A DNA stretch of 64,000 nt from a virus. Each line of letters starts with the position of its first letter. The stretch's first letter is position 1. The notes under the pieces were generated by a model. It did not search any database. It worked only from the letters and a program-made list of their open reading frames with translations, and was not told the origin of the DNA. A program made the position numbers and the translations under genes. The stretch is taken from positions 1 to 64,000 of IMG/VR virus record IMGVR_UViG_3300046007_004004; one strand, written 5' to 3'. Shown here piece after piece: positions 1 through 64,000 of the stretch.

Positions 1-224
1 CTATTACCTGTGGTACAATCAAAACACTTTACCCCGTTCAACATAGTGTATGTTGCGCCAGTCAATGTATTGGTGTATCCATTTCCAGATAAATCTGTTA
101 CTGTTGTTCCACTACCGGGATAACTGCTAGCATTGTTGGCATCTATCCATATCGCTAGATTTTGTGTGATGATACTAGCATCAACTATACGGATATTTTC
201 TAATGCTACACCTTGTATTATCAT
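1..224 (-). CDS. LamG/concanavalin-like structural protein, partial
   Basis: The reading frame starts at an ATG at 224, one base after the stop of the preceding fibre gene, and runs off the left edge of the window, so only the first ~74 residues are visible. They contain a stretch rich in D, N, S and G (LAIWIDANNASSYPGSG, then DLSGNGYTN) typical of the start of LamG/concanavalin-A-like lectin domains in phage tail adhesins. Position at the end of a fibre-gene run supports a receptor-binding or fibre-tip role. The fold assignment rests on this short motif; the role is inferred from context. Confidence 0.6.
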   Translation of the reverse strand, partial: MIIQGVALENIRIVDASIITQNLAIWIDANNASSYPGSGTTVTDLSGNGYTNTLTGATYTMLNGVKCFDCTTGN

Positions 225-225
225 G

Positions 226-2556
226 TTAGCCTATCTGTATATAGCCATACTCAATAGTACAACTACCGCCGCTGTTATTTGTGATACCAAATGTAAACAC
301 ATTAGCCGTGTTACCTACGTAAGTATTAACATTGCTGATTGAACCTGCTGTGCCAGTAAACTGATTAGGTAATGAAGTTAAGACCAACGCATTCCCAATT
401 ACATAATACCAGCCATATTGATCACCTAGTACTGGTACATTTGTATTTGTAACAACAGCAGTCGCAGTATATGTTATAATACCGTTTGGAATATTACCAC
501 GAATCCATAATGTATAACTGCCGTTCATTGGTACACTGAAACTTTGTGTGCTACTACCTGCTGGCACTGTCCAACTACCTGTAAATCTTGTTACAGGATT
601 GACGGCTGAGCCGTTAGCATAATTTACACTAAATGTATTGCCTGGTAATACTATGTTACCAGTGTTGTCAAACACAGTTGAATAACTACCAGCAACCAAT
701 GTGACATTAGGACTTGTGCCTATGACATTACCTACAATAGTGATGTTACCACTAAAGTTATTTGCTGTGATATTACCATTTGCTGTTATGTTACCAACAT
801 TACTAATACTAAATGAGTTGGCATCTAAGTTTGCTGTCAATGTACCACTGAATGATCCTGTAGCACCTGTGACACCTGTTGCTCCTTGAACACCAGTAGC
901 ACCGGTTACCCCTGTAGCCCCTGTGCTACCAGGATCAGCAACAACACCCCATCTTGCAGGATCATCAGGAGGCGCACTTCCTGAATTGCCGTCACCGATT
1001 TTGATATATGAACCACCGGCATATGAAACAACATCTCGTCCACCTACATATGTTGTTGGTATAGGTTGCCATGCACCTTGCCATACAAATCCTGAACCAC
1101 TAGCACCTGTAGCACCAGTACTACCATCAACACCTATAGTTCCGGCAGCGCCTGTTGCGCCTGTTGCGCCTATGCCTAATGTGCCTGGAGTATCTGTATT
1201 CAACCAAAGAATTGATGTGTCTACTGGTGCTGTATTACTTTCAACAATGCCAGGAACACCAGTAGCACCTGTACTACCTATACCAGTAGCACCTTGTGGT
1301 CCTGTTGGGCCAGCAATACCAGTTGCGCCTGTGTCTCCTGTTGGACCTGTACTACCTGTCGCACCGGTGCTACCATCAATACCTATTGTGCCGTTAGCAC
1401 CTGTAGCACCAGTTGCGCCTATGCCTAATGTGCCTGGAGTATCTGTATTCAACCAAAGAATTGATGTGTCTACTGGTGCTGTATTGCTCTCTACGATACC
1501 TGCAAGACCTGTAGCACCTGTACTACCTGTCTCACCTGTACTACCTGTTGCACCTTGAGGTCCAGTAGTACCTTGTTCGCCTGTAGCACCTTGAGTTCCT
1601 GTCGAACCTTGTTCGCCTGTAGCACCTTGAATACCTGTTGCGCCTTGTGGGCCGGTAGCACCTGTGCTGCCTTCTGGGCCTTTGATGTTGCCTACATCAG
1701 TCCACAAGCCACCTGCCAATACCCATAGATCACCTGTGTCATCTGTGAGTACGCCGTTACCATCTACTGCGCTTGGAAACGCTGTATTGAGTGTTAGTTG
1801 AGGATCGACACCTGCTGTAGGAACACTACCGATAATGTTTACGCTTGTACCTGCAGGACCTGTGCTACCTTGAACGCCTGTTGCTCCGGTGGGACCTTCG
1901 ATACCTGTAGCACCTGTGCTGCCGACTGCTCCTGTAGCGCCAGTAGCACCTATAGGTCCAGTATCTCCAGTAGCACCTGTCAATCCTGTTGACCCTGTTA
2001 TACCTGTAGCGCCTGTACCACCCACAGCGCCTACTGGCCCCATGTTACCAGTAGCACCAGTCACACCTGTCGCGCCTGTGCTACCTATGCCTAATGTACC
2101 GGGAGTGTTAGGATTTAACCATAGAACAGAAGTATCAGCAGGTGCTGTATTGCTTTCTACAATACCTGCCGGCCCAGTAGCACCTGTATTACCTGAATTA
2201 TCAGTCCATCCTAAACTACCATTACCGAATGTACCTAGTATTTGACCTGGTACGCCACCTAGTATGACAACATTGTTAGGATAACCGATATTTGAAGTGC
2301 CTACAACTGTTAAACCAGTCAGTGTACCAACGCTTGTAATATTTGGCTGCGCAGCATTGACTACATTATATGATAAGTTTGCTATATTAGCACTAACAAA
2401 TAAATTGCCGCTTTGACCTAAAATATAGTTTGCTAATTGTTGTGTAGAAACTTTATCTGTTGTTAGGTTACCGTTAGTACTTACGATAGGAATCAAGGCA
2501 GTCTGCGTAAGATTGCCATTTATATTAGGAAGTTGTGATATTTTTATATTAGCCAT
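226..2556 (-). CDS. Collagen-like tail fibre protein
   Basis: A 776-residue virion protein. The N-terminus (residues 1-120) has the N/G/I/T-rich style of T4-like marine phage fibre proteins; the middle (about 125-570) carries long Gly-X-Y runs such as [10 protein letters not shown] and GSTGATG, which form collagen-like trimers in phage fibres. A recurring non-collagen module begins GIVESNTAP and ends near TLGIG; three copies occur. The C-terminal ~180 residues are a beta-rich, non-repetitive head that may be the receptor-binding tip. It is one base upstream of the LamG-like gene and six bases downstream of another fibre gene, so the three form one tail-fibre operon. Exact role (long fibre, short fibre or decoration) cannot be decided. 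Confidence 0.85.
1163..1485. repeat. Internal direct repeat in the collagen-like fibre gene
   Basis: About 74 bases at 1163-1236 recur almost base for base at 1412-1485, an offset of 249 bp (83 codons). The unit encodes the linker beginning GIVESNTAP plus flanking Gly-X-Y triplets. A third, diverged copy lies near 2082-2155. Near-identity of the DNA as well as the protein points to recent duplication or recombination within the gene, a common route to fibre-length variation. Confidence 0.8.
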
Positions 2557-2561
2557 CAGTT

Positions 2562-4472
2562 TTATCCTATGCGCCAGTTGGTACCATCGCTATAAACTGG
2601 AACATTATTACCAGCACTACCTGTGACCAATGAACCAAAATTGCCTGCTGCTACAAGATTGCCGTCGGTTATAAATGCTCTAGCACCTGCGCCTGCTGTA
2701 CCTGCCGCCGGCAATGATGAGAAAGTAGTTGCTGTAGTTTGAACAATATAATTTGCAACAAAATTGTTCGCTGAAACATTTGTTAAGAAATTACCTAAAG
2801 TAGCATTTAGATTTATTAAATTAGTATTTGCTGTTACATTTAGTGTACCTGTAATATTTGAACCTGTACCGGTTACCACTAAAATATTCGCATTACCTGC
2901 CGCGCTAAGATTGATGTTGCCGTTAGCACTAGGTATATTGACGTTACTATTACCGTTAGCATACGCACCTAAAATATTACCACCAGTAATATTACCTGTA
3001 GTCGTAATTGCATTACTGCCAGCAGCGATTACACCGATAATATTACCACCTGTAATATTACCTGTGGTTGTAATTGCATTACTACCTGCAGCGATTATAC
3101 CAATAATATTGCCGGCGGTGATATTACCTGTGCCGGTAATTACTCCTGTACCAAATCCTAAATTACCAACGTTAGCATTACCAGTCGCATTTAGTGTACC
3201 TGCTACGTTAACACCTGTTCCTGTAACTACAAGAATATTTGCATTTCCTGCTGTACTTATATTAACATTGCCGTTAGCACTAGGTATATTGACATTGCTA
3301 TTACCGTTTGCATATGCACCTAATAAATTACCGCCTGAAATATTACCTGTTACAGTCAAAGTATTTGTAGTTTTGTTAAATGTTAAATTTGCACTACCGC
3401 CAAATGCTGTAGCATCATTAAATTGAACTTGCGTGTTACTACCACCGGCTACACCTGCACTACCCGTAGCACCTACAGGGCCGGTCGCACCAGTTGGGCC
3501 TGTAGCACCTATCCCTGTAGCACCAGTTGGGCCTGTTGCTCCAGTTGGGCCGGTCGCACCTACAGTACCTCCTGCGCTAGCAAATACACCATTACCATAT
3601 AAAATATTACTTGTGTTACCATCGACACCTGTAAGATTTGCTGATGGTATATTTGACAAACCATTGGCATTGCCTATAAATCTACCGCCTGCTGTGATGT
3701 TACTAGTGATAGATAAATTTGCTGGTAGATTTACGCCGATATTTCCCGAGCTGATAATTGGACTACCTGTAACAACCAACTGAGAACTTATGATACCTAT
3801 GCTAGTCACAGTGCCACTACCACCACCGCCACCTGCAGCGGAAATAGTGACTGCGCCATTTGATCCAGATAAAGTAATACCGGAACCTGCTGTTAAACTC
3901 GTAACACCTGTATTTGTGACAGTGATCAAGCCGCTCGTAGTGATAGGACCGCCTGCGATTGAGATACCTTGGCCAGGAGTCAGACCTACGCTTGTGACTG
4001 TACCTGTCACTGTATTATTTGACGCGCTAACTATTCTTCCAAACTGGTCAACAGTGATTGTTGGGTTTGTGTAACTTTGTGCATTTACACCGCTGTTGCT
4101 TAATGCTACTGTCACGCAACCACTAAATGCACCTACGCTATTGCTACCGTTTATTAAAACACCATTTCCTGGAAGTATACCTACAATGTTTGAACTCCCG
4201 CCGCCGTTGCCGCCGCCTGTATTAGTGATTCTAATAGCACCGTTAACTGTATCTAAAGCGATACCGTCGCCAGCTAGTAAATTCGCGCTGACAACAGTAT
4301 TTCCTGGATTATTATTAACAGTTATGCCGTGACCGGGAACGACTTTACTCGCATTACCGAATAAAGTGTTGAAATTTGTATTGATTTTATTAAAGGCTGT
4401 ATACAGAGAGTCGCTTCCTTGACTCTCGTTTGGTAAGCCAATATTGATAACTAGGTTTCCTGAAATAGCCAT
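2562..4472 (-). CDS. Tail fibre protein with short collagen-like insert
   Basis: A 636-residue virion protein. Residues 1-60 resemble the attachment end of T4-like marine phage fibres ([16 protein letters not shown]). A glycine/serine-rich region with beta repeats follows, then a short Gly-X-Y run ([13 protein letters not shown]) near 300-335, then repeated segments such as [17 protein letters not shown]. The C-terminus ends [14 protein letters not shown], a style of ending often seen on phage fibre and baseplate proteins. It precedes the collagen-like fibre in the same operon with six bases between. Function as a fibre or fibre adaptor is inferred from composition and neighbours. Confidence 0.8.
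2872..3321. repeat. Repeated fibre segments
   Basis: Roughly 100 bases at 2872-2970 recur with scattered substitutions at 3223-3321; each encodes a segment with [17 protein letters not shown] and ILVVTGTG. Between them a ~69-base unit encoding [17 protein letters not shown] occurs in tandem (about 2970-3034 and 3039-3103). These are tandem beta-repeat modules of the fibre shaft. Confidence 0.7.
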
Positions 4473-4490
4473 ATTTACACCCTGATAGTG

Positions 4491-4498
4491 TATTTATC
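4491..4498 (-). promoter_or_regulatory. T4-late-type promoter motif (GATAAATA)
   Basis: GATAAATA on the minus strand lies 18 bases before the ATG of the fibre gene at 4472 and differs from the T4 late consensus TATAAATA at one position. It overlaps the stop codon of the upstream carrier gene. Late expression fits a fibre operon. No experimental support. Confidence 0.4.
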
Positions 4499-4823
4499 AA
4501 TATGGACTGAACGAACTCCCACACCCACATGTAGTCTGGGCCTTTGGATTATCCATCACAAAACGCGCACCTTGTAGATCGTCTTTGTAATCTACTGTGA
4601 TTCCTTCAATATATTGCATACTGATAGGATCAATCAAAACTGTAGTGTTATTTGCAGGAAATATCCAGTCGTCCTCATTTTGCTCTTCTGTTATCTCAAA
4701 TCCATATTGCATTCCGCTACAGCCTCCCCCGCTTACATACATACGTACCTTGAGCATAGGATCATCATAGCCCTTGACTATATCTTCTAGTTTTGATTGT
4801 GCAGCGTCTGTTAGATTAATCAT
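4497..4823 (-). CDS. A-type iron-sulfur carrier (IscA/SufA/ErpA/HesB family)
   Basis: A 108-residue protein of standard family length. The three invariant cysteines are visible: C35 in GGGCSGMQY and C99/C101 in TTCGCGSSF, so the cluster-binding set is intact. A-type carriers receive Fe-S clusters from a scaffold and hand them to apo-enzymes in the cytoplasm. The start overlaps the stop of the next upstream gene (ATGA). It sits among virion-related genes rather than beside the phage's SufE-like gene at 59.4 kb. Family assignment is firm; the client is unknown, with the phage QueE one candidate. Confidence 0.93.
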   Translation of the reverse strand: MINLTDAAQSKLEDIVKGYDDPMLKVRMYVSGGGCSGMQYGFEITEEQNEDDWIFPANNTTVLIDPISMQYIEGITVDYKDDLQGARFVMDNPKAQTTCGCGSSFSPY

Positions 4824-5311
4824 CGTTTTGTTAGTTTAATTTCGCCGGTATTTTTATCGTATGTTACGCCCTTGTCTGACAGTTTTTTAACTTTAGTTGG
4901 GTCTGCCAATACCTCTGGATAATCAAACATACCCGGTTCATACTGACTATAAGGAACACCCGTAGATATATATTGATTTTTATGATAGTCGATCATTTTT
5001 TCATATTTTGCTTTCTTTTCTGGATCTGTTTCATTGTATGCATAGTTTCTAGCATTGTTGACGCTATTGATGATTTTCATATCATAGACCATAGCGTCAT
5101 CTGGTAATTCATAAACTTCAGTCGGCATATTAGCAATCTTGCGATAATCTTTACCTGTCAGATTGCTAAATGTCCCCAATGCGCTACTGTCAAATGGTAA
5201 GAAATACATCTTACCTTCACGTTCAGGAAGTAATGGATCCATATCGCTAAATCTTTTGAAGCGTATACGCCAGGCTAGATTTTTAGGGATAGTAAATTCA
5301 CTGGCTCTCAT
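4820..5311 (-). CDS. Leader-bearing protein of unknown function (MRASEF)
   Basis: Not recognised. 163 residues, beginning MRASEFTIPK, which matches the MRAxEF leader of the next three upstream genes, although the I-x-E cleavage-like triplet is missing here. The following AWRIRFKRFSDMD resembles the YFVRFSKVE region of its neighbour at 5308-5880, suggesting the two are distant relatives. Start and stop overlap neighbours by ATGA. Probably belongs to the same packaged-protein group; this is inference from the leader. Confidence 0.7.
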   Translation of the reverse strand: MRASEFTIPKNLAWRIRFKRFSDMDPLLPEREGKMYFLPFDSSALGTFSNLTGKDYRKIANMPTEVYELPDDAMVYDMKIINSVNNARNYAYNETDPEKKAKYEKMIDYHKNQYISTGVPYSQYEPGMFDYPEVLADPTKVKKLSDKGVTYDKNTGEIKLTKR

Positions 5312-5880
5312 AGAAATTTATCCTTAAGTTTCTGTAAGAACGATTTAGGTTGTGGCTTAGGAGGAGGACCTTTGACTTCCCCATGCTTTTTATGTTTTAG
5401 TTTATAGTCAGTGTACTTGCCTATCAAATCATAACCTTTAGAAAAGAATATAGCAGATGGAACACTAACGTTGGTGCGTAATATACCTACTCTTTTTTTA
5501 CCTTCGGGAGCAGGCAATACTTTATTGTCTCCTTGCCTGACAGGCTGTAACCATGCGTCGGGTTTTAACTTCACAAGAAAAACGTATGGTTGTTCGCTAC
5601 CATATGCACCACCTGATTTCAAATAAAATGATGCAGGATAAAACCACAATGCTCTACGACCATGCTTGTAGCCTATATAATCAATAGTGAATTTTGGATG
5701 GTCAACATCAGGTGATTTACCAAACCATTGCTTACCGCTGAATCCTAATTGCTCGACTTTTGAAAAACGAACAAAGTAATCATCGACGGTTCCGCCGTTC
5801 TTTTCTATGTCGGCTTTGATCTGTTCCTTAACGCTAGGCAACATTACTCGTCTTTCAGTTATGAACTCAAATGCTCTCAT
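5308..5880 (-). CDS. Leader-bearing protein of unknown function (MRAFEFITE)
   Basis: 190 residues from the ATG at 5880; the frame is open further upstream but that start would lie deep inside the preceding gene, and the chosen start restores the MRAFEFITE leader. I-T-E at 7-9 matches the (I/L)-X-E recognition pattern of T4-type prohead proteases. The body has YFVRFS, GYKHGRRALWFYP and PYVFLVKLK segments, reminiscent of ADP-ribosyltransferase-like folds but without a clear catalytic set. The C-terminus is Lys/Pro-rich. Function unknown; possible internal virion protein. Confidence 0.7.
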   Translation of the reverse strand: MRAFEFITERRVMLPSVKEQIKADIEKNGGTVDDYFVRFSKVEQLGFSGKQWFGKSPDVDHPKFTIDYIGYKHGRRALWFYPASFYLKSGGAYGSEQPYVFLVKLKPDAWLQPVRQGDNKVLPAPEGKKRVGILRTNVSVPSAIFFSKGYDLIGKYTDYKLKHKKHGEVKGPPPKPQPKSFLQKLKDKFL

Positions 5881-6955
5881 CTTTTTTCTTGAACCCGTAT
5901 AAAGGTGCTGTTTCTTCTGTGAAACCAAGATCAAGCACAACTGGTCTATTATTATAAACGCCCCAGTTTGCTGGATTGCTTAGATCATTGAGTTCTATTA
6001 TAGTGGAACTACCTAAGTCAGCAAGTTCTTCTGCATATTGATTAAAAATATTCCAGTCCTGCTCTGTAAGGTTCTTACCTAATTCAAAATATAATTTTTT
6101 TATTGACTCGGGCGTTTCAACTCTTAGTCTTTGACTTAACTTTCCTAGTATAAGATTTGCATAATCAATCAACAACCACATAGCAGGAGTATGTAACATT
6201 TTCATCAATGTTTGACCTTGAACTTTCTTTGCTATTTCTGTCTGTAACCACACTGGACGCTTGTTTGCTTTATCGTAATCAATTAGTGGTATAACGATTG
6301 GCAAATTACCTGCATAGCTATCTTCAAGTATTTCAATCTCTGCTTCGTTCTGTGCTAGACCTTTAGCATTCTTAGCGACTTTCAATGCTGTTGGACGACC
6401 TTCATAGTCAATTGTCATAGCAACACGACTACTACCACCGCCTAATCTTTTAGCACGGTCTAATGCGTACTTCAATCGGTCTTTGAATGTCTGACGCAGA
6501 TTCAACTTTTCAGGATCCCAATCTGGGGGAAGTGGGACTTCGCTCAGTATACCCTTATCTTGGAACCCTTTCCACATCTCTTTGCCTTGCGGGGTAAGCA
6601 TACCGCTAGGTTTTACATCGTATCCCAATTTTTTTACGAATTTATATACTTCGCTTGCTATACCTTGACGCTGATATTCTTTGTCAACTGCGGTATCAGC
6701 ACTTACTACAGAACCGTCTTGTTTCTTCAAAAATCTAAAACTTGCTATACCGTCAAATCCAAACTGTTCAAATTCTCTGGACATCATTCCTTGTTTGGGT
6801 TTTTCAGGATCATATACAGTAACCAATAGTACTGTAGAACCATCAGATTTTTCTTTGGCTCTTGCCTTCAATAGATACTTGCCTAGTATTTGTTTTTGAA
6901 TAAAACTACCTTTGTCAAAGGCATCATATTCATTTATAAATTCTTGGGCTCTCAT
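5867..6955 (-). CDS. Leader + GNAT acetyltransferase-like + protein-kinase-like fusion
   Basis: 362 residues with three parts. Residues 1-9 are the leader MRAQEFINE (I-N-E cleavage-like). Residues ~30-135 look like a GNAT acetyltransferase: VDKEYQRQGIASEVYKFV matches the acetyl-CoA-binding region. Residues ~165-350 look like a kinase or aminoglycoside-phosphotransferase-type fold: glycine loop LGGGSSRVA (171-179), candidate lysine K192 in ALKVAKN, glutamate in NEAEIEIL, catalytic-loop-like DLSNPANWG (324-332) and DFG-like LDLGF (341-345). The canonical HRD is absent, so activity is uncertain. The order of domains and the leader suggest an injected host-modifying protein, but that is inference. 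Confidence 0.6.
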   Translation of the reverse strand: MRAQEFINEYDAFDKGSFIQKQILGKYLLKARAKEKSDGSTVLLVTVYDPEKPKQGMMSREFEQFGFDGIASFRFLKKQDGSVVSADTAVDKEYQRQGIASEVYKFVKKLGYDVKPSGMLTPQGKEMWKGFQDKGILSEVPLPPDWDPEKLNLRQTFKDRLKYALDRAKRLGGGSSRVAMTIDYEGRPTALKVAKNAKGLAQNEAEIEILEDSYAGNLPIVIPLIDYDKANKRPVWLQTEIAKKVQGQTLMKMLHTPAMWLLIDYANLILGKLSQRLRVETPESIKKLYFELGKNLTEQDWNIFNQYAEELADLGSSTIIELNDLSNPANWGVYNNRPVVLDLGFTEETAPLYGFKKKDESI

Positions 6956-6957
6956 AA

Positions 6958-7782
6958 TTATGCCTTATCGTATTCTGGGCTACCATGTTTTACTCTATAT
7001 CTGCCCTGTTTCCAATCTTTAGCATACTTGTCTTGTGGCAATAAGTCATCCCATGTTTGTTGATTTGCCATACGCTCTTTCATTTTAATTAATAAATCTT
7101 CCAAATATTTTTTATTTTTACTTGGCTGTACAAATACATATTGTGCTCCTGGTTCAGTAACAGGTTCGTAACCTATGTACCACTCATTTGCAGGATATTC
7201 AACACCACCACTCATATAACTATTTCCACGAACTGTTAATCTATCAGGATCATATTTGTTTTTAGTTTTTCCTATAGGTGGAACATACTCAACATCATCA
7301 TCTTTCCATGGTTGTTTCCAGGGCATTGGTGTTATACCTAGTTTTTCAAATTTTTTCAAAACTGTTTTTGGAATCTCTAATTTAGGATCATATTGAAATC
7401 CTACAACGAATGGAGCACGTATAGGTATAGGTTTATATACTTGTTCTTCTGTTTCACCTTTATTACTGCCGTACATATTAGGTACTCCTGCTCCTACTAC
7501 GGGTTTAATTTTATAACCATATATTTTAAGAGCATCTCTATCTATAACAAATTGTGCTACTGCACCACCATATGGAAAATGTAAAAACTGATCTCTAGTT
7601 AAACTTATACGATCAGGACTTTCTTCGCCCCTAGACTGTTCAACATCCTGATCTAAATCAAATGCTTCTTGAGGGTTGATATATCCACTACTCAATATCT
7701 TTCCTATAGTTTTACCATCTGGTACACCATGATAGAGCAAGTTGCGCGTTTCGTACTCAACTATGAATTCTTTTGCCCTCAC
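6958..7782 (-). CDS. Leader-bearing protein, ADP-ribosyltransferase-like
   Basis: 274 residues starting at GTG (GTGA overlap with the SOD-like gene). Leader MRAKEFIVE has I-V-E at 7-9. After it come LLYHGV (15-20), ISLTRD (59-64) and an acidic EEQVY (112-116), the spacing and style of the H/Y, S-T and E motifs in ART-fold enzymes, including T4 Alt-like proteins. The C-terminal half is unremarkable. The ART call is tentative; structure prediction would decide it. Leader and gene order group it with the other candidate packaged proteins. Confidence 0.4.
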   Translation of the reverse strand: MRAKEFIVEYETRNLLYHGVPDGKTIGKILSSGYINPQEAFDLDQDVEQSRGEESPDRISLTRDQFLHFPYGGAVAQFVIDRDALKIYGYKIKPVVGAGVPNMYGSNKGETEEQVYKPIPIRAPFVVGFQYDPKLEIPKTVLKKFEKLGITPMPWKQPWKDDDVEYVPPIGKTKNKYDPDRLTVRGNSYMSGGVEYPANEWYIGYEPVTEPGAQYVFVQPSKNKKYLEDLLIKMKERMANQQTWDDLLPQDKYAKDWKQGRYRVKHGSPEYDKA

Positions 7783-8333
7783 AAACTTTTACCCCAGCGT
7801 GTGTTTATCACATTCCAGTTTATGATCTTCCACTGCTCTTTCAAATACTTTTTCTTATCGCTACCATAATCAAGTATCCAGGCATGCTCCCACCAGTCTA
7901 CTAATAATAGTATATCGTCACGCACTTCATGATTCTTTATAGTCTTGATCTTACCATCATATGCTAGATATACCCAACCACTGCCCTGAATCTTCATGGC
8001 TACTTCTTCAAAGTTTTCTTTCAAATCTTCAAATGATACATGATGTTTCTTGATGAAGCCCAGCATAGGACCGTTTGGTGGGTTACTATTACGAACTTCA
8101 CGAAATTGTGGGAATAATGTGTTGTGCAGGAACGCCCCTGCATAATTGAAATCTTTGTCGCACTCGCCCTTATTATAGCGTGTGGCATAACCCTTAGCGA
8201 GTTTTCCGTAGTGTAAGCCTAGTGTATCTTTAGATAATACGGGACTGAGTTCACTCTCAGTGAAGTTTAGTGGTATTATTTCTATATCTTGAGGACGACT
8301 TTTATCCTCGAGGATGGTGATAATATCTCGCAT
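7779..8333 (-). CDS. Fe/Mn-family superoxide dismutase with N-terminal leader
   Basis: 184 residues from the ATG at 8333 (a TTG upstream is possible). All four metal ligands of the Fe/Mn SOD family are recognisable: H41 in LGLHYGKL, H70 in AGAFLHNTLF, D146 and H150 in DWWEHAW; GSGWVYL and WKIINWNV are also family hallmarks. The second-sphere glutamine region reads KNHEV, with His where Mn enzymes carry Gln, as in some Fe enzymes. The first ten residues, MRDIITILED, precede the normal SOD start and match the leader style of neighbouring genes (I-L-E). It would dismutate superoxide; whether in the cell or in the virion is unknown. Confidence 0.85.
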   Translation of the reverse strand: MRDIITILEDKSRPQDIEIIPLNFTESELSPVLSKDTLGLHYGKLAKGYATRYNKGECDKDFNYAGAFLHNTLFPQFREVRNSNPPNGPMLGFIKKHHVSFEDLKENFEEVAMKIQGSGWVYLAYDGKIKTIKNHEVRDDILLLVDWWEHAWILDYGSDKKKYLKEQWKIINWNVINTRWGKSL

Positions 8334-8338
8334 TAAGA

Positions 8339-8346
8339 TATTTATC
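8339..8346 (-). promoter_or_regulatory. Late-promoter-like motif (GATAAATA) 5 nt before SOD start
   Basis: GATAAATA is followed by exactly five bases and the ATG of the SOD gene, with no Shine-Dalgarno between. If used as a T4-type late promoter, the transcript would start at or next to the start codon. The same five-base spacing occurs at 12.4, 14.2 and 34.3 kb. Confidence 0.4.
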
Positions 8347-8362
8347 AACTTTAAGGAATCAG

Positions 8363-9112
8363 CTAATTGTCTAGTGTTTTTATTATTTTATTGTACAAAT
8401 CATCATTTGTTTTAATCCCGGCATGTATAAGGTCTCTTGCCTGATCTACTTGGTCTACCTGATTTATATATTCTGGGATATTAAATTTATTGTATGCGAA
8501 GGATATAAAAGTACTTTTTATATTTAAATTATCAAGTTGTTGTTTAATAAGTTTATAATAAAGATGTGCCCGTGTTTGCCAATAAGACACTGTGTCCCCT
8601 AAAACTATAAATCTAGAGTTATCATTATCATCTAACCAAATACCTTTTGAAGCATATAGATGTTTAGTCGCTTTATCTTGTGTTAAAAATCTAAGTTCTT
8701 CAGGCCACTGAATGAATATGTGTTTAGGTTTGGGAAATTTGGTTAGCCAAGACAGTAAATTATATGTTAAAACATCTATTCCAGTGCTAGGTAAACTTAA
8801 ATTATAATAGTCTTTTTTAAGATATTGAGCGAGTTTATATGCGTATGTAGCATCAAGTTCTAGGCCTAACCCATAGGTGTGACTACATCCTGTAAATAAG
8901 ATGTAATCGTCAAAATTAAGACTACTTGTGTGTTTGGATCTATGCCCTAAATCGTTATGGGAATAAACAACTTCACGATTTCTATAAACCCAGTCAATAG
9001 GTTGTTTTTCTAGATTCTTATTATAAAGTTGCTCATCGTCGCCATTTATAAATTTAAGATCCGTATTACAAAATTCATTTCCTATAAATGAATCGTAAAA
9101 TATGAAATTCAT
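8363..9112 (-). CDS. SGNH/GDSL-type hydrolase-like protein
   Basis: 249 residues. The block FTGCSHTYG (near 72-80) has the GCSxT form of the GDS nucleophile motif found in phage SGNH proteins, and LSLPSTGID supplies the following Gly/Asn-type block. A clear C-terminal DxxH is not obvious, so catalysis is uncertain. SGNH proteins act as esterases or deacetylases on glycans and lipids. Three further SGNH-like genes lie at 57.1, 60.4 and 62.4 kb. TAATG overlap with the IF-1 gene. Confidence 0.65.
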   Translation of the reverse strand: MNFIFYDSFIGNEFCNTDLKFINGDDEQLYNKNLEKQPIDWVYRNREVVYSHNDLGHRSKHTSSLNFDDYILFTGCSHTYGLGLELDATYAYKLAQYLKKDYYNLSLPSTGIDVLTYNLLSWLTKFPKPKHIFIQWPEELRFLTQDKATKHLYASKGIWLDDNDNSRFIVLGDTVSYWQTRAHLYYKLIKQQLDNLNIKSTFISFAYNKFNIPEYINQVDQVDQARDLIHAGIKTNDDLYNKIIKTLDN

Positions 9113-9327
9113 TACATGCGTCTCGTAATTCTTCCTTTACTAAGATCATAAGGACTCATCTCAATCTCTACTCGATCACCATCCAGAATACGTATTTCAT
9201 GCTGACGCATCTTACCTGAAATATAACCTAATATTGTAGGTCCTGTTGATAATTTTACTTTGAACATGGCGTTCGGCAACACATCTGTTACCTCACCTTC
9301 CATCTTTACTCCACCTTCTTTAGCCAT
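9112..9327 (-). CDS. infA: Translation initiation factor IF-1
   Basis: 71 residues, the normal IF-1 length. The protein starts [13 protein letters not shown], keeps [18 protein letters not shown] and ends with [12 protein letters not shown], all diagnostic of bacterial IF-1 (S1/OB fold that binds the 30S A site). Nothing is missing, so it is probably functional. It lies between an SGNH gene and the nucleoside-recycling pair. IF-1 is rare in phages; with bS21 at 29.5 kb it suggests the phage alters initiation on host 30S subunits, which is inference. Confidence 0.95.
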
Positions 9328-9337
9328 ATAATTGTAT

Positions 9338-9901
9338 TCACTTCTCCTCTAATGTTACTTCTAAATCCTGTAATACTTTTAAATACAGGTCTTCTCCGGC
9401 AGCAACTTGTTCTTTCCAAGTTGTAGCAGCGTTTTCATCTGCCTGATCGCTGATATATTTGTAAATCTCGCAACTAACTCCTGCCATCAAGCAAGATTTA
9501 GCGATACTGAAACATTCCATATCTACCATATCACATTTGACTCTTAGTTTATGTCGTTCAGTAACATGCATATCTCCTGTCGCACAAGTATAGCCTTGTC
9601 CGTCAATAGTTATAACATTGGTATTATCTAATGCTATATGTCCGGGCTGCAGGCCCATGGGCAATAGATTGACATCATGCTGTATGACATTATTCACACG
9701 GTGTATTCCAGATGACAACGTGATGCCACCTGCTGTGCCTAAATTGATTACACGTTTTGGATTATATGTACTGATTAGATTTGAGACATTGATAGCAGCA
9801 TTGACTTTACCAATGCCAATACAAAACACATTCCTATACTTATTGAATAAGTTAGGAGCCTCATCACGCAATGCAAAAACGATTAGATCATTCATTGACA
9901 T
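9338..9901 (-). CDS. 5'-methylthioadenosine/S-adenosylhomocysteine nucleosidase-like
   Basis: 187 residues of the PNP/MTAN superfamily. GIGKVNAA (28-35), [18 protein letters not shown] and [12 protein letters not shown] are the conserved phosphate/ribose and base-site blocks, and YKYISDQAD holds the aspartate that acts on the purine ring. Members cleave MTA, SAH or other purine nucleosides to a free base. It overlaps the adenine phosphoribosyltransferase gene by 14 bases, which favours an adenine-releasing nucleosidase. It is somewhat short for the family. Start may be 9901 or 9895. Confidence 0.85.
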
Positions 9902-10448
9902 CTATAAGATTAACTACGTTTACACCTAGTTCGTTTAGTAGTTCTTCGCCTTTTAGGAAGGTGATGTTTATTAGTGTAGCGACAATCATGTCCTTATATT
10001 CAATACCTATACCTTCATGCAACAATTTACATATGGCTTCAGCAGTGCCGCCCGTTGCTAATACATCATCAATGATCATGACAGTACCTATGGGCTTTTG
10101 TATTTTAGCGACTTCAAGTATATCAGTGCCATATTCAAGTGTATATTCACGGCTGATAAGATCCCCCGGCATCTTGCCTTTCTTACGCACAACATGCATT
10201 GGTAATTGTAGTTTGTATGCTACTGGACTTGCCCAGATAAAACCACGTGCGTCAGCGGCAAACAACATACGTGTTTGAGTGCTATCTACAATCTGACTAT
10301 ACCATTGAACTGTGTGCCAAAATAAGTCCGGGTCTTTAGGAATGTCAACTGTATTCAAATAGTTAACGTCTTTTTTAGGCCAATCCTTATAAACTTTTAA
10401 ACTGTCCTGTATATAAGCAGCAGTTCTTGTATCTGTGATACGCCTCAT
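9888..10448 (-). CDS. apt: Adenine phosphoribosyltransferase-like
   Basis: 186 residues from the ATG at 10448, chosen for its ATGA overlap with the upstream gene (an in-frame ATG at 10466 is possible). DARGFIWASPVAYKL and VMIIDDVLATGGTA (PRPP loop) are the key type I PRTase motifs; VVRKKGKMPG followed by SREYTLEYG is APT-specific. The enzyme converts adenine plus PRPP to AMP. Translationally coupled to the nucleosidase gene, so the pair would recycle adenine from SAH or MTA back to nucleotides. Confidence 0.92.
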   Translation of the reverse strand: MRRITDTRTAAYIQDSLKVYKDWPKKDVNYLNTVDIPKDPDLFWHTVQWYSQIVDSTQTRMLFAADARGFIWASPVAYKLQLPMHVVRKKGKMPGDLISREYTLEYGTDILEVAKIQKPIGTVMIIDDVLATGGTAEAICKLLHEGIGIEYKDMIVATLINITFLKGEELLNELGVNVVNLIDVNE

Positions 10449-10942
10449 TTCTTTAGTGTTTCCCAAATCTGTTCTTTTTCTATTATATCTTTTTCTAGTG
10501 CGCGATAAGCATCACCCAACTTCTTTAGTTCTTCCCACTTAGCTTCTAACTTTTCATTAGGATGTAGTATTGCCAAACGTGCTTCAATCTTGTCTAATGT
10601 TTCAGCGATGCTTTTGCCTTTAATCTTTACATCACCTTCAAACTCAGCATCACCTTGAACTTTTAGTTTCGCATCACCATGCTGCCAAGTATCATTAAAA
10701 TTTAGTGAAGGACTTATATTACCTAGATTATAGCCGCCAGTACTATTTGTAGTCCAAGTGTAAGAACCACTGCTTGAATTAGGATACGGCCAAGTATTGC
10801 CTGCTACTGTAGAAATAGTTGATGCGCTAGCGGTTGATGTCATCAAATTATCATCATAAAACAAATCGCCTTGTTTACTTGCTAATTTTTCTAAAAGTTT
10901 ATCTATCTCAGAAAAATCAAGTTTAATATTATCTTCGTCCAT
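10445..10942 (-). CDS. Conserved T4-like phage protein of unknown function
   Basis: 165 residues from the ATG at 10942, one base after the AbrB-like gene stop. The N-terminus is acidic and helical (DFSEIDKLLEKLASKQGDLF), the middle is S/T/G/N-rich with aromatic residues, and the C-terminus has KVQGDAEFEGDVKIKGKS followed by a coiled-coil-like helix (residues ~100-165). The beta KIKG repeat plus coiled coil recurs in T4-like marine phages and looks structural. No function assigned. Confidence 0.75.
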   Translation of the reverse strand: MDEDNIKLDFSEIDKLLEKLASKQGDLFYDDNLMTSTASASTISTVAGNTWPYPNSSSGSYTWTTNSTGGYNLGNISPSLNFNDTWQHGDAKLKVQGDAEFEGDVKIKGKSIAETLDKIEARLAILHPNEKLEAKWEELKKLGDAYRALEKDIIEKEQIWETLKK

Positions 10943-10943
10943 A

Positions 10944-11129
10944 TTATTTTTTCTTGATGAATAATTTTCCGTCACTGTCAACAGAAATGTCAAGTTCATC
11001 GCCCTCTTTCCAACCCATTTGTTTTAATATAGGTTCTGGTATAGGTAATATGATATCACCTGTCTCGGGATCTTCTTGAGTGATAACTTCGTAACGAACG
11101 TCACTTTCGCCTGGTTTGTTTTTTGCCAT
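10944..11129 (-). CDS. AbrB/MazE-type swapped-hairpin DNA-binding protein
   Basis: 61 residues. ILPIPEPILKQMGWKEGDELDISVD is the SpoVT-AbrB pattern (polar start, P-x-x-L, W-x-x-G-D). Such proteins dimerise and bind DNA as transition-state regulators or antitoxins. No toxin gene is adjacent, so a regulator is more likely. It has a candidate promoter immediately upstream. Confidence 0.75.
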   Translation of the reverse strand: MAKNKPGESDVRYEVITQEDPETGDIILPIPEPILKQMGWKEGDELDISVDSDGKLFIKKK

Positions 11130-11134
11130 ACTTG

Positions 11135-11163
11135 ATTATAAAATTAATGTTGTTCTATTACAA
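11135..11163 (-). promoter_or_regulatory. Candidate sigma70 promoter for the AbrB-like gene
   Basis: Minus strand: TTGTAA (11163-11158), 17-base spacer, perfect TATAAT (11140-11135). The -10 box ends only five bases before the ATG at 11129, implying a leaderless or nearly leaderless message. A small hairpin (TGTTGT/ACAACA) lies in the same stretch. Confidence 0.45.
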
Positions 11164-11177
11164 CAATATTGGGCAAA

Positions 11178-11786
11178 TTACCAAGCGCGGCAACTCCAAT
11201 AACGTGCCTTCCAACGAGGGCCTGGATTATCGCAATTATGTCTTGCGCGGAAATTCTTGCGGCGACCTGGATTTGATTTTTTGATACGCATCTTCTTGTC
11301 GCCAAAGTTTACTTTGACAACATTACCCTTAGGACCCTTCACGTAGACTTTTGATTTCTTTACATCGCCCTTCATTGGCTTACCTAGTGGTACTTCACGA
11401 CCTTGATATTTGGCTTCGTCCATCTCAACTTCATCTAGTTTGTCATGTTTGGCACGAATCTGTGCCATCTTTTCTTTGCCTGCGCCTTCACGACCTGCTT
11501 TTTGTAGAGCAGCCATGCCTTCTTTGCCATATTTCTTTTTACCAAGATATGCTTGAAGTCCGCTCTCGTCTACTTCAACTTCTTCTAGTTGTAATCCATT
11601 TGATTCTAATAGTTGTAGTGCTGTCTCGTCACATTCAACGATGATACCGTCATCGGTGAAACCTACTATACCGGATTCAATAAGTGTTTCTTCGTTAAGC
11701 TCAAAGTCGAAACTATCCTCTAGTTCCATCGAACCTTCTTCGCTCATTTCATTAATGATATCTAATAGGTTTCTCATATCGGACAT
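11178..11786 (-). CDS. Leader-bearing acidic/basic phage head-type protein
   Basis: 202 residues, ATG at 11786 with AGGGG upstream. The N-terminus MSDMRNLLDIINE fits the leader family (I-N-E). Residues 14-70 are strongly acidic; the C-terminal ~60 are basic and end FRARHNCDNPGPRWKARYWSCRAW, of which the RARHNCDNPG and ARYWSC blocks recur in unrelated tailed phages. The acidic-to-basic layout suits a head-associated or scaffold protein, but no function is established. Confidence 0.7.
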   Translation of the reverse strand: MSDMRNLLDIINEMSEEGSMELEDSFDFELNEETLIESGIVGFTDDGIIVECDETALQLLESNGLQLEEVEVDESGLQAYLGKKKYGKEGMAALQKAGREGAGKEKMAQIRAKHDKLDEVEMDEAKYQGREVPLGKPMKGDVKKSKVYVKGPKGNVVKVNFGDKKMRIKKSNPGRRKNFRARHNCDNPGPRWKARYWSCRAW

Positions 11787-11809
11787 GGCAAATTCCCCTA
11801 AATATATAG

Positions 11810-12400
11810 TTATTTATTCAAATAGGGCTGATATATCTGTTCTAATTGCTGTATAGCGTTCTCTACGTTGTTATCTCTATAGAGTATACCTATACCCCCT
11901 GCGTTATCCCATGCTTCTATGTTCTTTTTATGATCGTCTACTAGTATGTTACTAGTACCGCCCTTTGTGGCCATGCGCTCCTTATCGCCCCTAAAAATAG
12001 GGGTTCCATACTTAGCATATCCAGGATGATGTTTTTCAAGCCATTCCATCTTACCCCTAGCACTTGCTTCATTGTTTCCGCGTAGAGGGGCACTCAATAT
12101 TGTATATGGGATGTTATTATCAACAAGCCATTTATAAAGTGCTATAAAGTTAGGTAAAGGTTCTAGATTTGCGAAAAATTGCTCTACAAACTCTGGTCCT
12201 TCGCTAGTCAATTCCTTGATGCTTTGCTCACGTTGTTCTTTACTACCTATATCTTTATAGCGTTCTACGTGATCCATACCGAATTTTTTATTGTGCCACT
12301 GTGCCCATGCTGTGAAAAAATCACATTGGACCCCGTCCATATCTAGGTATAGATGTGGTATTTTCTTTTCATCTTCTAATAATAGTTCAAGTATTTTCAT
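11810..12400 (-). CDS. HAD-family 5'(3')-deoxyribonucleotidase-like phosphatase
   Basis: 196 residues. HAD motifs are clear: YLDMDGVQCDF (nucleophile Asp, DxDGV), ILSAP (motif II), and ILVDDHKKNIEAW (motif IV). The cap-region style matches phage and bacterial 5'-nucleotidases that dephosphorylate dNMPs. Its first residues, MKILELLLEDEKK, also look like the leader family (L-L-E), so it may be an enzyme carried in the head; that is inference. It lies near dCMP deaminase, consistent with pyrimidine pool control. Confidence 0.8.
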   Translation of the reverse strand: MKILELLLEDEKKIPHLYLDMDGVQCDFFTAWAQWHNKKFGMDHVERYKDIGSKEQREQSIKELTSEGPEFVEQFFANLEPLPNFIALYKWLVDNNIPYTILSAPLRGNNEASARGKMEWLEKHHPGYAKYGTPIFRGDKERMATKGGTSNILVDDHKKNIEAWDNAGGIGILYRDNNVENAIQQLEQIYQPYLNK

Positions 12401-12405
12401 AGATA

Positions 12406-12413
12406 TATTTATA
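12406..12413 (-). promoter_or_regulatory. TATAAATA late-promoter motif 5 nt before the HAD gene
   Basis: Perfect T4 late consensus TATAAATA on the minus strand, followed by five bases and the ATG at 12400. It contains the stop codon of the preceding gene. No ribosome-binding site fits between motif and start. Confidence 0.5.
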
Positions 12414-12681
12414 GATTTTTAAACTTATCAGGGCGTTTTCTGTCCGGAGTATAATCAACAAAAGGTATTGGCTTTCGATTTATAAAAATGTTCTCTACGT
12501 TTTTTAGATCGTCACCATATTTTAAAAGTAAGTAACTATAGGTTTCGTCGCTAACCTTATCACTACCTAGCATTAAATAATTACTCCATTTAAGTTGAAA
12601 ACCAAATAGCTTCTTTAAGCCAGTATCAGACAGTAGGTCATCAAAGTTATCATTTTCACGATAAAAAATATAGTACTTCAT
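12409..12681 (-). CDS. Small hypothetical protein
   Basis: 90 residues from the ATG at 12681, which overlaps the previous stop (ATGA). Starts MKYYIFYRENDNFDDLL and ends with a basic, proline-containing tail (TPDRKRPDKF). Not recognised. Translationally coupled to the small protein at 12678-12887. Confidence 0.6.
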   Translation of the reverse strand: MKYYIFYRENDNFDDLLSDTGLKKLFGFQLKWSNYLMLGSDKVSDETYSYLLLKYGDDLKNVENIFINRKPIPFVDYTPDRKRPDKFKNL

Positions 12682-12887
12682 TTTTTCCAAATATTGAATG
12701 TTACGTAATCTCTTTCAAGCTCAAATAAAAATACATAAGTATTGGTAGAAATGCTATCTAAATCTATTTCATCCGTAAACTTCCAATCGCCTACCATGTT
12801 ATTTTCACACCATTTTACAACTTCTTTGAGTTCGCCGAACGGGATATGAAGTTTAGTTTTATATGCTGTTGTTATGTTTATGGACAT
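12678..12887 (-). CDS. Small phage protein of the C-terminal F-x-x-W type
   Basis: 69 residues. A short helix near 18-30 (LKEVVKWCENNM) followed by beta strands and the ending YVFLFELERDYVTFNIWKK. The helix-then-strand layout and the closing aromatic strand resemble proteins at 17651, 36880, 56544 and 56849, suggesting one small ferredoxin-like phage family. Overlaps dCMP deaminase by 29 bases. Function unknown. Confidence 0.65.
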   Translation of the reverse strand: MSINITTAYKTKLHIPFGELKEVVKWCENNMVGDWKFTDEIDLDSISTNTYVFLFELERDYVTFNIWKK

Positions 12888-13287
12888 TTACTCCACTTAA
12901 CTTTAAGAAATTTACTCCGCTGTCATCGCGGTATTGTTCTTTATAATATAATGTCTTTATACCGCTCTGATAAATCAGTTTGGCACATTCAATGCAAGGA
13001 GCATGTGTACAAAACAATGTACTACCTTGACTGCTCTCCGTGCTTTGTGCTACTTTGGCTATAGCGTTTGTCTCAGCATGTAGTACTTCGGGTTTAGTTT
13101 TAAGTATCCCTTTTTCGTCTGGTACCTCACAAACATTTTCCCAACCGCTAGGCATACCATTATATCCTGTAGCAAGAATCTGATTGTCTTTGACGATGAC
13201 AGCGCCAACTTGTAAACGTTTAGCATAACTGAGGGTACTGGTCACCTCAGCAATCTTCATATAATAGTCAATAAATTTAGGTTTCAT
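12859..13287 (-). CDS. dCMP deaminase
   Basis: 142 residues from the ATG at 13287, one base after the previous stop. The zinc site is intact: HAETNAI (His, catalytic Glu) and CTHAPCIECAKL (PCxxC). AVIVKDNQILATGYNG is the typical N-terminal strand-helix of dCMP deaminases. It makes dUMP for dTMP synthesis; phages use it to tune dNTP pools. The C-terminus is shorter than in T4 Cd and shows no obvious allosteric insertion. Confidence 0.92.
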   Translation of the reverse strand: MKPKFIDYYMKIAEVTSTLSYAKRLQVGAVIVKDNQILATGYNGMPSGWENVCEVPDEKGILKTKPEVLHAETNAIAKVAQSTESSQGSTLFCTHAPCIECAKLIYQSGIKTLYYKEQYRDDSGVNFLKLSGVNVHKHNNSI

Positions 13288-13288
13288 G

Positions 13289-13825
13289 TCAGTCCCAAAG
13301 ATGTCTGTAGTATTTGCCAAACAGTTCTAATCCTTCTTGGATACGTTCTTCATGTAGACGCATACCCTCATAATCAGTCCAATGCTCAGTAGGATTTTTA
13401 TCTACCATTTTGTAAGTCTTTTCTGTTTTACCTGTATTAGGATCAACAAAATCGTCACAGGGTTCCCAATCATATTCAGGTGTACCATGATGATATTGTG
13501 CTTCCCAATTGTCAAAAACTAATTGCTGAAAACTCCAAATCATCTTGTCTAATGTATCTTCCCAACGTTTGCAGGCAATATCGAAAGATTCATTATGAGT
13601 TTCTTTGTAGAAATCAAAACTATCTTGGCTATCATAGTCAGCACCACCAACGTCACCAACAAATTGACCTGGTACGCCCATTTTTTCTTTTTTCAGTTGC
13701 ATTAGTGCAGGAAGAATGATATACGCTAGAGAATGATCTAAACTCCATGTATCAAAATCCTCTATAGTGACTTTGATCTTTCTATAATCGGAATTCTTAT
13801 TGTATTTTCCTAAGTTTACTTTCAT
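13289..13825 (-). CDS. Conserved T4-like phage hypothetical protein
   Basis: 178 residues. The N-terminal IKVTIEDFDTWSLDHSLAYIILPALMQLK block recurs in many T4-like phages of aquatic bacteria, but no function is known to me. The rest is aromatic and acidic (MIWSFQQLVFDNW, WEPCDDF). Cytoplasmic, no membrane segment. Overlaps the upstream membrane-anchored gene by ATGA-type coupling. Confidence 0.75.
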   Translation of the reverse strand: MKVNLGKYNKNSDYRKIKVTIEDFDTWSLDHSLAYIILPALMQLKKEKMGVPGQFVGDVGGADYDSQDSFDFYKETHNESFDIACKRWEDTLDKMIWSFQQLVFDNWEAQYHHGTPEYDWEPCDDFVDPNTGKTEKTYKMVDKNPTEHWTDYEGMRLHEERIQEGLELFGKYYRHLWD

Positions 13826-14205
13826 TCAATATCTTTCAGATCGTTTTTAATCTTGCCCTCTACGAACCAAAATTGTAAGTCATTATGATTTACAACTGCA
13901 AAGGTTACTTTATTAAACCTATAAACATTGTCAGCAAGTTCATCTAACGATACTGCCTGACTCACAAAATCGCCTGTATCTTTGTTATACAATAGTATAC
14001 TACTTCCATTAGTCTCTGTATAGAAGTTTGGAACTTTGATAGTCCTCACACCATTCATCTCAAAATAGTTTTCAGCCATTTCATCTAATGTCAACCCGTT
14101 TTCTTGAGCAACTTTTTTAAGCGCATTACGTAGTTTCCATACCATATAAAAATGGCAACAGACCCAACCTGTCAAAAACATTTGAAAATAGATTAGTATA
14201 TCCAT
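13822..14205 (-). CDS. Membrane-anchored hypothetical protein
   Basis: 127 residues from the ATG at 14205. One N-terminal membrane segment (about residues 3-24, LIYFQMFLTGWVCCHFYMVW) and a soluble domain. A 14211 ATG and a 14226 TTG are alternatives, but 14205 is five bases after a TATAAATA box, matching three other genes. Function unknown. Confidence 0.65.
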   Translation of the reverse strand: MDILIYFQMFLTGWVCCHFYMVWKLRNALKKVAQENGLTLDEMAENYFEMNGVRTIKVPNFYTETNGSSILLYNKDTGDFVSQAVSLDELADNVYRFNKVTFAVVNHNDLQFWFVEGKIKNDLKDIE

Positions 14206-14210
14206 AACCA

Positions 14211-14218
14211 TATTTATA
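14211..14218 (-). promoter_or_regulatory. TATAAATA late-promoter motif
   Basis: Perfect TATAAATA on the minus strand, five bases before the ATG at 14205. It lies just downstream of a strong terminator, so a fresh promoter is needed here. Confidence 0.5.
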
Positions 14219-14223
14219 TACCT

Positions 14224-14263
14224 CAAAAAAGAAAAAGTACCGACATATCACTATATCGGTACT
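14224..14263 (-). terminator. Rho-independent terminator
   Basis: On the minus strand an 8-bp perfect stem AGTACCGA/TCGGTACT (14263-14256 with 14243-14236), with a further short AT stem inside, is followed directly by TTTTTCTTTTTT. It would end transcription coming from the winged-helix gene at 14361-14627. Confidence 0.85.
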
Positions 14264-14360
14264 GTGGGTCAATATTTGAATTACGACCTATAATCACTAT
14301 ATCAGAACTTTATGATTTATAGTAAGCGGGACTCAGGGCGCCCGCAAGCCCTCCCGTCAA

Positions 14361-14627
14361 TTAGACGAGACCGGCAGCAAGAGCCTTGTAGCCAGCAGCA
14401 ACAACAGCGCGGCTCGGAGTTCCGAGACGATACTTAGTGCTGACGCGACCATTGCTGTCAGTGCGACGGTTAGCGTAAACAGCAAAGCCATTGAAACGCA
14501 AGTCAGAGACAGTGGCAGTAGGATTGGCAATACCAAAACGTGCCTTGATCTGAGCAGCAGTCAATTGCTCGCCATTACGTAGAGCTTCCAAAAGACGCTC
14601 TTGCTTCGTTACAGTTACAGTAGTCAT
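14361..14627 (-). CDS. Winged-helix DNA-binding protein
   Basis: 88 residues. TKQERLLEALRNGEQLTAAQIKARFGI is a helix-turn-helix and NPTATVSDLRFNGFAVYAN the recognition helix and wing; small proteins like this are widespread in T4-like marine phages. Strong Shine-Dalgarno (AGAGG) and its own promoter and terminator make it a monocistronic unit, consistent with a highly expressed regulator. Target unknown. Confidence 0.75.
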   Translation of the reverse strand: MTTVTVTKQERLLEALRNGEQLTAAQIKARFGIANPTATVSDLRFNGFAVYANRRTDSNGRVSTKYRLGTPSRAVVAAGYKALAAGLV

Positions 14628-14649
14628 TTTATTTTCCTCTTAGTTTTTG

Positions 14650-14667
14650 CGTTGTCTTTCAACAACG
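14650..14667 (-). other. Hairpin in the leader of the winged-helix gene
   Basis: A perfect 6-bp stem CGTTGT/ACAACG with a 6-base loop lies between the -10 box and the Shine-Dalgarno. It could stabilise the message or act as an operator for the encoded protein. Inference only. Confidence 0.5.
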
Positions 14668-14674
14668 TAAAGAT

Positions 14675-14703
14675 ATTATATGATACTTTACTTGAGGATA
14701 CAA
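14675..14703 (-). promoter_or_regulatory. Sigma70-type promoter for the winged-helix gene
   Basis: Minus strand TTGTAT (14703-14698), 17-base spacer, perfect TATAAT (14680-14675), then hairpin, AGAGG and ATG at 14627. The strong -10 and position after a gene boundary support it. Confidence 0.65.
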
Positions 14704-14712
14704 CTGTTTTGG

Positions 14713-15573
14713 TTACCTATTTGCTTGTAAGGTATCCAAATCAATAAAAAAGTCTTTGCTCCAACCACTGTCAGGCTCGTGCCCTTCATAACCGCGAGGA
14801 TTGCAAGCGACCATGGTATTTCCTACCATATAGGTAAAAGCGTGGTGTGTATGACCCTGTGTCCATAGTTTGATATTTGGGTTATCAAGTATGAAACCGC
14901 TAAGGTCGCTACAAAATGCACCATTTAAATGATAATCGTTTTTATACTTTTCATGTATGCTGAGATGCGACGGTCCAAAATGTGTAACTACTACACAATT
15001 ATCATAATTTGGTAAAGTATCTTTTAGCCATTTTACATGATCGTAGTGCCTTTGAACAGTATGTTTAGCACTAATCTTTCTATATCCCAATTTGTCATCA
15101 CGTATTAATCTATGATCATTTAGTAGATTAGATACATTTAGCATAGTAAGCGGATCTTCTTTGTTTAAGTCTGTCCACAATGTGCAACCGATAAATGGCA
15201 CACCATCTATAACCTTTACTTCTTTATTAAGAAAATATATATTAGGCCAATGATTGCATTCTTCTTTAAGATGATCCAGTGTTTTGTACCATGTGCCATG
15301 ATAGTGTTCATGGTTGCCTGCCACATAGATAACGTGTGGAAAGTTCTTGCTACAACGGTCAAGAAAGTTACGAAAACGATCCGCACATTGGGGGCGCATC
15401 GCGCCAGACTTCCAAAGATATTGTTTACTTTCTACCCAACTCTGTCTTGGGTGGTCATGAAGGTCTTGAGCGATGAGGATATCACCGCTCAAGATTAGTA
15501 CATCACAACCATTATTTGGAATGTCTACATCACTAAATTCAAGATGTAGATCACTCACAAGTTTGATTTTCAT
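14713..15573 (-). CDS. Calcineurin-like metallophosphoesterase
   Basis: 286 residues with a complete metal site: SDLHLEF (7-13), ILSGDIL (27-33), VAGNHEHYHG, VVTHFGP and TQGHTHHAF. These five blocks carry the Asp, His and Asn ligands of the two-metal centre. Substrate could be a nucleic acid, nucleotide or phosphoprotein; nothing here decides. A second, degenerate relative lies at 27843-28526. Confidence 0.9.
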   Translation of the reverse strand: MKIKLVSDLHLEFSDVDIPNNGCDVLILSGDILIAQDLHDHPRQSWVESKQYLWKSGAMRPQCADRFRNFLDRCSKNFPHVIYVAGNHEHYHGTWYKTLDHLKEECNHWPNIYFLNKEVKVIDGVPFIGCTLWTDLNKEDPLTMLNVSNLLNDHRLIRDDKLGYRKISAKHTVQRHYDHVKWLKDTLPNYDNCVVVTHFGPSHLSIHEKYKNDYHLNGAFCSDLSGFILDNPNIKLWTQGHTHHAFTYMVGNTMVACNPRGYEGHEPDSGWSKDFFIDLDTLQANR

Positions 15574-15574
15574 T

Positions 15575-16516
15575 TTACTCTTCTAAATCTTCCCAACCTT
15601 GCTTTAGCATCATACTAAAATCATATTCGATATCGCCCTTAGGTACATATCCTACATTTGCGAAAAAGCCCTTTCCCCATGTGCTGAGTTCGTTTGTATC
15701 TACGTTCAATCCGACTTTATCGTAATAAAACATCTCAGCACTGTTGCTCATAGTGTTATCAAGTGCCACATAAGCAAACTTCTTAGGATCAAAGTCCTCA
15801 CCATTAGTCATGACATAAAGATGACCAAACACGCCCTTCTGGCTATCATACAGCATGATGACTGGCACAGGGTCAACAATACCTTTCTTAGTATCGTGGA
15901 CATATAGTTCACGGCTGACTACACAATTATCATAATTGTATGATTGTACCTTGTCAATCTCTCTAGTCATAGTTGCTGACCAGTCGAATGTTTTCTTGCG
16001 TGTTTCTTTATCACTCCAACGCAATTCACCATCGACATATTCGGCGCGTGGATCGACAGTTACTTCAGTCACATTGTATGAACCATATTCATAACTGACC
16101 ATTGTCTCATGTTCGATGTCATCAAAGTCCCAGTATTCACGATTGCCGCTGCCTTCATATACTTCTGGGCTATTCTTGTCAAAGCCTTCGATCTCGTCAC
16201 GCTCGACTTCTTCATCCTCGTCACTAAAATCGTCGCCATACATCATCATATCATTCATGGCATGCATATGATCCATGAGTAATTCTTTGCGATCTTTATG
16301 TAGCCAATATTGTACAAACTCTTCAGTAGATTTACCAACAATGAGTTCGCCTCCATATCCACCTAATTCGATCTTGAAGAAACGCTTGCCTTTATGTGGG
16401 TTAGCGACCTTCTTAGTTGCTACCTTTTTAGCAGGTGTCTTACTCTTCTTAGGTGCAGGCTTAGCCTTGACCTTAGTAGAACGCTTCGTAGTCTTTGACT
16501 TCTTCTTTGCGGCCAT
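15575..16516 (-). CDS. Protein with histone-H1-like basic tail and acidic domain
   Basis: 313 residues. Residues 1-45 are almost only K, A, P, T and S (AAKKKSKTTKRSTKVKAKPAP), like the H1-like tails of some bacterial and phage DNA-binding proteins. Residues ~85-115 are highly acidic, and the remainder is an aromatic, globular domain of unknown type. The basic tail probably contacts nucleic acid. No catalytic motif seen. Confidence 0.7.
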   Translation of the reverse strand: MAAKKKSKTTKRSTKVKAKPAPKKSKTPAKKVATKKVANPHKGKRFFKIELGGYGGELIVGKSTEEFVQYWLHKDRKELLMDHMHAMNDMMMYGDDFSDEDEEVERDEIEGFDKNSPEVYEGSGNREYWDFDDIEHETMVSYEYGSYNVTEVTVDPRAEYVDGELRWSDKETRKKTFDWSATMTREIDKVQSYNYDNCVVSRELYVHDTKKGIVDPVPVIMLYDSQKGVFGHLYVMTNGEDFDPKKFAYVALDNTMSNSAEMFYYDKVGLNVDTNELSTWGKGFFANVGYVPKGDIEYDFSMMLKQGWEDLEE

Positions 16517-16661
16517 GTTTACCTCTTTTGTTGAATGATTTATCTTTGAAAAGTTTGAAATGGGGCAATACTAGAAAGAATAACAGAAAGAAGCCTCCTA
16601 GTAAAGCAAGTACGGGCACTAGACATAGTTTAGCTAGAAAATTTTTACAGTAGTTCAACAT
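16473..16661 (-). CDS. Small membrane protein
   Basis: 62 residues from the ATG at 16661. One long hydrophobic stretch (about residues 11-36, LCLVPVLALLGGFFLLFFLVL) then a basic tail (KRGKHGRKEE). The 3' end overlaps the start of the H1-like-tail gene by 44 bases in another frame. Function unknown. Confidence 0.5.
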   Translation of the reverse strand: MLNYCKNFLAKLCLVPVLALLGGFFLLFFLVLPHFKLFKDKSFNKRGKHGRKEEVKDYEAFY

Positions 16662-16842
16662 ATAACACCACACAAAAAACTATAACCATGATAGGCACTA
16701 ACACTAGTGCCGTGAATCTATCAAACTTATTGTTCCAATCAAATGCATGTTTTTGATTTGGACAACGACCCTGTTGCCACTCACAGTAACTAACAGGGCG
16801 TTTATCAACACCTAATTCTTTTTCACAGATATCGCAACGCAT
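16645..16842 (-). CDS. Zinc-ribbon membrane protein
   Basis: 65 residues. Cys pairs at CDICEKE and later Cys residues (SYCEWQQGRCP) could form a small zinc site; one C-terminal membrane helix follows (LVLVPIMVIVFCVVLYVELL). Overlaps the downstream membrane gene by 17 bases. Function unknown. Confidence 0.6.
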   Translation of the reverse strand: MRCDICEKELGVDKRPVSYCEWQQGRCPNQKHAFDWNNKFDRFTALVLVPIMVIVFCVVLYVELL

Positions 16843-16843
16843 A

Positions 16844-17008
16844 TCAGGCTACGATGTTGTATTCTTCGCGTAAGATTTTCTTGTAGGGCTTGCCTTCTTC
16901 CATCAGTGTACACACTAACTTTAGTTTATCAGCCAACAATAACTTACCGTCCTTCTGTAAAGAAACGATAACTTCACGTAGTTCATCGATACTAATTGGT
17001 AGGTCCAT
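16844..17008 (-). CDS. Small helical hypothetical protein
   Basis: 54 residues from the ATG at 17008, chosen because AAGGGAG lies the right distance upstream; longer in-frame starts (ATG 17026, TTG 17041) lie inside the preceding gene. Two amphipathic helices with DELREVIVSLQKDGK. Not recognised. Confidence 0.55.
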   Translation of the reverse strand: MDLPISIDELREVIVSLQKDGKLLLADKLKLVCTLMEEGKPYKKILREEYNIVA

Positions 17009-17369
17009 TTTGCACTCCCTTTTCATATGCTTCTTGCTCAAGCTTAGCCTGTAGTTGTTCTAAGTTATGCACACAACCTTCTGTCCAAGCCTTTCTAGCA
17101 CCATCATTACCGCGATACTTTGCAGGAACATTTCTACGACACTCGCGCACAAAATCTCTACGTTCATAACGCTGACCATCAGCCATACGTGCGCCAATCA
17201 ATGCGCCTAATGCTGTAGCAATCTTTTGACCATCACCATCGCCGATAGTGCTTCCAATTGCGCCCCCAACAACTGCACCGATCAGTTTGTCCGTATCGTT
17301 GCTTTGTGCGATTGCATTTGAGCCAAATAGGAGGCTTACACACATAACAGCTAAAACTTTTTGTACCAT
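16992..17369 (-). CDS. Exported glycine-zipper protein
   Basis: 125 residues. A Sec-type signal peptide (MVQKVLAVMCVSLLFGSNAIA, cleavage after AIA) is followed by a glycine zipper, GAVVGGAIGSTIGDGDGQ and ALGALIGARMADG, the pattern of the Rickettsia 17-kDa antigen/glycine-zipper 2TM families that associate with membranes. No lipobox cysteine. An envelope role such as superinfection control or lysis is possible but not shown. Confidence 0.75.
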   Translation of the reverse strand: MVQKVLAVMCVSLLFGSNAIAQSNDTDKLIGAVVGGAIGSTIGDGDGQKIATALGALIGARMADGQRYERRDFVRECRRNVPAKYRGNDGARKAWTEGCVHNLEQLQAKLEQEAYEKGVQNGPTN

Positions 17370-17393
17370 ATTTCAACACTCCTAAAATACTAT

Positions 17394-17654
17394 TTAGATT
17401 ATACCCATCATGGTAGCGATACCAACAGCATTGATGATCGCCATGATGAAATTGACAAGTATGATAGCCTTATCATTCCATCGTATGCCTACATACATCC
17501 AACCAACAGCACCGATCCAACTAGCGATGGCATCATAGATAATTAGGTCAGCATTACCTGTGCCGCGACCTAATGCCATGCCTACAAGCATGATGATGCT
17601 CACAGACCATTTGATATACCATATATGGTCTTGTTCTTTTAGATATTTTATCAT
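17394..17654 (-). CDS. Small polytopic membrane protein
   Basis: 86 residues with about three hydrophobic segments. SWIGAVGWMYVGIRWNDKAI followed by NFIMAIINAVGI resembles the repeat of PQ-loop/PnuC-like small transporters, but the match is weak. Function unknown. Confidence 0.55.
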   Translation of the reverse strand: MIKYLKEQDHIWYIKWSVSIIMLVGMALGRGTGNADLIIYDAIASWIGAVGWMYVGIRWNDKAIILVNFIMAIINAVGIATMMGII

Positions 17655-17959
17655 GTTTCAACACCTTCGACTAAACTATTGAATACGCTGCAAGTTCCGC
17701 CCCATCGTAAAATAAAAAGCATAGCCTTTTTGCTATCGTCAAACAACATGTCAACTGATGAAACTAACTGGATACTATTAGTAGTCTTATTGTATGTAAA
17801 TTTATCGCCCCTAATGTAGTTGAACCTCATATGCCAACCTGGATGTAATTCATAAGCATGATTATGTGGCCACATTATTTGGCACCACTCCTGTACTTCT
17901 GATATCAAGTGATCATCCATATCTATGGCAACTATATACGATATGTCATCATCAAACAT
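17651..17959 (-). CDS. Small phage protein of the F-x-x-W type
   Basis: 102 residues, overlapping the downstream gene start. Helix near 18-30 (ISEVQEWCQIMWP), strands, and an ending like VDMLFDDSKKAMLFILRWGG, matching the layout of the small proteins at 12678, 36880, 56544 and 56849. Function unknown. Confidence 0.6.
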   Translation of the reverse strand: MFDDDISYIVAIDMDDHLISEVQEWCQIMWPHNHAYELHPGWHMRFNYIRGDKFTYNKTTNSIQLVSSVDMLFDDSKKAMLFILRWGGTCSVFNSLVEGVET

Positions 17960-18149
17960 CTATTTCCCCCTCGCCTGTCATGTGCTGTACCATATCTATC
18001 ATACACGATAAACACCAGGGACAAAAACTAACTGGGGTGATACCAAAGTACCCATTAGTACCGCCCTCGCCCTCGAGGTCGAATTCACTGTCACAAATAT
18101 TACAGTTTAGATTTGTTGAACCATCTAATTTTTGGATTGTGTCTTTCAT
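17952..18149 (-). CDS. Small zinc-ribbon protein
   Basis: 65 residues with CNICDSEF and CPWCLSC, a likely four-cysteine zinc site with a long glycine-rich spacer (EGEGGTNGYFG). Overlaps the gene at 17651 by 8 bases. Function unknown. Confidence 0.6.
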   Translation of the reverse strand: MKDTIQKLDGSTNLNCNICDSEFDLEGEGGTNGYFGITPVSFCPWCLSCMIDMVQHMTGEGEIDV

Positions 18150-18213
18150 ATTCTTTTATAATTCTATCGTAACCCCAACGGCGTTTAGTTTCAAGTTTTT
18201 CTAACCACTCCAG
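18100..18213 (-). other. Possible short reading frame without ATG
   Basis: An open frame on the minus strand encodes about 37 residues (including WLEKLETKRRWGYDRIIKEY) ending at TAA 18102-18100. Composition looks protein-like, but the only starts are CTG-type and it overlaps the start of the zinc-ribbon gene by 50 bases. It may be a gene remnant. Confidence 0.3.
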
Positions 18214-18229
18214 TTAGTATCGTAATGAA

Positions 18230-18334
18230 TCACGCAATGAAAATCCAATATAGTGGCACTAATACAAAATACACAAAAAAGGTATTAGCAAGTGCGATCT
18301 TGTGAAAATTTTCATCACTAAAAATATCTTTCAT
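18230..18334 (-). CDS. Tiny membrane protein (34 aa)
   Basis: ATG at 18334, one base after the stop of the preceding tiny gene; 34 residues, a short charged N-terminus (MKDIFSDENFHK) then one hydrophobic helix (ANTFFVYFVLVPLYWIFIA). Too small to classify. Confidence 0.5.
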   Translation of the reverse strand: MKDIFSDENFHKIALANTFFVYFVLVPLYWIFIA

Positions 18335-18335
18335 A

Positions 18336-18434
18336 TCAAAACCATCCTGAATATTTGAAAAGCCAATAAATGAAACCCATGATAGCATAGATGCCTACAC
18401 AAATCAAGAGAAATTCTAACACAACACGCCTCAT
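18336..18434 (-). CDS. Tiny membrane protein (32 aa)
   Basis: ATG at 18434 in a TAATG overlap with the upstream stop; 32 residues, MRRVVLEFLLICVGIYAIMG then FIYWLFKYSGWF. A single basic-headed membrane helix. Coupling to neighbours on both sides supports translation. Function unknown. Confidence 0.55.
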   Translation of the reverse strand: MRRVVLEFLLICVGIYAIMGFIYWLFKYSGWF

Positions 18435-18709
18435 TATTCAATATCCTTTTTATCCATTTGTGGATGATACTCACGAACCAATTGTTCAAACTGACGGAAC
18501 AGTTTATTGAAACGAATTTCATACATTTGTTCCATACCCATTAGTACATTAGTAATCTGATCCTTAGTCATATCACCCTCAAGTACCTCTTCGCTAAGGT
18601 CCTTGATATCAGTAGTGACATGCCAGCAACTCATAATCTGCTGCTCAAAATCAAAACGATTGAACGCCGCAAAAATCTTACCATCCTTATCTACAAATGC
18701 TTTAGCCAT
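18434..18709 (-). CDS. Conserved phage hypothetical protein
   Basis: 91 residues, helical. IMSCWHVTTDIKDLSEEVLEG and MEQMYEIRFNKLFRQFEQLV recur in T4-like phage proteins of unknown function. Its ribosome-binding site (GGAG) lies inside a leftover HFGV-encoding segment. Confidence 0.7.
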   Translation of the reverse strand: MAKAFVDKDGKIFAAFNRFDFEQQIMSCWHVTTDIKDLSEEVLEGDMTKDQITNVLMGMEQMYEIRFNKLFRQFEQLVREYHPQMDKKDIE

Positions 18710-18710
18710 A

Positions 18711-18749
18711 TTACTTTACTCCAAAATGTTCTTTGATCTGTTTGAAATG
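18711..18749 (-). repeat. Remnant of the HFGVE junction sequence
   Basis: Directly after the stop of the 18750 gene and in the same frame, the minus strand encodes HFKQIKEHFGVK then a stop. This is the shared C-terminal tail of the small proteins at 19.5-22.5 kb with no parent gene left. It still provides GGAG nine bases before the next ATG. Likely a recombination scar. Confidence 0.7.
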
Positions 18750-19343
18750 TTAGCCGTGTGTGAGACCAAAATCTTCATATCCAGACTCCTTGGCATGTTC
18801 ATCGCAAAGAGTGCGAATCCATCCACCGTTTCGAATTTTACCAGGCGAGCCACAGACTTCACAAGTCACAGCACTCATTGATTCAGCCATGCTTTCTACA
18901 CCACGACAATAATCATCACCGCCACAATAGTAAAAACTCAGTGTTCCAAACTTCTCTTTGATCTGAGTGGCGATCACTTGATCACATGCTTCGGGAACTC
19001 TTTGACACTGCGGTTCAATATCTTCAAGAACCTTTGCAGCCTCTTGAATACCATATATACTTGGCTCTGTGCATTTTCGTGATGTGAAGTGCATTTGCAG
19101 AGGACGAACATCGCCTCTTACTGCACGACGCAAAGCACGATTGTAGCGCAATGCTCTTGCTCTTTGCGCTCGGGTGTAATCGATGTGCCATTGAATAAGA
19201 GAACATGCCTTATCAAGAATGTTATACCAACCATCATCACACTCAAATCCCCAACACATGGCTGTATCGCGCATGTTGCCATTGCGATCCCGAAAGATCT
19301 TCGGATACTTCTTACACAGTGCTTCGTCTAGTTCTTTACGCAT
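18750..19343 (-). CDS. Conserved phage protein with C-terminal zinc ribbon
   Basis: 197 residues. The N-terminal half has MCWGFECDDGWYNILDKAC, recurring in phage proteins of unknown role; the C-terminal half has IKEKFGTLSFYYCGGDDYC followed by TCEVCGSPGK and TLCDEHA, a likely four-cysteine zinc site. Probably nucleic-acid or protein binding. It ends just before the HFGV remnant, so the present stop may be newly acquired. Confidence 0.7.
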   Translation of the reverse strand: MRKELDEALCKKYPKIFRDRNGNMRDTAMCWGFECDDGWYNILDKACSLIQWHIDYTRAQRARALRYNRALRRAVRGDVRPLQMHFTSRKCTEPSIYGIQEAAKVLEDIEPQCQRVPEACDQVIATQIKEKFGTLSFYYCGGDDYCRGVESMAESMSAVTCEVCGSPGKIRNGGWIRTLCDEHAKESGYEDFGLTHG

Positions 19344-19510
19344 GTCACGACCTCAGTATTTCCACTTATCTTTTTAACATCGTCCTTATTATAATCGCTG
19401 CGTTCAGGGCAGCGGATCTTCAACTTGATGTCCACACCTTCCAAAAATGAGTTGGCTGATGTAAAATCATTCTTCACGACAAGACACCAACCATTACTCA
19501 GTGGATTCAT
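19328..19510 (-). CDS. Small hypothetical protein
   Basis: 60 residues from the ATG at 19510, seven bases after GGAG in the upstream HFGVE tail. Overlaps the next gene by 16 bases. Begins MNPLSNGWCLVVKNDF. Not recognised. Confidence 0.55.
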   Translation of the reverse strand: MNPLSNGWCLVVKNDFTSANSFLEGVDIKLKIRCPERSDYNKDDVKKISGNTEVVTCVKN

Positions 19511-19656
19511 CACTCAACTCCAAAATGTTTTCGCATATACCAACCAACAGAAATGTCGGGATCGGGAGTGTCTGTGTGCTTATGCGCACGATTCCAACCC
19601 AGCATCACACCAGTCTCAACACACTGTGTAATTAGATTATACTCTTTTGCTTTCAT
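19510..19656 (-). CDS. Short HFGVE-tail protein
   Basis: 48 residues from the ATG at 19656 (GGGGGAG upstream; ATGA overlap). Contains QCVETGVMLGWNRAHKHTDTPD and ends YMRKHFGVE, the tail shared with four other proteins of this block, but lacks their MNERIKELAEQAG head. Function unknown. Confidence 0.65.
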   Translation of the reverse strand: MKAKEYNLITQCVETGVMLGWNRAHKHTDTPDPDISVGWYMRKHFGVE

Positions 19657-20048
19657 TTGCTCCCCCTCGCACGGATGGCGGCGCGGGCGGCTGCAACTAC
19701 ATCGTCTGGCGCAAGTGTTTGCCACCCAAGCAAGTCTGTAAGCGCCTCCAACAGTTCCGCGTTGACCTCTCGCAACCGCTTGTTCTCATCGTAGAGGCGA
19801 GGAGCGTCGGCAATCAGGCGGGCGTTGGCTTCGTTCTCGCCAGCCACATAACCGTCAGGACACGCCGCCACTTGCAAATGCAAAGTCCTGTCGGCACTTA
19901 CCCAAAACCACGGTTCGCGCCCCTCCAAGTGGCCCGTACCCATCGGGCAACTCATTGTCCACGGCCCCGGTGTGTGCTTGCTAACGGCTGTGGTCTTTTT
20001 GTTGAACTCCGCCATTTCTCGGCGCATAGCGTCGTAGATGTTACTCAC
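19653..20048 (-). CDS. Ea22-like/HTPGPW-type phage protein
   Basis: 131 residues, GTG start with GGGAGG upstream. SKHTPGPWTMS and EANARLIADAPRLYDENKRL are hallmarks of a prophage-associated protein type (ead/Ea22-like) of unknown function. The DNA is visibly richer in G+C than its neighbours and rich in Ala/Arg codons, suggesting recent transfer from another phage or host prophage. Confidence 0.7.
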   Translation of the reverse strand: MSNIYDAMRREMAEFNKKTTAVSKHTPGPWTMSCPMGTGHLEGREPWFWVSADRTLHLQVAACPDGYVAGENEANARLIADAPRLYDENKRLREVNAELLEALTDLLGWQTLAPDDVVAAARAAIRARGSK

Positions 20049-20479
20049 GGCTTCACCTCCCGCAGCGCGTCAATAACTCTTTGAAAAGCGGCTTCCGGTG
20101 ATTTGTCTGATTCGGAAAACGGCACAGGTAGATAAATCTTCAGCATCCAGTTTTGATATCTTTCTCCGCCACTAGGATGAAGGTACTCATCACGCCACTC
20201 CGCGTGAGACAACTCATCACGAACCAAGTTCAGTAGGGCATCGCGCCCGGTCTTGACGCGATTGCACTCAATCATGTGTTCCCGCAGTGATGCACGACAT
20301 GCCTCAAGCATATTCCAGTCGTATCCCAACGCCGCTTTCAGCCGCACATACTCATCGTGTAAAACAGCAAGTTCAGTCGCGGAATTAATAACCATATTTT
20401 TGATTCCATCATGCTCAATGGTGTCAGCATGAAGCATGAGCAATTGTGCTAGAGACGGTGCATTAGATTTTTCGTTCAT
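20045..20479 (-). CDS. Helical hypothetical protein, probably transferred
   Basis: 144 residues from the ATG at 20479, which follows the GGAG of an HFGVE tail. Starts MNEKSNAPSLAQLLMLHADT, long helices with many Arg/Glu/Leu, and ends VIDALREVKP. Higher G+C like the adjacent Ea22-like gene. Not recognised. Confidence 0.6.
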   Translation of the reverse strand: MNEKSNAPSLAQLLMLHADTIEHDGIKNMVINSATELAVLHDEYVRLKAALGYDWNMLEACRASLREHMIECNRVKTGRDALLNLVRDELSHAEWRDEYLHPSGGERYQNWMLKIYLPVPFSESDKSPEAAFQRVIDALREVKP

Positions 20480-20703
20480 CACTCAACTCCAAAATGTTCT
20501 TTGATCACAATTCCGCAATGTTCACCAAAAGCCATGTCGTGCCCTTTGCTCTCGCTAAAACAAATTTGGGCACATTCCCGAACAATCAACTCGGCGAACC
20601 TTTCAATGCTTTGATCTGTCTTCCAAACTGTCGCTCCTTCTACGAACGAGTATTCCTTCGGCACACCAGCTTGTTCAGCAAGTTCTTTAATTCGTTCGTT
20701 CAT
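20479..20703 (-). CDS. MNERIKELAEQAG...HFGVE small protein 1
   Basis: 74 residues from the ATG at 20703. Head MNERIKELAEQAG, middle FAELIVRECAQIC and tail IKEHFGVE are shared with 21317, 21759 and 22201. Such proteins recur in aquatic T4-like phages; no function is known. The GAGTTGA of the tail overlaps the ribosome-binding site of the next gene. Confidence 0.75.
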   Translation of the reverse strand: MNERIKELAEQAGVPKEYSFVEGATVWKTDQSIERFAELIVRECAQICFSESKGHDMAFGEHCGIVIKEHFGVE

Positions 20704-20789
20704 CATTCATCTCCGCTTTTAGAGTAAGATGCGCCAAAACAAAACATTATAAAACTCCATAGAGCAAGGATAACTAGATTCCACAACAT
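20703..20789 (-). CDS. Tiny membrane protein (28 aa)
   Basis: ATG at 20789, TGATG junctions on both sides. One hydrophobic helix (LWNLVILALWSFIMFCFGAS) and an acidic end (SKSGDE). It follows the same GGAG spacing rule as other genes of this array. Function unknown. Confidence 0.5.
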   Translation of the reverse strand: MLWNLVILALWSFIMFCFGASYSKSGDE

Positions 20790-20792
20790 CAC

Positions 20793-21101
20793 TCATCTCC
20801 ATTCCTTAACTTCTTCTGGATTACTATAGTCTACATATCGACCCTTTTCATCATTCCAGTGCCGAATGTCGTAGAAGTTAACATGGATAAACCTATAGAA
20901 CAAACCTAATGCAATCCTTATGCCAGCGTGGTCAGTTCTCATATTCCATGAAAACCCAAACTCTAAAAGTTCCGAACCACCACTACTAACATTTACTTCA
21001 AGGCATTTGTTTTTGGTCACAAGCCAAGCATTGGCAAAATAATTGCGCCCATTCTGATATGCACGCCATGGATTAGTAATGTCAAAATTTAGATTAATCA
21101 T
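20793..21101 (-). CDS. Conserved phage hypothetical protein
   Basis: 102 residues from the ATG at 21101 (GGGAG upstream). NPWRAYQNGRNYFANAWLVTKNKCLEV and TDHAGIRIALGLFYRFIHVNFYDIRHW are recurrent in tailed phages. Probably beta-rich; function unknown. Confidence 0.7.
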   Translation of the reverse strand: MINLNFDITNPWRAYQNGRNYFANAWLVTKNKCLEVNVSSGGSELLEFGFSWNMRTDHAGIRIALGLFYRFIHVNFYDIRHWNDEKGRYVDYSNPEEVKEWR

Positions 21102-21104
21102 CAC

Positions 21105-21320
21105 TCAACTCCCTTTAGTAAAAAGCAATCCAAAAAGCATTCCAAATAGTACAATTGGAAACAACATAGTCCCAAAGAATAACACCCAGTGATAGGTGGA
21201 CATATCCTTCCATGTAGACCGTCGCGTCAATCGACCTTTAAATTCTTCTCGCACGAACAGAGAAAAACAAATCAAAGAAATCATTCCAGCGACAACGCAT
21301 CCGACAAAAAACAAGTTCAT
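21105..21320 (-). CDS. Two-helix membrane protein, paralogue of 22461
   Basis: 71 residues, two membrane segments (about 4-23 and 46-68) flanking a basic loop EEFKGRLTRRSTWKDMSTYH. The same loop and layout occur at 22461-22670, and both follow an FGVE-tail gene, so a gene pair was duplicated. Function unknown. Confidence 0.65.
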   Translation of the reverse strand: MNLFFVGCVVAGMISLICFSLFVREEFKGRLTRRSTWKDMSTYHWVLFFGTMLFPIVLFGMLFGLLFTKGS

Positions 21321-21535
21321 TCTTCAACTCCAAAATGTTTCAAAACATAATGACCAGGAGTGTAAGATTGATATTGATTTATTGTTGCAATAACGGCACA
21401 CTCTTTGATAATCAACTCGGCGAACTTTTCTAATTCCTTCTGTGTGATGAAATAGATTGGTTCAGGTTCTAATGCCAAATCGTCATCAAATTCTAAACCA
21501 GCCTGTTCAGCAAGTTCTTTGATTCGTTCGTTCAT
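21317..21535 (-). CDS. MNERIKELAEQAG...HFGVE small protein 2
   Basis: 72 residues, ATG at 21535 in a TGATG overlap. Head identical to the 20479 protein, then FAELIIKECAVIA and tail YVLKHFGVEE. The tail DNA gives GGAG seven bases before the next ATG. Confidence 0.75.
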   Translation of the reverse strand: MNERIKELAEQAGLEFDDDLALEPEPIYFITQKELEKFAELIIKECAVIATINQYQSYTPGHYVLKHFGVEE

Positions 21536-21759
21536 CACACTCTCACAAAATCAATATTTTCAACGGCTTCAGATTCAAACACGTTGTCCATGTTCCGCCC
21601 ATCACTGCCTGTGCTCAAATAAAACTTCATATTTGGCATGCGCGAGGCATAAACAATATCGCCTTTCTTCACTCCTGCGCGTCGAAATGTTTTCAATGAC
21701 TTTGCTTGAAACACAACCAAAAAGTCTTCGGGCAATTCGTCGTAACTATAGAAACCCAT
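21535..21759 (-). CDS. Small hypothetical protein
   Basis: 74 residues from the ATG at 21759. MGFYSYDELPEDFLVVF then KGDIVYASRMPNMKFYL. Beta-rich and unclassified. Sits between two family members, inserted at an HFGVE junction. Confidence 0.55.
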   Translation of the reverse strand: MGFYSYDELPEDFLVVFQAKSLKTFRRAGVKKGDIVYASRMPNMKFYLSTGSDGRNMDNVFESEAVENIDFVRV

Positions 21760-21980
21760 CACGCCACTCCAAAATGTTCTTTAATCTGGCTGGCAATGCG
21801 ATAAGCAGTATTGGTGCAACAGGCATCACCGTCAGTAATATCATCTTCACTAACTTTAGCACATTCTCTAACAATCAACTCGGCGAACTTTTCATAATCA
21901 AACTCTGGACGGCTACCATATTCATAACTACCAGTTTCAATACTGCACCGAATAGCAAGTTGTCCGATTCGTTTGTTCAT
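21759..21980 (-). CDS. MNERIKEL...HFGVA small protein 3
   Basis: 73 residues; diverged head MNKRIGQLAIRCS, conserved middle FAELIVRECAKVS and tail QIKEHFGVA, with the final codon changed. Same family as the other array members. Confidence 0.7.
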   Translation of the reverse strand: MNKRIGQLAIRCSIETGSYEYGSRPEFDYEKFAELIVRECAKVSEDDITDGDACCTNTAYRIASQIKEHFGVA

Positions 21981-22204
21981 TTTCTATCCAATCCATTCCA
22001 ACATGTAATCAACTGATCTTGTGCGTTACGCATGTACCAGAAATCAGCATTGAGGGATAGTTCCATTCCACAATGTTCATCCTTGTCTTTAGTACATTCT
22101 ATATAAAGTGTCTGCCAGTCTTTACCGTAACACTCAATAGTACCACTAGCATCTAAACGAGCAGATGAACCACACATTGGACAAGGTAGAATTTCTTCGT
22201 TCAT
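21977..22204 (-). CDS. Lar-like zinc-ribbon protein
   Basis: 75 residues. LPCPMCGSSARLD near the start, further Cys residues, and LITCWNGLDRK at the end match the layout of Lar-family (restriction-alleviation-like) phage proteins. Lar of the Rac prophage modulates host type I restriction; whether this one does is unknown. Confidence 0.6.
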   Translation of the reverse strand: MNEEILPCPMCGSSARLDASGTIECYGKDWQTLYIECTKDKDEHCGMELSLNADFWYMRNAQDQLITCWNGLDRK

Positions 22205-22461
22205 TGTTCAACTCCGAAATGTTTCTTCAACTCTTTGCCAGCATAAGCCACAGCACTATTCCAACCTTGGCTATGTGGATCTTGCGGAATATGTCCTTTG
22301 TCCATTACAACCATTCCATTTACCCTGTTAGCGCATTCTTGTACAATCAATTCGGCAAACTTTTCACTCATACACATAGCCCACTCAACAATGTCGCTGG
22401 GATATTTTTCCTTGGCATAGCGTGCAGCCATTACATGTAGTTCATTCATTCGTTCGTTCAT
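22201..22461 (-). CDS. MNER...HFGVE small protein 4
   Basis: 86 residues from the ATG at 22461. MNERMNELHVMAARYAKEKYP, conserved FAELIVQECANRV and tail ELKKHFGVEQ. The longest member of the array. Confidence 0.7.
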   Translation of the reverse strand: MNERMNELHVMAARYAKEKYPSDIVEWAMCMSEKFAELIVQECANRVNGMVVMDKGHIPQDPHSQGWNSAVAYAGKELKKHFGVEQ

Positions 22462-22670
22462 CACCCAACTCCCTTTATCAACAAAACCAAAATAAGCGAT
22501 CCAACTGCCAGAATTGGCAATTGCAAAGTCCCAATGACCAACACCTTATGATAGGTGGTCATATCCTTCCATCGACCAGGTCGCTTCAATCGACCTTTAA
22601 TATCTTCTCGCACGAACAGAAAATAACAAATCATTGACACGACAAAGCATACGGCAAAAAGCAATTTCAT
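22461..22670 (-). CDS. Two-helix membrane protein, paralogue of 21105
   Basis: 69 residues. Two membrane segments and the loop REDIKGRLKRPGRWKDMTTYHK, clearly related to the 21105 protein (EEFKGRLTRRSTWKDMSTYH). Starts in an ATGA overlap. Confidence 0.65.
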   Translation of the reverse strand: MKLLFAVCFVVSMICYFLFVREDIKGRLKRPGRWKDMTTYHKVLVIGTLQLPILAVGSLILVLLIKGVG

Positions 22671-22816
22671 TCTTCAACTCCAAAATTTTGTTTCAGCCCA
22701 CAATGCGGACAATATAATTCCTTCGGCTTCCAATCATCTACTGCTGCAATGCTCCACCAATTACGGCAACTGTCGCAAACGAAATGCCATATCGTTTCTT
22801 TACTGATATTAGCCAC
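22667..22816 (-). CDS. Zinc-ribbon protein with acquired FGVE tail
   Basis: 49 residues, GTG start at 22816. HFVCDSCRNWW and LYCPHCGLKQ form a CxxC...CxxC ribbon common in small proteins of T4-like aquatic phages; DDWKPKEL between them is typical. It ends QNFGVEE, the tail of the neighbouring family, apparently joined by recombination. Overlaps the next gene by ATGA. Confidence 0.65.
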   Translation of the reverse strand: MANISKETIWHFVCDSCRNWWSIAAVDDWKPKELYCPHCGLKQNFGVEE

Positions 22817-23228
22817 GGCGCATCCTACTGATATCCTTCATCTGCTCTTCGTCAATCACTGGAACAGCATTACTCTTGTGCATGGTAGCAATGCCCTTGA
22901 CAAGTGTACCAGTATACTTCAATGGTTCACGCTTGTTAGTATTACCAGCAACAATACCGAGGCTCTGATGTTGTACGCGATCAACATAGCGTGGGTGAGT
23001 AGTTGTGCTAGCCTGTAATGTCTTGAACACAGGCTTATCTAACTTGACCTTACCAAGACGGTTATCGCAATACTCGTCAAAGGTAATCTTAGGCATACCC
23101 TGCGACTTACGCAACTTGTTGTCAGCCATCCAGTCAAACTCCCACTCTTCACGCTTACGCTTGGTAAGTTTGAAGGTTGACTTGCGTGTGCTAAGGCTGG
23201 ATAGACCGCGTTGTAGATGCATCGTCAT
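22809..23228 (-). CDS. Conserved phage hypothetical protein
   Basis: 139 residues. Basic N-terminus (TRKSTFKLTKRKREEWE), then NKLRKSQGMPKITFDEYCD and a closing KYTGTLVKGIATMHKSNAVPV, a combination seen in many T4-like phages with no assigned function. Confidence 0.75.
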   Translation of the reverse strand: MTMHLQRGLSSLSTRKSTFKLTKRKREEWEFDWMADNKLRKSQGMPKITFDEYCDNRLGKVKLDKPVFKTLQASTTTHPRYVDRVQHQSLGIVAGNTNKREPLKYTGTLVKGIATMHKSNAVPVIDEEQMKDISRMRRG

Positions 23229-23237
23229 GTTTATATC

Positions 23238-23486
23238 TTACTCTAGTTCAGTATCAGTGTCAAGTTCACTTACCCTTTCCTTGACATCATCCATAATCTC
23301 TAAAATATCCTGGTTGTCGATGACCTCAAAATCATAAAATTCTATCAGTGCCTTGATGATGCGTATGTCGCGTTCATTGATGACAGTAATATCACGCTGT
23401 CCTATATCGTCCAAATATTCAATGAGTGCATCAAGCATACGCACATACTTTTTTTGCCACTCGGGTTCTATATATTCAGATGTCAT
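23238..23486 (-). CDS. Acidic helical hypothetical protein
   Basis: 82 residues, very acidic (closing VSELDTDTELE), probably all-helical. Not recognised; may be a DNA-mimic-like or regulatory protein, but there is no specific evidence. Confidence 0.55.
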   Translation of the reverse strand: MTSEYIEPEWQKKYVRMLDALIEYLDDIGQRDITVINERDIRIIKALIEFYDFEVIDNQDILEIMDDVKERVSELDTDTELE

Positions 23487-23489
23487 AAC

Positions 23490-23819
23490 TTATTTTAGCA
23501 CTTCATCAAGGTGTTTACAATAGTTACGGAAAGTAAAGCCCGGGCAAGTACAGGTTTTCAGATCGGGGTCTACCCAATATGTATTGCCCTTGCTGCCACT
23601 TACCTTGATGAGGTTACTCTCGACCTTAACCTTGAAGGGATTCTGTTCCAGTTCGATGAAAGTACGACCACGACGATCCAAATTGAGTGGCTTATTGAGC
23701 GTGATGATCTTAGTAGTGCCCTTGGGTATGTACGATACGATCTTGCTACCGTCCATGAGGTAAGTATGATTGGGCTGAATGCCGCTCTTCCAAACTGTAG
23801 TTTCTTGAATCGCAATCAT
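23490..23819 (-). CDS. SWIM zinc-finger protein
   Basis: 109 residues. Residues ~86-105 read CTCPGFTFRNYCKH, the CxC...CxH SWIM zinc finger found in DNA- or protein-binding factors. The N-terminal part is beta-rich and unclassified. A DNA-binding accessory role is plausible. Confidence 0.75.
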   Translation of the reverse strand: MIAIQETTVWKSGIQPNHTYLMDGSKIVSYIPKGTTKIITLNKPLNLDRRGRTFIELEQNPFKVKVESNLIKVSGSKGNTYWVDPDLKTCTCPGFTFRNYCKHLDEVLK

Positions 23820-23886
23820 ACATCACCTATATAAAAAGATGGGGGACTTGAACGCTTCATTGAAGCAAGGGCGCCCCCAGACCCAA

Positions 23887-24336
23887 TCACGAACCAGTAG
23901 CTAGTAACAGAGCGTCACCACTCTTACGAAAGTCCTCGATGAACACATGATGGTCGTCGCCACTATCACGGATGCAAGCATTAGCCGCGACATAGAGAGC
24001 GGCCCAAGTGTTACCATTGATAGCCGTTGTCACGACACCATTGCCCCAATGATCCTTGTAGGATACATACTTAGCACCCTCGTAGGGATGCGGCTCATTG
24101 AGATTGTCAACCTCGGTCACAGACCAAATCGCATCAAGACCAAGATCCTTCTTGACCTGACTATAGTGGTCGTACTTACGATCACTAATCTGTCGCTCCT
24201 GCTCATAAGCACCCTTGAGCGCACCACGAATAGCCTCGACCAGTGATTGCACCTCGGGCTTATCGATCTGACCCAAATCATACAGGGCGTTGTGAATCGT
24301 CTCAAACTCACTAGCAGTCAAACTAACCGGAACCAT
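23887..24336 (-). CDS. Early-type hypothetical protein
   Basis: 149 residues from the ATG at 24336, preceded by AAGGAGATATTTT, an excellent ribosome-binding site, and a repeated promoter cassette. Starts MVPVSLTASEFETIHNALYD; helical first half, glycine-rich end. Not recognised. The promoter and strong site suggest abundant early expression. Confidence 0.65.
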   Translation of the reverse strand: MVPVSLTASEFETIHNALYDLGQIDKPEVQSLVEAIRGALKGAYEQERQISDRKYDHYSQVKKDLGLDAIWSVTEVDNLNEPHPYEGAKYVSYKDHWGNGVVTTAINGNTWAALYVAANACIRDSGDDHHVFIEDFRKSGDALLLATGS

Positions 24337-24366
24337 AAAATATCTCCTTGAATCAACTATAGATAT

Positions 24367-24395
24367 ATGGTAACACAATGCTACCCAAATGTCAA
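24367..24395 (-). promoter_or_regulatory. Promoter cassette P1 (type A)
   Basis: Minus strand TTGACA (24395-24390), 17-base spacer, TACCAT (24372-24367), then CTATAGTTGATTCA. Nearly identical to P2 at 43.6 kb, including the upstream AATAAGGC. Precedes the gene at 24336. Confidence 0.75.
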
Positions 24396-24401
24396 GCCTT
24401 A

Positions 24402-24659
24402 TTACGCGAATTCGTAAAATTTCACAGACGGGTCGAGGGCTTTGAGTTCCTGAGCAGCCTTCGTCAACTCATTGTAAAGTGCCTGAACCTGACTACGCGG
24501 ACGCTCGCCATCGCAGGTCAGATTTTCGGGGCTAAGGTCGCTGTCAATGCTGTTAGCGATTTTCTGACGATCCTGGGCGTTATTCAGATCCAGGGGCTTG
24601 CCACCGAAAAACTTGTTCCAGTCATTCTTGCGGGCAACATAATTCTGAAGTGTTCGCAT
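24402..24659 (-). CDS. Early-type hypothetical protein
   Basis: 85 residues, helical, MRTLQNYVARKNDWNKFFGG to FYEFA. Preceded by GGAG and promoter P3. Not recognised; context suggests an early host-takeover protein, which is inference. Confidence 0.6.
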   Translation of the reverse strand: MRTLQNYVARKNDWNKFFGGKPLDLNNAQDRQKIANSIDSDLSPENLTCDGERPRSQVQALYNELTKAAQELKALDPSVKFYEFA

Positions 24660-24688
24660 ATCAATCTCCGTTCGTTCAGTATGTAGAT

Positions 24689-24717
24689 ATTATGCGCCCA
24701 AACTAGCCCAAAGTCAA
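24689..24717 (-). promoter_or_regulatory. Promoter cassette P3 (type B)
   Basis: Minus strand TTGACT (24717-24712), 17-base spacer, CATAAT (24694-24689). Upstream TTATAGTTG and spacer TTGGGC..GTTTGGGCG are shared with P4 at 38.1 kb. Confidence 0.75.
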
Positions 24718-24735
24718 CAACTATAATTCCATATA

Positions 24736-24771
24736 AATCAATAACTTACACGCCCTCGTAAGTTATTGATT
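24736..24771. terminator. Perfect-stem terminator after clpP
   Basis: A perfect 14-bp stem AATCAATAACTTAC/GTAAGTTATTGATT with an 8-base loop, just downstream of the clpP stop on the minus strand. T-rich flanks on both sides make it potentially bidirectional. It separates the clpP transcript from promoter P3. Confidence 0.75.
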
Positions 24772-24788
24772 TTATTAGGGTTATTATT

Positions 24789-25388
24789 TTACTCGGATTT
24801 GGGGCGTTTTTCTAGCACACTATCAACTAGACCGTAGTCTAGGGCCTGCTGGGCACTCATAAAGAAATCGCGTTCCATGTCCTTAGCAAGTTCCTCATAG
24901 GTCTTGCCCACGCTGTTGTGCTTGACATAGATATTGGTTAGGTTCTTTTTCATCTCAAGTATCTCACGCACTTGAATTTCCATATCAGTCGCTTGACCTC
25001 TAGCACCGCCCGACGGCTGGTGAATCATGTGACGAGCATTTGGAAGAATCATACGTTTACCCTTAGCACCTGCTTGTGCAAGCAAACTGCCCATGCTGCA
25101 TGCCTGACCCATTACAATCGTTGTAACATCTGGCTGAATGAATTGAATAGCATCGTAAATCGCCATGCCCGCCGTCACGCTCCCGCCCGGGCTATTGATA
25201 TAAAGACTGATATCCTTTTCAGGATTTTCGCTTTCAAGATATAGTAATTGGGCTACAATCAAATTTGCCATCTGATCATGAACCTCGCCTTCAAGCAAGA
25301 TCACACGGTCGCGCAATAATCGACTATAGATATCATAACTACGCTCGCCGCGGCTAGTTTGTTCCAACACCATAGGTACAAGGTTCAT
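24789..25388 (-). CDS. clpP: ATP-dependent Clp protease proteolytic subunit ClpP
   Basis: 199 residues. The serine protease triad is visible: S98 in QACSMGS, H123 in MIHQPSGG and D170 in [36 protein letters not shown] and [19 protein letters not shown] are all classic ClpP blocks. Forms the 14-mer chamber used by ClpX or ClpA. The phage also has ClpX and ClpS, so it may build its own complex or mix with host ClpP. Followed by a strong terminator. Confidence 0.95.
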
Positions 25389-25450
25389 ATAAACTCCTAT
25401 AAAATAAAATCAATTATATGTTATATAATTAGAAAAAGCAATACTTACGG

Positions 25451-26977
25451 TTACTTTCTTTTTTCTCTACCGATACCTGTAGTAGTTTTTGGCTTCATGC
25501 TGATTGGCTTACTTGTACCCTGTGCAATTTGTTTTGCTGCTTTGGCTAAATTAATATCGGGTGTAGTTTTCTTTGCGCTTGGTTCGCTATTATCTTCTTT
25601 TGGTTTACCTGTGCCTCTATCGATCTTAAATGTAAAGTTACCTTTTATACCTGTGCTAAAATAGTTTTTGCTTGCTGATAGATAGACACCTTTGATGCTT
25701 TCGCCGGGATATACAGTATCAAAACTTTGCAATACCCAACTATCCTTATCTTGTTTTGCTTTTGTATATACCTGAACTAATGCACCGTTGTTTAATATAT
25801 CAGATGCAGCCTTGCTAAAATCTGTTTTGTCATTGACTTCGATTGCTGCCAGTGTAGCAACACTTGCCAATAAGTGATAAAAGAGATTGACACTTTCTGG
25901 ATTATCACTATCACGACCTTTTGCAAGTTTAGTCAAATTTTTACCTAAATTCATTTTGTCGATATCTTTTAGGTTTATAGGCTTCGTATTACGCAATCTC
26001 AAAATAGTATCAGCTTCATCTTGCGTGATGATATCATACTTCACACCAAGATATAATGGCGCTTTCACTTGACCTTGATTTTGTATTTCGCGCATCAAAT
26101 CAATACTATCTTTATAATTTTTTATTAGTTTTCTACCAGCAGGCGTCTCGCTCAACTCATTTACGCTATCTATAAGATTTTTAGCACTTGCTTGCGCACC
26201 TTTGCCGCCTTTAGTGCTGACCTTGACAGTCTTGCCTTCATTACTAGTCAATATGCTATCGCTAAGACCTGCGTTCTTCGCGCTGTCGAATGATATCAAT
26301 GTGCCAGCGAAACTACCACCTAGAAAGATTTCTGCTGCTTCGCCTGCATTACCTGTGTATGAACCAACTTGCAATGCCATTGGTTGTAATATCTCACAGA
26401 AGTAATCTCTGAATCCAGTAAAACTAACTCCTTGCGGTATATCAAAACGAATGGGAAATTTCTCACCCTGTGCTATGCGTTTAGCAAGAATAGTCAACGA
26501 ATTGTTCGGTCCTAATTTAGGATTTTCTTCTAGTTGAGCAATTATATCTGCGCTAGTTAGATTATCTCGCTTTGTTAATAAATCTTGCGGAGTAAGTCCC
26601 GATTGTATTTTTTCAGCAGCTCTACCGGCAAATCTATAACCAGCAACTTCATTAGGTATATAATTACTTGTTGGATCAGGTTTTATATTATCTTTAAAAA
26701 ACCCATATTGAATCTCACCATCACTAGTGTTGAATGTCGCTACAGCTACACCGCCGGTCTTGTTAGTTTTATTGTTTTGCCATTTTACATTTGCTAATTG
26801 TCTTAATAATGCTTCTAGTTGAGATTGTTCAAATTTCCCGCCCTCGCGAGGATAAAATTCAATATTGTTGAAAACTATCTCGTCGCCGTTAGCATTTTTA
26901 AATTTATCTCCCGGCTTCCTTCCAGCAAGACCGGTACTTTCAGAAAGAACAGTTATGGTGTCTAATAAATCGCGCAT
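25451..26977 (-). CDS. Large leader-bearing protein, probably virion-associated
   Basis: 508 residues. Leader MRDLLDTITVLSES (L-S-E) resembles those at 7.8 and 11.8 kb. The middle has VKVSTKGGKGAQASAKNLIDSV, a K/G-rich stretch with nuclease-like beta features but no complete motif. The C-terminus is basic with a disordered K/P/T linker. Similar ~500-residue proteins occur in T4-like aquatic phages. A role as internal head protein is inferred from the leader; catalytic function is open. Confidence 0.65.
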   Translation of the reverse strand: MRDLLDTITVLSESTGLAGRKPGDKFKNANGDEIVFNNIEFYPREGGKFEQSQLEALLRQLANVKWQNNKTNKTGGVAVATFNTSDGEIQYGFFKDNIKPDPTSNYIPNEVAGYRFAGRAAEKIQSGLTPQDLLTKRDNLTSADIIAQLEENPKLGPNNSLTILAKRIAQGEKFPIRFDIPQGVSFTGFRDYFCEILQPMALQVGSYTGNAGEAAEIFLGGSFAGTLISFDSAKNAGLSDSILTSNEGKTVKVSTKGGKGAQASAKNLIDSVNELSETPAGRKLIKNYKDSIDLMREIQNQGQVKAPLYLGVKYDIITQDEADTILRLRNTKPINLKDIDKMNLGKNLTKLAKGRDSDNPESVNLFYHLLASVATLAAIEVNDKTDFSKAASDILNNGALVQVYTKAKQDKDSWVLQSFDTVYPGESIKGVYLSASKNYFSTGIKGNFTFKIDRGTGKPKEDNSEPSAKKTTPDINLAKAAKQIAQGTSKPISMKPKTTTGIGREKRK

Positions 26978-26992
26978 AATATAGTATTTAGT

Positions 26993-27496
26993 TTAAACTT
27001 GGGTAACGTCCTGTTTCTTAAACCAGTGATGGTCTTTTAATGTGTTTTGTTTAAGTGCGATACCATATTTTGCTAACTTTTTACGCCAAATATAAAATGT
27101 AGGACCATGGCTCATATGTCTAGGCAATCCTCTTTGTACGCGAATATTGCTGTAAACATCCCATTGGTACTGATGTACCATTTCATGTGCTAATGTAGAT
27201 ATAAACCATTGACGGCAATAATAACGATCTGCTAGATGTATGGTACAGTAACTTTTAGTCTTGCGTATAGGACCCTCTGCCCCGCTACACATACCTATAG
27301 CATCATATAATCTACATAAAACAAATTTGGGCATAGGTAATCGATTATAGAATATTTCACGGTTTATTAGCCTAAAAAGTGCTTTTACTTCCTTCATTTT
27401 GGGTCGATATGGCTTGCTACGCTGTAAACTCTTCCCGGGAAGCGGCTCATCCATGAGCTTTTTAAGGTCTCTAAAGCGCATATCCGTATTTAACAT
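26993..27496 (-). CDS. SprT-like zinc metalloprotease
   Basis: 167 residues from the ATG at 27496 (27481 is an alternative). LAHEMVHQYQW is HExxH, and MSHGPTFYIWRKKL supplies the third ligand region typical of SprT/Spartan domains. Spartan proteases cut proteins cross-linked to DNA. Phage T4-like genomes often carry SprT-like genes near replication or Clp-type genes. Lacks the C-terminal zinc ribbon of E. coli SprT. Confidence 0.85.
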   Translation of the reverse strand: MLNTDMRFRDLKKLMDEPLPGKSLQRSKPYRPKMKEVKALFRLINREIFYNRLPMPKFVLCRLYDAIGMCSGAEGPIRKTKSYCTIHLADRYYCRQWFISTLAHEMVHQYQWDVYSNIRVQRGLPRHMSHGPTFYIWRKKLAKYGIALKQNTLKDHHWFKKQDVTQV

Positions 27497-27552
27497 ATAA
27501 AAAATAATAGTATTATATTTTGGTAGTAAATACATTTTTAGGAGAAACATAT

Positions 27553-27834
27553 ATGTTATGGTTATTATTAGGATTAGTCGCAGTCGGTGCTTTCATTTGG
27601 TGGGTAAACCGTGATGAAAAGATTGACGCAAATGACGATGGAAATGTAGATGTAGCAGAAGCTAAGGCAGCAGTTGAAAAGGCTGTCGCTGAAGCAAAGA
27701 AATTAGCAGACGTAAACAAAGACGGTAAGGTTGATGTCGCTGACGTTAAAGAAGCAGGCAAGAAGGTCAAGGCTGGAGCAAAGAAGGCTGCAGGTAAGGC
27801 AAAGGCTGCTGTTAAGAAAGTAAAGAAAGCCTAA
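27553..27834 (+). CDS. Membrane protein with two EF-hand/dockerin-like loops and basic tail
   Basis: 93 residues from the ATG at 27553 (AGGAG eight bases before). A single N-terminal membrane helix (residues 2-17), then two calcium-type loops, DANDDGNVDVAE and DVNKDGKVDVAD, spaced 31 residues apart, and a Lys/Ala-rich tail (KKVKAGAKKAAGKAKAAVKK). It could tether Ca2+-sensing or DNA-binding activity at the membrane. Plus-strand gene in a minus-strand region. Function unknown. Confidence 0.75.
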   Translation: MLWLLLGLVAVGAFIWWVNRDEKIDANDDGNVDVAEAKAAVEKAVAEAKKLADVNKDGKVDVADVKEAGKKVKAGAKKAAGKAKAAVKKVKKA

Positions 27835-27842
27835 TACTTTAA

Positions 27843-28526
27843 ATGGTAGACATAGGATTTGATATTATCGGGGATCTTAATTTAGAACCCGAAGATAGTT
27901 TTGATTGGGAAGGAAAACCAACAAGCCTATACTGCATAATAGCAGGTAATATCAGTAATGATTTAAGGACGATATATCAGACTTTAAGTCATTTAAATAA
28001 ATTCTATCAAGGCATATTATACATACCGGGTCTCCTTGAATATAAAGGTCATGATTATGACGTTCGTACCAAGGAGATATCGGTATTGTGTAAAAAGCTT
28101 CCTAAGGTTGCATTACTATATCAGCATGTTGTGATAATAGATGGCATAGCAATTGTCGGTGCCAATTGTTATAATGCTGACAATCCGGACGACATCGATT
28201 CAGAATTAGTTAGACATCGATTAAATGATATTGCTTACCTTAATAAAAGCGTAAGTAAATTACAAACACATTTAGACGTTAAAAAAATAATTATCGTAAC
28301 GTCTTGTATACCTCGACGCCAATTGTATTTTGGTAAAATACCTGATCACGTAGAGGATCATATCTATCCTGATTATTGTTTGATGTCCGACACTGAGATG
28401 AAGATAACTCATTGGATATTCGGCGGCGTCGAATCCTTTACAGATACGGTAATAGGGGCTGTGAAATATATTAACAACCCCTATTATAAAAAAAGACCTT
28501 ATTGGCCTAAACGTTTTATCGTTTAA
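27843..28526 (+). CDS. Degenerate metallophosphoesterase-like protein
   Basis: 227 residues. Blocks match the phosphoesterase at 14.7 kb in order, but metal ligands are replaced: GDLNLE for SDLHLE, AGNISND for SGDIL, PGLLEYKGH for GNHEHYHG, TSCIPRR for THFGPSH and FGGVES for GHTHHA. It is therefore probably catalytically dead. Such pseudo-enzymes recur in aquatic T4-like phages. Its stop codon overlaps that of clpS (convergent). Confidence 0.65.
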   Translation: MVDIGFDIIGDLNLEPEDSFDWEGKPTSLYCIIAGNISNDLRTIYQTLSHLNKFYQGILYIPGLLEYKGHDYDVRTKEISVLCKKLPKVALLYQHVVIIDGIAIVGANCYNADNPDDIDSELVRHRLNDIAYLNKSVSKLQTHLDVKKIIIVTSCIPRRQLYFGKIPDHVEDHIYPDYCLMSDTEMKITHWIFGGVESFTDTVIGAVKYINNPYYKKRPYWPKRFIV

Positions 28527-28834
28527 GCTTTCTCAGCTTCAACTTTAACTTGTAATGGATAACCTTGTGCCCTTGCATCAAGTGTTACCTCAATACCTTT
28601 TTGTTCAGCAATCTCATATGGAAGAACAGCGACTACAGCACTACCCTTTTCATGAATGTTTATAGTGATAGAACTTGCAGTATCTTGATTATAGTTAAAA
28701 TATGTGATCAATGAAGTCACAACAAATTCCATGCTTGTAACATCATCATTGATATAAATTATCTTAAAAAGAGGCGGTTCCTGAAGAGTAAGGTTAGGCT
28801 TAATCTTTTGCTTGATTTCTGTCTTGTTTCCCAT
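28523..28834 (-). CDS. clpS: ClpS N-degron adaptor
   Basis: 103 residues, normal ClpS length. IIYINDDVTSMEFVV (with D30/D31), NIHEKGSAVV (H61) and the ending AQGYPLQVKVE match the N-end-rule pocket and the ClpA/ClpX-facing surface. ClpS brings proteins with bulky N-terminal residues to a Clp ATPase. A basic, flexible N-terminus (residues 1-20) is normal. Transcribed behind hsp20 with a structured leader. Confidence 0.92.
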   Translation of the reverse strand: MGNKTEIKQKIKPNLTLQEPPLFKIIYINDDVTSMEFVVTSLITYFNYNQDTASSITINIHEKGSAVVAVLPYEIAEQKGIEVTLDARAQGYPLQVKVEAEKA

Positions 28835-28852
28835 ATTATATCCTCGTTAGAT

Positions 28853-28949
28853 TGTTCGCGGTCAATAGTTTGTTCTGTGTTTATCTTCTAGAACTTAAAT
28901 TCAGACGCCCCGCAGGCAAGAACTGAATAAAACTTATTGACCGCGAACA
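28853..28949 (-). ncRNA. Candidate structured RNA upstream of clpS
   Basis: On the minus strand a perfect 15-bp stem TGTTCGCGGTCAATA / TATTGACCGCGAACA closes a 67-base loop that holds two further stems: ATTCAG/CTGAAT (28928-28923 with 28904-28899, enclosing GCC/GGC) and GTTCT/AGAAC (28894-28890 with 28876-28872). This gives a three-way junction. There is no U-tract, so it is not a simple terminator, and it lacks tRNA features. It may be a cis-regulatory leader of clpS, an RNase-processing site or a small RNA. Confidence 0.5.
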
Positions 28950-28967
28950 TTTTATCTTACTATTATA

Positions 28968-29417
28968 TTATTTATTGTATGCAATTGCAATCTTCTTGGG
29001 CTGCAACTCTTCAGGGACTTTGCGCTCAAGTGTGATTGACAAAATGCCGCTATCGCTACTTGCATCTACCACTTCAACGTGGTCAGCAAGAGTGAAAGTG
29101 CGTGTGAAACTGCGTGAACTAATACCACGATGTAGATATTCTACAGGTGTTTCAGTCTCAGTTTCGTAACGATCACCTTCGATAGTAAGTAGGTTCTTTT
29201 CAACAGTTACCGTAATATCACCTTCACGGAAACCAGCAACAGCCAATTCAATTACAAACTTATCGTCTGTATGCTTGACTACATTATATGGGGGATAATT
29301 TTGCTGACTTTGTTGGTTACTGACTCTGAGTAGTTCATTGAACATACTGTCGAAACCTATACCAAATTTGTGAATTGACGGAACGTCAAAGGAACGTAAT
29401 GTTAATGTGTTTGTCAT
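28968..29417 (-). CDS. Small heat-shock protein (Hsp20/IbpA family)
   Basis: 149 residues. The alpha-crystallin domain spans about 43-140: PPYNVVKHTDDKFVIELAVAG, LTIEGDR and RSFTRTFTLADHVEV. Ending KKIAIAYNK lacks a clear IxI tail. Hsp20 proteins hold unfolding proteins and are common in T4-like cyanophages and relatives. Strong AGGAG upstream. Grouped with ClpS, bS21 and ClpX, suggesting proteostasis. Confidence 0.93.
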   Translation of the reverse strand: MTNTLTLRSFDVPSIHKFGIGFDSMFNELLRVSNQQSQQNYPPYNVVKHTDDKFVIELAVAGFREGDITVTVEKNLLTIEGDRYETETETPVEYLHRGISSRSFTRTFTLADHVEVVDASSDSGILSITLERKVPEELQPKKIAIAYNK

Positions 29418-29451
29418 ATTATTTCTCCTTTTATAAGCAAGTTTATGACTA

Positions 29452-29479
29452 ATACAGACCCGACCATCGGCATCTGTAT
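29452..29479 (-). other. Hairpin between bS21 and hsp20
   Basis: Stem ATACAGA/TCTGTAT with an inner CCGA/TCGG stem and 3-base loop. No clear U-tract, so either a weak terminator or an mRNA-processing/stability element. Confidence 0.45.
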
Positions 29480-29513
29480 CAAGTATTTATTATACTGGAT
29501 TATGCAAAAAATA

Positions 29514-29735
29514 TTACTTTTTATGGGTGAATGCGTTTTGCTGGGCTAATTGTTTTTGCCAGCGTTTCTTAGCCATGCTACGGGCTAATTTCTTTTCTAC
29601 GCTTGGTTTTGTGTAACGCTCTCTTTTTTGTAAGTCAAGGAGCAAGCCGGATTCGGACACCTTCTTTTTAAATTTTCTAAGTGCCTTCTCTACGTTCCCG
29701 TCTTTTACTATAACTTTTCTTCCGCTTAAATTCAT
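29514..29735 (-). CDS. rpsU: Ribosomal protein bS21-like
   Basis: 73 residues. VIVKDGNVEKALRKFKKKVSESGLL then KRERYTKPSVEKKLARSMAKKR is the bS21 fold pattern: short strand, helix and long basic helix. bS21 sits on the 30S platform near the anti-Shine-Dalgarno region and affects mRNA choice. Viral bS21 is known from aquatic phages; here it overlaps clpX by four bases. Incorporation into host ribosomes is plausible but unproven. Confidence 0.92.
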   Translation of the reverse strand: MNLSGRKVIVKDGNVEKALRKFKKKVSESGLLLDLQKRERYTKPSVEKKLARSMAKKRWQKQLAQQNAFTHKK

Positions 29736-30940
29736 AAATGTTTAGGATTAATTACTAGTTCCTGACTAATATTTATCTCTTTAACGCCTTTCTTCTTGTA
29801 TTTGCTCACATTAAACATATGCGGAAGCAAACATTTTTCGATTTCAGTCTGTAGTCCTCTAGCACCTGTTTTGAGTTGTAGACAATTTTTTGCTAATTGC
29901 TGTATAGCATCTTTACTGAATACCAATTCAACATCGTCTAAACTAAACAAATACTTATATTGGTCTATATAGTTATTTTTTACTTTTGTCAATATTTCTA
30001 CTAATTGCTTTTCTTCTAGATCCTTGACAGAAATTGTAGTAGCAAAACGCCCTATAAATTCAGGAATCAGACCGAATTTAGTTAGATCATCGGGTGTGGT
30101 CTGATCTAGATTTGTTTCAGTGGTGGTGCTTTTAATATCAGCCGAGAACCCTATATTTGTACCTTTAAGTCTATTGCGGATTATATCATTTAATCCTACA
30201 AACGCGCCGCCGGCAATGAATAATATATTTTTGGTATTGACAGTTATCATATCGCCACTAGGATGTTTACGACCACCTTGGGCGGGTATTCTACATACGG
30301 TTCCTTCTACCAACTTGAGTAGTGCTTGTTGCACGCCTTCACCCGAAACGTCACGGGTGATGCTAGTGCTTTCGCTTTTACGTGCGATTTTATCGATCTC
30401 GTCGATAAAGACGATTCCCTTTTCAGCGAGTTTGACATCGCCTCCTGCGGCATGTAATAACATACTGATCATGCTTTCAACGTCATCGCCGACATATCCA
30501 GCTTCAGTTAGGCTAGTAGCATCAGCGATCACGAAGGGAACATTAAGAAATTTTGCAGCCATTTTAGCTAGCAATGTTTTGCCTGATCCTGTAGGACCCA
30601 ACAATAACACATTACCCTTTTGTATTTCAAAATCAGGTGGAGGATTGATGATTCGCTTATAATGATTAGCGATTGCAACGCTAAGAACGATTTTAGCCTG
30701 CTCTTGCCCTACGATGTAATCATCTAAATAATTCTTAATTTGGATAGCATCAACCTGCTTAAGATTAGGCTCTTTAGCCTTCTCCTCATCTTCAGGTTTT
30801 ACGTCACGTACAATAAGGTCATGACAAAGAGTTGAGCAATGATCGCATATCGCAACATCACCAGACACTATCAATTTTTTTCTTTTATCCTTATGCTCAC
30901 CGCAAAAAGAACAGTGGCTTAAATGTTTTTCTTCTGACAT
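29732..30940 (-). CDS. clpX: ATP-dependent Clp protease ATPase subunit ClpX
   Basis: 402 residues with the full ClpX layout: N-terminal zinc domain (CSFC at 10-13, CDHC at 32-35), Walker A GPTGSGKT (115-122), pore loop GYVGDD (149-153), Walker [11 protein letters not shown] (DE at 180-181), RKH loop in QGGRKHP, and IGF loop in [10 protein letters not shown] (263-265) that docks on ClpP. So it should unfold substrates and feed ClpP. It lies with bS21 in one operon, away from clpP by 4 kb. Slightly shorter than E. coli ClpX. Confidence 0.96.
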
Positions 30941-30969
30941 AAAGTTATTTAATTAAAATGTAAATGCTA

Positions 30970-31941
30970 TCAATTTTTACAATCTTTTTTAGAAACCAGT
31001 TCCACAACAATGTTGTTAATTGTAGTTTTAGCATTAATCTGCATAGTAACATAATTTTTTGCAACCATGTTACTATTGATAGACATGGCATCATATGGAT
31101 AGCCTATCTGATACATAGTTCTATTTTCTTCATCTACTAGTTTAGTACAAGTTGATTGCAAAACTTTGTCATTGATATCGTACATAGTAGCCTTGACATG
31201 TGGCTCATTGCTATCACGCATCTTCATAGCAATGATATCGTATCTTAAGGTATCAGTTAAATTATACTGAACAAAATCCCAGTCTGCTTTTTTATAAAAC
31301 CTGATGGGGATTCCAGGTACTTCATTATACTGTTGATACCATTTCTTCTTTACACTAAACTTTTTTAGTGTAGATTCCATCGCGTCTAAAAATTCCTTAT
31401 TCCAGATTACAGCATAAGGAACAACAACATACAACCTGCGTCCATCATCTTCAGTAATATAAGGCTTTCTATACTCTAGAAGTTCAAAAGCATGATATGG
31501 AAAATCATCCATGACCTGTTCGATGAACCTATCCCCGTATTGCTTTTCAGATTGATATGATTTTACAGTCGATTGTAAATCATCCTTATTAAACTGATTA
31601 TAAATTTCTGATTGATTAAACAATCGCTTACTTTGATTTGCTTGCTCTAAAGTAATTTGCATTGATACTGTGTATCCGTTGTTGCTATTACTTTCATCAA
31701 GCACTATAGCCTTAGTAACTCTACAGGAACTATAAACTGATATCCTAGTATCGCGCATTTCATAGTCTTTAAGTTTTTTATCACTTAACACTGCCACGCC
31801 ACAATACTGTTGTGATGCTTTACTAAAAGCATCATCTTTTGCCTTGTCTTTAGTGACACCGTTACCCTCAACAATAACGGTTTGGCTAGCAACCGCGAGG
31901 CTACTAACCAAACCGAATATAATTGCTGATAATGCCTTCAC
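30970..31941 (-). CDS. Exported protein, LPP20/FlgT-N-like
   Basis: 323 residues from a GTG start. Signal peptide MKALSAIIFGLVSSLAVAS, then VIVEGNGVTKDKAKDDAFSKAS, which resembles the repeat found in LPP20 lipoproteins and FlgT-like periplasmic proteins. The rest is globular with several Cys residues. Located two bases after a lipoprotein gene; the two probably act together at the envelope. Function unknown. Confidence 0.65.
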   Translation of the reverse strand: MKALSAIIFGLVSSLAVASQTVIVEGNGVTKDKAKDDAFSKASQQYCGVAVLSDKKLKDYEMRDTRISVYSSCRVTKAIVLDESNSNNGYTVSMQITLEQANQSKRLFNQSEIYNQFNKDDLQSTVKSYQSEKQYGDRFIEQVMDDFPYHAFELLEYRKPYITEDDGRRLYVVVPYAVIWNKEFLDAMESTLKKFSVKKKWYQQYNEVPGIPIRFYKKADWDFVQYNLTDTLRYDIIAMKMRDSNEPHVKATMYDINDKVLQSTCTKLVDEENRTMYQIGYPYDAMSINSNMVAKNYVTMQINAKTTINNIVVELVSKKDCKN

Positions 31942-31943
31942 AA

Positions 31944-32537
31944 TTACAGACCGCGAGCCTGCATCATTAGGTCAGTATTCTTGCGAGTCCAACCCATAGT
32001 GCAACTTACTTCCTGCTTGCCAACAACATCCTGTCTGACAGGCTGCCAACCCTGCAAGAATCGTTCGCTTGAACGTCTCACAGTATTAGTGACAACAACA
32101 TTGGTGTCGTTACTATTTTGACGATTGCTAGACTCTGTGCGACCAACATCACGATCACTGTTTTCAGTTTCTTGGCTTTCAGACAATTCCTTGCTATTAC
32201 CAACCCTTTCAACAGTACGGAAACTTTGTGTGCGTTCGCCCATCCAATGCGCTACGTTAGCCATTGCATAACTACAGGCAGACTCCATTGCATTCTTGCG
32301 GTTATTAGTAGTTCCGCCATTGCTGGGTGCTGTACTAGTAGATTCAATCGCTACAATCTCACAAGTACGACCAAACATCTTACCGATTGCACCGCAATTT
32401 TTGCTGGTTACCTTAAGACCCTCAGCAACAAAGTCGGTACTGAGTTCTTCTTCACGAACGGTGTCAACCCTTGCTGGACCTGTAGCACAAGCGCCCAAAG
32501 TCAGCAAAACACTAGCCATAATCAACTTACTCTTCAT
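31944..32537 (-). CDS. Lipoprotein
   Basis: 197 residues. Type II signal peptide MKSKLIMASVLLTLGAC with lipobox LGAC (Cys17) and small residues after it. Contains SACSYAMANVAHWMGE and a long S/N/E-rich region followed by NTVRRSSERFLQGW. It would be lipid-anchored in the outer or inner membrane of a Gram-negative host. Paired with the exported protein at 30970. Confidence 0.75.
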   Translation of the reverse strand: MKSKLIMASVLLTLGACATGPARVDTVREEELSTDFVAEGLKVTSKNCGAIGKMFGRTCEIVAIESTSTAPSNGGTTNNRKNAMESACSYAMANVAHWMGERTQSFRTVERVGNSKELSESQETENSDRDVGRTESSNRQNSNDTNVVVTNTVRRSSERFLQGWQPVRQDVVGKQEVSCTMGWTRKNTDLMMQARGL

Positions 32538-32596
32538 AACACGTTACTCCATAGTTGTAGAACGTATTATAAGTATACTAGTGTCTATTATTTAGG

Positions 32597-34251
32597 TCAA
32601 GTATTTTGGTTACCTTTTAGATAACTTTCAATCTCAGCACGTTCTGCGTCACTTAAACTATCCAAATCGTATTCACCCGAACCAATTTTTTCTACTAGAA
32701 ACTTGATATACTCTTGGTCATAAAGGTAACTTTGGGTAGACGCTTTGTTGATTTCAATCCATTTATTACCATCAAATTTATATACGCGATTTGGATTGAC
32801 ATCGACACGTACAAATATATCGCCCTTAGCGGCTATTTTAGGAAATGTTGTACCGAAATTGCTACTAATTTGGTAATTGCCTGCTGAATCTGCTTTTATT
32901 GAAAATAGGTCTGGGCGTAGTTCCTTTAGTGCGTTACGTTGAAATAGTCTTTGTTCAAATTCAACGTAGCCACCACCTTTATCGTGTACAGGGGTTACAC
33001 CTTCAGTGATTATTTCTTTAGTTTGTTTTTCAATCGCTGGAACAACTTTAACGTCGGGCTTTTCTGCCAGTCCGTTAGGTTTTGCCAATTTAATTTTTCT
33101 TTTAGGTTCAAATTTGACCTTTTTGTAATTTTTTCTAGATTCAGTTTTTTTAATCTTTCTAGTTTTATTAGATCGAATTTTGGCAACTTTAGGTTTTTGA
33201 GATTGCTTAGTGACAGCTTTTCTTTTAACTTTTTTTTTACAGGATTTACCTGCTCTTTTTTCACTATGCCGCCGTCTGCGGTCATTTCAAAATTAGCCGC
33301 TGTAGGTTCTGGTTCCTTTAAAGGATCCATTACAGGAGTAGCTCTGCTTTCTTTTTCGCTGTCATCTAAAGGCAGATATCCGTCACTTCCTGTATCTACA
33401 AATTTTTCTATCTTCTTTTCTTCCTTCTTTTCAAATTCCCATTTGTAACTGCTGATAGCAGCGATAACTAGCATCAATGCTAATGGGTCGAACACGAAAA
33501 TGAGTAGTATGATAACCCAACGCACAGCACGTTCTAATGTTGCCGTGTCTGGATTGTCGCCGTAAATCAATGCAGCGATATATTTGATTGGACCAACTTC
33601 TGCCTCTATCTGGCGATACTTACTAGCGATTGGAGCCTTTTCTATATTGATTTTTTGTATTTCGGCATTGCTGGCTTCGATACGTTTCTGCGCGGCAGCA
33701 ATCTCACTATTGAGTGAGTTACGCTCTCTACGTTGCTGTGCGCGTATCTGTACCGCTCTTTCTACGCTAGCCTCGCTATCACCGCGATCAAGTCTGGCAG
33801 TCAACTGAGCATCCATCTGACTCAATGTTTTACGTGCGGCTTCAATATTCTGACGCTCACTAAGGATCAACTCTTTTTGTATTGCAATCTTATCATCAAA
33901 TAACTGTATTTGTGCAGCAACGTCGCCAGTAGGTATTCCTTGATCCATGTGTGCTTTTGACAGGAAGCCAAAAATACCCATGCTTGTTACAAGTGCAAGG
34001 ACTATGACAGCACCAGTCAGATAAGTTTTCATTGCCCATTTGCAATTGTCCCAATATCTATGTAGCCAAACGGTCGTGACGACCTTGGCAATTTCAAGGC
34101 TTGCGCCCATGATAATGATGGGTATTACTGCTGCGGCGAATATAGCAGTCAAGCCTACAACACTGTACCAAGCCGCTATGCCGCTCAATACTAGCGCGGT
34201 AATTAGTGCTAACGTGCTGAGGCTAAATATCTTCCTAAATAGTAGTGGCAT
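32597..34251 (-). CDS. Large membrane/coiled-coil protein split by a -1 frameshift
   Basis: Frame 1 runs 34251-33010 (413 codons): membrane segments near residues 8-45 and 80-105, a long coiled coil (~115-235), another membrane pair near 245-270, and an acidic linker. After GGIVKKEQVNPV it reaches the run A AAA AAA AAG. A -1 shift there gives a second open frame to 32597 encoding a basic stretch then GGGYVEFEQRLFQR and FGTTFPKIAAKGDIFVRVD. That second frame has no ATG, while the unshifted tail is low-complexity Leu/Lys. One ~550-residue protein is therefore likely. Either programmed frameshifting or an A9 indel explains it. Confidence 0.7.
33230..33238 (-). other. A9 slippery run (frameshift site)
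   Basis: Minus-strand GTA AAA AAA AAG TTA contains A AAA AAG, the best E. coli -1 slippery heptamer (as in dnaX). It lies where the -1 frame begins to encode the C-terminal domain. Adding one A would also join the frames, so an assembly or genuine indel cannot be excluded. Confidence 0.6.
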
Positions 34252-34256
34252 TATAA

Positions 34257-34264
34257 TATTTATT
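34257..34264 (-). promoter_or_regulatory. Late-promoter-like motif (AATAAATA)
   Basis: AATAAATA, then five bases, then the ATG at 34251 of the split membrane gene. One mismatch to TATAAATA; same close spacing as at 8.3, 12.4 and 14.2 kb. Confidence 0.4.
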
Positions 34265-34289
34265 GTTGTTTGAACCTATATAACGTATA

Positions 34290-34508
34290 TTATTCTCTAG
34301 GTTCAGGAGGCTCACCTTCTCCGAACAAGTAGCCATATGTGCCTAAAAATTCTTGTAGACTCATGACCAATTTGCGTGGTATACCTGGACCTTGCTGGAC
34401 ATGGTATGTAACGAGGTAATCTTCATCACCTCGCCATTTTATTTGTATGACTTCTAGCCAGTCTCCGTCACCGAAAACATATTTTTGTCCAATTAAATCT
34501 TGTCTCAA
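34290..34508 (-). CDS. Small hypothetical protein
   Basis: 72 residues, apparently from a TTG start overlapping the previous stop (TTGA). MRQDLIGQKYVFGDGDWLEVIQI, beta-rich with a proline-rich acidic end (GEGEPPEPRE). Not recognised. Confidence 0.5.
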   Translation of the reverse strand: MRQDLIGQKYVFGDGDWLEVIQIKWRGDEDYLVTYHVQQGPGIPRKLVMSLQEFLGTYGYLFGEGEPPEPRE

Positions 34509-34810
34509 TCGTCTAGTTCCTGCTCATTATCAATCTCATAACTAATATCATAACCGCCCTTACGGTCACTGAACCAGTCATCATAACGGTCATAGTTGTA
34601 ATTTTCTGTAAACTCAACAAAATTGTCAGTCTCTTCATCGCTAGGAGCATCACCAAAAGGTTTACTATCCCAGTCATCAGTGCTATTCATGTGACTTACA
34701 ATTTCTTTAAAACGATCAATGCTTCCAAACTTCTCAATGATATCCTCATCGGGGATGTCATAGGTAAAATGGCTATGAACGGTGTGGTACTCAATACGCT
34801 TGAATTGCAT
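34505..34810 (-). CDS. Acidic small hypothetical protein
   Basis: 101 residues, MQFKRIEYHTVHSHFTYDIP then a very acidic, tyrosine-rich region (NYNYDRYDDW). ATG with an AGGAG-like site. Could be a nucleic-acid-mimic or binding protein; no motif proves it. Confidence 0.55.
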   Translation of the reverse strand: MQFKRIEYHTVHSHFTYDIPDEDIIEKFGSIDRFKEIVSHMNSTDDWDSKPFGDAPSDEETDNFVEFTENYNYDRYDDWFSDRKGGYDISYEIDNEQELDD

Positions 34811-34833
34811 AATATTCTCCTACATTTATTATA

Positions 34834-36165
34834 TCACTTATCGTCACGAAATCTAACGAAACGGGGAAACCTAAGACTATAGCTACCATCTTGGTTCTGC
34901 GTTATTGCATCGGCAAGGACTTCGGCAGTCCGTCCAATAACCACATTACTATTAGTCCAGTAGTCGTCCCTATCACTGTCGCTATAACCACTGCCAACAT
35001 TGACACGAATAGTTTTTCCATCGTCTACGCCCTCGCAAACTAGAGCACCAAGACGGCCACTATTCCTTCCCGTGCCCTCTTCTATATTTACTACAGTCAA
35101 ATCAACTGTAATCGTGGGCTTCCACTTTAGCCAACTTGTATTACGCTTACATTCATATGGAGCGTTCAGTTCTTTGATCATGATGCCTTCAAAGCCTGCG
35201 ACAACCATATCGTTAGCATAACGCTTGAGTTGGTTCTGACCTTCAACGCTATTCAAGTCAACCTTGATATGCGGAAGCAATTCTACATTGGGCATGTCAT
35301 CAATGATGGGACGCAACTTTTCAAGTATGTCAATACGCTTGTGCAGTTGTGCGTTCCAGAAACCACGAGTCCAATCATCGGCAGGGATGATATCGAACAC
35401 ATTGAACACGCTATCAGTAGCATTGACATCTTCTTTGCGGCGTGCCTGACGCATCAATTCTTGGAACGTGCGACCAGTTACTTCGCCATCAAGCCAGAAG
35501 CCATACTTCAATGTACGATCACCATTGGCAGCAACCAACTTATGAAAGTTCTTTTCAACTTGTCGTTGGATATGACCAAAGTTATCAAACACTTTACCAT
35601 TGCGGCTATAGCAAGTGCTAGCCGCACTGCCTCTAACATGCAGCAATACACGCACACCGTCAAGTTTAGGCTCAAGTCGCTTGATACCACTCATCTCAGG
35701 GCGACCCTCACAGTTGGTCGCTAACTGACAACCAAAGATAGGAATCTCGTATTCTGATTTCTTGACAACCTTGTTGAAGGTCTTGTCACTGATACCGCAA
35801 CGCAAATCCTTGCGAATGACATTGCGACAAAAGTTATTCCACTCATCACTGTCAAAACGATCAGCCATAGCCTGAACACGATCACGGGCTTCGTTACCTG
35901 TGATTTCACGATTACACAAATCAGCTAACAGGTCGTCAAACTCACCCCAAGGATTTTCACGACCAGTGATGCCCTCTTCAATCTCGGGCACTTGTCGCAA
36001 ACCATATGTGATATAAGGATTGTAGGCAGCATAAACAAAATGTAAAAACAGTTTACAACTTTCATTATCAAGCACTGCCATCTCATAGGCTTGCTTGATG
36101 ACATCTTCTTTGTGAAGGCGGCTGTCACTCTCGTTCAACTTATGAATCCAATATGCCATGCTCAT
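34834..36165 (-). CDS. ATP-dependent DNA ligase
   Basis: 443 residues from the ATG at 36165 (GGAG upstream, ATGA overlap). Nucleotidyltransferase motifs: I LEPKLDGVRV (Lys is the adenylated residue), CYSRNGKVFDN (Ia-like), III WLDGEV, IV FEGIMIKE and V WLKWKP. An OB-type C-terminal domain ends with the basic SLRFPRFVRFRD. The N-terminal ~150-residue helical domain matches T4 gp30-like ligases. Seals nicks during replication and repair. Confidence 0.93.
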   Translation of the reverse strand: MSMAYWIHKLNESDSRLHKEDVIKQAYEMAVLDNESCKLFLHFVYAAYNPYITYGLRQVPEIEEGITGRENPWGEFDDLLADLCNREITGNEARDRVQAMADRFDSDEWNNFCRNVIRKDLRCGISDKTFNKVVKKSEYEIPIFGCQLATNCEGRPEMSGIKRLEPKLDGVRVLLHVRGSAASTCYSRNGKVFDNFGHIQRQVEKNFHKLVAANGDRTLKYGFWLDGEVTGRTFQELMRQARRKEDVNATDSVFNVFDIIPADDWTRGFWNAQLHKRIDILEKLRPIIDDMPNVELLPHIKVDLNSVEGQNQLKRYANDMVVAGFEGIMIKELNAPYECKRNTSWLKWKPTITVDLTVVNIEEGTGRNSGRLGALVCEGVDDGKTIRVNVGSGYSDSDRDDYWTNSNVVIGRTAEVLADAITQNQDGSYSLRFPRFVRFRDDK

Positions 36166-36560
36166 TTGTTTAGCTCCATCCACATAAGAATCTTGTCAAT
36201 CGTTTCGCATATCTCAGGGTAGTTACTACGCTTGTCATAGATACCCCACATCTTTACAAATCCGTCTTTGACCCTACGATTTTTATAATATTCAATACGG
36301 TTAGGTACCCAACCTACTTGATACTTATAACCTTTCGTTGGACTACCATGGACCAATATCACAGTATCAATACTTGTGTATTTGTGATTATGATCCCATT
36401 CATAGCGATAATATGTACAGTAAGCAGCCCAGACACGACCGTCGGGATGGACACAGAAATACTTGAAATCGCTTGGTACATCAAATACATGACCTATGTA
36501 CTTACTTCTGTGTCGCCCGACATGTATTGCCTGCTCTACGATCTTATTGATATCTACCAT
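36162..36560 (-). CDS. Hypothetical phage protein
   Basis: 132 residues. Aromatic, beta-rich: YCTYYRYEWDHNHKYTSIDT and GYKYQVGWVPNRIEYYKNRR. Not recognised. Translationally coupled to the ligase gene, so possibly part of DNA metabolism. Confidence 0.6.
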   Translation of the reverse strand: MVDINKIVEQAIHVGRHRSKYIGHVFDVPSDFKYFCVHPDGRVWAAYCTYYRYEWDHNHKYTSIDTVILVHGSPTKGYKYQVGWVPNRIEYYKNRRVKDGFVKMWGIYDKRSNYPEICETIDKILMWMELNK

Positions 36561-36561
36561 A

Positions 36562-36876
36562 TCACGCCTTCAGTAATGCCCAAACTAGATGCTTCTCAAC
36601 TTGCTCTCTTACTTTAGCAAATTGTTTAGTTTTATACAAGTCCGATTTGTCCATATACTCAAGTTCCATTACAGCCCTATATCTGTAATCGCCGCGGTCC
36701 AAATACGGTATAGTTTTACAACGCAATTTACCATTGCGTTTACCATATAGGACTAACGCTTTTAGATTAAATAACAAATCGGGGTATATTTCCTTATCGC
36801 AAGGTACTTCAACAATAGCATACACATTGTCACTATTGCCGCGCTCCTGATGACCTAGAAAATATATATGTTTCAT
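36562..36876 (-). CDS. Hypothetical phage protein
   Basis: 104 residues. Starts MKHIYFLGHQERGNSDNVYA, ends helical and basic. Not recognised; one base from the gene at 36162. Confidence 0.55.
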   Translation of the reverse strand: MKHIYFLGHQERGNSDNVYAIVEVPCDKEIYPDLLFNLKALVLYGKRNGKLRCKTIPYLDRGDYRYRAVMELEYMDKSDLYKTKQFAKVREQVEKHLVWALLKA

Positions 36877-36879
36877 ATC

Positions 36880-37104
36880 TTAGGAATACCTCAACACAAA
36901 CATAGTATACAACTTTTCATCGCCAAATTCAAGATAATCTCTAACATACTTACTTAAGACATATCGGGCTTTATAAGGCTCTAAAAATTTTTGTATTCTT
37001 AGTAATGGAACTTCTTCAAAATAAAATTCTTGTAACTCGACTATAAAGTTTTGCCAATATACAGGACAATTACAATAACTTTTTTCTAAATTTACAACAA
37101 TCAT
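36880..37104 (-). CDS. Small phage protein of the F-x-x-W-like type
   Basis: 74 residues. Strand, helix and closing strand EKLYTMFVLRYS. Layout resembles the small ferredoxin-like proteins at 12678, 17651, 56544 and 56849. Function unknown. Confidence 0.55.
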   Translation of the reverse strand: MIVVNLEKSYCNCPVYWQNFIVELQEFYFEEVPLLRIQKFLEPYKARYVLSKYVRDYLEFGDEKLYTMFVLRYS

Positions 37105-37769
37105 GAAATCTTTACACGATTCAACTGAGTTTGATTATTATCTTGCCGCTTTACAGTACCAGCAATGTTCAATACATTGCCCACAGTCACTTCCTGCTTG
37201 TAACTAAAAAACACAGCCTGGTCGCTTGACGTAATACCAGTCACAAAGTATGTGAACCATTTCTGACTATACACACACTTCAACACTTCAACCTGTGTTT
37301 TGATACGCTCACCAACAGTACCGATATAGCCACCTTGACTATATTTCACACGGCGATCACGCTGGTCACGCTGTAGATTTGCCTGATATGAGTTTGGCAT
37401 GCTTGCCAATACAGCAACATCGTAACCCTCTGTCACAGTTTCCTTCTGTAACAAGGTCAGCATGTTACGTTCAAAGTCACTCATGTATTCGCCGGTAAGC
37501 AACTTGAAGGTTTTACCGTTCCAGTATGAGCGTACCTTTTCAGCCATATCACGATCAATATCCATGATATGTTCGGGCTGCTCAATATAAGTTTCTACCA
37601 ATTGACGATTGGTAGTATACTTTACAACCTCACCTTTATCGTTAACGAAAATGCCTTCGTCAAGATTGTACTTGATATACTTGTTACCATTGACACGCTG
37701 TGCCGCACAGGCTGCGCTCAACACCAGCATAGTGTCATACTCTTTACGAACTTTTGATTTGCGGGGCAT
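37101..37769 (-). CDS. Putative OB-fold phage protein
   Basis: 222 residues from the ATG at 37769 (MPRKSKVRKEYD). The N-terminal half has helices; the C-terminal ~80 residues (GERIKTQVEVLKCVY, WFTYFVTGITSSDQAVFFSYK, GNVLNIAGTVKRQ) look like a five-strand OB barrel, the fold of many ssDNA- or RNA-binding proteins. Recurs in T4-like aquatic phages. Binding is inferred. Confidence 0.6.
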   Translation of the reverse strand: MPRKSKVRKEYDTMLVLSAACAAQRVNGNKYIKYNLDEGIFVNDKGEVVKYTTNRQLVETYIEQPEHIMDIDRDMAEKVRSYWNGKTFKLLTGEYMSDFERNMLTLLQKETVTEGYDVAVLASMPNSYQANLQRDQRDRRVKYSQGGYIGTVGERIKTQVEVLKCVYSQKWFTYFVTGITSSDQAVFFSYKQEVTVGNVLNIAGTVKRQDNNQTQLNRVKIS

Positions 37770-37770
37770 A

Positions 37771-38109
37771 TTACTTATGACACAGTTCAAAGATGATGCT
37801 AGCACGACCGTTTTTAATAATGTAATTGTTGTTTTTAGCAAACGCCATTACGTCACGATACTCCGGACTGAACTTGTCAACACTCTGAGGTGCCTCAATC
37901 TTGACAGTCATAAAAGTTTCACGATAATTTAGAAACGTCCTACGTCGAAAGAAAGCATTGTCTACCATGTCCTTGAACTTGAGACCCTGCTCAATCTCGT
38001 TGGGGGTAAACTTCTCTTTGTTCTTGCGATTCTGTTGCTCAACGTCCCTACGTGCGATAAAAGCACCCTGCGGGCTACGCAAATCTTCGTCAACATCATA
38101 GTACGACAC
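37771..38109 (-). CDS. Early-type hypothetical protein
   Basis: 112 residues from a GTG start with GGAG eight bases before. First gene of an operon behind promoter P4. MSYYDVDEDLRSPQGAFIAR then a basic middle (FRRRTFLNYRETF). Not recognised. Confidence 0.6.
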   Translation of the reverse strand: MSYYDVDEDLRSPQGAFIARRDVEQQNRKNKEKFTPNEIEQGLKFKDMVDNAFFRRRTFLNYRETFMTVKIEAPQSVDKFSPEYRDVMAFAKNNNYIIKNGRASIIFELCHK

Positions 38110-38139
38110 AACATGTCTCCAGTTATCAACTATAGATAT

Positions 38140-38168
38140 ATTATGCGCCCAAACGTGCCCAAAGTCAA
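38140..38168 (-). promoter_or_regulatory. Promoter cassette P4 (type B)
   Basis: Minus strand TTGACT (38168-38163), 17-base spacer, CATAAT (38145-38140), then CTATAGTTGAT. Near-identical to P3. A degraded copy of the P3 terminator arm (AATCAATGACTTA) lies just upstream. Confidence 0.75.
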
Positions 38169-38273
38169 CAACTATAAACCGTTATAAATCAATGACTTAG
38201 CGCAGCCGCACTATCTGTAATTCTAGTGTTTTTATGCCCGATTGAGAAAAAGACCCCGAGCCATTCTAACTTT

Positions 38274-39434
38274 TTAGGTTTTTCGAAAAACGAATACGCC
38301 TTCGTGCTTAAATCCTTTTTGTTTTTTATTATTGCCTTTTCCGGGACGCACGTTCAACATCATCTTGATTGTTTCTACGTGCTTGAAATTTAACTTTTCT
38401 GAGATTTCTATCCAACGGTCTGTGATTGCAAACTGATCGTAATCGGCAATATTGACGGCATAGATACCGTCTTTTACTAGACCTCTATGCAGCATCTGAA
38501 TCGTAGGTTCGGCATAGTGATCGAACCATGCATCCAAATTAGTATACTTGTTCATACATTGGGTCGGTTCATCACAGTATATTTCTAAATTAAAATACGG
38601 TGGACTACTAAACGCGGCATCATACTTTCCTTCTTCCGGAACGAAATCCTCGCTACCACAATTATTCATTTGATAACCGCTGCCTAACCCAGCCTCATCC
38701 AACAAACTACCTAATGCATCAAGACCATTATAGGTTTTTGTATTAGGATCTATGCCTGTATAGTTAAATTTAAATACAGGACTCGTCATAGCACCCAGCA
38801 TTCTGCCACCATAACCTGAACTAAAGTCAAGAACGGAACCGAACATAGTAGGACAAATATATTCAAATATGGCCCTAGCATTCATAGGCTTGAAGTTTTG
38901 TATAGTGCCGCCCCCAGTCAAATCTAATGCCCTCAATATGCTTTTAGGCATGACGGCATTCTCTCCCTCATTTCTATATTGATAGCAAATTTTAATGGCG
39001 GCCTTCAGTTTTTTATCATTGTTGAATCTATGACGTAGACTGACTTCATCGTAGTTAAAAGTTTTAGCTTCCTGCATATTAGGAAACCAGAATCTACAAA
39101 ACTGCTGTCCTGCTGTTTTACCAGTAGATAAAGTTTTGTTTTGATCTATTTTTGATTCTTTTTTGTTAAGATTTAATAATTCTTTTACACAGCCATCTAG
39201 GGAAAAGTATGTGATAGGGAGTGTGCCTATGCTACGATAAATGTCAAATACATCTTGCTGTATTTTTTTCTTTCCTGCGTCATCAGCCTTGTTCCACTCT
39301 TCTTTGCTTAACTTTTTTAAGTCATTATAAACATGTTCATAGCCTGTAGACTTGTCAGTACTAGGTGTATAATTCCATTCTTTACAAATGTTATCATAGT
39401 AATTTAACACCTTTTTATTTGTAATGCTTGTCAT
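38274..39434 (-). CDS. DNA methyltransferase (SSPPYF type)
   Basis: 386 residues from the ATG at 39434. Class I SAM-dependent DNA MTase: VLDFSSGYGGRMLG (motif I, SAM site) and AFSSPPYFNLEIY (motif IV, S-P-P-Y as in N4-cytosine/N6-adenine enzymes of the beta group). YTGIDPNT follows motif I. Paralogue of the MTase at 47877. Overlaps the second MTase gene, so it is part of the three-gene cassette with the helicase. Target sequence unknown. Confidence 0.85.
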   Translation of the reverse strand: MTSITNKKVLNYYDNICKEWNYTPSTDKSTGYEHVYNDLKKLSKEEWNKADDAGKKKIQQDVFDIYRSIGTLPITYFSLDGCVKELLNLNKKESKIDQNKTLSTGKTAGQQFCRFWFPNMQEAKTFNYDEVSLRHRFNNDKKLKAAIKICYQYRNEGENAVMPKSILRALDLTGGGTIQNFKPMNARAIFEYICPTMFGSVLDFSSGYGGRMLGAMTSPVFKFNYTGIDPNTKTYNGLDALGSLLDEAGLGSGYQMNNCGSEDFVPEEGKYDAAFSSPPYFNLEIYCDEPTQCMNKYTNLDAWFDHYAEPTIQMLHRGLVKDGIYAVNIADYDQFAITDRWIEISEKLNFKHVETIKMMLNVRPGKGNNKKQKGFKHEGVFVFRKT

Positions 39435-40587
39435 AAATCTTTTTGATGATATCGTAATGCTCATATTTTGGAATGCGTTTCCAAAGAGTAGTACCATTTG
39501 AAGGTGTCGTTGCCTTTAATGCTTTCACCAACGCGGTGATTGCTTCACTGTTATAATACTTATAAAATTCATCGAATTCCTTTTTATTTTTGATTTTTAT
39601 CCAGATGGTATTATGACCAGTACCATACTCAGGACCTGCATATTTTACCGGGCTCTGGCCTTTATGAATTCCGTTCTTGCTGATCACCGCCTTATGCTTA
39701 CCAACGCCCTCATTTTCTGTTATTGTAGACTCGGCAACTTTAATAATATCTCCGAAACCTTCTTCATCCTTTTCCCCTACATTAAAGATCAAGGGGACGG
39801 TTCCTTCTTGTTCACTTAATTGAGTCCTATAATAACTACCATAATATGCTTGATAGCCCTCTAACTTTAATGATAATACTTCTAAAGCATAGCGATATGC
39901 TTTGATATCATGGTCTGGTAAAAACGGAGGATTATCAACTAAAAACGATCCTTCATCGCTCATGATTTTAACTTTTTTATGTGTCTTGGTAGGCTCAAAT
40001 ACCATGAGTGCTAAAAGAGTATGTGTTTTAGTTTTAGTCAAAGAACGATAAGCCGTCAATTGAAAAATGTTGGTACGTGTATAGGTGTTCTTATTAGCAC
40101 GACCAGTGATGATACAAAGTTTGCTTTGTCTCCTGAATTTAGGTACAAAGTGCGTCATAGTATCAAAATCAACATTACTTAATACATAGTCGAATGATTT
40201 ATGTAAAGTAAAACAATTTTTTTCTTCTATGTTTAGAAGAACATCTCTATTGCCTAAAGCTTTTTTAAGATTACTTTTGGCAAGGCTTATCTGAACTTTA
40301 TTGATATCATAACCAAAAAGTTGTTTGGTAAAAATATGATTTAGCCTGTCGGTTTCATCGGGTATGCAGTCAATAAGAGCATCCATTAAAATATCAGCGA
40401 GAACCAACAATATAGTACCAGTACCACATTGCGGATCGCAATATATCGTATTAGGATTAGATAGATCGGTTTTAGGTATTTGATCAACCATGATACGGAT
40501 GTATTCTTCATCCAGCATGGTTTGATTACCTAACGTATCATACAACTGAAGTTGCTTGATACGCTTTTTAATATTATTGGAAATCAT
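39415..40587 (-). CDS. Adenine-methyltransferase-like protein with specificity-like C-terminus
   Basis: 390 residues. Motif I DPQCGTGTIL (50-60) and GYDIN (93-97) define an SAM site of N6-adenine MTases. The catalytic block near 134-141 is DYVLSNVDF, where NPPF would be expected; an NPPF also occurs at 219-222 but in an unusual place. The C-terminal part (TIWIKIKNKKEFDEFYKYY, WKRIPK) resembles target-recognition domains of type II/Eco57I-like enzymes. Activity is uncertain. Overlaps both neighbours. Confidence 0.7.
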   Translation of the reverse strand: MISNNIKKRIKQLQLYDTLGNQTMLDEEYIRIMVDQIPKTDLSNPNTIYCDPQCGTGTILLVLADILMDALIDCIPDETDRLNHIFTKQLFGYDINKVQISLAKSNLKKALGNRDVLLNIEEKNCFTLHKSFDYVLSNVDFDTMTHFVPKFRRQSKLCIITGRANKNTYTRTNIFQLTAYRSLTKTKTHTLLALMVFEPTKTHKKVKIMSDEGSFLVDNPPFLPDHDIKAYRYALEVLSLKLEGYQAYYGSYYRTQLSEQEGTVPLIFNVGEKDEEGFGDIIKVAESTITENEGVGKHKAVISKNGIHKGQSPVKYAGPEYGTGHNTIWIKIKNKKEFDEFYKYYNSEAITALVKALKATTPSNGTTLWKRIPKYEHYDIIKKIYDKHYK

Positions 40588-42775
40588 TATATTGCTTGAT
40601 CGCTCTATTGACCGAAGTGATATTTAATGCAGGTTTTAGTTGTGCCCACTCGTTAGGCAACAATCCAGTAATTTGTTCCACAGTAGAAATATCTTTATAG
40701 TCAATTATATCGTCTATTGAAGTAATAGTCAAGTTTTCTGACCAGGCTAAATCTAACAATTTAAAAGTCTGTCGCAAAGCGTAACGTATGCGCAATACAG
40801 TTTGTTCTAAGACCTTTTCTTCGGATTTAGATAGATTCTTTTTCTGTCCTAGGCGTAATTTGTTTTTTCCTTCCAATATATTGTTAGAATTTAATTCGGT
40901 CTTAGCCGTAGTCTTCCCTTCTTTTTTCTTGTCTTGTAACATGTCTACGATATTGTCGTCAATGCCTGACTCATCAATAGCATTACCGATTCTATCCATG
41001 TGGTTAGCAATATTGCTTAAGAATCTAGTAGATACTTCTTCGCCGTCGATAATATTCCATTGATTACCTATGTAATCATAGACTTCACTTACCGCTAACC
41101 ATTGCGACAAAATAGTTTCTACAGGTTTGTTTTCAATTATGCTTACCTGCTCACAATATTGATAGACTACATTTATAAAACGCTCGGGTGCATAATCAAA
41201 CACCACTACGCTTTCTTTCTTATTCTTGCTATCAGGAGTCTTGCAACGGAAGCTGCCTTGGAAATAATCGGCGGCACTCTTATCGTTATTCATCTGATGA
41301 ACGCTACACCACTCAGGTACGCTAGTACCTTCAAGGAAACGCCCGCACGTTACAACGATGGTTCCTGAACCATCATTGGCATTATCATACTTGATGAGAT
41401 TTTTGACTTCTTGGATTTCAGTTACATGATTACCACTAGCATTGATGATCGTGCGCTTGCCAAAGAAAGGATGAGCCTTCAATAAAGCACATAGAGCATC
41501 GATAGCATCAACATCGTTTGGCAAGATCCAAAGCGTATGCCTTGATAACATTCCTGCATTCTTCAAAAACTTTTGCGGTGGATTTTTAAATGTAGATATC
41601 ACAAACTGTAAAAATTCATTTACAGCAACCTGATGCTTAAAGTTATTCTTTTCAGTAGCAAAAAGTTTAGGAAAAGTAAATCCATCTGTTCCTAAATATT
41701 GCTTGATGCTGTCAGGCACATTCACCATAGCATAACTAATATCAGCACGATATTTGAAATCTTCGGCTTGTGCTCCTGTGACAGTCTTGCGAATCAATTG
41801 TTCTTCAACATAATCAAAGTTATATATAGAATCTTTACTATAGCGGCCACTCAAAATAGTTTTATAGGGCGTACCACTCAATTCAAGTTTCTTTTTGAAG
41901 TTTAAAGACTTCCACAACCGTTCTGTATTATCAGTATCAGTTGCATAGTGCTGTTCGTCAAATATAATAATGTCCCATTCAACACCGAGTAAGACTTTTA
42001 ATAGTTCAGTTGGATTATCAAAATGCTTGTTGATATATTGTAAACTACAAAATACAACATTGGTCTTATTATTATCTAAACTTAGATTTTTCTTCTTATA
42101 TTGATTATAATCGTGATACACCCAGTTAGCGTAATTGACATGACTCTTTTCGCCGTTAGGCAAAAGTTCTGCCCAACTGTCGTTTACTTTAGTTTTGGCT
42201 GTTACTACAAGAATGTTTTTTGCTTTAAGTTTTCTTGAAATCTCATAAGAGATAAAACATTTACCAGAACGCATGATAGCATTAATCAAAATATCGTCTT
42301 TTATCTTAAATTGATCAAATGCCCAATTCACAATTTTATTTTGATATTCGTAGGCTGCAAAATCTGATATCGCATCAGAACCATATTTAAAAACATTAAG
42401 TGCGCGATGTGTCGCCTTTACGATATTATCTAAAGACTCTTTTTTAGGGTCAAAGAACCATTCGCTGCGATTTTTAGCAGGAACCCACATGCCCTCATTT
42501 TTTAGTCTCTTGTGTATGAAACTCTCAAGTTGACGTAGATTTTGAAGGCTAGTATTTAAGTCTCCAGTTTCACAAATGTCGCTGACATCGATAACGTCTA
42601 GGATAGTAGGAGAGTCAGCACTAACCGCCGCCGTCACCTGCTCACCTACGCGCATTTCAGCAGCTTCTTGGGCTGAGTTAGCCTCTCGCCTTACTGAACC
42701 TACCTTACCTTGGTAAATCTGTGCGTTCAGAGGAGTCGTATAAATGTAAATATCGCAATAATATTTCTTAGACAT
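40574..42775 (-). CDS. GIY-YIG/T5orf172-like nuclease fused to SF2 helicase
   Basis: 733 residues from the ATG at 42775. Residues ~5-125 look like a T5orf172-type GIY-YIG domain: CDIYIYTT, GKVGSVRRE (23-31), E84 in LESFIHKRL and SEWFF (104-108). Residues ~140-560 form an SF2 motor: INAIMRSGKC (motif I), FDEQH (272-276, motif II), LELSGTP (motif III-like) and YFQGSFRC (motif VI region). The C-terminus is helical. Fusion of nuclease and helicase beside two DNA MTases is a restriction-enzyme layout. Confidence 0.7.
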   Translation of the reverse strand: MSKKYYCDIYIYTTPLNAQIYQGKVGSVRREANSAQEAAEMRVGEQVTAAVSADSPTILDVIDVSDICETGDLNTSLQNLRQLESFIHKRLKNEGMWVPAKNRSEWFFDPKKESLDNIVKATHRALNVFKYGSDAISDFAAYEYQNKIVNWAFDQFKIKDDILINAIMRSGKCFISYEISRKLKAKNILVVTAKTKVNDSWAELLPNGEKSHVNYANWVYHDYNQYKKKNLSLDNNKTNVVFCSLQYINKHFDNPTELLKVLLGVEWDIIIFDEQHYATDTDNTERLWKSLNFKKKLELSGTPYKTILSGRYSKDSIYNFDYVEEQLIRKTVTGAQAEDFKYRADISYAMVNVPDSIKQYLGTDGFTFPKLFATEKNNFKHQVAVNEFLQFVISTFKNPPQKFLKNAGMLSRHTLWILPNDVDAIDALCALLKAHPFFGKRTIINASGNHVTEIQEVKNLIKYDNANDGSGTIVVTCGRFLEGTSVPEWCSVHQMNNDKSAADYFQGSFRCKTPDSKNKKESVVVFDYAPERFINVVYQYCEQVSIIENKPVETILSQWLAVSEVYDYIGNQWNIIDGEEVSTRFLSNIANHMDRIGNAIDESGIDDNIVDMLQDKKKEGKTTAKTELNSNNILEGKNKLRLGQKKNLSKSEEKVLEQTVLRIRYALRQTFKLLDLAWSENLTITSIDDIIDYKDISTVEQITGLLPNEWAQLKPALNITSVNRAIKQYNDFQ

Positions 42776-42776
42776 A

Positions 42777-42989
42777 TTAAATGTTATCGGGGCTGGCTGT
42801 GAATTCAAGTCGTGCCATGCGACCTACATATTCGCCGCGTTTTTCATTCCAATCCATCTCTAATACTTGATTAGTAGGGAAACGCACCCACAACTTTTTA
42901 CTGTTAAAATCAACGATAGGGCAGTTTACGCCCATACCGTTTTCTGACCTTACAGTAATCTTCTCTCCTTTACGAAGGGAATGCGACAT
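42777..42989 (-). CDS. Small beta-barrel-like protein
   Basis: 70 residues from the ATG at 42989. KGEKITVRSENGMGVNCPIVDF and KLWVRFPTNQVLEMDW suggest a small barrel (SH3/PilZ-like). One base before the helicase gene. Function unknown. Confidence 0.55.
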   Translation of the reverse strand: MSHSLRKGEKITVRSENGMGVNCPIVDFNSKKLWVRFPTNQVLEMDWNEKRGEYVGRMARLEFTASPDNI

Positions 42990-43071
42990 AGCTGAAAAGA
43001 GCAATAGCTGCTAAAATGCCTAACAAATAGGCAAAAATTACAGAAACAGTTTTTGTATCAAACGCTTTCAT
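42970..43071 (-). CDS. Tiny membrane protein (33 aa)
   Basis: 33 residues, MKAFDTKTVSVIFAYLLGIL then AAIALFSYVAFPS; one membrane helix. Overlaps the next gene by 20 bases and the previous one by 14. Function unknown. Confidence 0.5.
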   Translation of the reverse strand: MKAFDTKTVSVIFAYLLGILAAIALFSYVAFPS

Positions 43072-43234
43072 TTTCTTTCTCTTGCGCCTTACTCAATAGA
43101 GCAGCGATAGCATTTTCAAGGTCAGTAGCGTAGGAGTAAAGATCCTCACTACTAACATCTTCACCTTCCATACTAATCACATAGCCAATCGTGGCAAGAG
43201 TATCAGCAACCTGAGTCAACGATTTATTAGCCAT
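43058..43234 (-). CDS. Small helical hypothetical protein
   Basis: 58 residues, ATG at 43234 seven bases after GGAG. MANKSLTQVADTLATIGYVI, acidic helix pair, KAQEKENESV. First gene behind promoter P5. Not recognised. Confidence 0.6.
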   Translation of the reverse strand: MANKSLTQVADTLATIGYVISMEGEDVSSEDLYSYATDLENAIAALLSKAQEKENESV

Positions 43235-43266
43235 ACATCATCTCCGTGACAAAATAATATGCTATG

Positions 43267-43295
43267 ATTATACTTAAATAAAAATTTAAAGTCAA
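43267..43295 (-). promoter_or_regulatory. Sigma70-type promoter P5
   Basis: Minus strand TTGACT (43295-43290), 17-base A/T-rich spacer, perfect TATAAT (43272-43267), GGAG and ATG at 43234. Its -35 overlaps the stop of the preceding gene. Confidence 0.7.
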
Positions 43296-43549
43296 ACCCG
43301 TTCCTGCATACAGTAGGTCGAGAGAATCCATTTCGCACGATTGAGAGTCTGACGCGCATCCTCGTCCAACTCGCGCAGAATTTCTTCCTGTGCGTCACTC
43401 ATCAAACTCATAGCAAACATAGCAGGACCTGCGAAACGGAAAGTCAAACTTTCCTCGACCGCTTCACGCATCTGGGCCACAGTGCAACCAAACATGCGAA
43501 CTTCGCTTTTTTCTTGCTGGGTCAATTCGTTGTAAATCGCAGTAGTCAT
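43292..43549 (-). CDS. Early-type hypothetical protein
   Basis: 85 residues from the ATG at 43549 (GGAG eight bases before). MTTAIYNELTQQEKSEVRMFG, helical, with many Glu/Met/Ala. Follows promoter P2. Not recognised. Confidence 0.6.
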   Translation of the reverse strand: MTTAIYNELTQQEKSEVRMFGCTVAQMREAVEESLTFRFAGPAMFAMSLMSDAQEEILRELDEDARQTLNRAKWILSTYCMQERV

Positions 43550-43579
43550 AATCTTGCTCCGTGAATCAACTATAGATAT

Positions 43580-43608
43580 ATGGTAACACCAAACGGAGCC
43601 AAAGTCAA
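43580..43608 (-). promoter_or_regulatory. Promoter cassette P2 (type A)
   Basis: Minus strand TTGACT (43608-43603), 17-base spacer, TACCAT (43585-43580), then CTATAGTTGATTCA. Matches P1, including upstream AATAAGGC, which here also pairs with GCCTT to form a hairpin. Confidence 0.75.
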
Positions 43609-43658
43609 GCCTTATTTTCCTGCTGGAAAAGGCTAATAGAATCAATAACTTACGTAAC

Positions 43659-43823
43659 TTAGGATCCGCGACCCTGTTTACGCATCACGCTAGGACCCTT
43701 GCTGCCAACCTGGCTTTTCATGTTTTTACCCTCTGTAGGGTTAAATCCAGATTTGTGTCCTTGCTGTTGCGCTTTCTTACGTGCTAGTATTTCTGCAATT
43801 GGATTTTTCTTTTCTTCACTCAT
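43659..43823 (-). CDS. Small basic hypothetical protein
   Basis: 54 residues, ATGA overlap with the methyltransferase-like gene. MSEEKKNPIAEILARKKAQQ then GFNPTEGKNMKSQVGSKG, basic and disordered. Seen in this style in other aquatic phages; function unknown. Confidence 0.6.
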   Translation of the reverse strand: MSEEKKNPIAEILARKKAQQQGHKSGFNPTEGKNMKSQVGSKGPSVMRKQGRGS

Positions 43824-44623
43824 ACTGTAATAGGGCTGTTCGTTTCTATACGTAACAGTCTATTATTATTTATGGCAAATTTTCTGCTATAAAAACTTGT
43901 GCACCAGGCTTGATGATTGTTCCAGCCCGGACCCCAAAAATCTAAACGCCCATAACCTTTATCATGCAAGTATTTTTGTATCGGGTTATAATGCCAGCGG
44001 TCGCTATTGTCTAATATGATGATTCCATCATCTTTTAATCTATTACTTTCAACAGCCATCAAAGCACATAAATGTCTTGCCATACCATCGATGACAACCA
44101 TATCATAAAATTTTTCCGGAGCTTGGTATATCATGCTACAATAGCCGCCGAACTCATCATTGACCAAACCATGTTTTAGATCATGTTCGTAATATTCAGT
44201 ACGGACCTGAATCGTATTATTGATAAAGTTATCGTAAACGATTTGCGCTTCAGGATGCACACCACTATTTTCTTTTACGATATGAATATCTAGGTGTGGA
44301 TTTTCAGATAGTAATTTATCAGCCCACTCTTGATTATGTTCAACAGTTACAAGATGACTTACTTTATTTTTAAAATAAAGTGTGCTGTACCCAGATCCAT
44401 ATTCTAGAACTTTATATGAACTCGTAATAATATCTTTTAGAAAGGCTATAGCGGGAAAAGTATACCATGGAGTAGTACCTTCTTCATCACTAGGGTATTC
44501 ACAAAACCATCCGCTAGGCTGCAAATACAAATAAGCATGTGTTAGTAGGTGTGAATATAATTCATTGGGCATGTTAAGTTTTTTAAACCCCTCATGCTCT
44601 ACCAATGTTATAGGTTTTTTCAT
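43820..44623 (-). CDS. Class I SAM-dependent methyltransferase
   Basis: 267 residues. VLEYGSGYSTLYF (motif I) then VTVEHNQEWADKL (acidic residue for SAM ribose) and YDMVVIDGMARH (motif IV) place it in the small-molecule/glycan O-methyltransferase type rather than DNA MTases. Could modify a sugar or lipid made by the phage glycan genes. Substrate unknown. Confidence 0.75.
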   Translation of the reverse strand: MKKPITLVEHEGFKKLNMPNELYSHLLTHAYLYLQPSGWFCEYPSDEEGTTPWYTFPAIAFLKDIITSSYKVLEYGSGYSTLYFKNKVSHLVTVEHNQEWADKLLSENPHLDIHIVKENSGVHPEAQIVYDNFINNTIQVRTEYYEHDLKHGLVNDEFGGYCSMIYQAPEKFYDMVVIDGMARHLCALMAVESNRLKDDGIIILDNSDRWHYNPIQKYLHDKGYGRLDFWGPGWNNHQAWCTSFYSRKFAINNNRLLRIETNSPITV

Positions 44624-45006
44624 TTTTTAATTGAATTTAGGTATTCATCAAAACTGCCATATAAATTTATAAGCATGGCAACTTTGCTATCGTAGATACG
44701 TATATATGCTGACTTATAATACCGGTTTTTAAAACCTATATAAAAAGGTGTCTTGAGTTTTTTACCAATGTTTATTACATGGTAATTGAATCTGTCGGTT
44801 GTAGTGTTCAAATGAAATTCAAAAAATTCTAATTCTAACATATCAAAGGCATTTTTACCTTCTTCTGTTAGGCGTAGATTTTTAGTGCTGCGACCGGTAA
44901 ACCAATAACGCTTAAACAGTTTATTGATATCTGTATTAGGTTCTAGTTTTTCAATTAGATGCTGGTATAATAATTTAGTAAATTGTATCTTATCTAGATT
45001 ATTCAT
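44620..45006 (-). CDS. Conserved T4-like phage hypothetical protein
   Basis: 128 residues. FKRYWFTGRSTKNLRLTEEGKNAFDML and KTPFYIGFKNRYYKSAYIRIYD recur in T4-like phages; a helix-turn-helix-like LRLTEEG block suggests DNA binding. No function established. Confidence 0.65.
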   Translation of the reverse strand: MNNLDKIQFTKLLYQHLIEKLEPNTDINKLFKRYWFTGRSTKNLRLTEEGKNAFDMLELEFFEFHLNTTTDRFNYHVINIGKKLKTPFYIGFKNRYYKSAYIRIYDSKVAMLINLYGSFDEYLNSIKK

Positions 45007-45292
45007 CTGGATAGACCTGTCGTCCTTGGTTCATGAAAACCACACTAAACTTATCTGTTTTGAAAAGAGTGTTTAGTTTGCGACAGAGATTTCTAGCATG
45101 TCCTGGATTGCTAAAACTTGTTTTCTTATATTTGGGTGCAACTTCGTTCGCTAGATAATGTTGACTTTTTAAATTGATGGGTTGACCGTCATAAAACACA
45201 GCCCAGATTCCGCTGGCTTCGACAATCTGATCGCACTTATATGTCGTTTTATCAACATGTTCTAATATGACTTTTGGTTGTGTTCTACTCAT
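44999..45292 (-). CDS. Conserved T4-like phage hypothetical protein
   Basis: 97 residues. SGIWAVFYDGQPINLKSQHYL and YKKTSFSNPGHARNLCRKLN are recurrent phage motifs of unknown role. Overlaps both neighbours (ATGA). Confidence 0.7.
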   Translation of the reverse strand: MSRTQPKVILEHVDKTTYKCDQIVEASGIWAVFYDGQPINLKSQHYLANEVAPKYKKTSFSNPGHARNLCRKLNTLFKTDKFSVVFMNQGRQVYPDE

Positions 45293-45492
45293 TTGAACCC
45301 GCCGCCTTTAATTTCTACTTTGATTACTTCTTCTTTCTTACCATTGCTTTCATTAAGAGCATAATAGTCCGATAACAATTTAGTAATCTCGTCACGTAGC
45401 CCACGCGCATCATTTAAGGGTATAACTACATCTTTTGTCTTTGTTGACTCTAAATGCGTTATTTTGTCCAAAAATTTCTTGATATGGACCAT
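45289..45492 (-). CDS. Small conserved phage protein
   Basis: 67 residues. LDKITHLESTKTKDVVIPLNDARGLRDEITKLL with a coiled-coil tendency and EVIKVEIKGGGFK end. Common in T4-like phages; function unknown. A TATAAATA box precedes it. Confidence 0.65.
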   Translation of the reverse strand: MVHIKKFLDKITHLESTKTKDVVIPLNDARGLRDEITKLLSDYYALNESNGKKEEVIKVEIKGGGFK

Positions 45493-45493
45493 G

Positions 45494-45949
45494 TTAACTA
45501 TTTATATAGTTATTGGCCTCACTTTCAGTTTTAAATGGGCCGACATACTCATATCGCTGAATAAAGATGTATTTAGGACAGAAAAGTGCCTGATTCTGCC
45601 CATTTTGGTTGATTACGAACCAACCTGCTACGTGATAGCATTTGCTTTTCTTGGTTTTAGTAAAGATATGCAACTTACGCTTAACATCGAAAATGTTATT
45701 ATAAGTCTTGGTAGTAGTAGGATATTCAGGATAAGGCATCTCAACCTTAGTCTTATTAGACTTCATAGGTTGAAAATTAATTTTAGTTTTCTTTTGAATG
45801 TCTTTGGTATTATTAAATTGTAATGTGCTGCCGTTAAGGATTAGTTCATATCCTGCATTATTAGCAAGAACATTTCCCACTTTCTTTTCGCCATCAGTAA
45901 TGACCCAATATTGGTCTTTGATGATTGGTTTAGCAATAAGTTCTGTCAT
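45494..45949 (-). CDS. Conserved T4-like phage hypothetical protein
   Basis: 151 residues from the ATG at 45949 (AAGGAG upstream). DQYWVITDGEKKVGNVLANNAG and CPKYIFIQRYEYVGPFKTESEANNYIN recur in T4-like phages. Function unknown. Confidence 0.7.
   Translation of the reverse strand: MTELIAKPIIKDQYWVITDGEKKVGNVLANNAGYELILNGSTLQFNNTKDIQKKTKINFQPMKSNKTKVEMPYPEYPTTTKTYNNIFDVKRKLHIFTKTKKSKCYHVAGWFVINQNGQNQALFCPKYIFIQRYEYVGPFKTESEANNYINS
45499..45506 (-). promoter_or_regulatory. TATAAATA late-promoter motif
   Basis: Perfect TATAAATA six bases before the ATG at 45492, inside the palindrome AACTATATAAATAGTT and overlapping the end of the upstream gene. May be a late promoter or chance A/T-rich palindrome. 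Confidence 0.4.
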
Positions 45950-45951
45950 AA

Positions 45952-46179
45952 TTACTCCTTGAGTTTTTCCCAAACATATTCACTTTCACGCACATAAGCA
46001 ACTGGTGTGATCCAACCATTGCTTACGTATTGTTGCAACTCTAATCTTACTCGGGCCGGACAATCATTTGAAACACTAATGGCGGCGCGCGGATATTCTA
46101 CTAATCCACTAGTAAATTTGAATCCTTTGTCACTTTGTTTTATTTCTAAAACTTTTTCACTCGGCTGTGATAAGTTCAA
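45952..46179 (-). CDS. Small conserved phage protein, TTG start
   Basis: 75 residues with no internal methionine; TTG at 46179 with GGGAG upstream is the only sensible start. TSGLVEYPRAAISVSNDCPA then NGWITPVAYVRESEY is a recurring phage motif. Overlaps the RNase H gene by 23 bases. Function unknown. Confidence 0.6.
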   Translation of the reverse strand: MNLSQPSEKVLEIKQSDKGFKFTSGLVEYPRAAISVSNDCPARVRLELQQYVSNGWITPVAYVRESEYVWEKLKE

Positions 46180-47179
46180 GCAACTCTCCCTTGTATGGAT
46201 TGTTCAACCACTTAGCATAAGTCTCAGCCTGCTCACTAACCTTGTTGAGTTCATACTTGCCGCAAAACTTCATGAAATGTATACCAACTTGTGGCGTAGT
46301 CTTGATACGCACACCCTTAGTGATAGCAACGTCAACAAGATCTTTGATGTCATCAGGCTGTGCAGTCAAGTCGATAAGCAACTTGTTGCGTTCATATAAA
46401 TCTTTGACACGAAACTCGTTACCATCAGGATCAGCCCAACGCTGTAGCATCATGTTGTTCCAATTGAAGCCCTGCTTTGTACGATCAGCATAAGCCTCAA
46501 TCAAGCCAACCTTGTTCTTGCTACCCTTAGTGCGTACACCAGGATATGCGCTAAACACGTTATCGCCAGCGTCACCGCGCATAATCTTCTCAAAGAGATG
46601 GAACTGTGGGTCACCTAACAGTTTAGGTTCTTTAGTCTTTTTGTCTTTGATAGGTTTACCCTTGTCATCAAAATAACCTTCAAGGGTAATCAATTGATTC
46701 GCAACACCGTTATACTGCTTGACATTAGGTGCGATCAATTGAACATAGTCAGTGTCACTACTGATGATATAATTTTCATCGTTGGGATGCAAATGTATGA
46801 ATCTTGCGATAAGGTCATCTGCCTCAGCCCGTTCATGTCGTAACACACTGACGTTTGTTTTCTCACGTAGGAACGTAGTAAAGATATCATACGTTTCCCA
46901 AAACATCTTGTTTTCTTCTGCTTCACTTTCAGTCAATGCTTGTTCAGCGACCTTACGATGTGCCTTATACTGCGGGTACACATCTTTGCGCCAACTACGA
47001 CCTTCAAGACAGAACACAACGTGGTCGATGCCATACTTACGTACAACTTGATTGACGCTTGAAAGTGTGAGGTGTAATGCCATACCGATCTTCTCCCACG
47101 TATCGCTATTACGACTTGCGATATGTCGGGCACGGAAAAACGTATTTGCTGTATCAATGAGAGCGTATTTCACAAGCAC
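46157..47179 (-). CDS. RNase H / 5'-3' exonuclease (T4 Rnh-like)
   Basis: About 340 residues; GTG start at 47179 or 47173. PIN/FEN fold acids visible: LIDTANTFFRA, CLEGRSWRKDVYP, RAEADDLIARF, SSDTDYVQL and RGDAGDNVF. These enzymes remove RNA primers and 5' flaps during lagging-strand synthesis and pair with the phage ligase. The C-terminal helix-hairpin-helix region is around 220-300. Confidence 0.9.
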   Translation of the reverse strand: MLVKYALIDTANTFFRARHIASRNSDTWEKIGMALHLTLSSVNQVVRKYGIDHVVFCLEGRSWRKDVYPQYKAHRKVAEQALTESEAEENKMFWETYDIFTTFLREKTNVSVLRHERAEADDLIARFIHLHPNDENYIISSDTDYVQLIAPNVKQYNGVANQLITLEGYFDDKGKPIKDKKTKEPKLLGDPQFHLFEKIMRGDAGDNVFSAYPGVRTKGSKNKVGLIEAYADRTKQGFNWNNMMLQRWADPDGNEFRVKDLYERNKLLIDLTAQPDDIKDLVDVAITKGVRIKTTPQVGIHFMKFCGKYELNKVSEQAETYAKWLNNPYKGELLELITAE

Positions 47180-47229
47180 ACCTATTTACTAGAATAATAT
47201 ACGTATATTATACTAAGTGATTGCGAAAA

Positions 47230-47823
47230 TCAACTAATTTGGAAACATTTTTGGAACGCATCCGGGGAAAGATAACCTTTATAAACCTTGTTATTTGCAG
47301 GATCAATGTCATTGAACGGAGGTCTCCATCCGTACTCTTTGGCATGCTGATTACTCAGCTCACCTTCAGCCCACTTAGTGGGTGCATCAGAGTCCCATTT
47401 ATTCAAAGATAAAATATCCTTGATCGCTTTATTACCCCATGTTCTTTTAGCAACGTCCCAAACTAAAACTGTAAGATCGTTTTTTGTAAGATTAGGTAGT
47501 AATCCATCATCTATAGATGGTTTCACTTTGAACCATAAATCGTTACCGTTGCTAGTACCAGGCTTTGTACTCCAACCAGGAAACCAAGCTAGTTGTCGAA
47601 CTAATCTTTCACCTACTGATCCCTTTCTTTTTTTACCTAGACATGGATAACTCATGCCTACCTTCAAAAAAAGATAATCAATGGCACTTGCCCTGTAGAC
47701 TATAGCATATACAAAGTTTTTCTTTATGCCATGCTTTCTACAAATTGCATATATTTGCCTATATGCTGTTAGGTCTTTACAATCAAAATAAAAGTCAGGC
47801 TTATGTAAGTCAATTTGTATCAT
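47230..47823 (-). CDS. GIY-YIG-like nuclease
   Basis: 197 residues. FVYAIVYRASAIDYLF (37-52), LKVGMS (53-58), GERLVRQLAWF (71-81) and E153/E155 near GELSNQH follow the GIY-YIG order (Y..Y, K-V-G, R, E). The first 30 residues are unclassified. It lies 53 bases from a DNA methyltransferase gene on the same strand, suggesting a restriction-modification pair. Catalytic assignment is tentative. Confidence 0.55.
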   Translation of the reverse strand: MIQIDLHKPDFYFDCKDLTAYRQIYAICRKHGIKKNFVYAIVYRASAIDYLFLKVGMSYPCLGKKRKGSVGERLVRQLAWFPGWSTKPGTSNGNDLWFKVKPSIDDGLLPNLTKNDLTVLVWDVAKRTWGNKAIKDILSLNKWDSDAPTKWAEGELSNQHAKEYGWRPPFNDIDPANNKVYKGYLSPDAFQKCFQIS

Positions 47824-47876
47824 TACAGCAATATAACTTAAGGAGTTGTAAATGTCAACTAACTTAGGTACAGCCT

Positions 47877-48920
47877 TTACCCAAAATTAAACAACATGAT
47901 ACCGGCGGGTTCGACTTTGTTTTTGGACAGTACCATTATGCTTTCATCTGTATTCAGATTGGATTTGGCACTAGGTCGTACCCTATTCTTAAGGTCAGTG
48001 GTCTGTATATGATGATAGCCCAAACTTTTTGCCAACGTTAAAGTGTCCTCGTACAGTTTATAATTTGAAAAATTCTTTATGTTAACTAATAATTTACCTT
48101 CAGCAATTAGATATTTGTTGATGTTCACTAATGTGGGCTTAAGATAATTATCTAACCATTGCTGGTATGTAGTACCAGGTTTATATGATTGATTACCTAC
48201 CCTATAATCTTCAAGATTAAAATATGGAGGACTACTAAAAGCCAATCCAATCGTGTTCTCCCATTCAGGCACATACACCTCACTACCTTGGCATCGTATG
48301 TCGTATTTGCTATCTGTTAGGTTGACTGTATCATAATCCTTTGCCATTTCAAATAATCTGTCAACTAACAAGTTATTAGGGTCTGTCCCATAATATTCTA
48401 TTTTATTTTTCATTGCGCTTAGTAATCTAACACCCCAACCACAACTAAAATCATAATACTTGTTATTCATATTGTAATATTTCAATATGTGATCAGCAGT
48501 CTGCATTGGAAAGTTGCTAGGTTTCATAGCAACGCCCCCACCAGAAATTCTTAACGCCGTCTCTAAATTTTGTATATCAGTATTTGTTTTTGGATACACT
48601 TTTTCACTGGCTAATGTGCGGCTATAAAAATATCTTATTAGATCATTTGACTCAAATACCTCTTCTATGCTCCAGCGAGGGGTTTCAAGTTTTACTTTTG
48701 CCATCAAATCTTTATAGTAATAGTTGGCTATATCACCGATAGCAGTACCACCGCGCTTTACGCTTTTTAAGTTTTCTTTTACAAGGTTGTAGTCGGGTTT
48801 AGTATAATACTGTTGTTTTAGTTCAATACACTTTTCAACAGGCAGGTCATAATAATGGTCGGTGTGCAAAACCTTACCAAGATGTTCAATGGTATATTTT
48901 TTCTTAGTGGTTTTAGCCAC
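47877..48920 (-). CDS. DNA methyltransferase (SSPPYF type), paralogue
   Basis: 347 residues, GTG start. YDFSCGWGVRLLS (motif I), YYGTDPNN and LAFSSPPYFNLEDY (motif IV) match the MTase at 38274 block for block. Probably N4-cytosine or N6-adenine specific. Divergence outside the motifs suggests a different target. Next to a GIY-YIG-like gene. Confidence 0.85.
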   Translation of the reverse strand: MAKTTKKKYTIEHLGKVLHTDHYYDLPVEKCIELKQQYYTKPDYNLVKENLKSVKRGGTAIGDIANYYYKDLMAKVKLETPRWSIEEVFESNDLIRYFYSRTLASEKVYPKTNTDIQNLETALRISGGGVAMKPSNFPMQTADHILKYYNMNNKYYDFSCGWGVRLLSAMKNKIEYYGTDPNNLLVDRLFEMAKDYDTVNLTDSKYDIRCQGSEVYVPEWENTIGLAFSSPPYFNLEDYRVGNQSYKPGTTYQQWLDNYLKPTLVNINKYLIAEGKLLVNIKNFSNYKLYEDTLTLAKSLGYHHIQTTDLKNRVRPSAKSNLNTDESIMVLSKNKVEPAGIMLFNFG

Positions 48921-48935
48921 GATACTTTTATATGA

Positions 48936-49349
48936 TTAACTGACTTCGGTACGGCCGTTACCCAAGTCGCGCTGACGTACAATACGAATATCATCACGGC
49001 GTTTTTCTGGATCAGCCATTTCTTGCTCGTAAACTTCTAGTGCTACGTTACGGCACACAGTTTGGAACCAACGGTCAACTATCTCGTTGTCTGTGTCATC
49101 GGGTCTAATTTTATAACCTTGCTTGACAAGGTTTACAACAAACTTGTCGTTCCAATCTAATTCAAAACTACCATTGTTTATATTCGCAGGATCTAATTCA
49201 ACCTTGAGAATTGCAACATATGGTTCTCCATTTTGTGTAGCCAATTCTTTAGGAGTTAGTTCCTTTTCCTTCTTCTGAGCCTTTTTAGGTTTAGCTTCAG
49301 TTTTAGGAACTTCTGGCTTTTTGAAAAGACTTTTTAGTTTATCAAACAT
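48936..49349 (-). CDS. Conserved T4-like phage hypothetical protein
   Basis: 137 residues from the ATG at 49349. MFDKLKSLFKK, a basic linker, then PKELATQNGEPYVAIL and NNGSFELDWNDKFV, recurring in T4-like phages. Function unknown. Overlaps the UvdE gene by 8 bases. Confidence 0.7.
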   Translation of the reverse strand: MFDKLKSLFKKPEVPKTEAKPKKAQKKEKELTPKELATQNGEPYVAILKVELDPANINNGSFELDWNDKFVVNLVKQGYKIRPDDTDNEIVDRWFQTVCRNVALEVYEQEMADPEKRRDDIRIVRQRDLGNGRTEVS

Positions 49350-50370
49350 AGTTCTTGTATGTATCAAAAAGTCTCACGCTTGCGAGATTTTTTGCTTTGC
49401 TCTCGCACATGATATCAGCCCACTGCCAGTGTTCGTATGCCCAACGATTCATAGCATCATTGTAGAAATAGTCGCTATGGGCGCGTAGTTTCTGTTTATT
49501 GTACCCACTTTCCATCAATCGCTGTAGGTCATGTCGTTCTGATGTATTACGGTCAATGACACCATCTTCGCGTGATGTGCTAAAATGAATGACAGGGCGA
49601 ACACCACGCCAACTATCAATAAAATATTTGATACGATCATCGTCAGAATGGATATACTCACCTGTCTTTACCCAATGATGATGAATGTCTAGTACTAGAC
49701 CCAGATGTCCAGCCAGTTCGAGGCTGGATTCGATCCCCCAGCTGATTTCGTCGTTTTCGATGGTAATGGCATTTCTTGCTTCGGGCGAGAGCCTGCCGAG
49801 GGTGTCGATGATACCGGCTGGACCTTTGCGACCTGAGATATGTACATTGATCTTGAAGTCTTGGAATTTTCTACAAAACCCCATCCAACGGGCCATATCC
49901 ACATGGTACTCAAACTCCTCTATACTCTTATTTACTACCTCAGGTCTGTCGCTAGCAAGTACCACGAACTGATCTGGGTGGAATGAAAGACGAACATCGT
50001 TAGCACGGGCAGTCTCACCGATGGGTGCGAACCAACGCTCTAGGCTATCCTGCACATCCTGTCTACGCCAAAATGGCTTGTATTCGTCCATAGTATAGAA
50101 CGATAACATGTCGCTTGTGATACGCAACATACGCAACTGTGGGTCAAGTTTGCTTACATACTTGACTAGATTATGTGTATTAGTGATATTGCGTTTAGCG
50201 ACTTCAATCAGTTTGTCCTCAACAACTTGCTGTGACTTTTGACGCTTTGCCCATGCGTATGTAGTGCCACCTGTATTGTAGCCGTCTACGCTGGCTATCT
50301 CGCCCTTTTTATTGATTTCGGCTAGTTTACACGCGAAACCAATACGCTGAATGTTAGAGTTGAATGACAT
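49342..50370 (-). CDS. uvsE: UV damage endonuclease UvdE/UvsE
   Basis: 342 residues. IQRIGFACKL start, THNLVKYVSKLD, SFHPDQFVVL, INVHISGRKGPAG, ITIENDE and LDIHHHWVKTGEY are the TIM-barrel metal-ligand blocks of UvdE. It nicks 5' of UV photoproducts, starting excision repair. A sunlight-exposed phage would benefit. Normal length and complete. Confidence 0.94.
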   Translation of the reverse strand: MSFNSNIQRIGFACKLAEINKKGEIASVDGYNTGGTTYAWAKRQKSQQVVEDKLIEVAKRNITNTHNLVKYVSKLDPQLRMLRITSDMLSFYTMDEYKPFWRRQDVQDSLERWFAPIGETARANDVRLSFHPDQFVVLASDRPEVVNKSIEEFEYHVDMARWMGFCRKFQDFKINVHISGRKGPAGIIDTLGRLSPEARNAITIENDEISWGIESSLELAGHLGLVLDIHHHWVKTGEYIHSDDDRIKYFIDSWRGVRPVIHFSTSREDGVIDRNTSERHDLQRLMESGYNKQKLRAHSDYFYNDAMNRWAYEHWQWADIMCESKAKNLASVRLFDTYKNYV

Positions 50371-50412
50371 ATATGCTAAATACTACTATAACTGATTGGG
50401 AATGTCAACATC

Positions 50413-52401
50413 ATGGATATCCGTAAAATTTTAGATATAGTTACTGAAGCAGATAAGCCACTAGCAAAGGGCATGAAGGTCATGAGCCTAGCCCAATTCT
50501 TACAACAAAGCGGTGTTGAAGCACCTGAAGGTGAGGATGTGGCGGAAGGCGCACCAGAACTATTGAAAAAGGAAATGCCAACACATCGTCATGCTGAAAA
50601 ATTGTTAGCACAAAACGGTGTCAGCAAAGATGATCCTGATTATCATAAACATCTTGCTAACACAATCAAACATCTTCGTAAGTTTGGAAATATAGATCAA
50701 ATCAATAAGCAAGGTGTTAAGGAAGGCACAGTAACCCCTATCAGATCATATCTGGTGATGGCAAGTAGACCAGGAAGAGGTATGTATACAGATGTTGATG
50801 CTTTGATCAAGGATACTGGTACAGGTAAGATTGTTGGACATGTTACAGGTAGAAATGCTCACCCGAACATGGATAATGAAATGGATATTGCCCAATACGA
50901 ACTTGTATTGAACAAAGATGGCATAGGACCTGATCTAAAGAACGGATTTGAATTTGAAGCATATGGCGACCCTAACTTAAGGACAAAAAGTGGTTATCAA
51001 GTTTATGCTACAGACAATAGCGGAAAGAATATACCAAAGCTAAAACCTAAACCTCGCAGTGATGTTGGACAAAAGGTAGTGCAACTACGACCAGAACAAC
51101 CTAAAAAACCACAAGGTCTATCAGTATTTTCTCAAGGAAATTTAGAGAAAGCAGCACAAACCGCCCAAGACGATGATAGAGATTATGGTCCAGGCATGGA
51201 AATGGAACTAGTTTCAAATGTTGATTGGTATGAATTTTTAGAAAAGTTCTTTGGCAAAGAACTATTAGATATAGATAGTGCTAATGAGATGGGCTATACT
51301 GATTGGACAGATAATGGTGATATTGTCTTTACTAGTGGAGAAGGTACTCCTGATAAAAAGGTAGATGAAGCAGAAAAATTAGGTGGCGTGTCAGCAAGAA
51401 AACTTCCACCAGAAGAAATGAGAGCCTACCTAGACAGAATCACTAAAAAAGAAAAAGAAAAGACAGACAAGTATAAACTACCATATATTCACAGCAGCAA
51501 TATTCCTATCGTCAATGACGATGGTCAGAAATATGATCTACAAAAGTTAGCAGCCGCATTTAGCGAACGCCCAACTAAAATTCTAAAGCAAAATGAAAAG
51601 ATGCAGCATAGTGATGGTACTAGTAGCCAATTTTATAATGTTGGCTTACCAGCACTAAAAGGATTAGCAATAGATGAAGATACAGGCGAGTTCGTAGTTA
51701 TTGACACATGCCCAGGTGCTGGAGCATGTAAACTAGTATGTTATGCCATGAAGGGCGGTTATGTACAATGGAAGGCAAGCAGTCTTGGTCAAACAAAACT
51801 ATTGAACTTCTTATATAATGATCCAGATGGATTCATGGGTATGTTAGAAAGTGAGATTATTGGTTATGAAGCAAAGAACAAGAAAAAGAATATCAAGACA
51901 ATTATACGCTGGCATGATGCTGGTGACTTCTTTAGCCCGCAATATCTAGCAAAAGCATTTGCTCTAGCAAAGAAATTCCCAGATGTTGATTTCTATGCTT
52001 ACACTAAACTAGCAGGCGTGGCACAGGGCGAAAAACCAGACAACTTCAAAATCAATTTCAGTGCTGGCGCACAGCCAAGCCAAGAAAAGAAGATTGACTT
52101 TCAAAAAACAAAGAATAGTCGTATCGTTCCTAAAGAACTATTCAGTGACGCACTTGAGAAAGATAAGAATGGCAAGTGGCAATATACAAGCCCACAAGCA
52201 CAACAAGCAGTCAAAGATCGCATGGCTATCAAGTATAGCCTAGATCCAAAATCAGTTATCACTTATGATGAGATGATGAAGATTCCAGTTGATAAAAGCC
52301 CAGATGCTAAAGGCAAGTATAATGTTATCGTCAAGCCAGGTGATGGCGATGATGCTGCTAACCGTAATGATGTATTGAGCAGTCTATTGCTTATACACTA
52401 A
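50413..52401 (+). CDS. Leader-bearing protein with C-terminal GP88-like domain
   Basis: 662 residues on the plus strand. Residues 1-13, MDIRKILDIVTEA, look like the packaged-protein leader (V-T-E). The middle is a mosaic of charged regions. The C-terminal ~220 residues contain CPGAGACKLVCYAMKGGY, IRWHDAGDFFSPQYL and DFYAYTKLA, the signature of the mycobacteriophage gene product 88-like family (function unknown, cysteine-rich). Its 3' end overlaps the convergent epimerase gene by 11 bases. Confidence 0.75.
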   Translation: MDIRKILDIVTEADKPLAKGMKVMSLAQFLQQSGVEAPEGEDVAEGAPELLKKEMPTHRHAEKLLAQNGVSKDDPDYHKHLANTIKHLRKFGNIDQINKQGVKEGTVTPIRSYLVMASRPGRGMYTDVDALIKDTGTGKIVGHVTGRNAHPNMDNEMDIAQYELVLNKDGIGPDLKNGFEFEAYGDPNLRTKSGYQVYATDNSGKNIPKLKPKPRSDVGQKVVQLRPEQPKKPQGLSVFSQGNLEKAAQTAQDDDRDYGPGMEMELVSNVDWYEFLEKFFGKELLDIDSANEMGYTDWTDNGDIVFTSGEGTPDKKVDEAEKLGGVSARKLPPEEMRAYLDRITKKEKEKTDKYKLPYIHSSNIPIVNDDGQKYDLQKLAAAFSERPTKILKQNEKMQHSDGTSSQFYNVGLPALKGLAIDEDTGEFVVIDTCPGAGACKLVCYAMKGGYVQWKASSLGQTKLLNFLYNDPDGFMGMLESEIIGYEAKNKKKNIKTIIRWHDAGDFFSPQYLAKAFALAKKFPDVDFYAYTKLAGVAQGEKPDNFKINFSAGAQPSQEKKIDFQKTKNSRIVPKELFSDALEKDKNGKWQYTSPQAQQAVKDRMAIKYSLDPKSVITYDEMMKIPVDKSPDAKGKYNVIVKPGDGDDAANRNDVLSSLLLIH

Positions 52402-53227
52402 CTTTTAGCAAATCCTTGAATTCATACATGTGTTTCATGTAACTGCCTGGATTGGCTAATACGCTAACAGCAGGATCACCTTTCTTTCTTGGTCCAATAA
52501 ATACTTCAAAGTTTGTTTGGTTGACGATCTTGAACATCTCTACCATATCACGCACACTCTTGCCTACACCATGACCTAGATTCTCTAGTCCATTTGCTGG
52601 CTGTTCAATAGCCATCATCAATGCGTTACAGATTTCATAAACATGTACATAGTCACGCACACAAGTACCGTCTGGTGTGTCATAGTCATCACCATGAATA
52701 GTGAACACACCACTATCTTTTGCTTTGATCAATTCTGATAGTAAGCCATCTGGGTTTGTTGGCTGTATACCATCCATGCCAACAACATTGTAGAATCTAA
52801 ACATTGTGTAGTCTTGTGGCTTATGCTTTGTACAATATTCTACTACACAATCCTCGCTGGCGCGTTTACTGATACTATATGGGTTAGCGCAAAGGCTTGC
52901 TTGCCCAGTGCTAGCATAGATAAAATTCTTTGTGGGAATCTTGTTCAATACATTCATAGTACCATTGATATTAGTGATGTAATAGAGTATGGGCATAGAT
53001 TCACTCTTGCCTACATTGACTAATGCGGCTAGATGTATTACAGCATCATATGGATCAGTTTGATCGGGAATAGTGAATAATCTATTGATGTCTACTTTAT
53101 AGAACTTATCTACAGGTACGATTGGGTCATTGATATCTAATCCATGAACCTCATAATTACCCCTCAGCATCTTGCATAGATGACTGCCTATATATCCACT
53201 ACTTCCTGTTACTAATACCTTTTTCAT
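52391..53227 (-). CDS. NAD-dependent sugar epimerase (GalE-like)
   Basis: 278 residues. Rossmann GSSGYIGSHL (8-17), active-site STGQ... and YSISK (Tyr and Lys), and HGDDYDTPDGTCVRDYVHV typical of UDP-glucose 4-epimerases. Makes or interconverts nucleotide sugars for the glycosyltransferase next door (ATGA overlap). A little short compared with E. coli GalE. Confidence 0.9.
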   Translation of the reverse strand: MKKVLVTGSSGYIGSHLCKMLRGNYEVHGLDINDPIVPVDKFYKVDINRLFTIPDQTDPYDAVIHLAALVNVGKSESMPILYYITNINGTMNVLNKIPTKNFIYASTGQASLCANPYSISKRASEDCVVEYCTKHKPQDYTMFRFYNVVGMDGIQPTNPDGLLSELIKAKDSGVFTIHGDDYDTPDGTCVRDYVHVYEICNALMMAIEQPANGLENLGHGVGKSVRDMVEMFKIVNQTNFEVFIGPRKKGDPAVSVLANPGSYMKHMYEFKDLLKVSV

Positions 53228-54555
53228 AATCCCTCAAATAAGTTTTCATTTTCTACTGGCACAGTAAATGTTGGATCTTTACTCAACCATGTTTCTTTAT
53301 CTGTATATATGATTGTATATCTGTGTCTATTAGATAGTACGCTTTTGACATCATCAATACAAATCTGTGTTCTACCTAGACTTTCTATAAAGTCGGCATA
53401 CTTGATTGTGTTATGCTCTAATATGCCCGCAGTAGTATTGTTGCTAGTTTTTGCTTTGAAGTCACTAAAGCATTCATTATACTTATGGAAGATGCCATCT
53501 TCTAAAAACTGTTGTGTCTTTAGTACGCCTTCACTATAATACTTTTCCGGCTTGTCATACTTATTGTATAGTTCAGACACAATTTTTGCCATGTTCTTTT
53601 TATTACAAGTGTAATAATGCTTCTTGTCAAAGTTATGTGTCCAGCGCATGTTTTCTAATGCTACAGTTGGCATGTGTAGTTGCTGTTCAAGAAACGCAAT
53701 GCCGTAACTTTCTACAGTGCTTGGATTGAATGCTACACGACAACTTGTGATGAAATCAATCTTTTCTTGCCCGACTACATCATAAGTGATCTTATAATCA
53801 GTGATTCCCAGATCACTAAACTTCTTTTCAAACTTCTTAGCACCATTGTTGCTTGTAATAATTCTTGCTGGTAATCCAGTTTGCTTGATCAACTCAAGAT
53901 ATAGTTCTGGGTTCTTACCCTCTTCCCAACGACCAATAAACAATACTCCTTCACGGTCATTATTATATTCAGTCAATAAATTTCGTTCAGGTAATGGTAT
54001 AGGTAAGTGATATGATCCTTCAATCTGTAATCTATTATAGTTGCTTTGTGTACCTATATAGATGCTCGGCAATTGTAGCTGTAATCGCATCATATCATTG
54101 ACACTATCTAAGAATGGATTCTTTGTATCTTTAAATAACTGACTTTCTAAGTGGGTATAGGCAATGACCTGAATATAGTTTTCTAATCCTAGCGTACTAG
54201 CAACTTGTACAGCTTCATATGGATTACAGATGAAAACTTCATATAGATTTTTTCTTAATGCTTTGATGATACTTTCACGGAAGTTAGCCATGCGCTCATA
54301 GTTATAACTATCTCCATACATGAATATGTTTCTATGCTTGGCATAACTATATGCTTCATCAGGATAAATGACATTTGTATTCAGTAATTCAACGAATTCT
54401 TTATTATGCGGAACTGTATCAGTGATGATATCAACTTTAATATTGTGGGCGGTCATAATTTCAATAAAACTTTTAGCATACTGACCTACACCGCCAGTCG
54501 CTTTCAAGTGTTCGCTACTCATGATGAACCCTATTCTTTTACTATAATTTCTCAT
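53224..54555 (-). CDS. Glycosyltransferase, GT4-like (GT-B fold)
   Basis: 443 residues from the ATG at 54555 (ATGA). IGFIMSSEHLKATGGVGQYAKSF is the N-terminal donor/acceptor start, and FIGRWEEGKNPELYLELIK with FNPSTVESYGIAFLEQQ the typical GT4 C-terminal nucleotide-sugar site. Together with GalE it could glycosylate DNA, virion proteins or host glycans. Target unknown. Confidence 0.85.
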   Translation of the reverse strand: MRNYSKRIGFIMSSEHLKATGGVGQYAKSFIEIMTAHNIKVDIITDTVPHNKEFVELLNTNVIYPDEAYSYAKHRNIFMYGDSYNYERMANFRESIIKALRKNLYEVFICNPYEAVQVASTLGLENYIQVIAYTHLESQLFKDTKNPFLDSVNDMMRLQLQLPSIYIGTQSNYNRLQIEGSYHLPIPLPERNLLTEYNNDREGVLFIGRWEEGKNPELYLELIKQTGLPARIITSNNGAKKFEKKFSDLGITDYKITYDVVGQEKIDFITSCRVAFNPSTVESYGIAFLEQQLHMPTVALENMRWTHNFDKKHYYTCNKKNMAKIVSELYNKYDKPEKYYSEGVLKTQQFLEDGIFHKYNECFSDFKAKTSNNTTAGILEHNTIKYADFIESLGRTQICIDDVKSVLSNRHRYTIIYTDKETWLSKDPTFTVPVENENLFEGL

Positions 54556-54902
54556 ATAAAAGTTCTTGCTAATACTAAGCAACTTACTAATACCCATGCT
54601 GTATTAAACCACACCATAGTTGGTAATAACTTTTTGTTGCTTGCCCAAATCAATAAAAGGCTACTGATAAGTGTGATCAAGTAGAACCACCAAACAGTGG
54701 TATAGAATAATACTTGCGATACGATGATCGCCATCTTGCTCAAATAACTAGTTGCTTCGACAAAATTATAATTCGTCCAGTATTTGGGTGATACCCACAT
54801 TAATAGACATTCTTTTACTTTTTCCCAACCAGTAAGGTAATATGTTATACCAGTCAGCACTATACATGCTAAGATTGCTATGCTAATTTGTACTGATGTC
54901 AT
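54552..54902 (-). CDS. Small polytopic membrane protein
   Basis: 116 residues from the ATG at 54902 (ATGA). Three to four membrane helices (about 4-22, 48-66, 69-88, 90-112). Not recognised; it sits between glycosyltransferase and QueE operons. Confidence 0.6.
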   Translation of the reverse strand: MTSVQISIAILACIVLTGITYYLTGWEKVKECLLMWVSPKYWTNYNFVEATSYLSKMAIIVSQVLFYTTVWWFYLITLISSLLLIWASNKKLLPTMVWFNTAWVLVSCLVLARTFI

Positions 54903-55126
54903 AATTCTCCCTTCAATTTCTTTATTAGGTATGTGTCTCTGTCTACCCAAGTATATACTTTATAGATATCTTGATAATCATATTCCTCAGTTTCAACTTT
55001 GTATGCCTTTTTCAACCATAACAATTTATCACTACAAGCACATCGTCTAGGTAGCCAGCAAATTTTCAATGTCGCTTTCAAAGTGAAAATATGTGGATTT
55101 GGAATTTTTTCAACATAGAATGGCAA
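54899..55126 (-). CDS. Small hypothetical protein, TTG start
   Basis: 75 residues from TTG directly after the QueE stop. No internal Met. KICWLPRRCACSDKLLWLKKAY and EEYDYQDIYKVYTWVDRDTY; cysteine-containing basic N-half. Not recognised. Confidence 0.5.
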   Translation of the reverse strand: MPFYVEKIPNPHIFTLKATLKICWLPRRCACSDKLLWLKKAYKVETEEYDYQDIYKVYTWVDRDTYLIKKLKGEL

Positions 55127-55990
55127 TCATGTACCCCAAGCATTCTTGAACAATGGCACTTGAATCCTATCGCTATATCGCAATCCATGCTTCATTGCTA
55201 GTTCGGCAACAGTACGATTGTTCAGACTATAAACACTTTCAACACCACCTACTGGCATTAGATAAACATTACCAGTAAAGCCCACGCTACGATATATTTT
55301 TATTACCTCTAGTGCCTCTGTACAATCTTCATGTGATGCAATCACAAACTTTAGATATGTATGGCCTATATCTTGATAACCACATACAACTTCGGGTCGT
55401 ATTGCTTCTTCTCTCTTCTCTCCGCTCACGCTTAGTTTTGCGCTTACACTGAATGTCACACTATCATATCCTCGTGTTAGATGCCAGTTCTTATCTTCCT
55501 GCCAACTTACAAGATATTCTGCTAGGTCTTTAGATAATTCTTGTGTACCATTCGTTTCAAAAGTAATCTCTTTGAGATTGTGCATCAATTCATGGTCAAG
55601 TAAATCCGGATAACTGCGCTGCCAACCTAGCAATGGCTCACCACCTGTGATGACCAGATGTTCATCATTCCATTCTTTATATGGCAATATGTCAACAATA
55701 TTTTCTGCTAGTTCATCTGTACTATATGTAGGGCTGAGTTTCTTGAAACGTACATCCCAACTTGCGTAACTATCACAACCAGTACTGACTAATGGCAATT
55801 CTTTATAGTCTTTATAATCTTTGGGGTTTACCTTGTGTCTCTCTTGCGACTTCTCGCCTCGTTTCATTCCAAAGCCATCGCAAGTGAAATTACAACCAAA
55901 CGTGCGTAAGAACACGCTAGGCACACCCATGTAACGTCCTTCACCTTGAATGCTATAGAATAGTTCGCTGACCTTGATTGACTTCTTCAT
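55127..55990 (-). CDS. queE: 7-carboxy-7-deazaguanine synthase QueE (radical SAM)
   Basis: 287 residues. FYSIQGEGRYMGVPSVFLRT, then C33 and C37 in CNFTCDGFG; the third cluster Cys appears to be C72 in STGCDSYASW, after a ~34-residue insertion. VITGGEPLL and ITFETNGTQ follow the radical SAM pattern. Makes CDG from CPH4 in the 7-deazaguanine route. The insertion and spacing differ from bacterial QueE but resemble some aquatic phage versions. Needs a [4Fe-4S] cluster. Confidence 0.92.
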   Translation of the reverse strand: MKKSIKVSELFYSIQGEGRYMGVPSVFLRTFGCNFTCDGFGMKRGEKSQERHKVNPKDYKDYKELPLVSTGCDSYASWDVRFKKLSPTYSTDELAENIVDILPYKEWNDEHLVITGGEPLLGWQRSYPDLLDHELMHNLKEITFETNGTQELSKDLAEYLVSWQEDKNWHLTRGYDSVTFSVSAKLSVSGEKREEAIRPEVVCGYQDIGHTYLKFVIASHEDCTEALEVIKIYRSVGFTGNVYLMPVGGVESVYSLNNRTVAELAMKHGLRYSDRIQVPLFKNAWGT

Positions 55991-56348
55991 TCAGATACCT
56001 TAGTAATTCTTTGTCTGTAGGTTGTACGTTATAGTTTTGTTTATAAAATATCTCATAACTATCGCTACCATACTTACCAATACCATACAACATATTAGCA
56101 TCTACTTTGTCCCAAGTCAAGTAATCACGGCTCATACCGCGCAATCTCTTCTCCCTGATATTATACATACCGAGGGGCTTGATGATATCTATAACTTGTT
56201 CTGGTGTACTATTTAGGAGACTTTTTGCGTTTGGAAACTTTTTTAGGAACTTTGGAAGCACGTACTTTACTGGCTTTCTTCCTGTCTGGTTTAGCATTAT
56301 CACTCCGACCATGTGTTCCCACTCGTTCTTTACTTGCTGTTGGACCAT
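55953..56348 (-). CDS. HhH-GPD DNA glycosylase-like protein
   Basis: 131 residues from the ATG at 56348. NEWEHMVGVIMLNQT (first helices), PLGMYNIREKRLRGMSRDYL and YGIGKYGSDSYEIF, which holds the HhH-GPD catalytic Asp (D in SDSY). Resembles MBD4/endonuclease-III-type glycosylases but without an Fe-S Cys loop. It shares ~140 bases with the gene at 56209 in another frame. Confidence 0.75.
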   Translation of the reverse strand: MVQQQVKNEWEHMVGVIMLNQTGRKPVKYVLPKFLKKFPNAKSLLNSTPEQVIDIIKPLGMYNIREKRLRGMSRDYLTWDKVDANMLYGIGKYGSDSYEIFYKQNYNVQPTDKELLRYLNEEVNQGQRTIL

Positions 56349-56547
56349 CAGATCGTCTCTTAGTGCTTTTACTTTCAACTTTTTTCTCCCTTATTTTTAG
56401 TATACCATCAACTATGCCATACTCTGTAGTCTCAGTTACCAATTGGTAACCATTGAAAACTACTATTTTTTCAGTGGTTTCACGCGCCAGAAAATCTCTG
56501 AACTCACAAAGACTATTCCATTTTAGTTTTTTAGGTGTGTATATCAT
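56209..56547 (-). CDS. Hypothetical protein with overprinted basic tail
   Basis: 112 residues. The first half is structured (FRDFLARETTEKIVVFNGYQL), the second half is a K/R/S-rich tail (RKKASKVRASKVPKKVSK) encoded over the start of the glycosylase gene in a different frame. The tail may bind nucleic acid. Function unknown. Confidence 0.55.
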   Translation of the reverse strand: MIYTPKKLKWNSLCEFRDFLARETTEKIVVFNGYQLVTETTEYGIVDGILKIREKKVESKSTKRRSDGPTASKERVGTHGRSDNAKPDRKKASKVRASKVPKKVSKRKKSPK

Positions 56548-56852
56548 AGCCAGCGTAGTTTATACCAGTTTACTTCTTTATCGCTTTTTAGATATAATCT
56601 CATACGATAACTATCAGTAGTCCAAGCCCAAACTTTAGTTTCATCTATTGCTAAAAAATGTAGCTCACTACTAGGGCCAAATGTTTCCCAACACCAATTA
56701 CGTATTTGTTTGAATTGTTCTCGTTGAATATAATTAAAGTCTATACGATATTGAAAAACTTCATTACCGGTAAATCTACCGTCTAAGAGTTTTGGTTCCG
56801 GAATAGCAGGATTACTAAAGAAAGTTCTATTAGTAATTGTTCTTTTTTTCAT
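56544..56852 (-). CDS. Small phage protein of the F-x-x-W type
   Basis: 102 residues from the ATG at 56852 (ATGA). Helix EQFKQIRNWCWETFG, strands VWAWTTDSYRMRLYL and ending WYKLRWL. Same layout as its neighbour at 56849 and the genes at 12678, 17651 and 36880. Function unknown. Confidence 0.65.
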   Translation of the reverse strand: MKKRTITNRTFFSNPAIPEPKLLDGRFTGNEVFQYRIDFNYIQREQFKQIRNWCWETFGPSSELHFLAIDETKVWAWTTDSYRMRLYLKSDKEVNWYKLRWL

Positions 56853-57067
56853 ACCCATGTTAACACGAACCACTCATAATCTTTAATATGTCTAAATCTT
56901 ATAGTAAACAATCTATCGCCGTTTAGCGACCAAATAGTATGTTTTCTATGTCCCGGGATGTTTTTTTGTAGCCACATCATCAATTCTTCAAATTGTTCAT
57001 CTGATTTTACTTTGAAACTTGCTGTATACCAGTTGCGTTTATAATTATCCCACTTAGATGGATTCAT
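56849..57067 (-). CDS. Small phage protein of the F-x-x-W type
   Basis: 72 residues. Helix EQFEELMMWLQKNIPG, strand GDRLFTIRFRH and end YEWFVLTWV. Tandem partner of the 56544 protein, overlapping by ATGA. Function unknown. Confidence 0.65.
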   Translation of the reverse strand: MNPSKWDNYKRNWYTASFKVKSDEQFEELMMWLQKNIPGHRKHTIWSLNGDRLFTIRFRHIKDYEWFVLTWV

Positions 57068-57827
57068 TTGGGTAAGGATCTATAACTTCGTTTTTTGTCA
57101 TGTAATTATAGAATTTTTCGGCTATCTGTTTATGACCTAACAACGTAGGATGTGAAGTCATTTCTACTCCCATACTGTTAATACTATAGAAACGCTTGTC
57201 ATCACCACCAAACCAATTAAACTTTTTAACAAAATCCATTTGCATTTTATCAAAATAAATTGTAGGATTAGCCATGCTTGAAAACAAATACCTTATATTA
57301 TATTTTTCAAAAAACATACCCAATAGATTGATTTGTTGAAACCACAGCGCAGCCCAAAATTTATTATTAAATGTTTTATAATAACTTTCTAGAAACTGTT
57401 TGTCTATCTCGTCGGGACTGTCCCATGAAGGCCAATTAGGTATATCTCTTTCTCTAATAGTTTGATTTTGATTTACTAAAGTCCAACAGTCGTAATATTC
57501 GCTGAAATATTCTATCCTAGCAGGACCTGACCATTGTATTACTGCTATCCATTCTGACATATCTTCATTGTTGTGAATTTTCGGTAGGAAAAAATCTAAA
57601 GTTTTACGGGCTATTCTATAATTGGAGCCACAACCCATGCTCTGATTATGAAATTCTGTACATGAAAATAAATCAGATAGATGCTTTGGCCAAGTCACAC
57701 TTAAGCGCCATTTATTCAATTCTGTATCACAAGTATCATTTAATAATTGGCCAGTATATTCATCGTGAAGTGTTTTTATTAGGTCGCCACCCCAGGTGAA
57801 ACTACAACCATTGGCATATAATTTCAT
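57054..57827 (-). CDS. SGNH/GDSL hydrolase-like protein
   Basis: 257 residues. NGCSFTWGGDL (nucleophile block), NQSMGCGSNYRIARK (Gly/Asn block), and TSHPTLLGHKQIAE (SxxH-like, where DxxH is usual). Probably a lipase/esterase or glycan deacetylase. Overlaps the small gene at 56849. Confidence 0.8.
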   Translation of the reverse strand: MKLYANGCSFTWGGDLIKTLHDEYTGQLLNDTCDTELNKWRLSVTWPKHLSDLFSCTEFHNQSMGCGSNYRIARKTLDFFLPKIHNNEDMSEWIAVIQWSGPARIEYFSEYYDCWTLVNQNQTIRERDIPNWPSWDSPDEIDKQFLESYYKTFNNKFWAALWFQQINLLGMFFEKYNIRYLFSSMANPTIYFDKMQMDFVKKFNWFGGDDKRFYSINSMGVEMTSHPTLLGHKQIAEKFYNYMTKNEVIDPYPNESI

Positions 57828-58285
57828 ACTCTATCGTCCATTTCTTTCTTTATCCAACTATGCAAATTTTTATTTGCTTCTGCCTCGATGACACGTTCGC
57901 GTAATTCTGTAGTGCTGAAACTATGCTTACGTTTATTGAAATGAAATTTCATACCCATATCAATGCAAACTTCACGACCAGTAAAGTCACGATGTTCATA
58001 TTCTTCACCTAGTATACGTATATTGATAGGATATGCTAATAATATGTCAATCAATTCTTTTTCAGTGGCATAGACAACGATTTCGTCTACATACTTGCAA
58101 GCCTGTAATTGTGTGTACCTTTCAAATACGCTTTGCACAGGGCTATTTTTAGTAGGTCTATCAATAGTAGGATCAGTCTGTAGCCCTACGATGAGATAAT
58201 CACAGACCTTCTTTGCATCTTTCAACATTAATATATGACCTGCGTGAAACAGATCAAATGTTGCGCAAGTGAAGCCTACAGTCAT
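57824..58285 (-). CDS. Cytidylyltransferase-like nucleotidyltransferase
   Basis: 153 residues from the ATG at 58285 (ATGA). TCATFDLFHAGHILML contains HxGH, and KHSFSTTELRERV is the SSTxLR-like end block. Members join CTP (or ATP) to a phosphorylated alcohol or sugar to form activated donors (TagD, HldE C-domain). Paralogue at 60761. Substrate unknown. Confidence 0.85.
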   Translation of the reverse strand: MTVGFTCATFDLFHAGHILMLKDAKKVCDYLIVGLQTDPTIDRPTKNSPVQSVFERYTQLQACKYVDEIVVYATEKELIDILLAYPINIRILGEEYEHRDFTGREVCIDMGMKFHFNKRKHSFSTTELRERVIEAEANKNLHSWIKKEMDDRV

Positions 58286-58755
58286 GTAGTCACCCACCAT
58301 TCTTCCCAGGGGAATACGCACCATTCTGGATTTTCAAATTTGTTAATTGCTAATCCATAGTAATCAACACTCTCATCGCTAGCTTCATTGTGTATACAGG
58401 TAGCAAATCTTACATTATGTCCCCAAACATTAGACCATTTGTCATCGTTAGGTAAGCAACTACTACGCCAGTCTTTTTTAATTTGACCTATGGTAAATCC
58501 TGTATCATTGATATCGTCAATCACAAGGATATTCTTACCATTAAATGCATCTTCTGACATCCAACAATTAGTCTCGTCTTTACCTAAAACATTCAAAGGG
58601 ATGTCAAGATAATGACTAAGTTTAACAGCAGGAACTAATCCACCTCTCGTCACGCCAACAATATATTCAGGACGAAAATCATCCCTATACATTTGCCTTG
58701 CTATATTTAATATATAACTATTGATTTGTGCCGGGGAGTAATAAACTCTTTTCAT
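58282..58755 (-). CDS. Purine phosphoribosyltransferase (Gpt/Hpt-like)
   Basis: 157 residues from the ATG at 58755. IVGVTRGGLVPAVKLSHYL, and ILVIDDINDTGFTI (PRPP loop) are type I PRTase motifs; the flanking order matches xanthine/hypoxanthine-guanine PRTases. Would convert guanine, xanthine or hypoxanthine to a nucleotide. Beside QueD and the nucleotidyltransferase. Confidence 0.85.
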   Translation of the reverse strand: MKRVYYSPAQINSYILNIARQMYRDDFRPEYIVGVTRGGLVPAVKLSHYLDIPLNVLGKDETNCWMSEDAFNGKNILVIDDINDTGFTIGQIKKDWRSSCLPNDDKWSNVWGHNVRFATCIHNEASDESVDYYGLAINKFENPEWCVFPWEEWWVTT

Positions 58756-58756
58756 A

Positions 58757-59248
58757 TCATCCTTCGTATATGGCACTATTACTGTCATGCTCAAATACCT
58801 CTACACTTTTTACACGAACTTGTCCGTTCACAATGATGCCTGGGGTCGCTTTCATTTCTTCAATAATCTCGGCCATTTTTTTGTATGCCATCTCAGCGAA
58901 CTTCTCACAGCCTACTGCCGGGACGATGCGTAGATCAAGTATACCTAGATCCTTATAACCACCTTTGATCTCAGCAAGTCTCTTAAATGTTTCAAGTTCT
59001 GGATCATCTTCAGCGACAAGCGTAGTATGATCAAACATATATTCAGCCCATTGTTTGAACTTCTTTAGCCCGCCAAAGTCCATGACCCAGTTACGACAAT
59101 CAAGTGTTTCCGCCTCAAAGACTAAACGTATGCCAATGCTGTATCCATGTATGAGGCTACAGTGGCTATGTGTGCTGCGCCATTGACGGAACGCGCAACT
59201 CAAGCCACGATCATTGCCATATGTCTTTGTGCTGTAATACTTAGCCAT
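58757..59248 (-). CDS. queD: 6-carboxytetrahydropterin synthase (QueD/PTPS family)
   Basis: 163 residues from the ATG at 59248. SCAFRQWRSTHSHCSLIHGYS holds zinc His residues and catalytic C30; DFGGLK and FDHTTLV (58-62 and 72-78) give the other active-site residues and VFEHDSNSAIY the terminal Glu. The usual HGH is HGY here. Makes CPH4 from dihydroneopterin triphosphate. Supplies QueE. Confidence 0.9.
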   Translation of the reverse strand: MAKYYSTKTYGNDRGLSCAFRQWRSTHSHCSLIHGYSIGIRLVFEAETLDCRNWVMDFGGLKKFKQWAEYMFDHTTLVAEDDPELETFKRLAEIKGGYKDLGILDLRIVPAVGCEKFAEMAYKKMAEIIEEMKATPGIIVNGQVRVKSVEVFEHDSNSAIYEG

Positions 59249-59408
59249 TCTTGTTCTCGTATTCTTCAGCAATCTTGTTCTTTAATGTTTCAAATAACGG
59301 ATCCAATGCTATACTAGGATTTAATTCTAGTTCGGTATCAGTGATACAATTCTTGTCATAAATCACTACTACCTTATCACCCTTATTATTTTCAAATGTT
59401 AACTTCAT
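59241..59408 (-). CDS. Small hypothetical protein
   Basis: 55 residues, ATGA overlap with the SufE-like gene and 8-base overlap with queD. MKLTFENNKGDKVVVIYDKN, then an acidic helix. Not recognised. Confidence 0.55.
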   Translation of the reverse strand: MKLTFENNKGDKVVVIYDKNCITDTELELNPSIALDPLFETLKNKIAEEYENKNG

Positions 59409-59830
59409 GTTGGTTCCCCTACAAATATTTTTGCCTGCTCTTTTACCATATTGAGCATGTTATATGCACCATTACGGCGATTCATGCTTAGTATATTACC
59501 TAAATCAAGTTCTGTCATCAGATTACGGTCATTCTCAACGATATCTTTTGGACTGCTGCCACTATAGATATCGCTGACTAATGACACTGTGCCCTTCACG
59601 ATAGCTGCATCACTATCACATAGATACTGAATAGTGCCATTTTCATATTTAGGCACAAGCCATACTTGGCTCATGCACCCATGCACCTTGAAATTTTCTA
59701 ATCTAAACTCTTCTGGAAATGGCTTGGCTTTACGTCCTAAGTCGATAAGGAACTTATAACGTTCAGTATTATCAACAAACATTGATAATATTGTTTTATA
59801 CTGATCTATCTTTTGATTTATCAACGCCAT
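59405..59830 (-). CDS. SufE-like cysteine desulfurase sulfur acceptor
   Basis: 141 residues, normal SufE length. RYKFLIDLGRKAKPFP, then VHGCMSQVWLVP (the acceptor cysteine), KGTVSLVSDIYSG and LSMNRRNGAYNM all match SufE/CsdE. It carries persulfide from a desulfurase to the Fe-S scaffold. Works with the A-type carrier at 4.5 kb in principle; no desulfurase or scaffold is in the window, so host SufS/SufB may be used. Confidence 0.93.
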   Translation of the reverse strand: MALINQKIDQYKTILSMFVDNTERYKFLIDLGRKAKPFPEEFRLENFKVHGCMSQVWLVPKYENGTIQYLCDSDAAIVKGTVSLVSDIYSGSSPKDIVENDRNLMTELDLGNILSMNRRNGAYNMLNMVKEQAKIFVGEPT

Positions 59831-60033
59831 CCCCTCGCTACGATTACTCCATATCTAAACATATGTTTTTCGACATCATGCTTTTCCAATGCTTCTTCAA
59901 CTAATTTTATCATCTTTTCGCTATTACCGCAAATGATTTCCAATGGAAATTCTTTTTGATTCATATAAACAAAATCTTCAACCATGACTGTTACATCACA
60001 GTGGCGAATACCATGTAAATCAAGCTTTCTCAT
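59821..60033 (-). CDS. Smr-domain-like protein
   Basis: 70 residues. LDLHGIRHCDVTVMVEDFV and IICGNSEKMIKLVEEALEKH are the Smr (MutS2 C-terminal) core, with LDLHG replacing the classic DLHG. Smr domains nick or cut nucleic acid, or act in ribosome rescue. Small, free-standing version. Overlaps sufE by 10 bases. Confidence 0.8.
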   Translation of the reverse strand: MRKLDLHGIRHCDVTVMVEDFVYMNQKEFPLEIICGNSEKMIKLVEEALEKHDVEKHMFRYGVIVARGWR

Positions 60034-60376
60034 TTGGTATAAAGTTTTTGTCTACGCTCGGTAAACAACCTGCAACTATCCACCACCAAAAATTGATAAA
60101 TGGTACAAACCATAATAGTACCCATAATACATGTATATCAGCATCACGGCAACGCCTTATAGTGGTTGCTAGTGTTAGCCACACACTACCAACTAACCAG
60201 GCTAATGTTAGCACGATAATAAGAAAGCCACCGGTCATGGGACTAGCAAAAGCAACTATACCTGCTAATATAACTGAGACAACATATACCATCCAACCTA
60301 CAAAAAATGTAAGTAGTGTAGTTGCCCAATATTCTTGGCGTTTTGCTAAACCTTGAAAACTAAAATATTTTGTCAT
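60020..60376 (-). CDS. DUF805-like membrane protein
   Basis: 118 residues, four membrane helices. FSFQGLAKRQEYWATTLLTFF and TIRRCRDADIHVLWVLLWFVP match the DUF805 (YhaH-type) family. Function unknown. Confidence 0.75.
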   Translation of the reverse strand: MTKYFSFQGLAKRQEYWATTLLTFFVGWMVYVVSVILAGIVAFASPMTGGFLIIVLTLAWLVGSVWLTLATTIRRCRDADIHVLWVLLWFVPFINFWWWIVAGCLPSVDKNFIPNEKA

Positions 60377-60764
60377 CAGTGATCTCTCCTATTCTTTTAT
60401 AACCCTTAGTAGTTGGATGCACGCCGTCATTTGACAAATATGGAATACGTAAAGTCCAATCTTCAAACATCTCGGCGACATTTTCTACTGTTTGCTGAAT
60501 CTCTAAATTATTAGCGGGTAGTATCCAATATACTTTATCTGCTTGAACACGATTACGCAAGTTGATCAATTCATTGATCGTCTTGATATTTTTATAGTCA
60601 TTAGATCCTAGACTGATCACTACAATTTTGGCAGCAAAATCAATCTTATATTTTCTATTGAAATCTCGGCTATTGATTCCAACTTGCGCATAACTATCAC
60701 ATTCTGGTCTTGTAGAATGTGCCCCTACAGCTATGCTATCACCAAGAAATAGACACTCAATCAT
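60360..60764 (-). CDS. GDSL/SGNH hydrolase
   Basis: 134 residues from the ATG at 60764 (ATGA). LFLGDSIAVGAH (GDS), VISLGSNDY (GxND) and SNDGVHPTTKGYKRIGE (DGVHPxxxGY) give the whole catalytic set. Likely an esterase or acetylhydrolase acting on glycan or peptidoglycan. The most canonical of the four SGNH proteins here. Confidence 0.9.
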   Translation of the reverse strand: MIECLFLGDSIAVGAHSTRPECDSYAQVGINSRDFNRKYKIDFAAKIVVISLGSNDYKNIKTINELINLRNRVQADKVYWILPANNLEIQQTVENVAEMFEDWTLRIPYLSNDGVHPTTKGYKRIGEITDDKIF

Positions 60765-61231
60765 TCTGTATACCTCTTTTGATTTTCTGCTTGCCAAACA
60801 CGCTCACGCAAGTTCGTGCTACTGAAACTATGATCTCTTCCATTGAACACAAGTTTTATCTTACGCTTCTCGCAAATTGCTCGACCAGTGAACTCACTTT
60901 GCATATACTCAACACCTAATATGCGAACGTCAATTGGTAATGTGAGCAATATATCTTCTAAATCTTTTTCACTATTATAGACAACAATTTCATCTACAAA
61001 ACGAACTGCGCTTAGTTGAATCTGACGTTCAACTAAACTCTGAATAGGTGCGTTCTTTTGTGGTCTATCCCAGCTTGCGTTATTTTGCAATCCGCAAATC
61101 AAGTAATCACAGTGATATTTTGCTTCTGCTAACATAGCAATATGACCTGCATGTAATAGGTCAAACTGACTAAAGGTAATACCAATAGTCAGTCCTTTAT
61201 CCTTTAATTCTTTTACTTTGTTGAATATCAT
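60761..61231 (-). CDS. Cytidylyltransferase-like nucleotidyltransferase, paralogue
   Basis: 156 residues. TFSQFDLLHAGHIAML (HxGH), DRPQKNAPIQSLVERQ and DHSFSSTNLRERVWQAE match the 57824 protein closely. A second copy with diverged ends suggests two substrates. ATGA overlaps on both sides. Confidence 0.85.
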   Translation of the reverse strand: MIFNKVKELKDKGLTIGITFSQFDLLHAGHIAMLAEAKYHCDYLICGLQNNASWDRPQKNAPIQSLVERQIQLSAVRFVDEIVVYNSEKDLEDILLTLPIDVRILGVEYMQSEFTGRAICEKRKIKLVFNGRDHSFSSTNLRERVWQAENQKRYTE

Positions 61232-61464
61232 CTTTTCAACTCACTCCATACACGTTTTTTATCTTGTTCTTCTAACCATTCTTCTTCGCCGCTAAATGTA
61301 GGCTGACGCTTTAACATTTCATCAAGCAACCACTTGACTTCATACAATTCTTTTTTGAGTGCCCAAGATACAAAACCATCATTGTAAGTACTACAGATTT
61401 CTCCATGAGCCCTCATCAGTTGCATCTTTACATCATTTACTTCTAGCGGTTTCCTGAATCCCAT
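61228..61464 (-). CDS. Conserved T4-like phage hypothetical protein
   Basis: 78 residues from the ATG at 61464 (AAGGTGG upstream). CSTYNDGFVSWALKKELYEVKWLLDEML and a closing EEEWLEEQDKKR recur in T4-like phages. Function unknown. Confidence 0.7.
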   Translation of the reverse strand: MGFRKPLEVNDVKMQLMRAHGEICSTYNDGFVSWALKKELYEVKWLLDEMLKRQPTFSGEEEWLEEQDKKRVWSELKR

Positions 61465-61615
61465 TTGCCACCTTGTTGGTATCAATAATAATTTCTAATG
61501 CCTGCTTAAGCAACTTCTCTAGTTCCCAAAGTTTCTTTTCGTTGAGTTCTAGTTTGGCTTCTAATGTACAGACCTTAGTGAATAACTCTGTGTCGAAATC
61601 ACTTCCTTCTTTCAT
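61433..61615 (-). CDS. Small coiled-coil protein
   Basis: 60 residues, heptad-like LEAKLELNEKKLWELEKLLKQAL. Coupled to folE by ATGA. Function unknown. Confidence 0.6.
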   Translation of the reverse strand: MKEGSDFDTELFTKVCTLEAKLELNEKKLWELEKLLKQALEIIIDTNKVANGIQETARSK

Positions 61616-62292
61616 TTGCAGCCTGCTCTTGCGATATTGTAAAACTCTTGTCTAGCAGCAGGATCAGTCTTGAATCCTCCACCTAAACGACTAGTGACAG
61701 TTGAACTACCAGTATCCTCGACACCGCGACTCTTGACACAATAATGCTGCGCGTCAATCATGACGGCAACATCTTCTGTCTCAAGGATAAAGCAAAGTGT
61801 GTGGAAAATCTGTTCAGTCAGTCGCTCTTGAATCTGTGGACGCTTACTGAAGTATTCAACAATACGATTGATCTTACTAAGACCAAGCACTTTCTTTTTA
61901 GGGACATATGCTACCGTTGCAAGACCATCGATGACAACAAAGTGATGTTCGCAATTGCTTTGTACATTGACATTGCGCTCTACGACCATCTCGTTATAGT
62001 GCATCTTGTTATCTACAGTTGTACATTTTGGAAATGCTTCATAATCTAGACCCCAAAAAATTTCATTTGTATACATTTTGGCAACACGCTTGGGTGTTTC
62101 TGCTAGACTATCATCACTTAGATCAAGACCTAATGTTCGCATGATTGCTGCGAAATGGCCTTCAATGATGTCAATCTTTTCTTTACGGTCTAGTGTATTT
62201 TCTTTTGTAGGCGTTTCTACGCCGACACTAACTAGATATTCGTGAACACGGTTGCCCAACTCGGGATCGGTCTTTGTCTTATTATAACTCAT
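61612..62292 (-). CDS. folE: GTP cyclohydrolase I
   Basis: 226 residues. NCEHHFVVIDGLATVAYVPK (zinc Cys and His), LSKINRIVEYFSKRPQIQERLTEQI and MIDAQHYCVKSRGVEDTGSST are complete family blocks. Makes dihydroneopterin triphosphate, the QueD substrate. Good AAGGAG site. Distal gene of the 7-deazaguanine set. Confidence 0.95.
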   Translation of the reverse strand: MSYNKTKTDPELGNRVHEYLVSVGVETPTKENTLDRKEKIDIIEGHFAAIMRTLGLDLSDDSLAETPKRVAKMYTNEIFWGLDYEAFPKCTTVDNKMHYNEMVVERNVNVQSNCEHHFVVIDGLATVAYVPKKKVLGLSKINRIVEYFSKRPQIQERLTEQIFHTLCFILETEDVAVMIDAQHYCVKSRGVEDTGSSTVTSRLGGGFKTDPAARQEFYNIARAGCK

Positions 62293-62332
62293 TGTCTTTC
62301 TCCTTCCTTACACGGATAAAAATTGTATAAAC

Positions 62333-62352
62333 ATGCTACCGTTGTGTAGCAT
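62333..62352 (-). terminator. Hairpin between SGNH and folE genes
   Basis: ATGCTAC/GTAGCAT stem with 6-base loop, followed on the minus strand by GTTTATACAATTTTTAT. A weak terminator or processing hairpin. A late-like AATAAATA (62363-62356) lies just before it. Confidence 0.5.
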
Positions 62353-62364
62353 ATGTATTTATTG

Positions 62365-63126
62365 TCAATCAATATAACCCTTATTTTTAAGATAAGGAAT
62401 CATGATTTTGTCAACTAAAGCTTTATTTTGTTCTGTAGATGGATGCGTTCCTAATTCTTTTATTTCAGGGTACCCGGATTCATTTATAAACCAGTCCCAT
62501 GCATTGTCAATAGGTAACCATTGGTTCCAGTCTATCATATCATGTAAATTTTGTATATCTGGGTGCAATGGTAATTTAAGATCATTATCATTAAAACTTG
62601 TTCTAAAAGTCCATTGGTTAATATTAGTGAAAAAATACTTAATCTTCAATTTTTCACATAGCCACTGTACCCTTAATATATTTTCTAAAGTTTGGATCGC
62701 GCTACCCTTATAGTCATAAAAATTTTTATAATAATTTTTACTTAATTCATCGTCCCATAATGGCTGTATTAGGTAATAATTTTTATTTGGATCTTCCATA
62801 TCTATGCTACAAGGATTACTATAATTATAAATTCCCCAATCTATTTTACAATAGTCGTATGGTTTAGTTTCTGAGAAAAATTCTTGTCTCGTATGACTAC
62901 TCCACATGATGCCAACCAAAATTTCTTCTGGTTTATATGATTTTAAAACTTTATTAATGTAGTAAATAGCTCTTTTACTAATAATACCATTACTACCTGC
63001 ACCCTGACCAAGATATAAGACTTCACAACCTAAAAATTCTGCTAAAGGTTTTGGCCAGTTTGTTGCTGTGTTCGGTACTTGTGTATAACTACAGCCTAAA
63101 GTTATTAGTAATTTAGGATTTGCCAT
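62365..63126 (-). CDS. SGNH/GDSL hydrolase-like protein
   Basis: 253 residues from the ATG at 63126. [13 protein letters not shown] (GCSYT), [19 protein letters not shown] (Gly/Asn block) and [16 protein letters not shown] (HP as in DxxH). Resembles the 57054 protein. Likely an esterase; substrate unknown. Confidence 0.8.
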
Positions 63127-64000
63127 TTGCGAATACACCGTTGTATTGCTGCGTCACTCTTACAAAAGTCGTACACTTGCTTAGATTTTTTAAACTATCG
63201 GCGCCTACGTATGTGCATGTACTGCGTATACCACCTAGTATATCAAGGACAGTACTACTTACTGGGCCGCGATATGGAACACGTACTGTACGACCTTCGC
63301 TACTACGATACTCAGCAACACCACCATTATGTTTATTCATGGCAGTATCGCTGCTCATACCATAAAACATACGATATTGCTTATCCCCTTCTAGGATGAT
63401 TTCTCCACCGCCCTCATCATGTCCAGCAAACATGCCGCCTAGCATCACAAAATCAGCCCCGGCGCCAAAGGCTTTAGCGACATCACCAGGGCAAGTGCAG
63501 CCACCATCAGCAATAATATGACCACCAAGACCATGAGCCGCATCGGCGCACTCAATGATTGCTGAGAGTTGAGGATATCCCACACCAGTTTGTATGCGAG
63601 TAGTACACACACTGCCAGGACCAATGCCAACTTTAATGATATCTGCTCCACGTAATATCAACTCCTGCGTCATATCTGCTGTAACAACATTACCAGCAAT
63701 AATAGTTTTCTTTGGATACTTTTCACGAATCTTACTAACGAATATACCAAAATGTTCGCTATAACCATTTGCCACGTCAATACAGATATATTGAATTTCT
63801 GGATATACATTAAAAATCTGTTGTAATCTTTCTAAATCTTTATCACTGGTACCAGTACTGACAGCAAAATAGTCAGTACCAATCTTAAAAATACTATCAG
63901 CAATCATATCAAATGTATGACTCTTAGTCAAACAAGTGAATAGTTTGTGACGGCTGATTTCTTCAGCCATAGTAAGTGTGCCAACACCGTCCATGTTAGC
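63113..64000 (-). CDS. guaC: GMP reductase (GuaC), partial at its 5' end
   Basis: About 296 residues visible; the frame continues past the right edge, where ANMDGVGT matches the inner ANMDTVGT of GuaC rather than a start. [36 protein letters not shown] (catalytic Cys loop), [26 protein letters not shown] and RGPVSSTV follow the enzyme through. Converts GMP to IMP. About 60 N-terminal residues are missing from the window. Confidence 0.94.

What the first reader, a model, noticed from the sequence alone, without database searches (positions are those of the whole stretch)
38274..42775. Three-gene restriction-like cassette: GIY-YIG/helicase fusion plus two DNA methyltransferases
Seen: a 733-residue protein with a T5orf172-like nuclease N-terminus (GKVGSVRR, E84, EWF) joined to an SF2 helicase, overlapping a second gene with MTase motif I (DPQCGTG) and specificity-like C-terminus, overlapping a third gene with SSPPYF. 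Known: type I/III/ISP systems pair helicases and MTases, but a GIY-YIG nuclease fused to the helicase with two separate MTases is not a layout I recognise. Inference: a phage-borne restriction or competitor-exclusion system, or an anti-restriction self-modification set.
Basis: partly seen in the sequence, partly recalled or inferred. Interest (0 to 1): 0.85.

Follow-up and report, generated by a model that had tools for sequence, protein, structure and literature searches.

The report
Phage nuclease-helicase with two methyltransferase-like genes
A freshwater phage carries a three-gene set that looks like a restriction (DNA-cutting) system: a DNA-cutting motor, a probably dead methyltransferase that likely recognises DNA, and an active methyltransferase; the motor and its partner belong to a family common in gut bacteria, while the active methyltransferase is a phage gene beside which the nuclease keeps being swapped.

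Summary
The three genes are real, intact, overlapping and under purifying selection. The first gene (40574-42775) is a GIY-YIG (T5orf172) nuclease fused to an SF2 helicase: Pfam above threshold, confident model with the right topology, catalytic residues conserved. The 'two methyltransferases' reading needs correcting. MT2 (39415-40587) has a complete gamma-class MTase fold with a recognition-domain-like C-terminus and an intact SAM motif, but motif IV (NPPY) is degenerate in all ten relatives, so it is probably a recognition subunit. MT3 (38274-39434) is the likely active enzyme (invariant SSPPYFNLE). All phage relatives of the helicase found keep the order HEL-MT2-MT3. Outside phages the layout is not strange: HEL and MT2 are distant relatives of a widespread, seemingly uncharacterised gut-bacterial operon (MTase half, NPPY MTase, GIY-YIG-helicase). 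What is new is the phage variant: MT2 lost its catalytic motif and a phage-specific MTase, MT3, is the partner. MT3 occurs in hundreds of phage contigs next to changing nucleases (HEL, T5orf172, several HNH types); on its tree HEL changes at least five times. Most likely a phage-borne ATP-dependent restriction module against competing or host DNA, with MT3 as self-protection. Activity and specificity are not shown.

The parts
40574..42775 (-). HEL: 733-aa protein, N-terminal GIY-YIG (T5orf172) nuclease fused to SF2 (ResIII-type) helicase
   Evidence: Pfam ResIII 50.5 bits, T5orf172 20.6 bits; conserved in 14 phage loci
42419..42775 (-). GIY-YIG/T5orf172 nuclease domain, residues 1-119; Y10, Y12, K24, G26, R42, E84, H88, E105-W106-F107
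   Evidence: T5orf172 24.9 bits; invariant columns; model pLDDT 89; T5orf172/GIY-YIG/Bro viral models are the best fold matches
41864..42355 (-). Helicase N-terminal motor region (GKC Walker A, DEQH, SGTP follows) of HEL
   Evidence: ResIII hit; invariant G182 K183 C184, D284-E285-Q286-H287, S311-G312-T313-P314 in 744-aa numbering
39415..40587 (-). MT2: 390-aa gamma-class MTase fold plus recognition-domain-like C-terminus, catalytic motif IV degenerate
40417..40437 (-). MT2 motif I (SAM binding) DPQCGTG, residues 51-57
   Evidence: D51 P52 Q53 C54 G55 G57 invariant in 10 relatives
40165..40176 (-). MT2 motif IV position, residues 138-141, NVDF in place of NPPY
   Evidence: alignment; the alignment to 3ldu ends right at this position
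38274..39434 (-). MT3: SPPYF-type amino-methyltransferase, 386 aa from the likely start (ORF-list start 39497)
   Evidence: phrog_12517 1.1e-10
38592..38606 (-). MT3 motif IV SPPYF
   Evidence: F296-S297-S298-P299-P300-Y301-F302-N303-L304-E305 invariant in 18 aligned proteins

Best explanation
A phage-borne, ATP-dependent restriction-modification-like module. MT2, with a MTase fold, recognition domain and probable SAM site but no catalytic motif IV, recognises a DNA site and its methylation state and recruits HEL. HEL translocates on or remodels DNA with its SF2 motor and cuts with its GIY-YIG domain. MT3 methylates an exocyclic amino group (N4-cytosine or N6-adenine, undetermined) on phage DNA and so spares it. 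The target would be unmodified DNA in the infected cell: competing phages, satellites, plasmids or the host chromosome. Shown: gene content, order, conservation, domain identity, motif state, relationship of HEL and MT2 to the bacterial operon, repeated partner exchange beside MT3. Inferred: complex formation, cleavage, methylation, that MT3 protects against HEL, and the target.
For: T5orf172 and ResIII matches and GIY-YIG topology with catalytic residues kept. HEL-MT2-MT3 in this order in every phage HEL locus, with overlapping genes. MT2 occurs if and only if HEL does (12 of 12), while MT3 also occurs without them, so MT2 goes with HEL as a recognition subunit would. MT2 is a full-length homologue of the bacterial MTase next to the bacterial HEL (hhalign 98.6%, E 8e-16) and folds like CamA, M.TaqI and BrxX including the recognition domain. 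In other phages MT3 sits directly beside other nucleases: HNH, T5orf172, a helicase-NPPY-MTase. Purifying selection on all three genes. A phage T5orf172 nuclease that attacks a satellite is known (ICP1 Odn, PMC8263062).
Against: No activity, methylome or specificity data. The Walker A of all phage HELs reads GKC rather than GKT/S, so ATPase activity is not assured. MT3 with nucleases of many kinds could mean that it is merely a landing site for mobile nucleases. MT3 also occurs with no recognised nuclease nearby in about 15 of 59 loci. No PDB sequence relative of HEL or MT3.
Confidence: 0.6

Rival explanations
1. Mobile nuclease hotspot. MT3 is a conserved phage MTase used for anti-restriction, packaging or epigenetic timing, and the locus beside it is simply a preferred landing site for homing-type or other selfish nucleases, of which HEL-MT2 is one. 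No R-M pairing exists.
For: HNH and GIY-YIG genes beside MT3 change many times (26 changes on the tree for 12 labels), as free-standing homing endonucleases do. MT3 stands alone in some phages. Distant MT3 relatives in Staphylococcus and Vibrio phages sit among replication genes.
Against: Some partners are not homing-like: HEL+MT2, a 1155-aa helicase-MTase plus an MTase half (L098), and a D12 MTase with an unidentified, REase-like gene (L101). MT2-MT3 overlaps of 20-23 nt recur.
Confidence: 0.2
2. Host-DNA degradation or takeover system: the nuclease-helicase destroys the unmethylated host chromosome for nucleotides and shutdown, and MT3 marks phage DNA as self.
For: Same gene logic; phages with modified DNA attack host DNA (general knowledge, also stated in PMC7824862). 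The window also carries an ATP-dependent ligase, a 5'-3' exonuclease and UvdE.
Against: Nothing separates it from competitor exclusion by sequence; host breakdown usually uses less specific nucleases.
Confidence: 0.12
3. Self-modification or repair/recombination set, with HEL acting as structure-specific nuclease-helicase on replication intermediates and MT3 protecting phage DNA from host restriction.
For: T5orf172 proteins in jumbo phages were proposed to act in recombination (PMC7824862); the best PDB fold match, weak (E 0.44), is the Slx1 branched-DNA nuclease.
Against: HEL's bacterial relatives sit in MTase operons, in four of the compared loci with McrBC alongside, and HEL was never found without the MTase-fold MT2 in phages.
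Confidence: 0.08

Closest known systems
Uncharacterised gut-bacterial operon: MTase half (motif I only) - Eco57I-like MTase (NPPY) - T5orf172/GIY-YIG SF2 helicase (L139 phage NatCom_35866, L140, and most of 80 loci in Bacteroidota, Clostridia, Treponema)
   Same: GIY-YIG-helicase protein; adjacent MTase homologous to MT2 over its length; two MTase-like genes plus one nuclease-helicase gene
   Different: Bacterial MTase keeps NPPY (63 of 65) but has a degenerate motif I (DPACKTG); phage MT2 is the reverse. Bacterial partner is an MTase half, phage partner is MT3. Order MT-MT-HEL versus HEL-MT2-MT3. HEL about 25% identical and some 240 residues shorter.
PADLOC PDLC03626 REase_MTase_IIG (helicase plus MTase in one 1359-position profile; resembles a Type ISP layout)
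   Same: HEL (1e-11) and the bacterial HEL (3e-32) match its helicase half, the bacterial MTase (4e-35) its MTase half
   Different: Split genes; GIY-YIG N-terminus; MT2 does not match it; extra MT3
Type I/III/ISP restriction-modification
   Same: SF2 motor plus MTase-fold recognition component, ATP dependence expected
   Different: No HsdS-like gene seen; separate MT3; GIY-YIG nuclease; not one polypeptide
ICP1 Odn (phage T5orf172 nuclease against PLE satellites)
   Same: Phage-encoded T5orf172 nuclease used in conflict with another mobile element (PMC8263062)
   Different: No helicase, no MTase; RepA-like DNA-binding domain sets specificity
phrog_12517 (unknown function) and 'N-4 cytosine-specific DNA methylase' / 'DNA methyltransferase' of Vibrio and Staphylococcus phages
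   Same: MT3 homologues
   Different: 25-35% identity; not next to HEL/MT2

Membership tests
GIY-YIG / T5orf172 nuclease | Curated profile match | tested here: met
   24.9 bits vs cut-off 20 for the isolated domain; 24 of 30 family members match T5orf172
GIY-YIG / T5orf172 nuclease | Fold and catalytic residues (two Tyr, Arg, Glu) | tested here: met
   Y10, Y12, R42 invariant, E84 (D in other branches), EWF; model with strand-strand-helix-strand-helix order, pLDDT 89; viral fold hits T5orf172/Bro, prob 1.0. PDB search alone is weak: Slx1 E 0.44
GIY-YIG / T5orf172 nuclease | DNA cleavage | not testable with these tools
   needs protein
Bacterial MTase/MTase/GIY-YIG-helicase operon | HEL homologue with T5orf172 N-terminus | tested here: met
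   tblastn 25.6% identity, 2e-36 to the HEL of MT835565 = L140; shared T5orf172
Bacterial MTase/MTase/GIY-YIG-helicase operon | Adjacent Eco57I-like MTase with recognition domain | tested here: met
   MT2 hhalign prob 98.6, E 8e-16, 346 columns
Bacterial MTase/MTase/GIY-YIG-helicase operon | NPPY motif in that MTase | tested here: not met
   NPPY in 63 of 65 bacterial, 0 of 10 phage MT2 at that position
Bacterial MTase/MTase/GIY-YIG-helicase operon | MTase-half partner, order MT-MT-HEL | tested here: not met
   Phage order HEL-MT2-MT3; no bacterial-type MTase half present and MT3 not found in the bacterial loci
DNA amino-methyltransferase (MT3) | Motif I and motif IV (D/N/S)PPY | tested here: met
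   DFSxGYGxR and SSPPYFNLE; N6_N4_Mtase sub-threshold hit for the paralogue only
DNA amino-methyltransferase (MT2) | Motif IV (D/N/S)PP(Y/F) | tested here: not met
   SNVDF and equivalents
Type I R-M | HsdS with two recognition domains, HsdM with NPPY/F | tested here: not met
   No such gene found next to HEL; MT2 lacks motif IV
Type ISP R-M | Nuclease, helicase, MTase and recognition domain in one polypeptide | tested here: not met
   Split into separate genes in all phage loci
MADS | MAD2 plus the other mad genes | tested here: not met
   mad2 hits 2e-7 and 5e-8 look like generic MTase similarity; no other mad gene hit among the three proteins; flanking genes not scanned with PADLOC
Free-standing homing endonuclease | Homing into an empty allele | not tested
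   would need mixed infection; only the repeated gain and loss beside MT3 was seen

The most novel reading that the evidence does not exclude
MT3 is a common self-mark enzyme for a large clade of aquatic phages. Its locus works as an exchangeable weapon rack: one conserved methyltransferase confers immunity, and different nucleases (GIY-YIG-helicase with a pseudo-methyltransferase recognition subunit, stand-alone T5orf172 or HNH enzymes with a ParB-like partner, others) are swapped in to attack unmarked DNA in the same cell.
Probability: 0.35. Interest if true: 0.75.

Novelty: new variant of a known kind. Interest (0 to 1): 0.55.

Why it matters
If right, many environmental phages carry restriction-type weapons of their own, built from one fixed methyltransferase and swappable nucleases, with a pseudo-methyltransferase reused as recognition subunit. 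That would make a concrete test of phage-phage exclusion by restriction possible, give a function to a PHROG of unknown function (phrog_12517), and draw attention to a widespread bacterial GIY-YIG-helicase/MTase operon that no NCBIfam model covers.

Tried and rejected
Reading MT2 as a second working MTase: rejected on motif IV. Reading VDNPPFLP in MT2 as motif IV: rejected, wrong place and not conserved. A genome-contig scan with the phage HEL alignment: no confirmed relative, so the exact phage form was not seen in cellular genomes; a second scan with the gut form found 80 loci. PDB sequence searches with the MT3 and HEL profiles: nothing meaningful. EcoRI-likeness of the gene beside MT3 in L101: noticed by eye, not supported by phmmer against PDB or by Pfam, so not used as evidence. 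The 214-aa gene beside MT3 (L108 and others): looked REase-like by eye, no Pfam hit. The 185-200-aa gene beside MT3 in 14 loci: only a sub-threshold HNH_4 hit. Relatives of the window's second MT3 were all near-identical, so they gave no independent test. Paper searches found no description of the GIY-YIG-helicase/two-MTase operon; the library lacks most subscription papers.

Full report
WHAT THE SEQUENCE SHOWS. The window is part of a 64.8-kb virus record. The relevant stretch of the minus strand has three overlapping intact ORFs: HEL 40574-42775 (733 aa from the ATG; 744 aa if an upstream TTG is used), MT2 39415-40587 (390 aa) and MT3 38274-39497. The MT3 start is more likely at 39434 (M22), which aligns with starts in relatives and gives the 20-nt MT2-MT3 overlap seen in other loci. 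A 75-aa ORF ends one base before HEL starts. A tail fibre gene, ligase, 5'-3' exonuclease and UvdE in the window fit a tailed phage.

THE NUCLEASE-HELICASE. HEL matches Pfam ResIII (50.5 bits) and T5orf172 (20.6 bits; 24.9 for the domain alone; cut-off 20). Across 27 aligned N-termini from phages and bacteria Y10, Y12, K24, G26, R42, H88 and E105 are invariant and W106-F107 nearly so; E84 stands four residues before H88, where other branches have D. The AlphaFold2 model of the domain (pLDDT 89, pTM 0.82) has the GIY-YIG order of strands and helices. Its best viral structural matches are T5orf172, Bro and GIY-YIG proteins with probability 1.0; in PDB the top hit is the GIY-YIG nuclease Slx1, but weakly (E 0.44). 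The motor has DEQH, SGTP and the QxxxR region, and an unusual but invariant GKC Walker A.

THE TWO METHYLTRANSFERASE-LIKE GENES. MT2 keeps motif I (D51-P52-Q53-C54-G55-x-G57) and the motif II acid D94 in all ten relatives. Motif IV is lost in all ten: SNVDF, SNLDY, SSIDF, SAIDF, SGVQF and the like. A profile alignment to the solved methylase 3ldu ends right at this point. Its predicted structure (pLDDT 88) matches CamA, M.TaqI, MmeI and BrxX over MTase domain plus recognition domain (E down to 1.6e-14). The simplest reading is a catalytically dead MTase kept as a DNA-recognition subunit; SAM binding may remain. MT3 has the motifs D-[FY]-S-x-G-[YW]-G-x-R and SSPPYFNLE in all 18 aligned proteins, down to 26% identity, the mark of an amino-MTase; N4C versus N6A cannot be told.

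CONSERVATION. Every viral contig found with HEL carries HEL-MT2-MT3 in that order, over a range down to 49% HEL identity, on contigs up to 345 kb. Overlaps recur: often 14 nt for HEL-MT2 and 20-23 nt for MT2-MT3. dN/dS is about 0.06-0.16 for pairs in which dS is not saturated.

THE WIDER FAMILY. HEL has distant relatives in gut phages and Lak phages. Phage NatCom_35866 and gut contig MT835565 carry an MTase half, an NPPY MTase and a GIY-YIG-helicase; MT835780 carries a differently divided form. A scan of bacterial genomes from these returned the capped 80 of 135 loci, mainly Bacteroidota and Clostridia; of the 87 loci compared (bacterial plus phage) 64 have the MTase half and 76 a match to the full MTase, upstream of HEL in the main form. 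Four of the compared loci also carry McrBC. So 'nuclease-helicase plus two MTase genes' is a widespread layout. MT2 is homologous to the full bacterial MTase along its length (hhalign 98.6%, E 8e-16). The states are opposite: the bacterial protein keeps NPPY (63 of 65) with a degenerate SAM motif (DPACKTG, no motif II acid in those read), and its MTase half keeps a good SAM motif with no NPPY (0 of 63). PADLOC holds a fused version as 'Type IIG'. NCBIfam has no covering model, and the papers searched did not describe the operon. The phage form itself was not seen in cellular genomes at the sensitivity used.

MT3 AS A HUB. MT3 is far commoner than HEL: 425 viral stretches encode relatives, 80 kept. 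Among 59 loci after removing near-copies, 12 have HEL and MT2. Eighteen more have another nuclease within three genes with at least some Pfam support: HNH and T5orf172, two of the clusters being below the curated cut-off. Nine more have candidates with weak or no Pfam support. A ParB-like (DGQH) protein, identified mostly by eye with a weak phrog_723 hit, is in 25 loci and never with HEL. L098 has a 1155-aa helicase-NPPY protein and an N6_Mtase half directly before MT3. On the MT3 tree (58 rows, 33 of 55 inner branches starred) HEL needs 7 changes, at least 5 forced by starred branches, and all labels together 26. So nuclease partners have been exchanged repeatedly beside a conserved MTase. 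The labels rest partly on clusters with weak functional support, and the 'none' class includes contig ends.

MECHANISM. Best supported: MT2 finds the site and senses its modification, HEL moves and cuts, MT3 marks phage DNA. MT2 tracks HEL (12 of 12), not MT3, which fits a restriction complex HEL-MT2 with MT3 as separate protector. Cleavage, methylation, complex formation and target are inferred. The main rival is that MT3 is a landing site for selfish nucleases; HEL+MT2 and the L098 module fit that less well. Precedent for a phage T5orf172 nuclease used in conflict is ICP1 Odn (PMC8263062); jumbo-phage T5orf172 proteins have also been proposed to act in recombination (PMC7824862).

VERDICT. 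Real, conserved and under selection. It is a new variant of a known kind; the exchange of nucleases beside MT3 is the more interesting part.

Noticed in passing
window 47877-48920 (-) with 47230-47823 (-): Second MT3-family MTase (28% identical to MT3, SSPPYFNLE kept), followed by a 197-aa ORF that by eye has GIY-YIG-like motifs (LKVGMS...ERLVRQ...E); no Pfam hit. Possibly a second nuclease/MTase pair in the same phage.
   Followed up: partly
window 55127-55990, 58757-59272, 61612-62292, 63113-63994 (-): By sequence these look like QueE, QueD, GTP cyclohydrolase (FolE, phrog_2197 4e-75) and GMP reductase: possible 7-deazaguanine (preQ0) synthesis, which could mean a modified phage genome. QueC and DpdA were not sought.
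   Followed up: no
window 49342-50370 (-): UvdE-type UV endonuclease (Pfam 128 bits), two genes upstream of the second MT3-family gene.
   Followed up: no
L139, L140, L141 and bacterial loci L146-L225: Gut-bacterial operon in which one MTase half carries an intact SAM motif without NPPY and the neighbouring MTase carries NPPY with a degenerate SAM motif; in L141 the pieces are divided differently, with one downstream of HEL. Suggests a split active site across two subunits.
   Followed up: partly
L101:1716-3484: Beside MT3: a 275-aa gene with EcoRI-like wording by eye (PDGG...EAKHQ...GNAIER) and a D12 class MTase (Pfam 103 bits). EcoRI similarity not confirmed by phmmer or Pfam.
   Followed up: partly
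MT3 loci, e.g. L102:7190-8326, L110:4766-5986: A ~380-aa protein with a W-D-[GA]-Q-H-T motif (ParB/DndB-like by eye) sits beside MT3 in 25 of 59 loci and never together with HEL; function unknown.
   Followed up: partly
window 40574-42775, Walker A: All phage HELs examined have GKC instead of GKT/GKS in the Walker A motif, while the gut-bacterial relatives have GKT.
   Followed up: no
window 59405-59830 (-): Looks like a SufE-type protein by eye, unusual in a phage.
   Followed up: no
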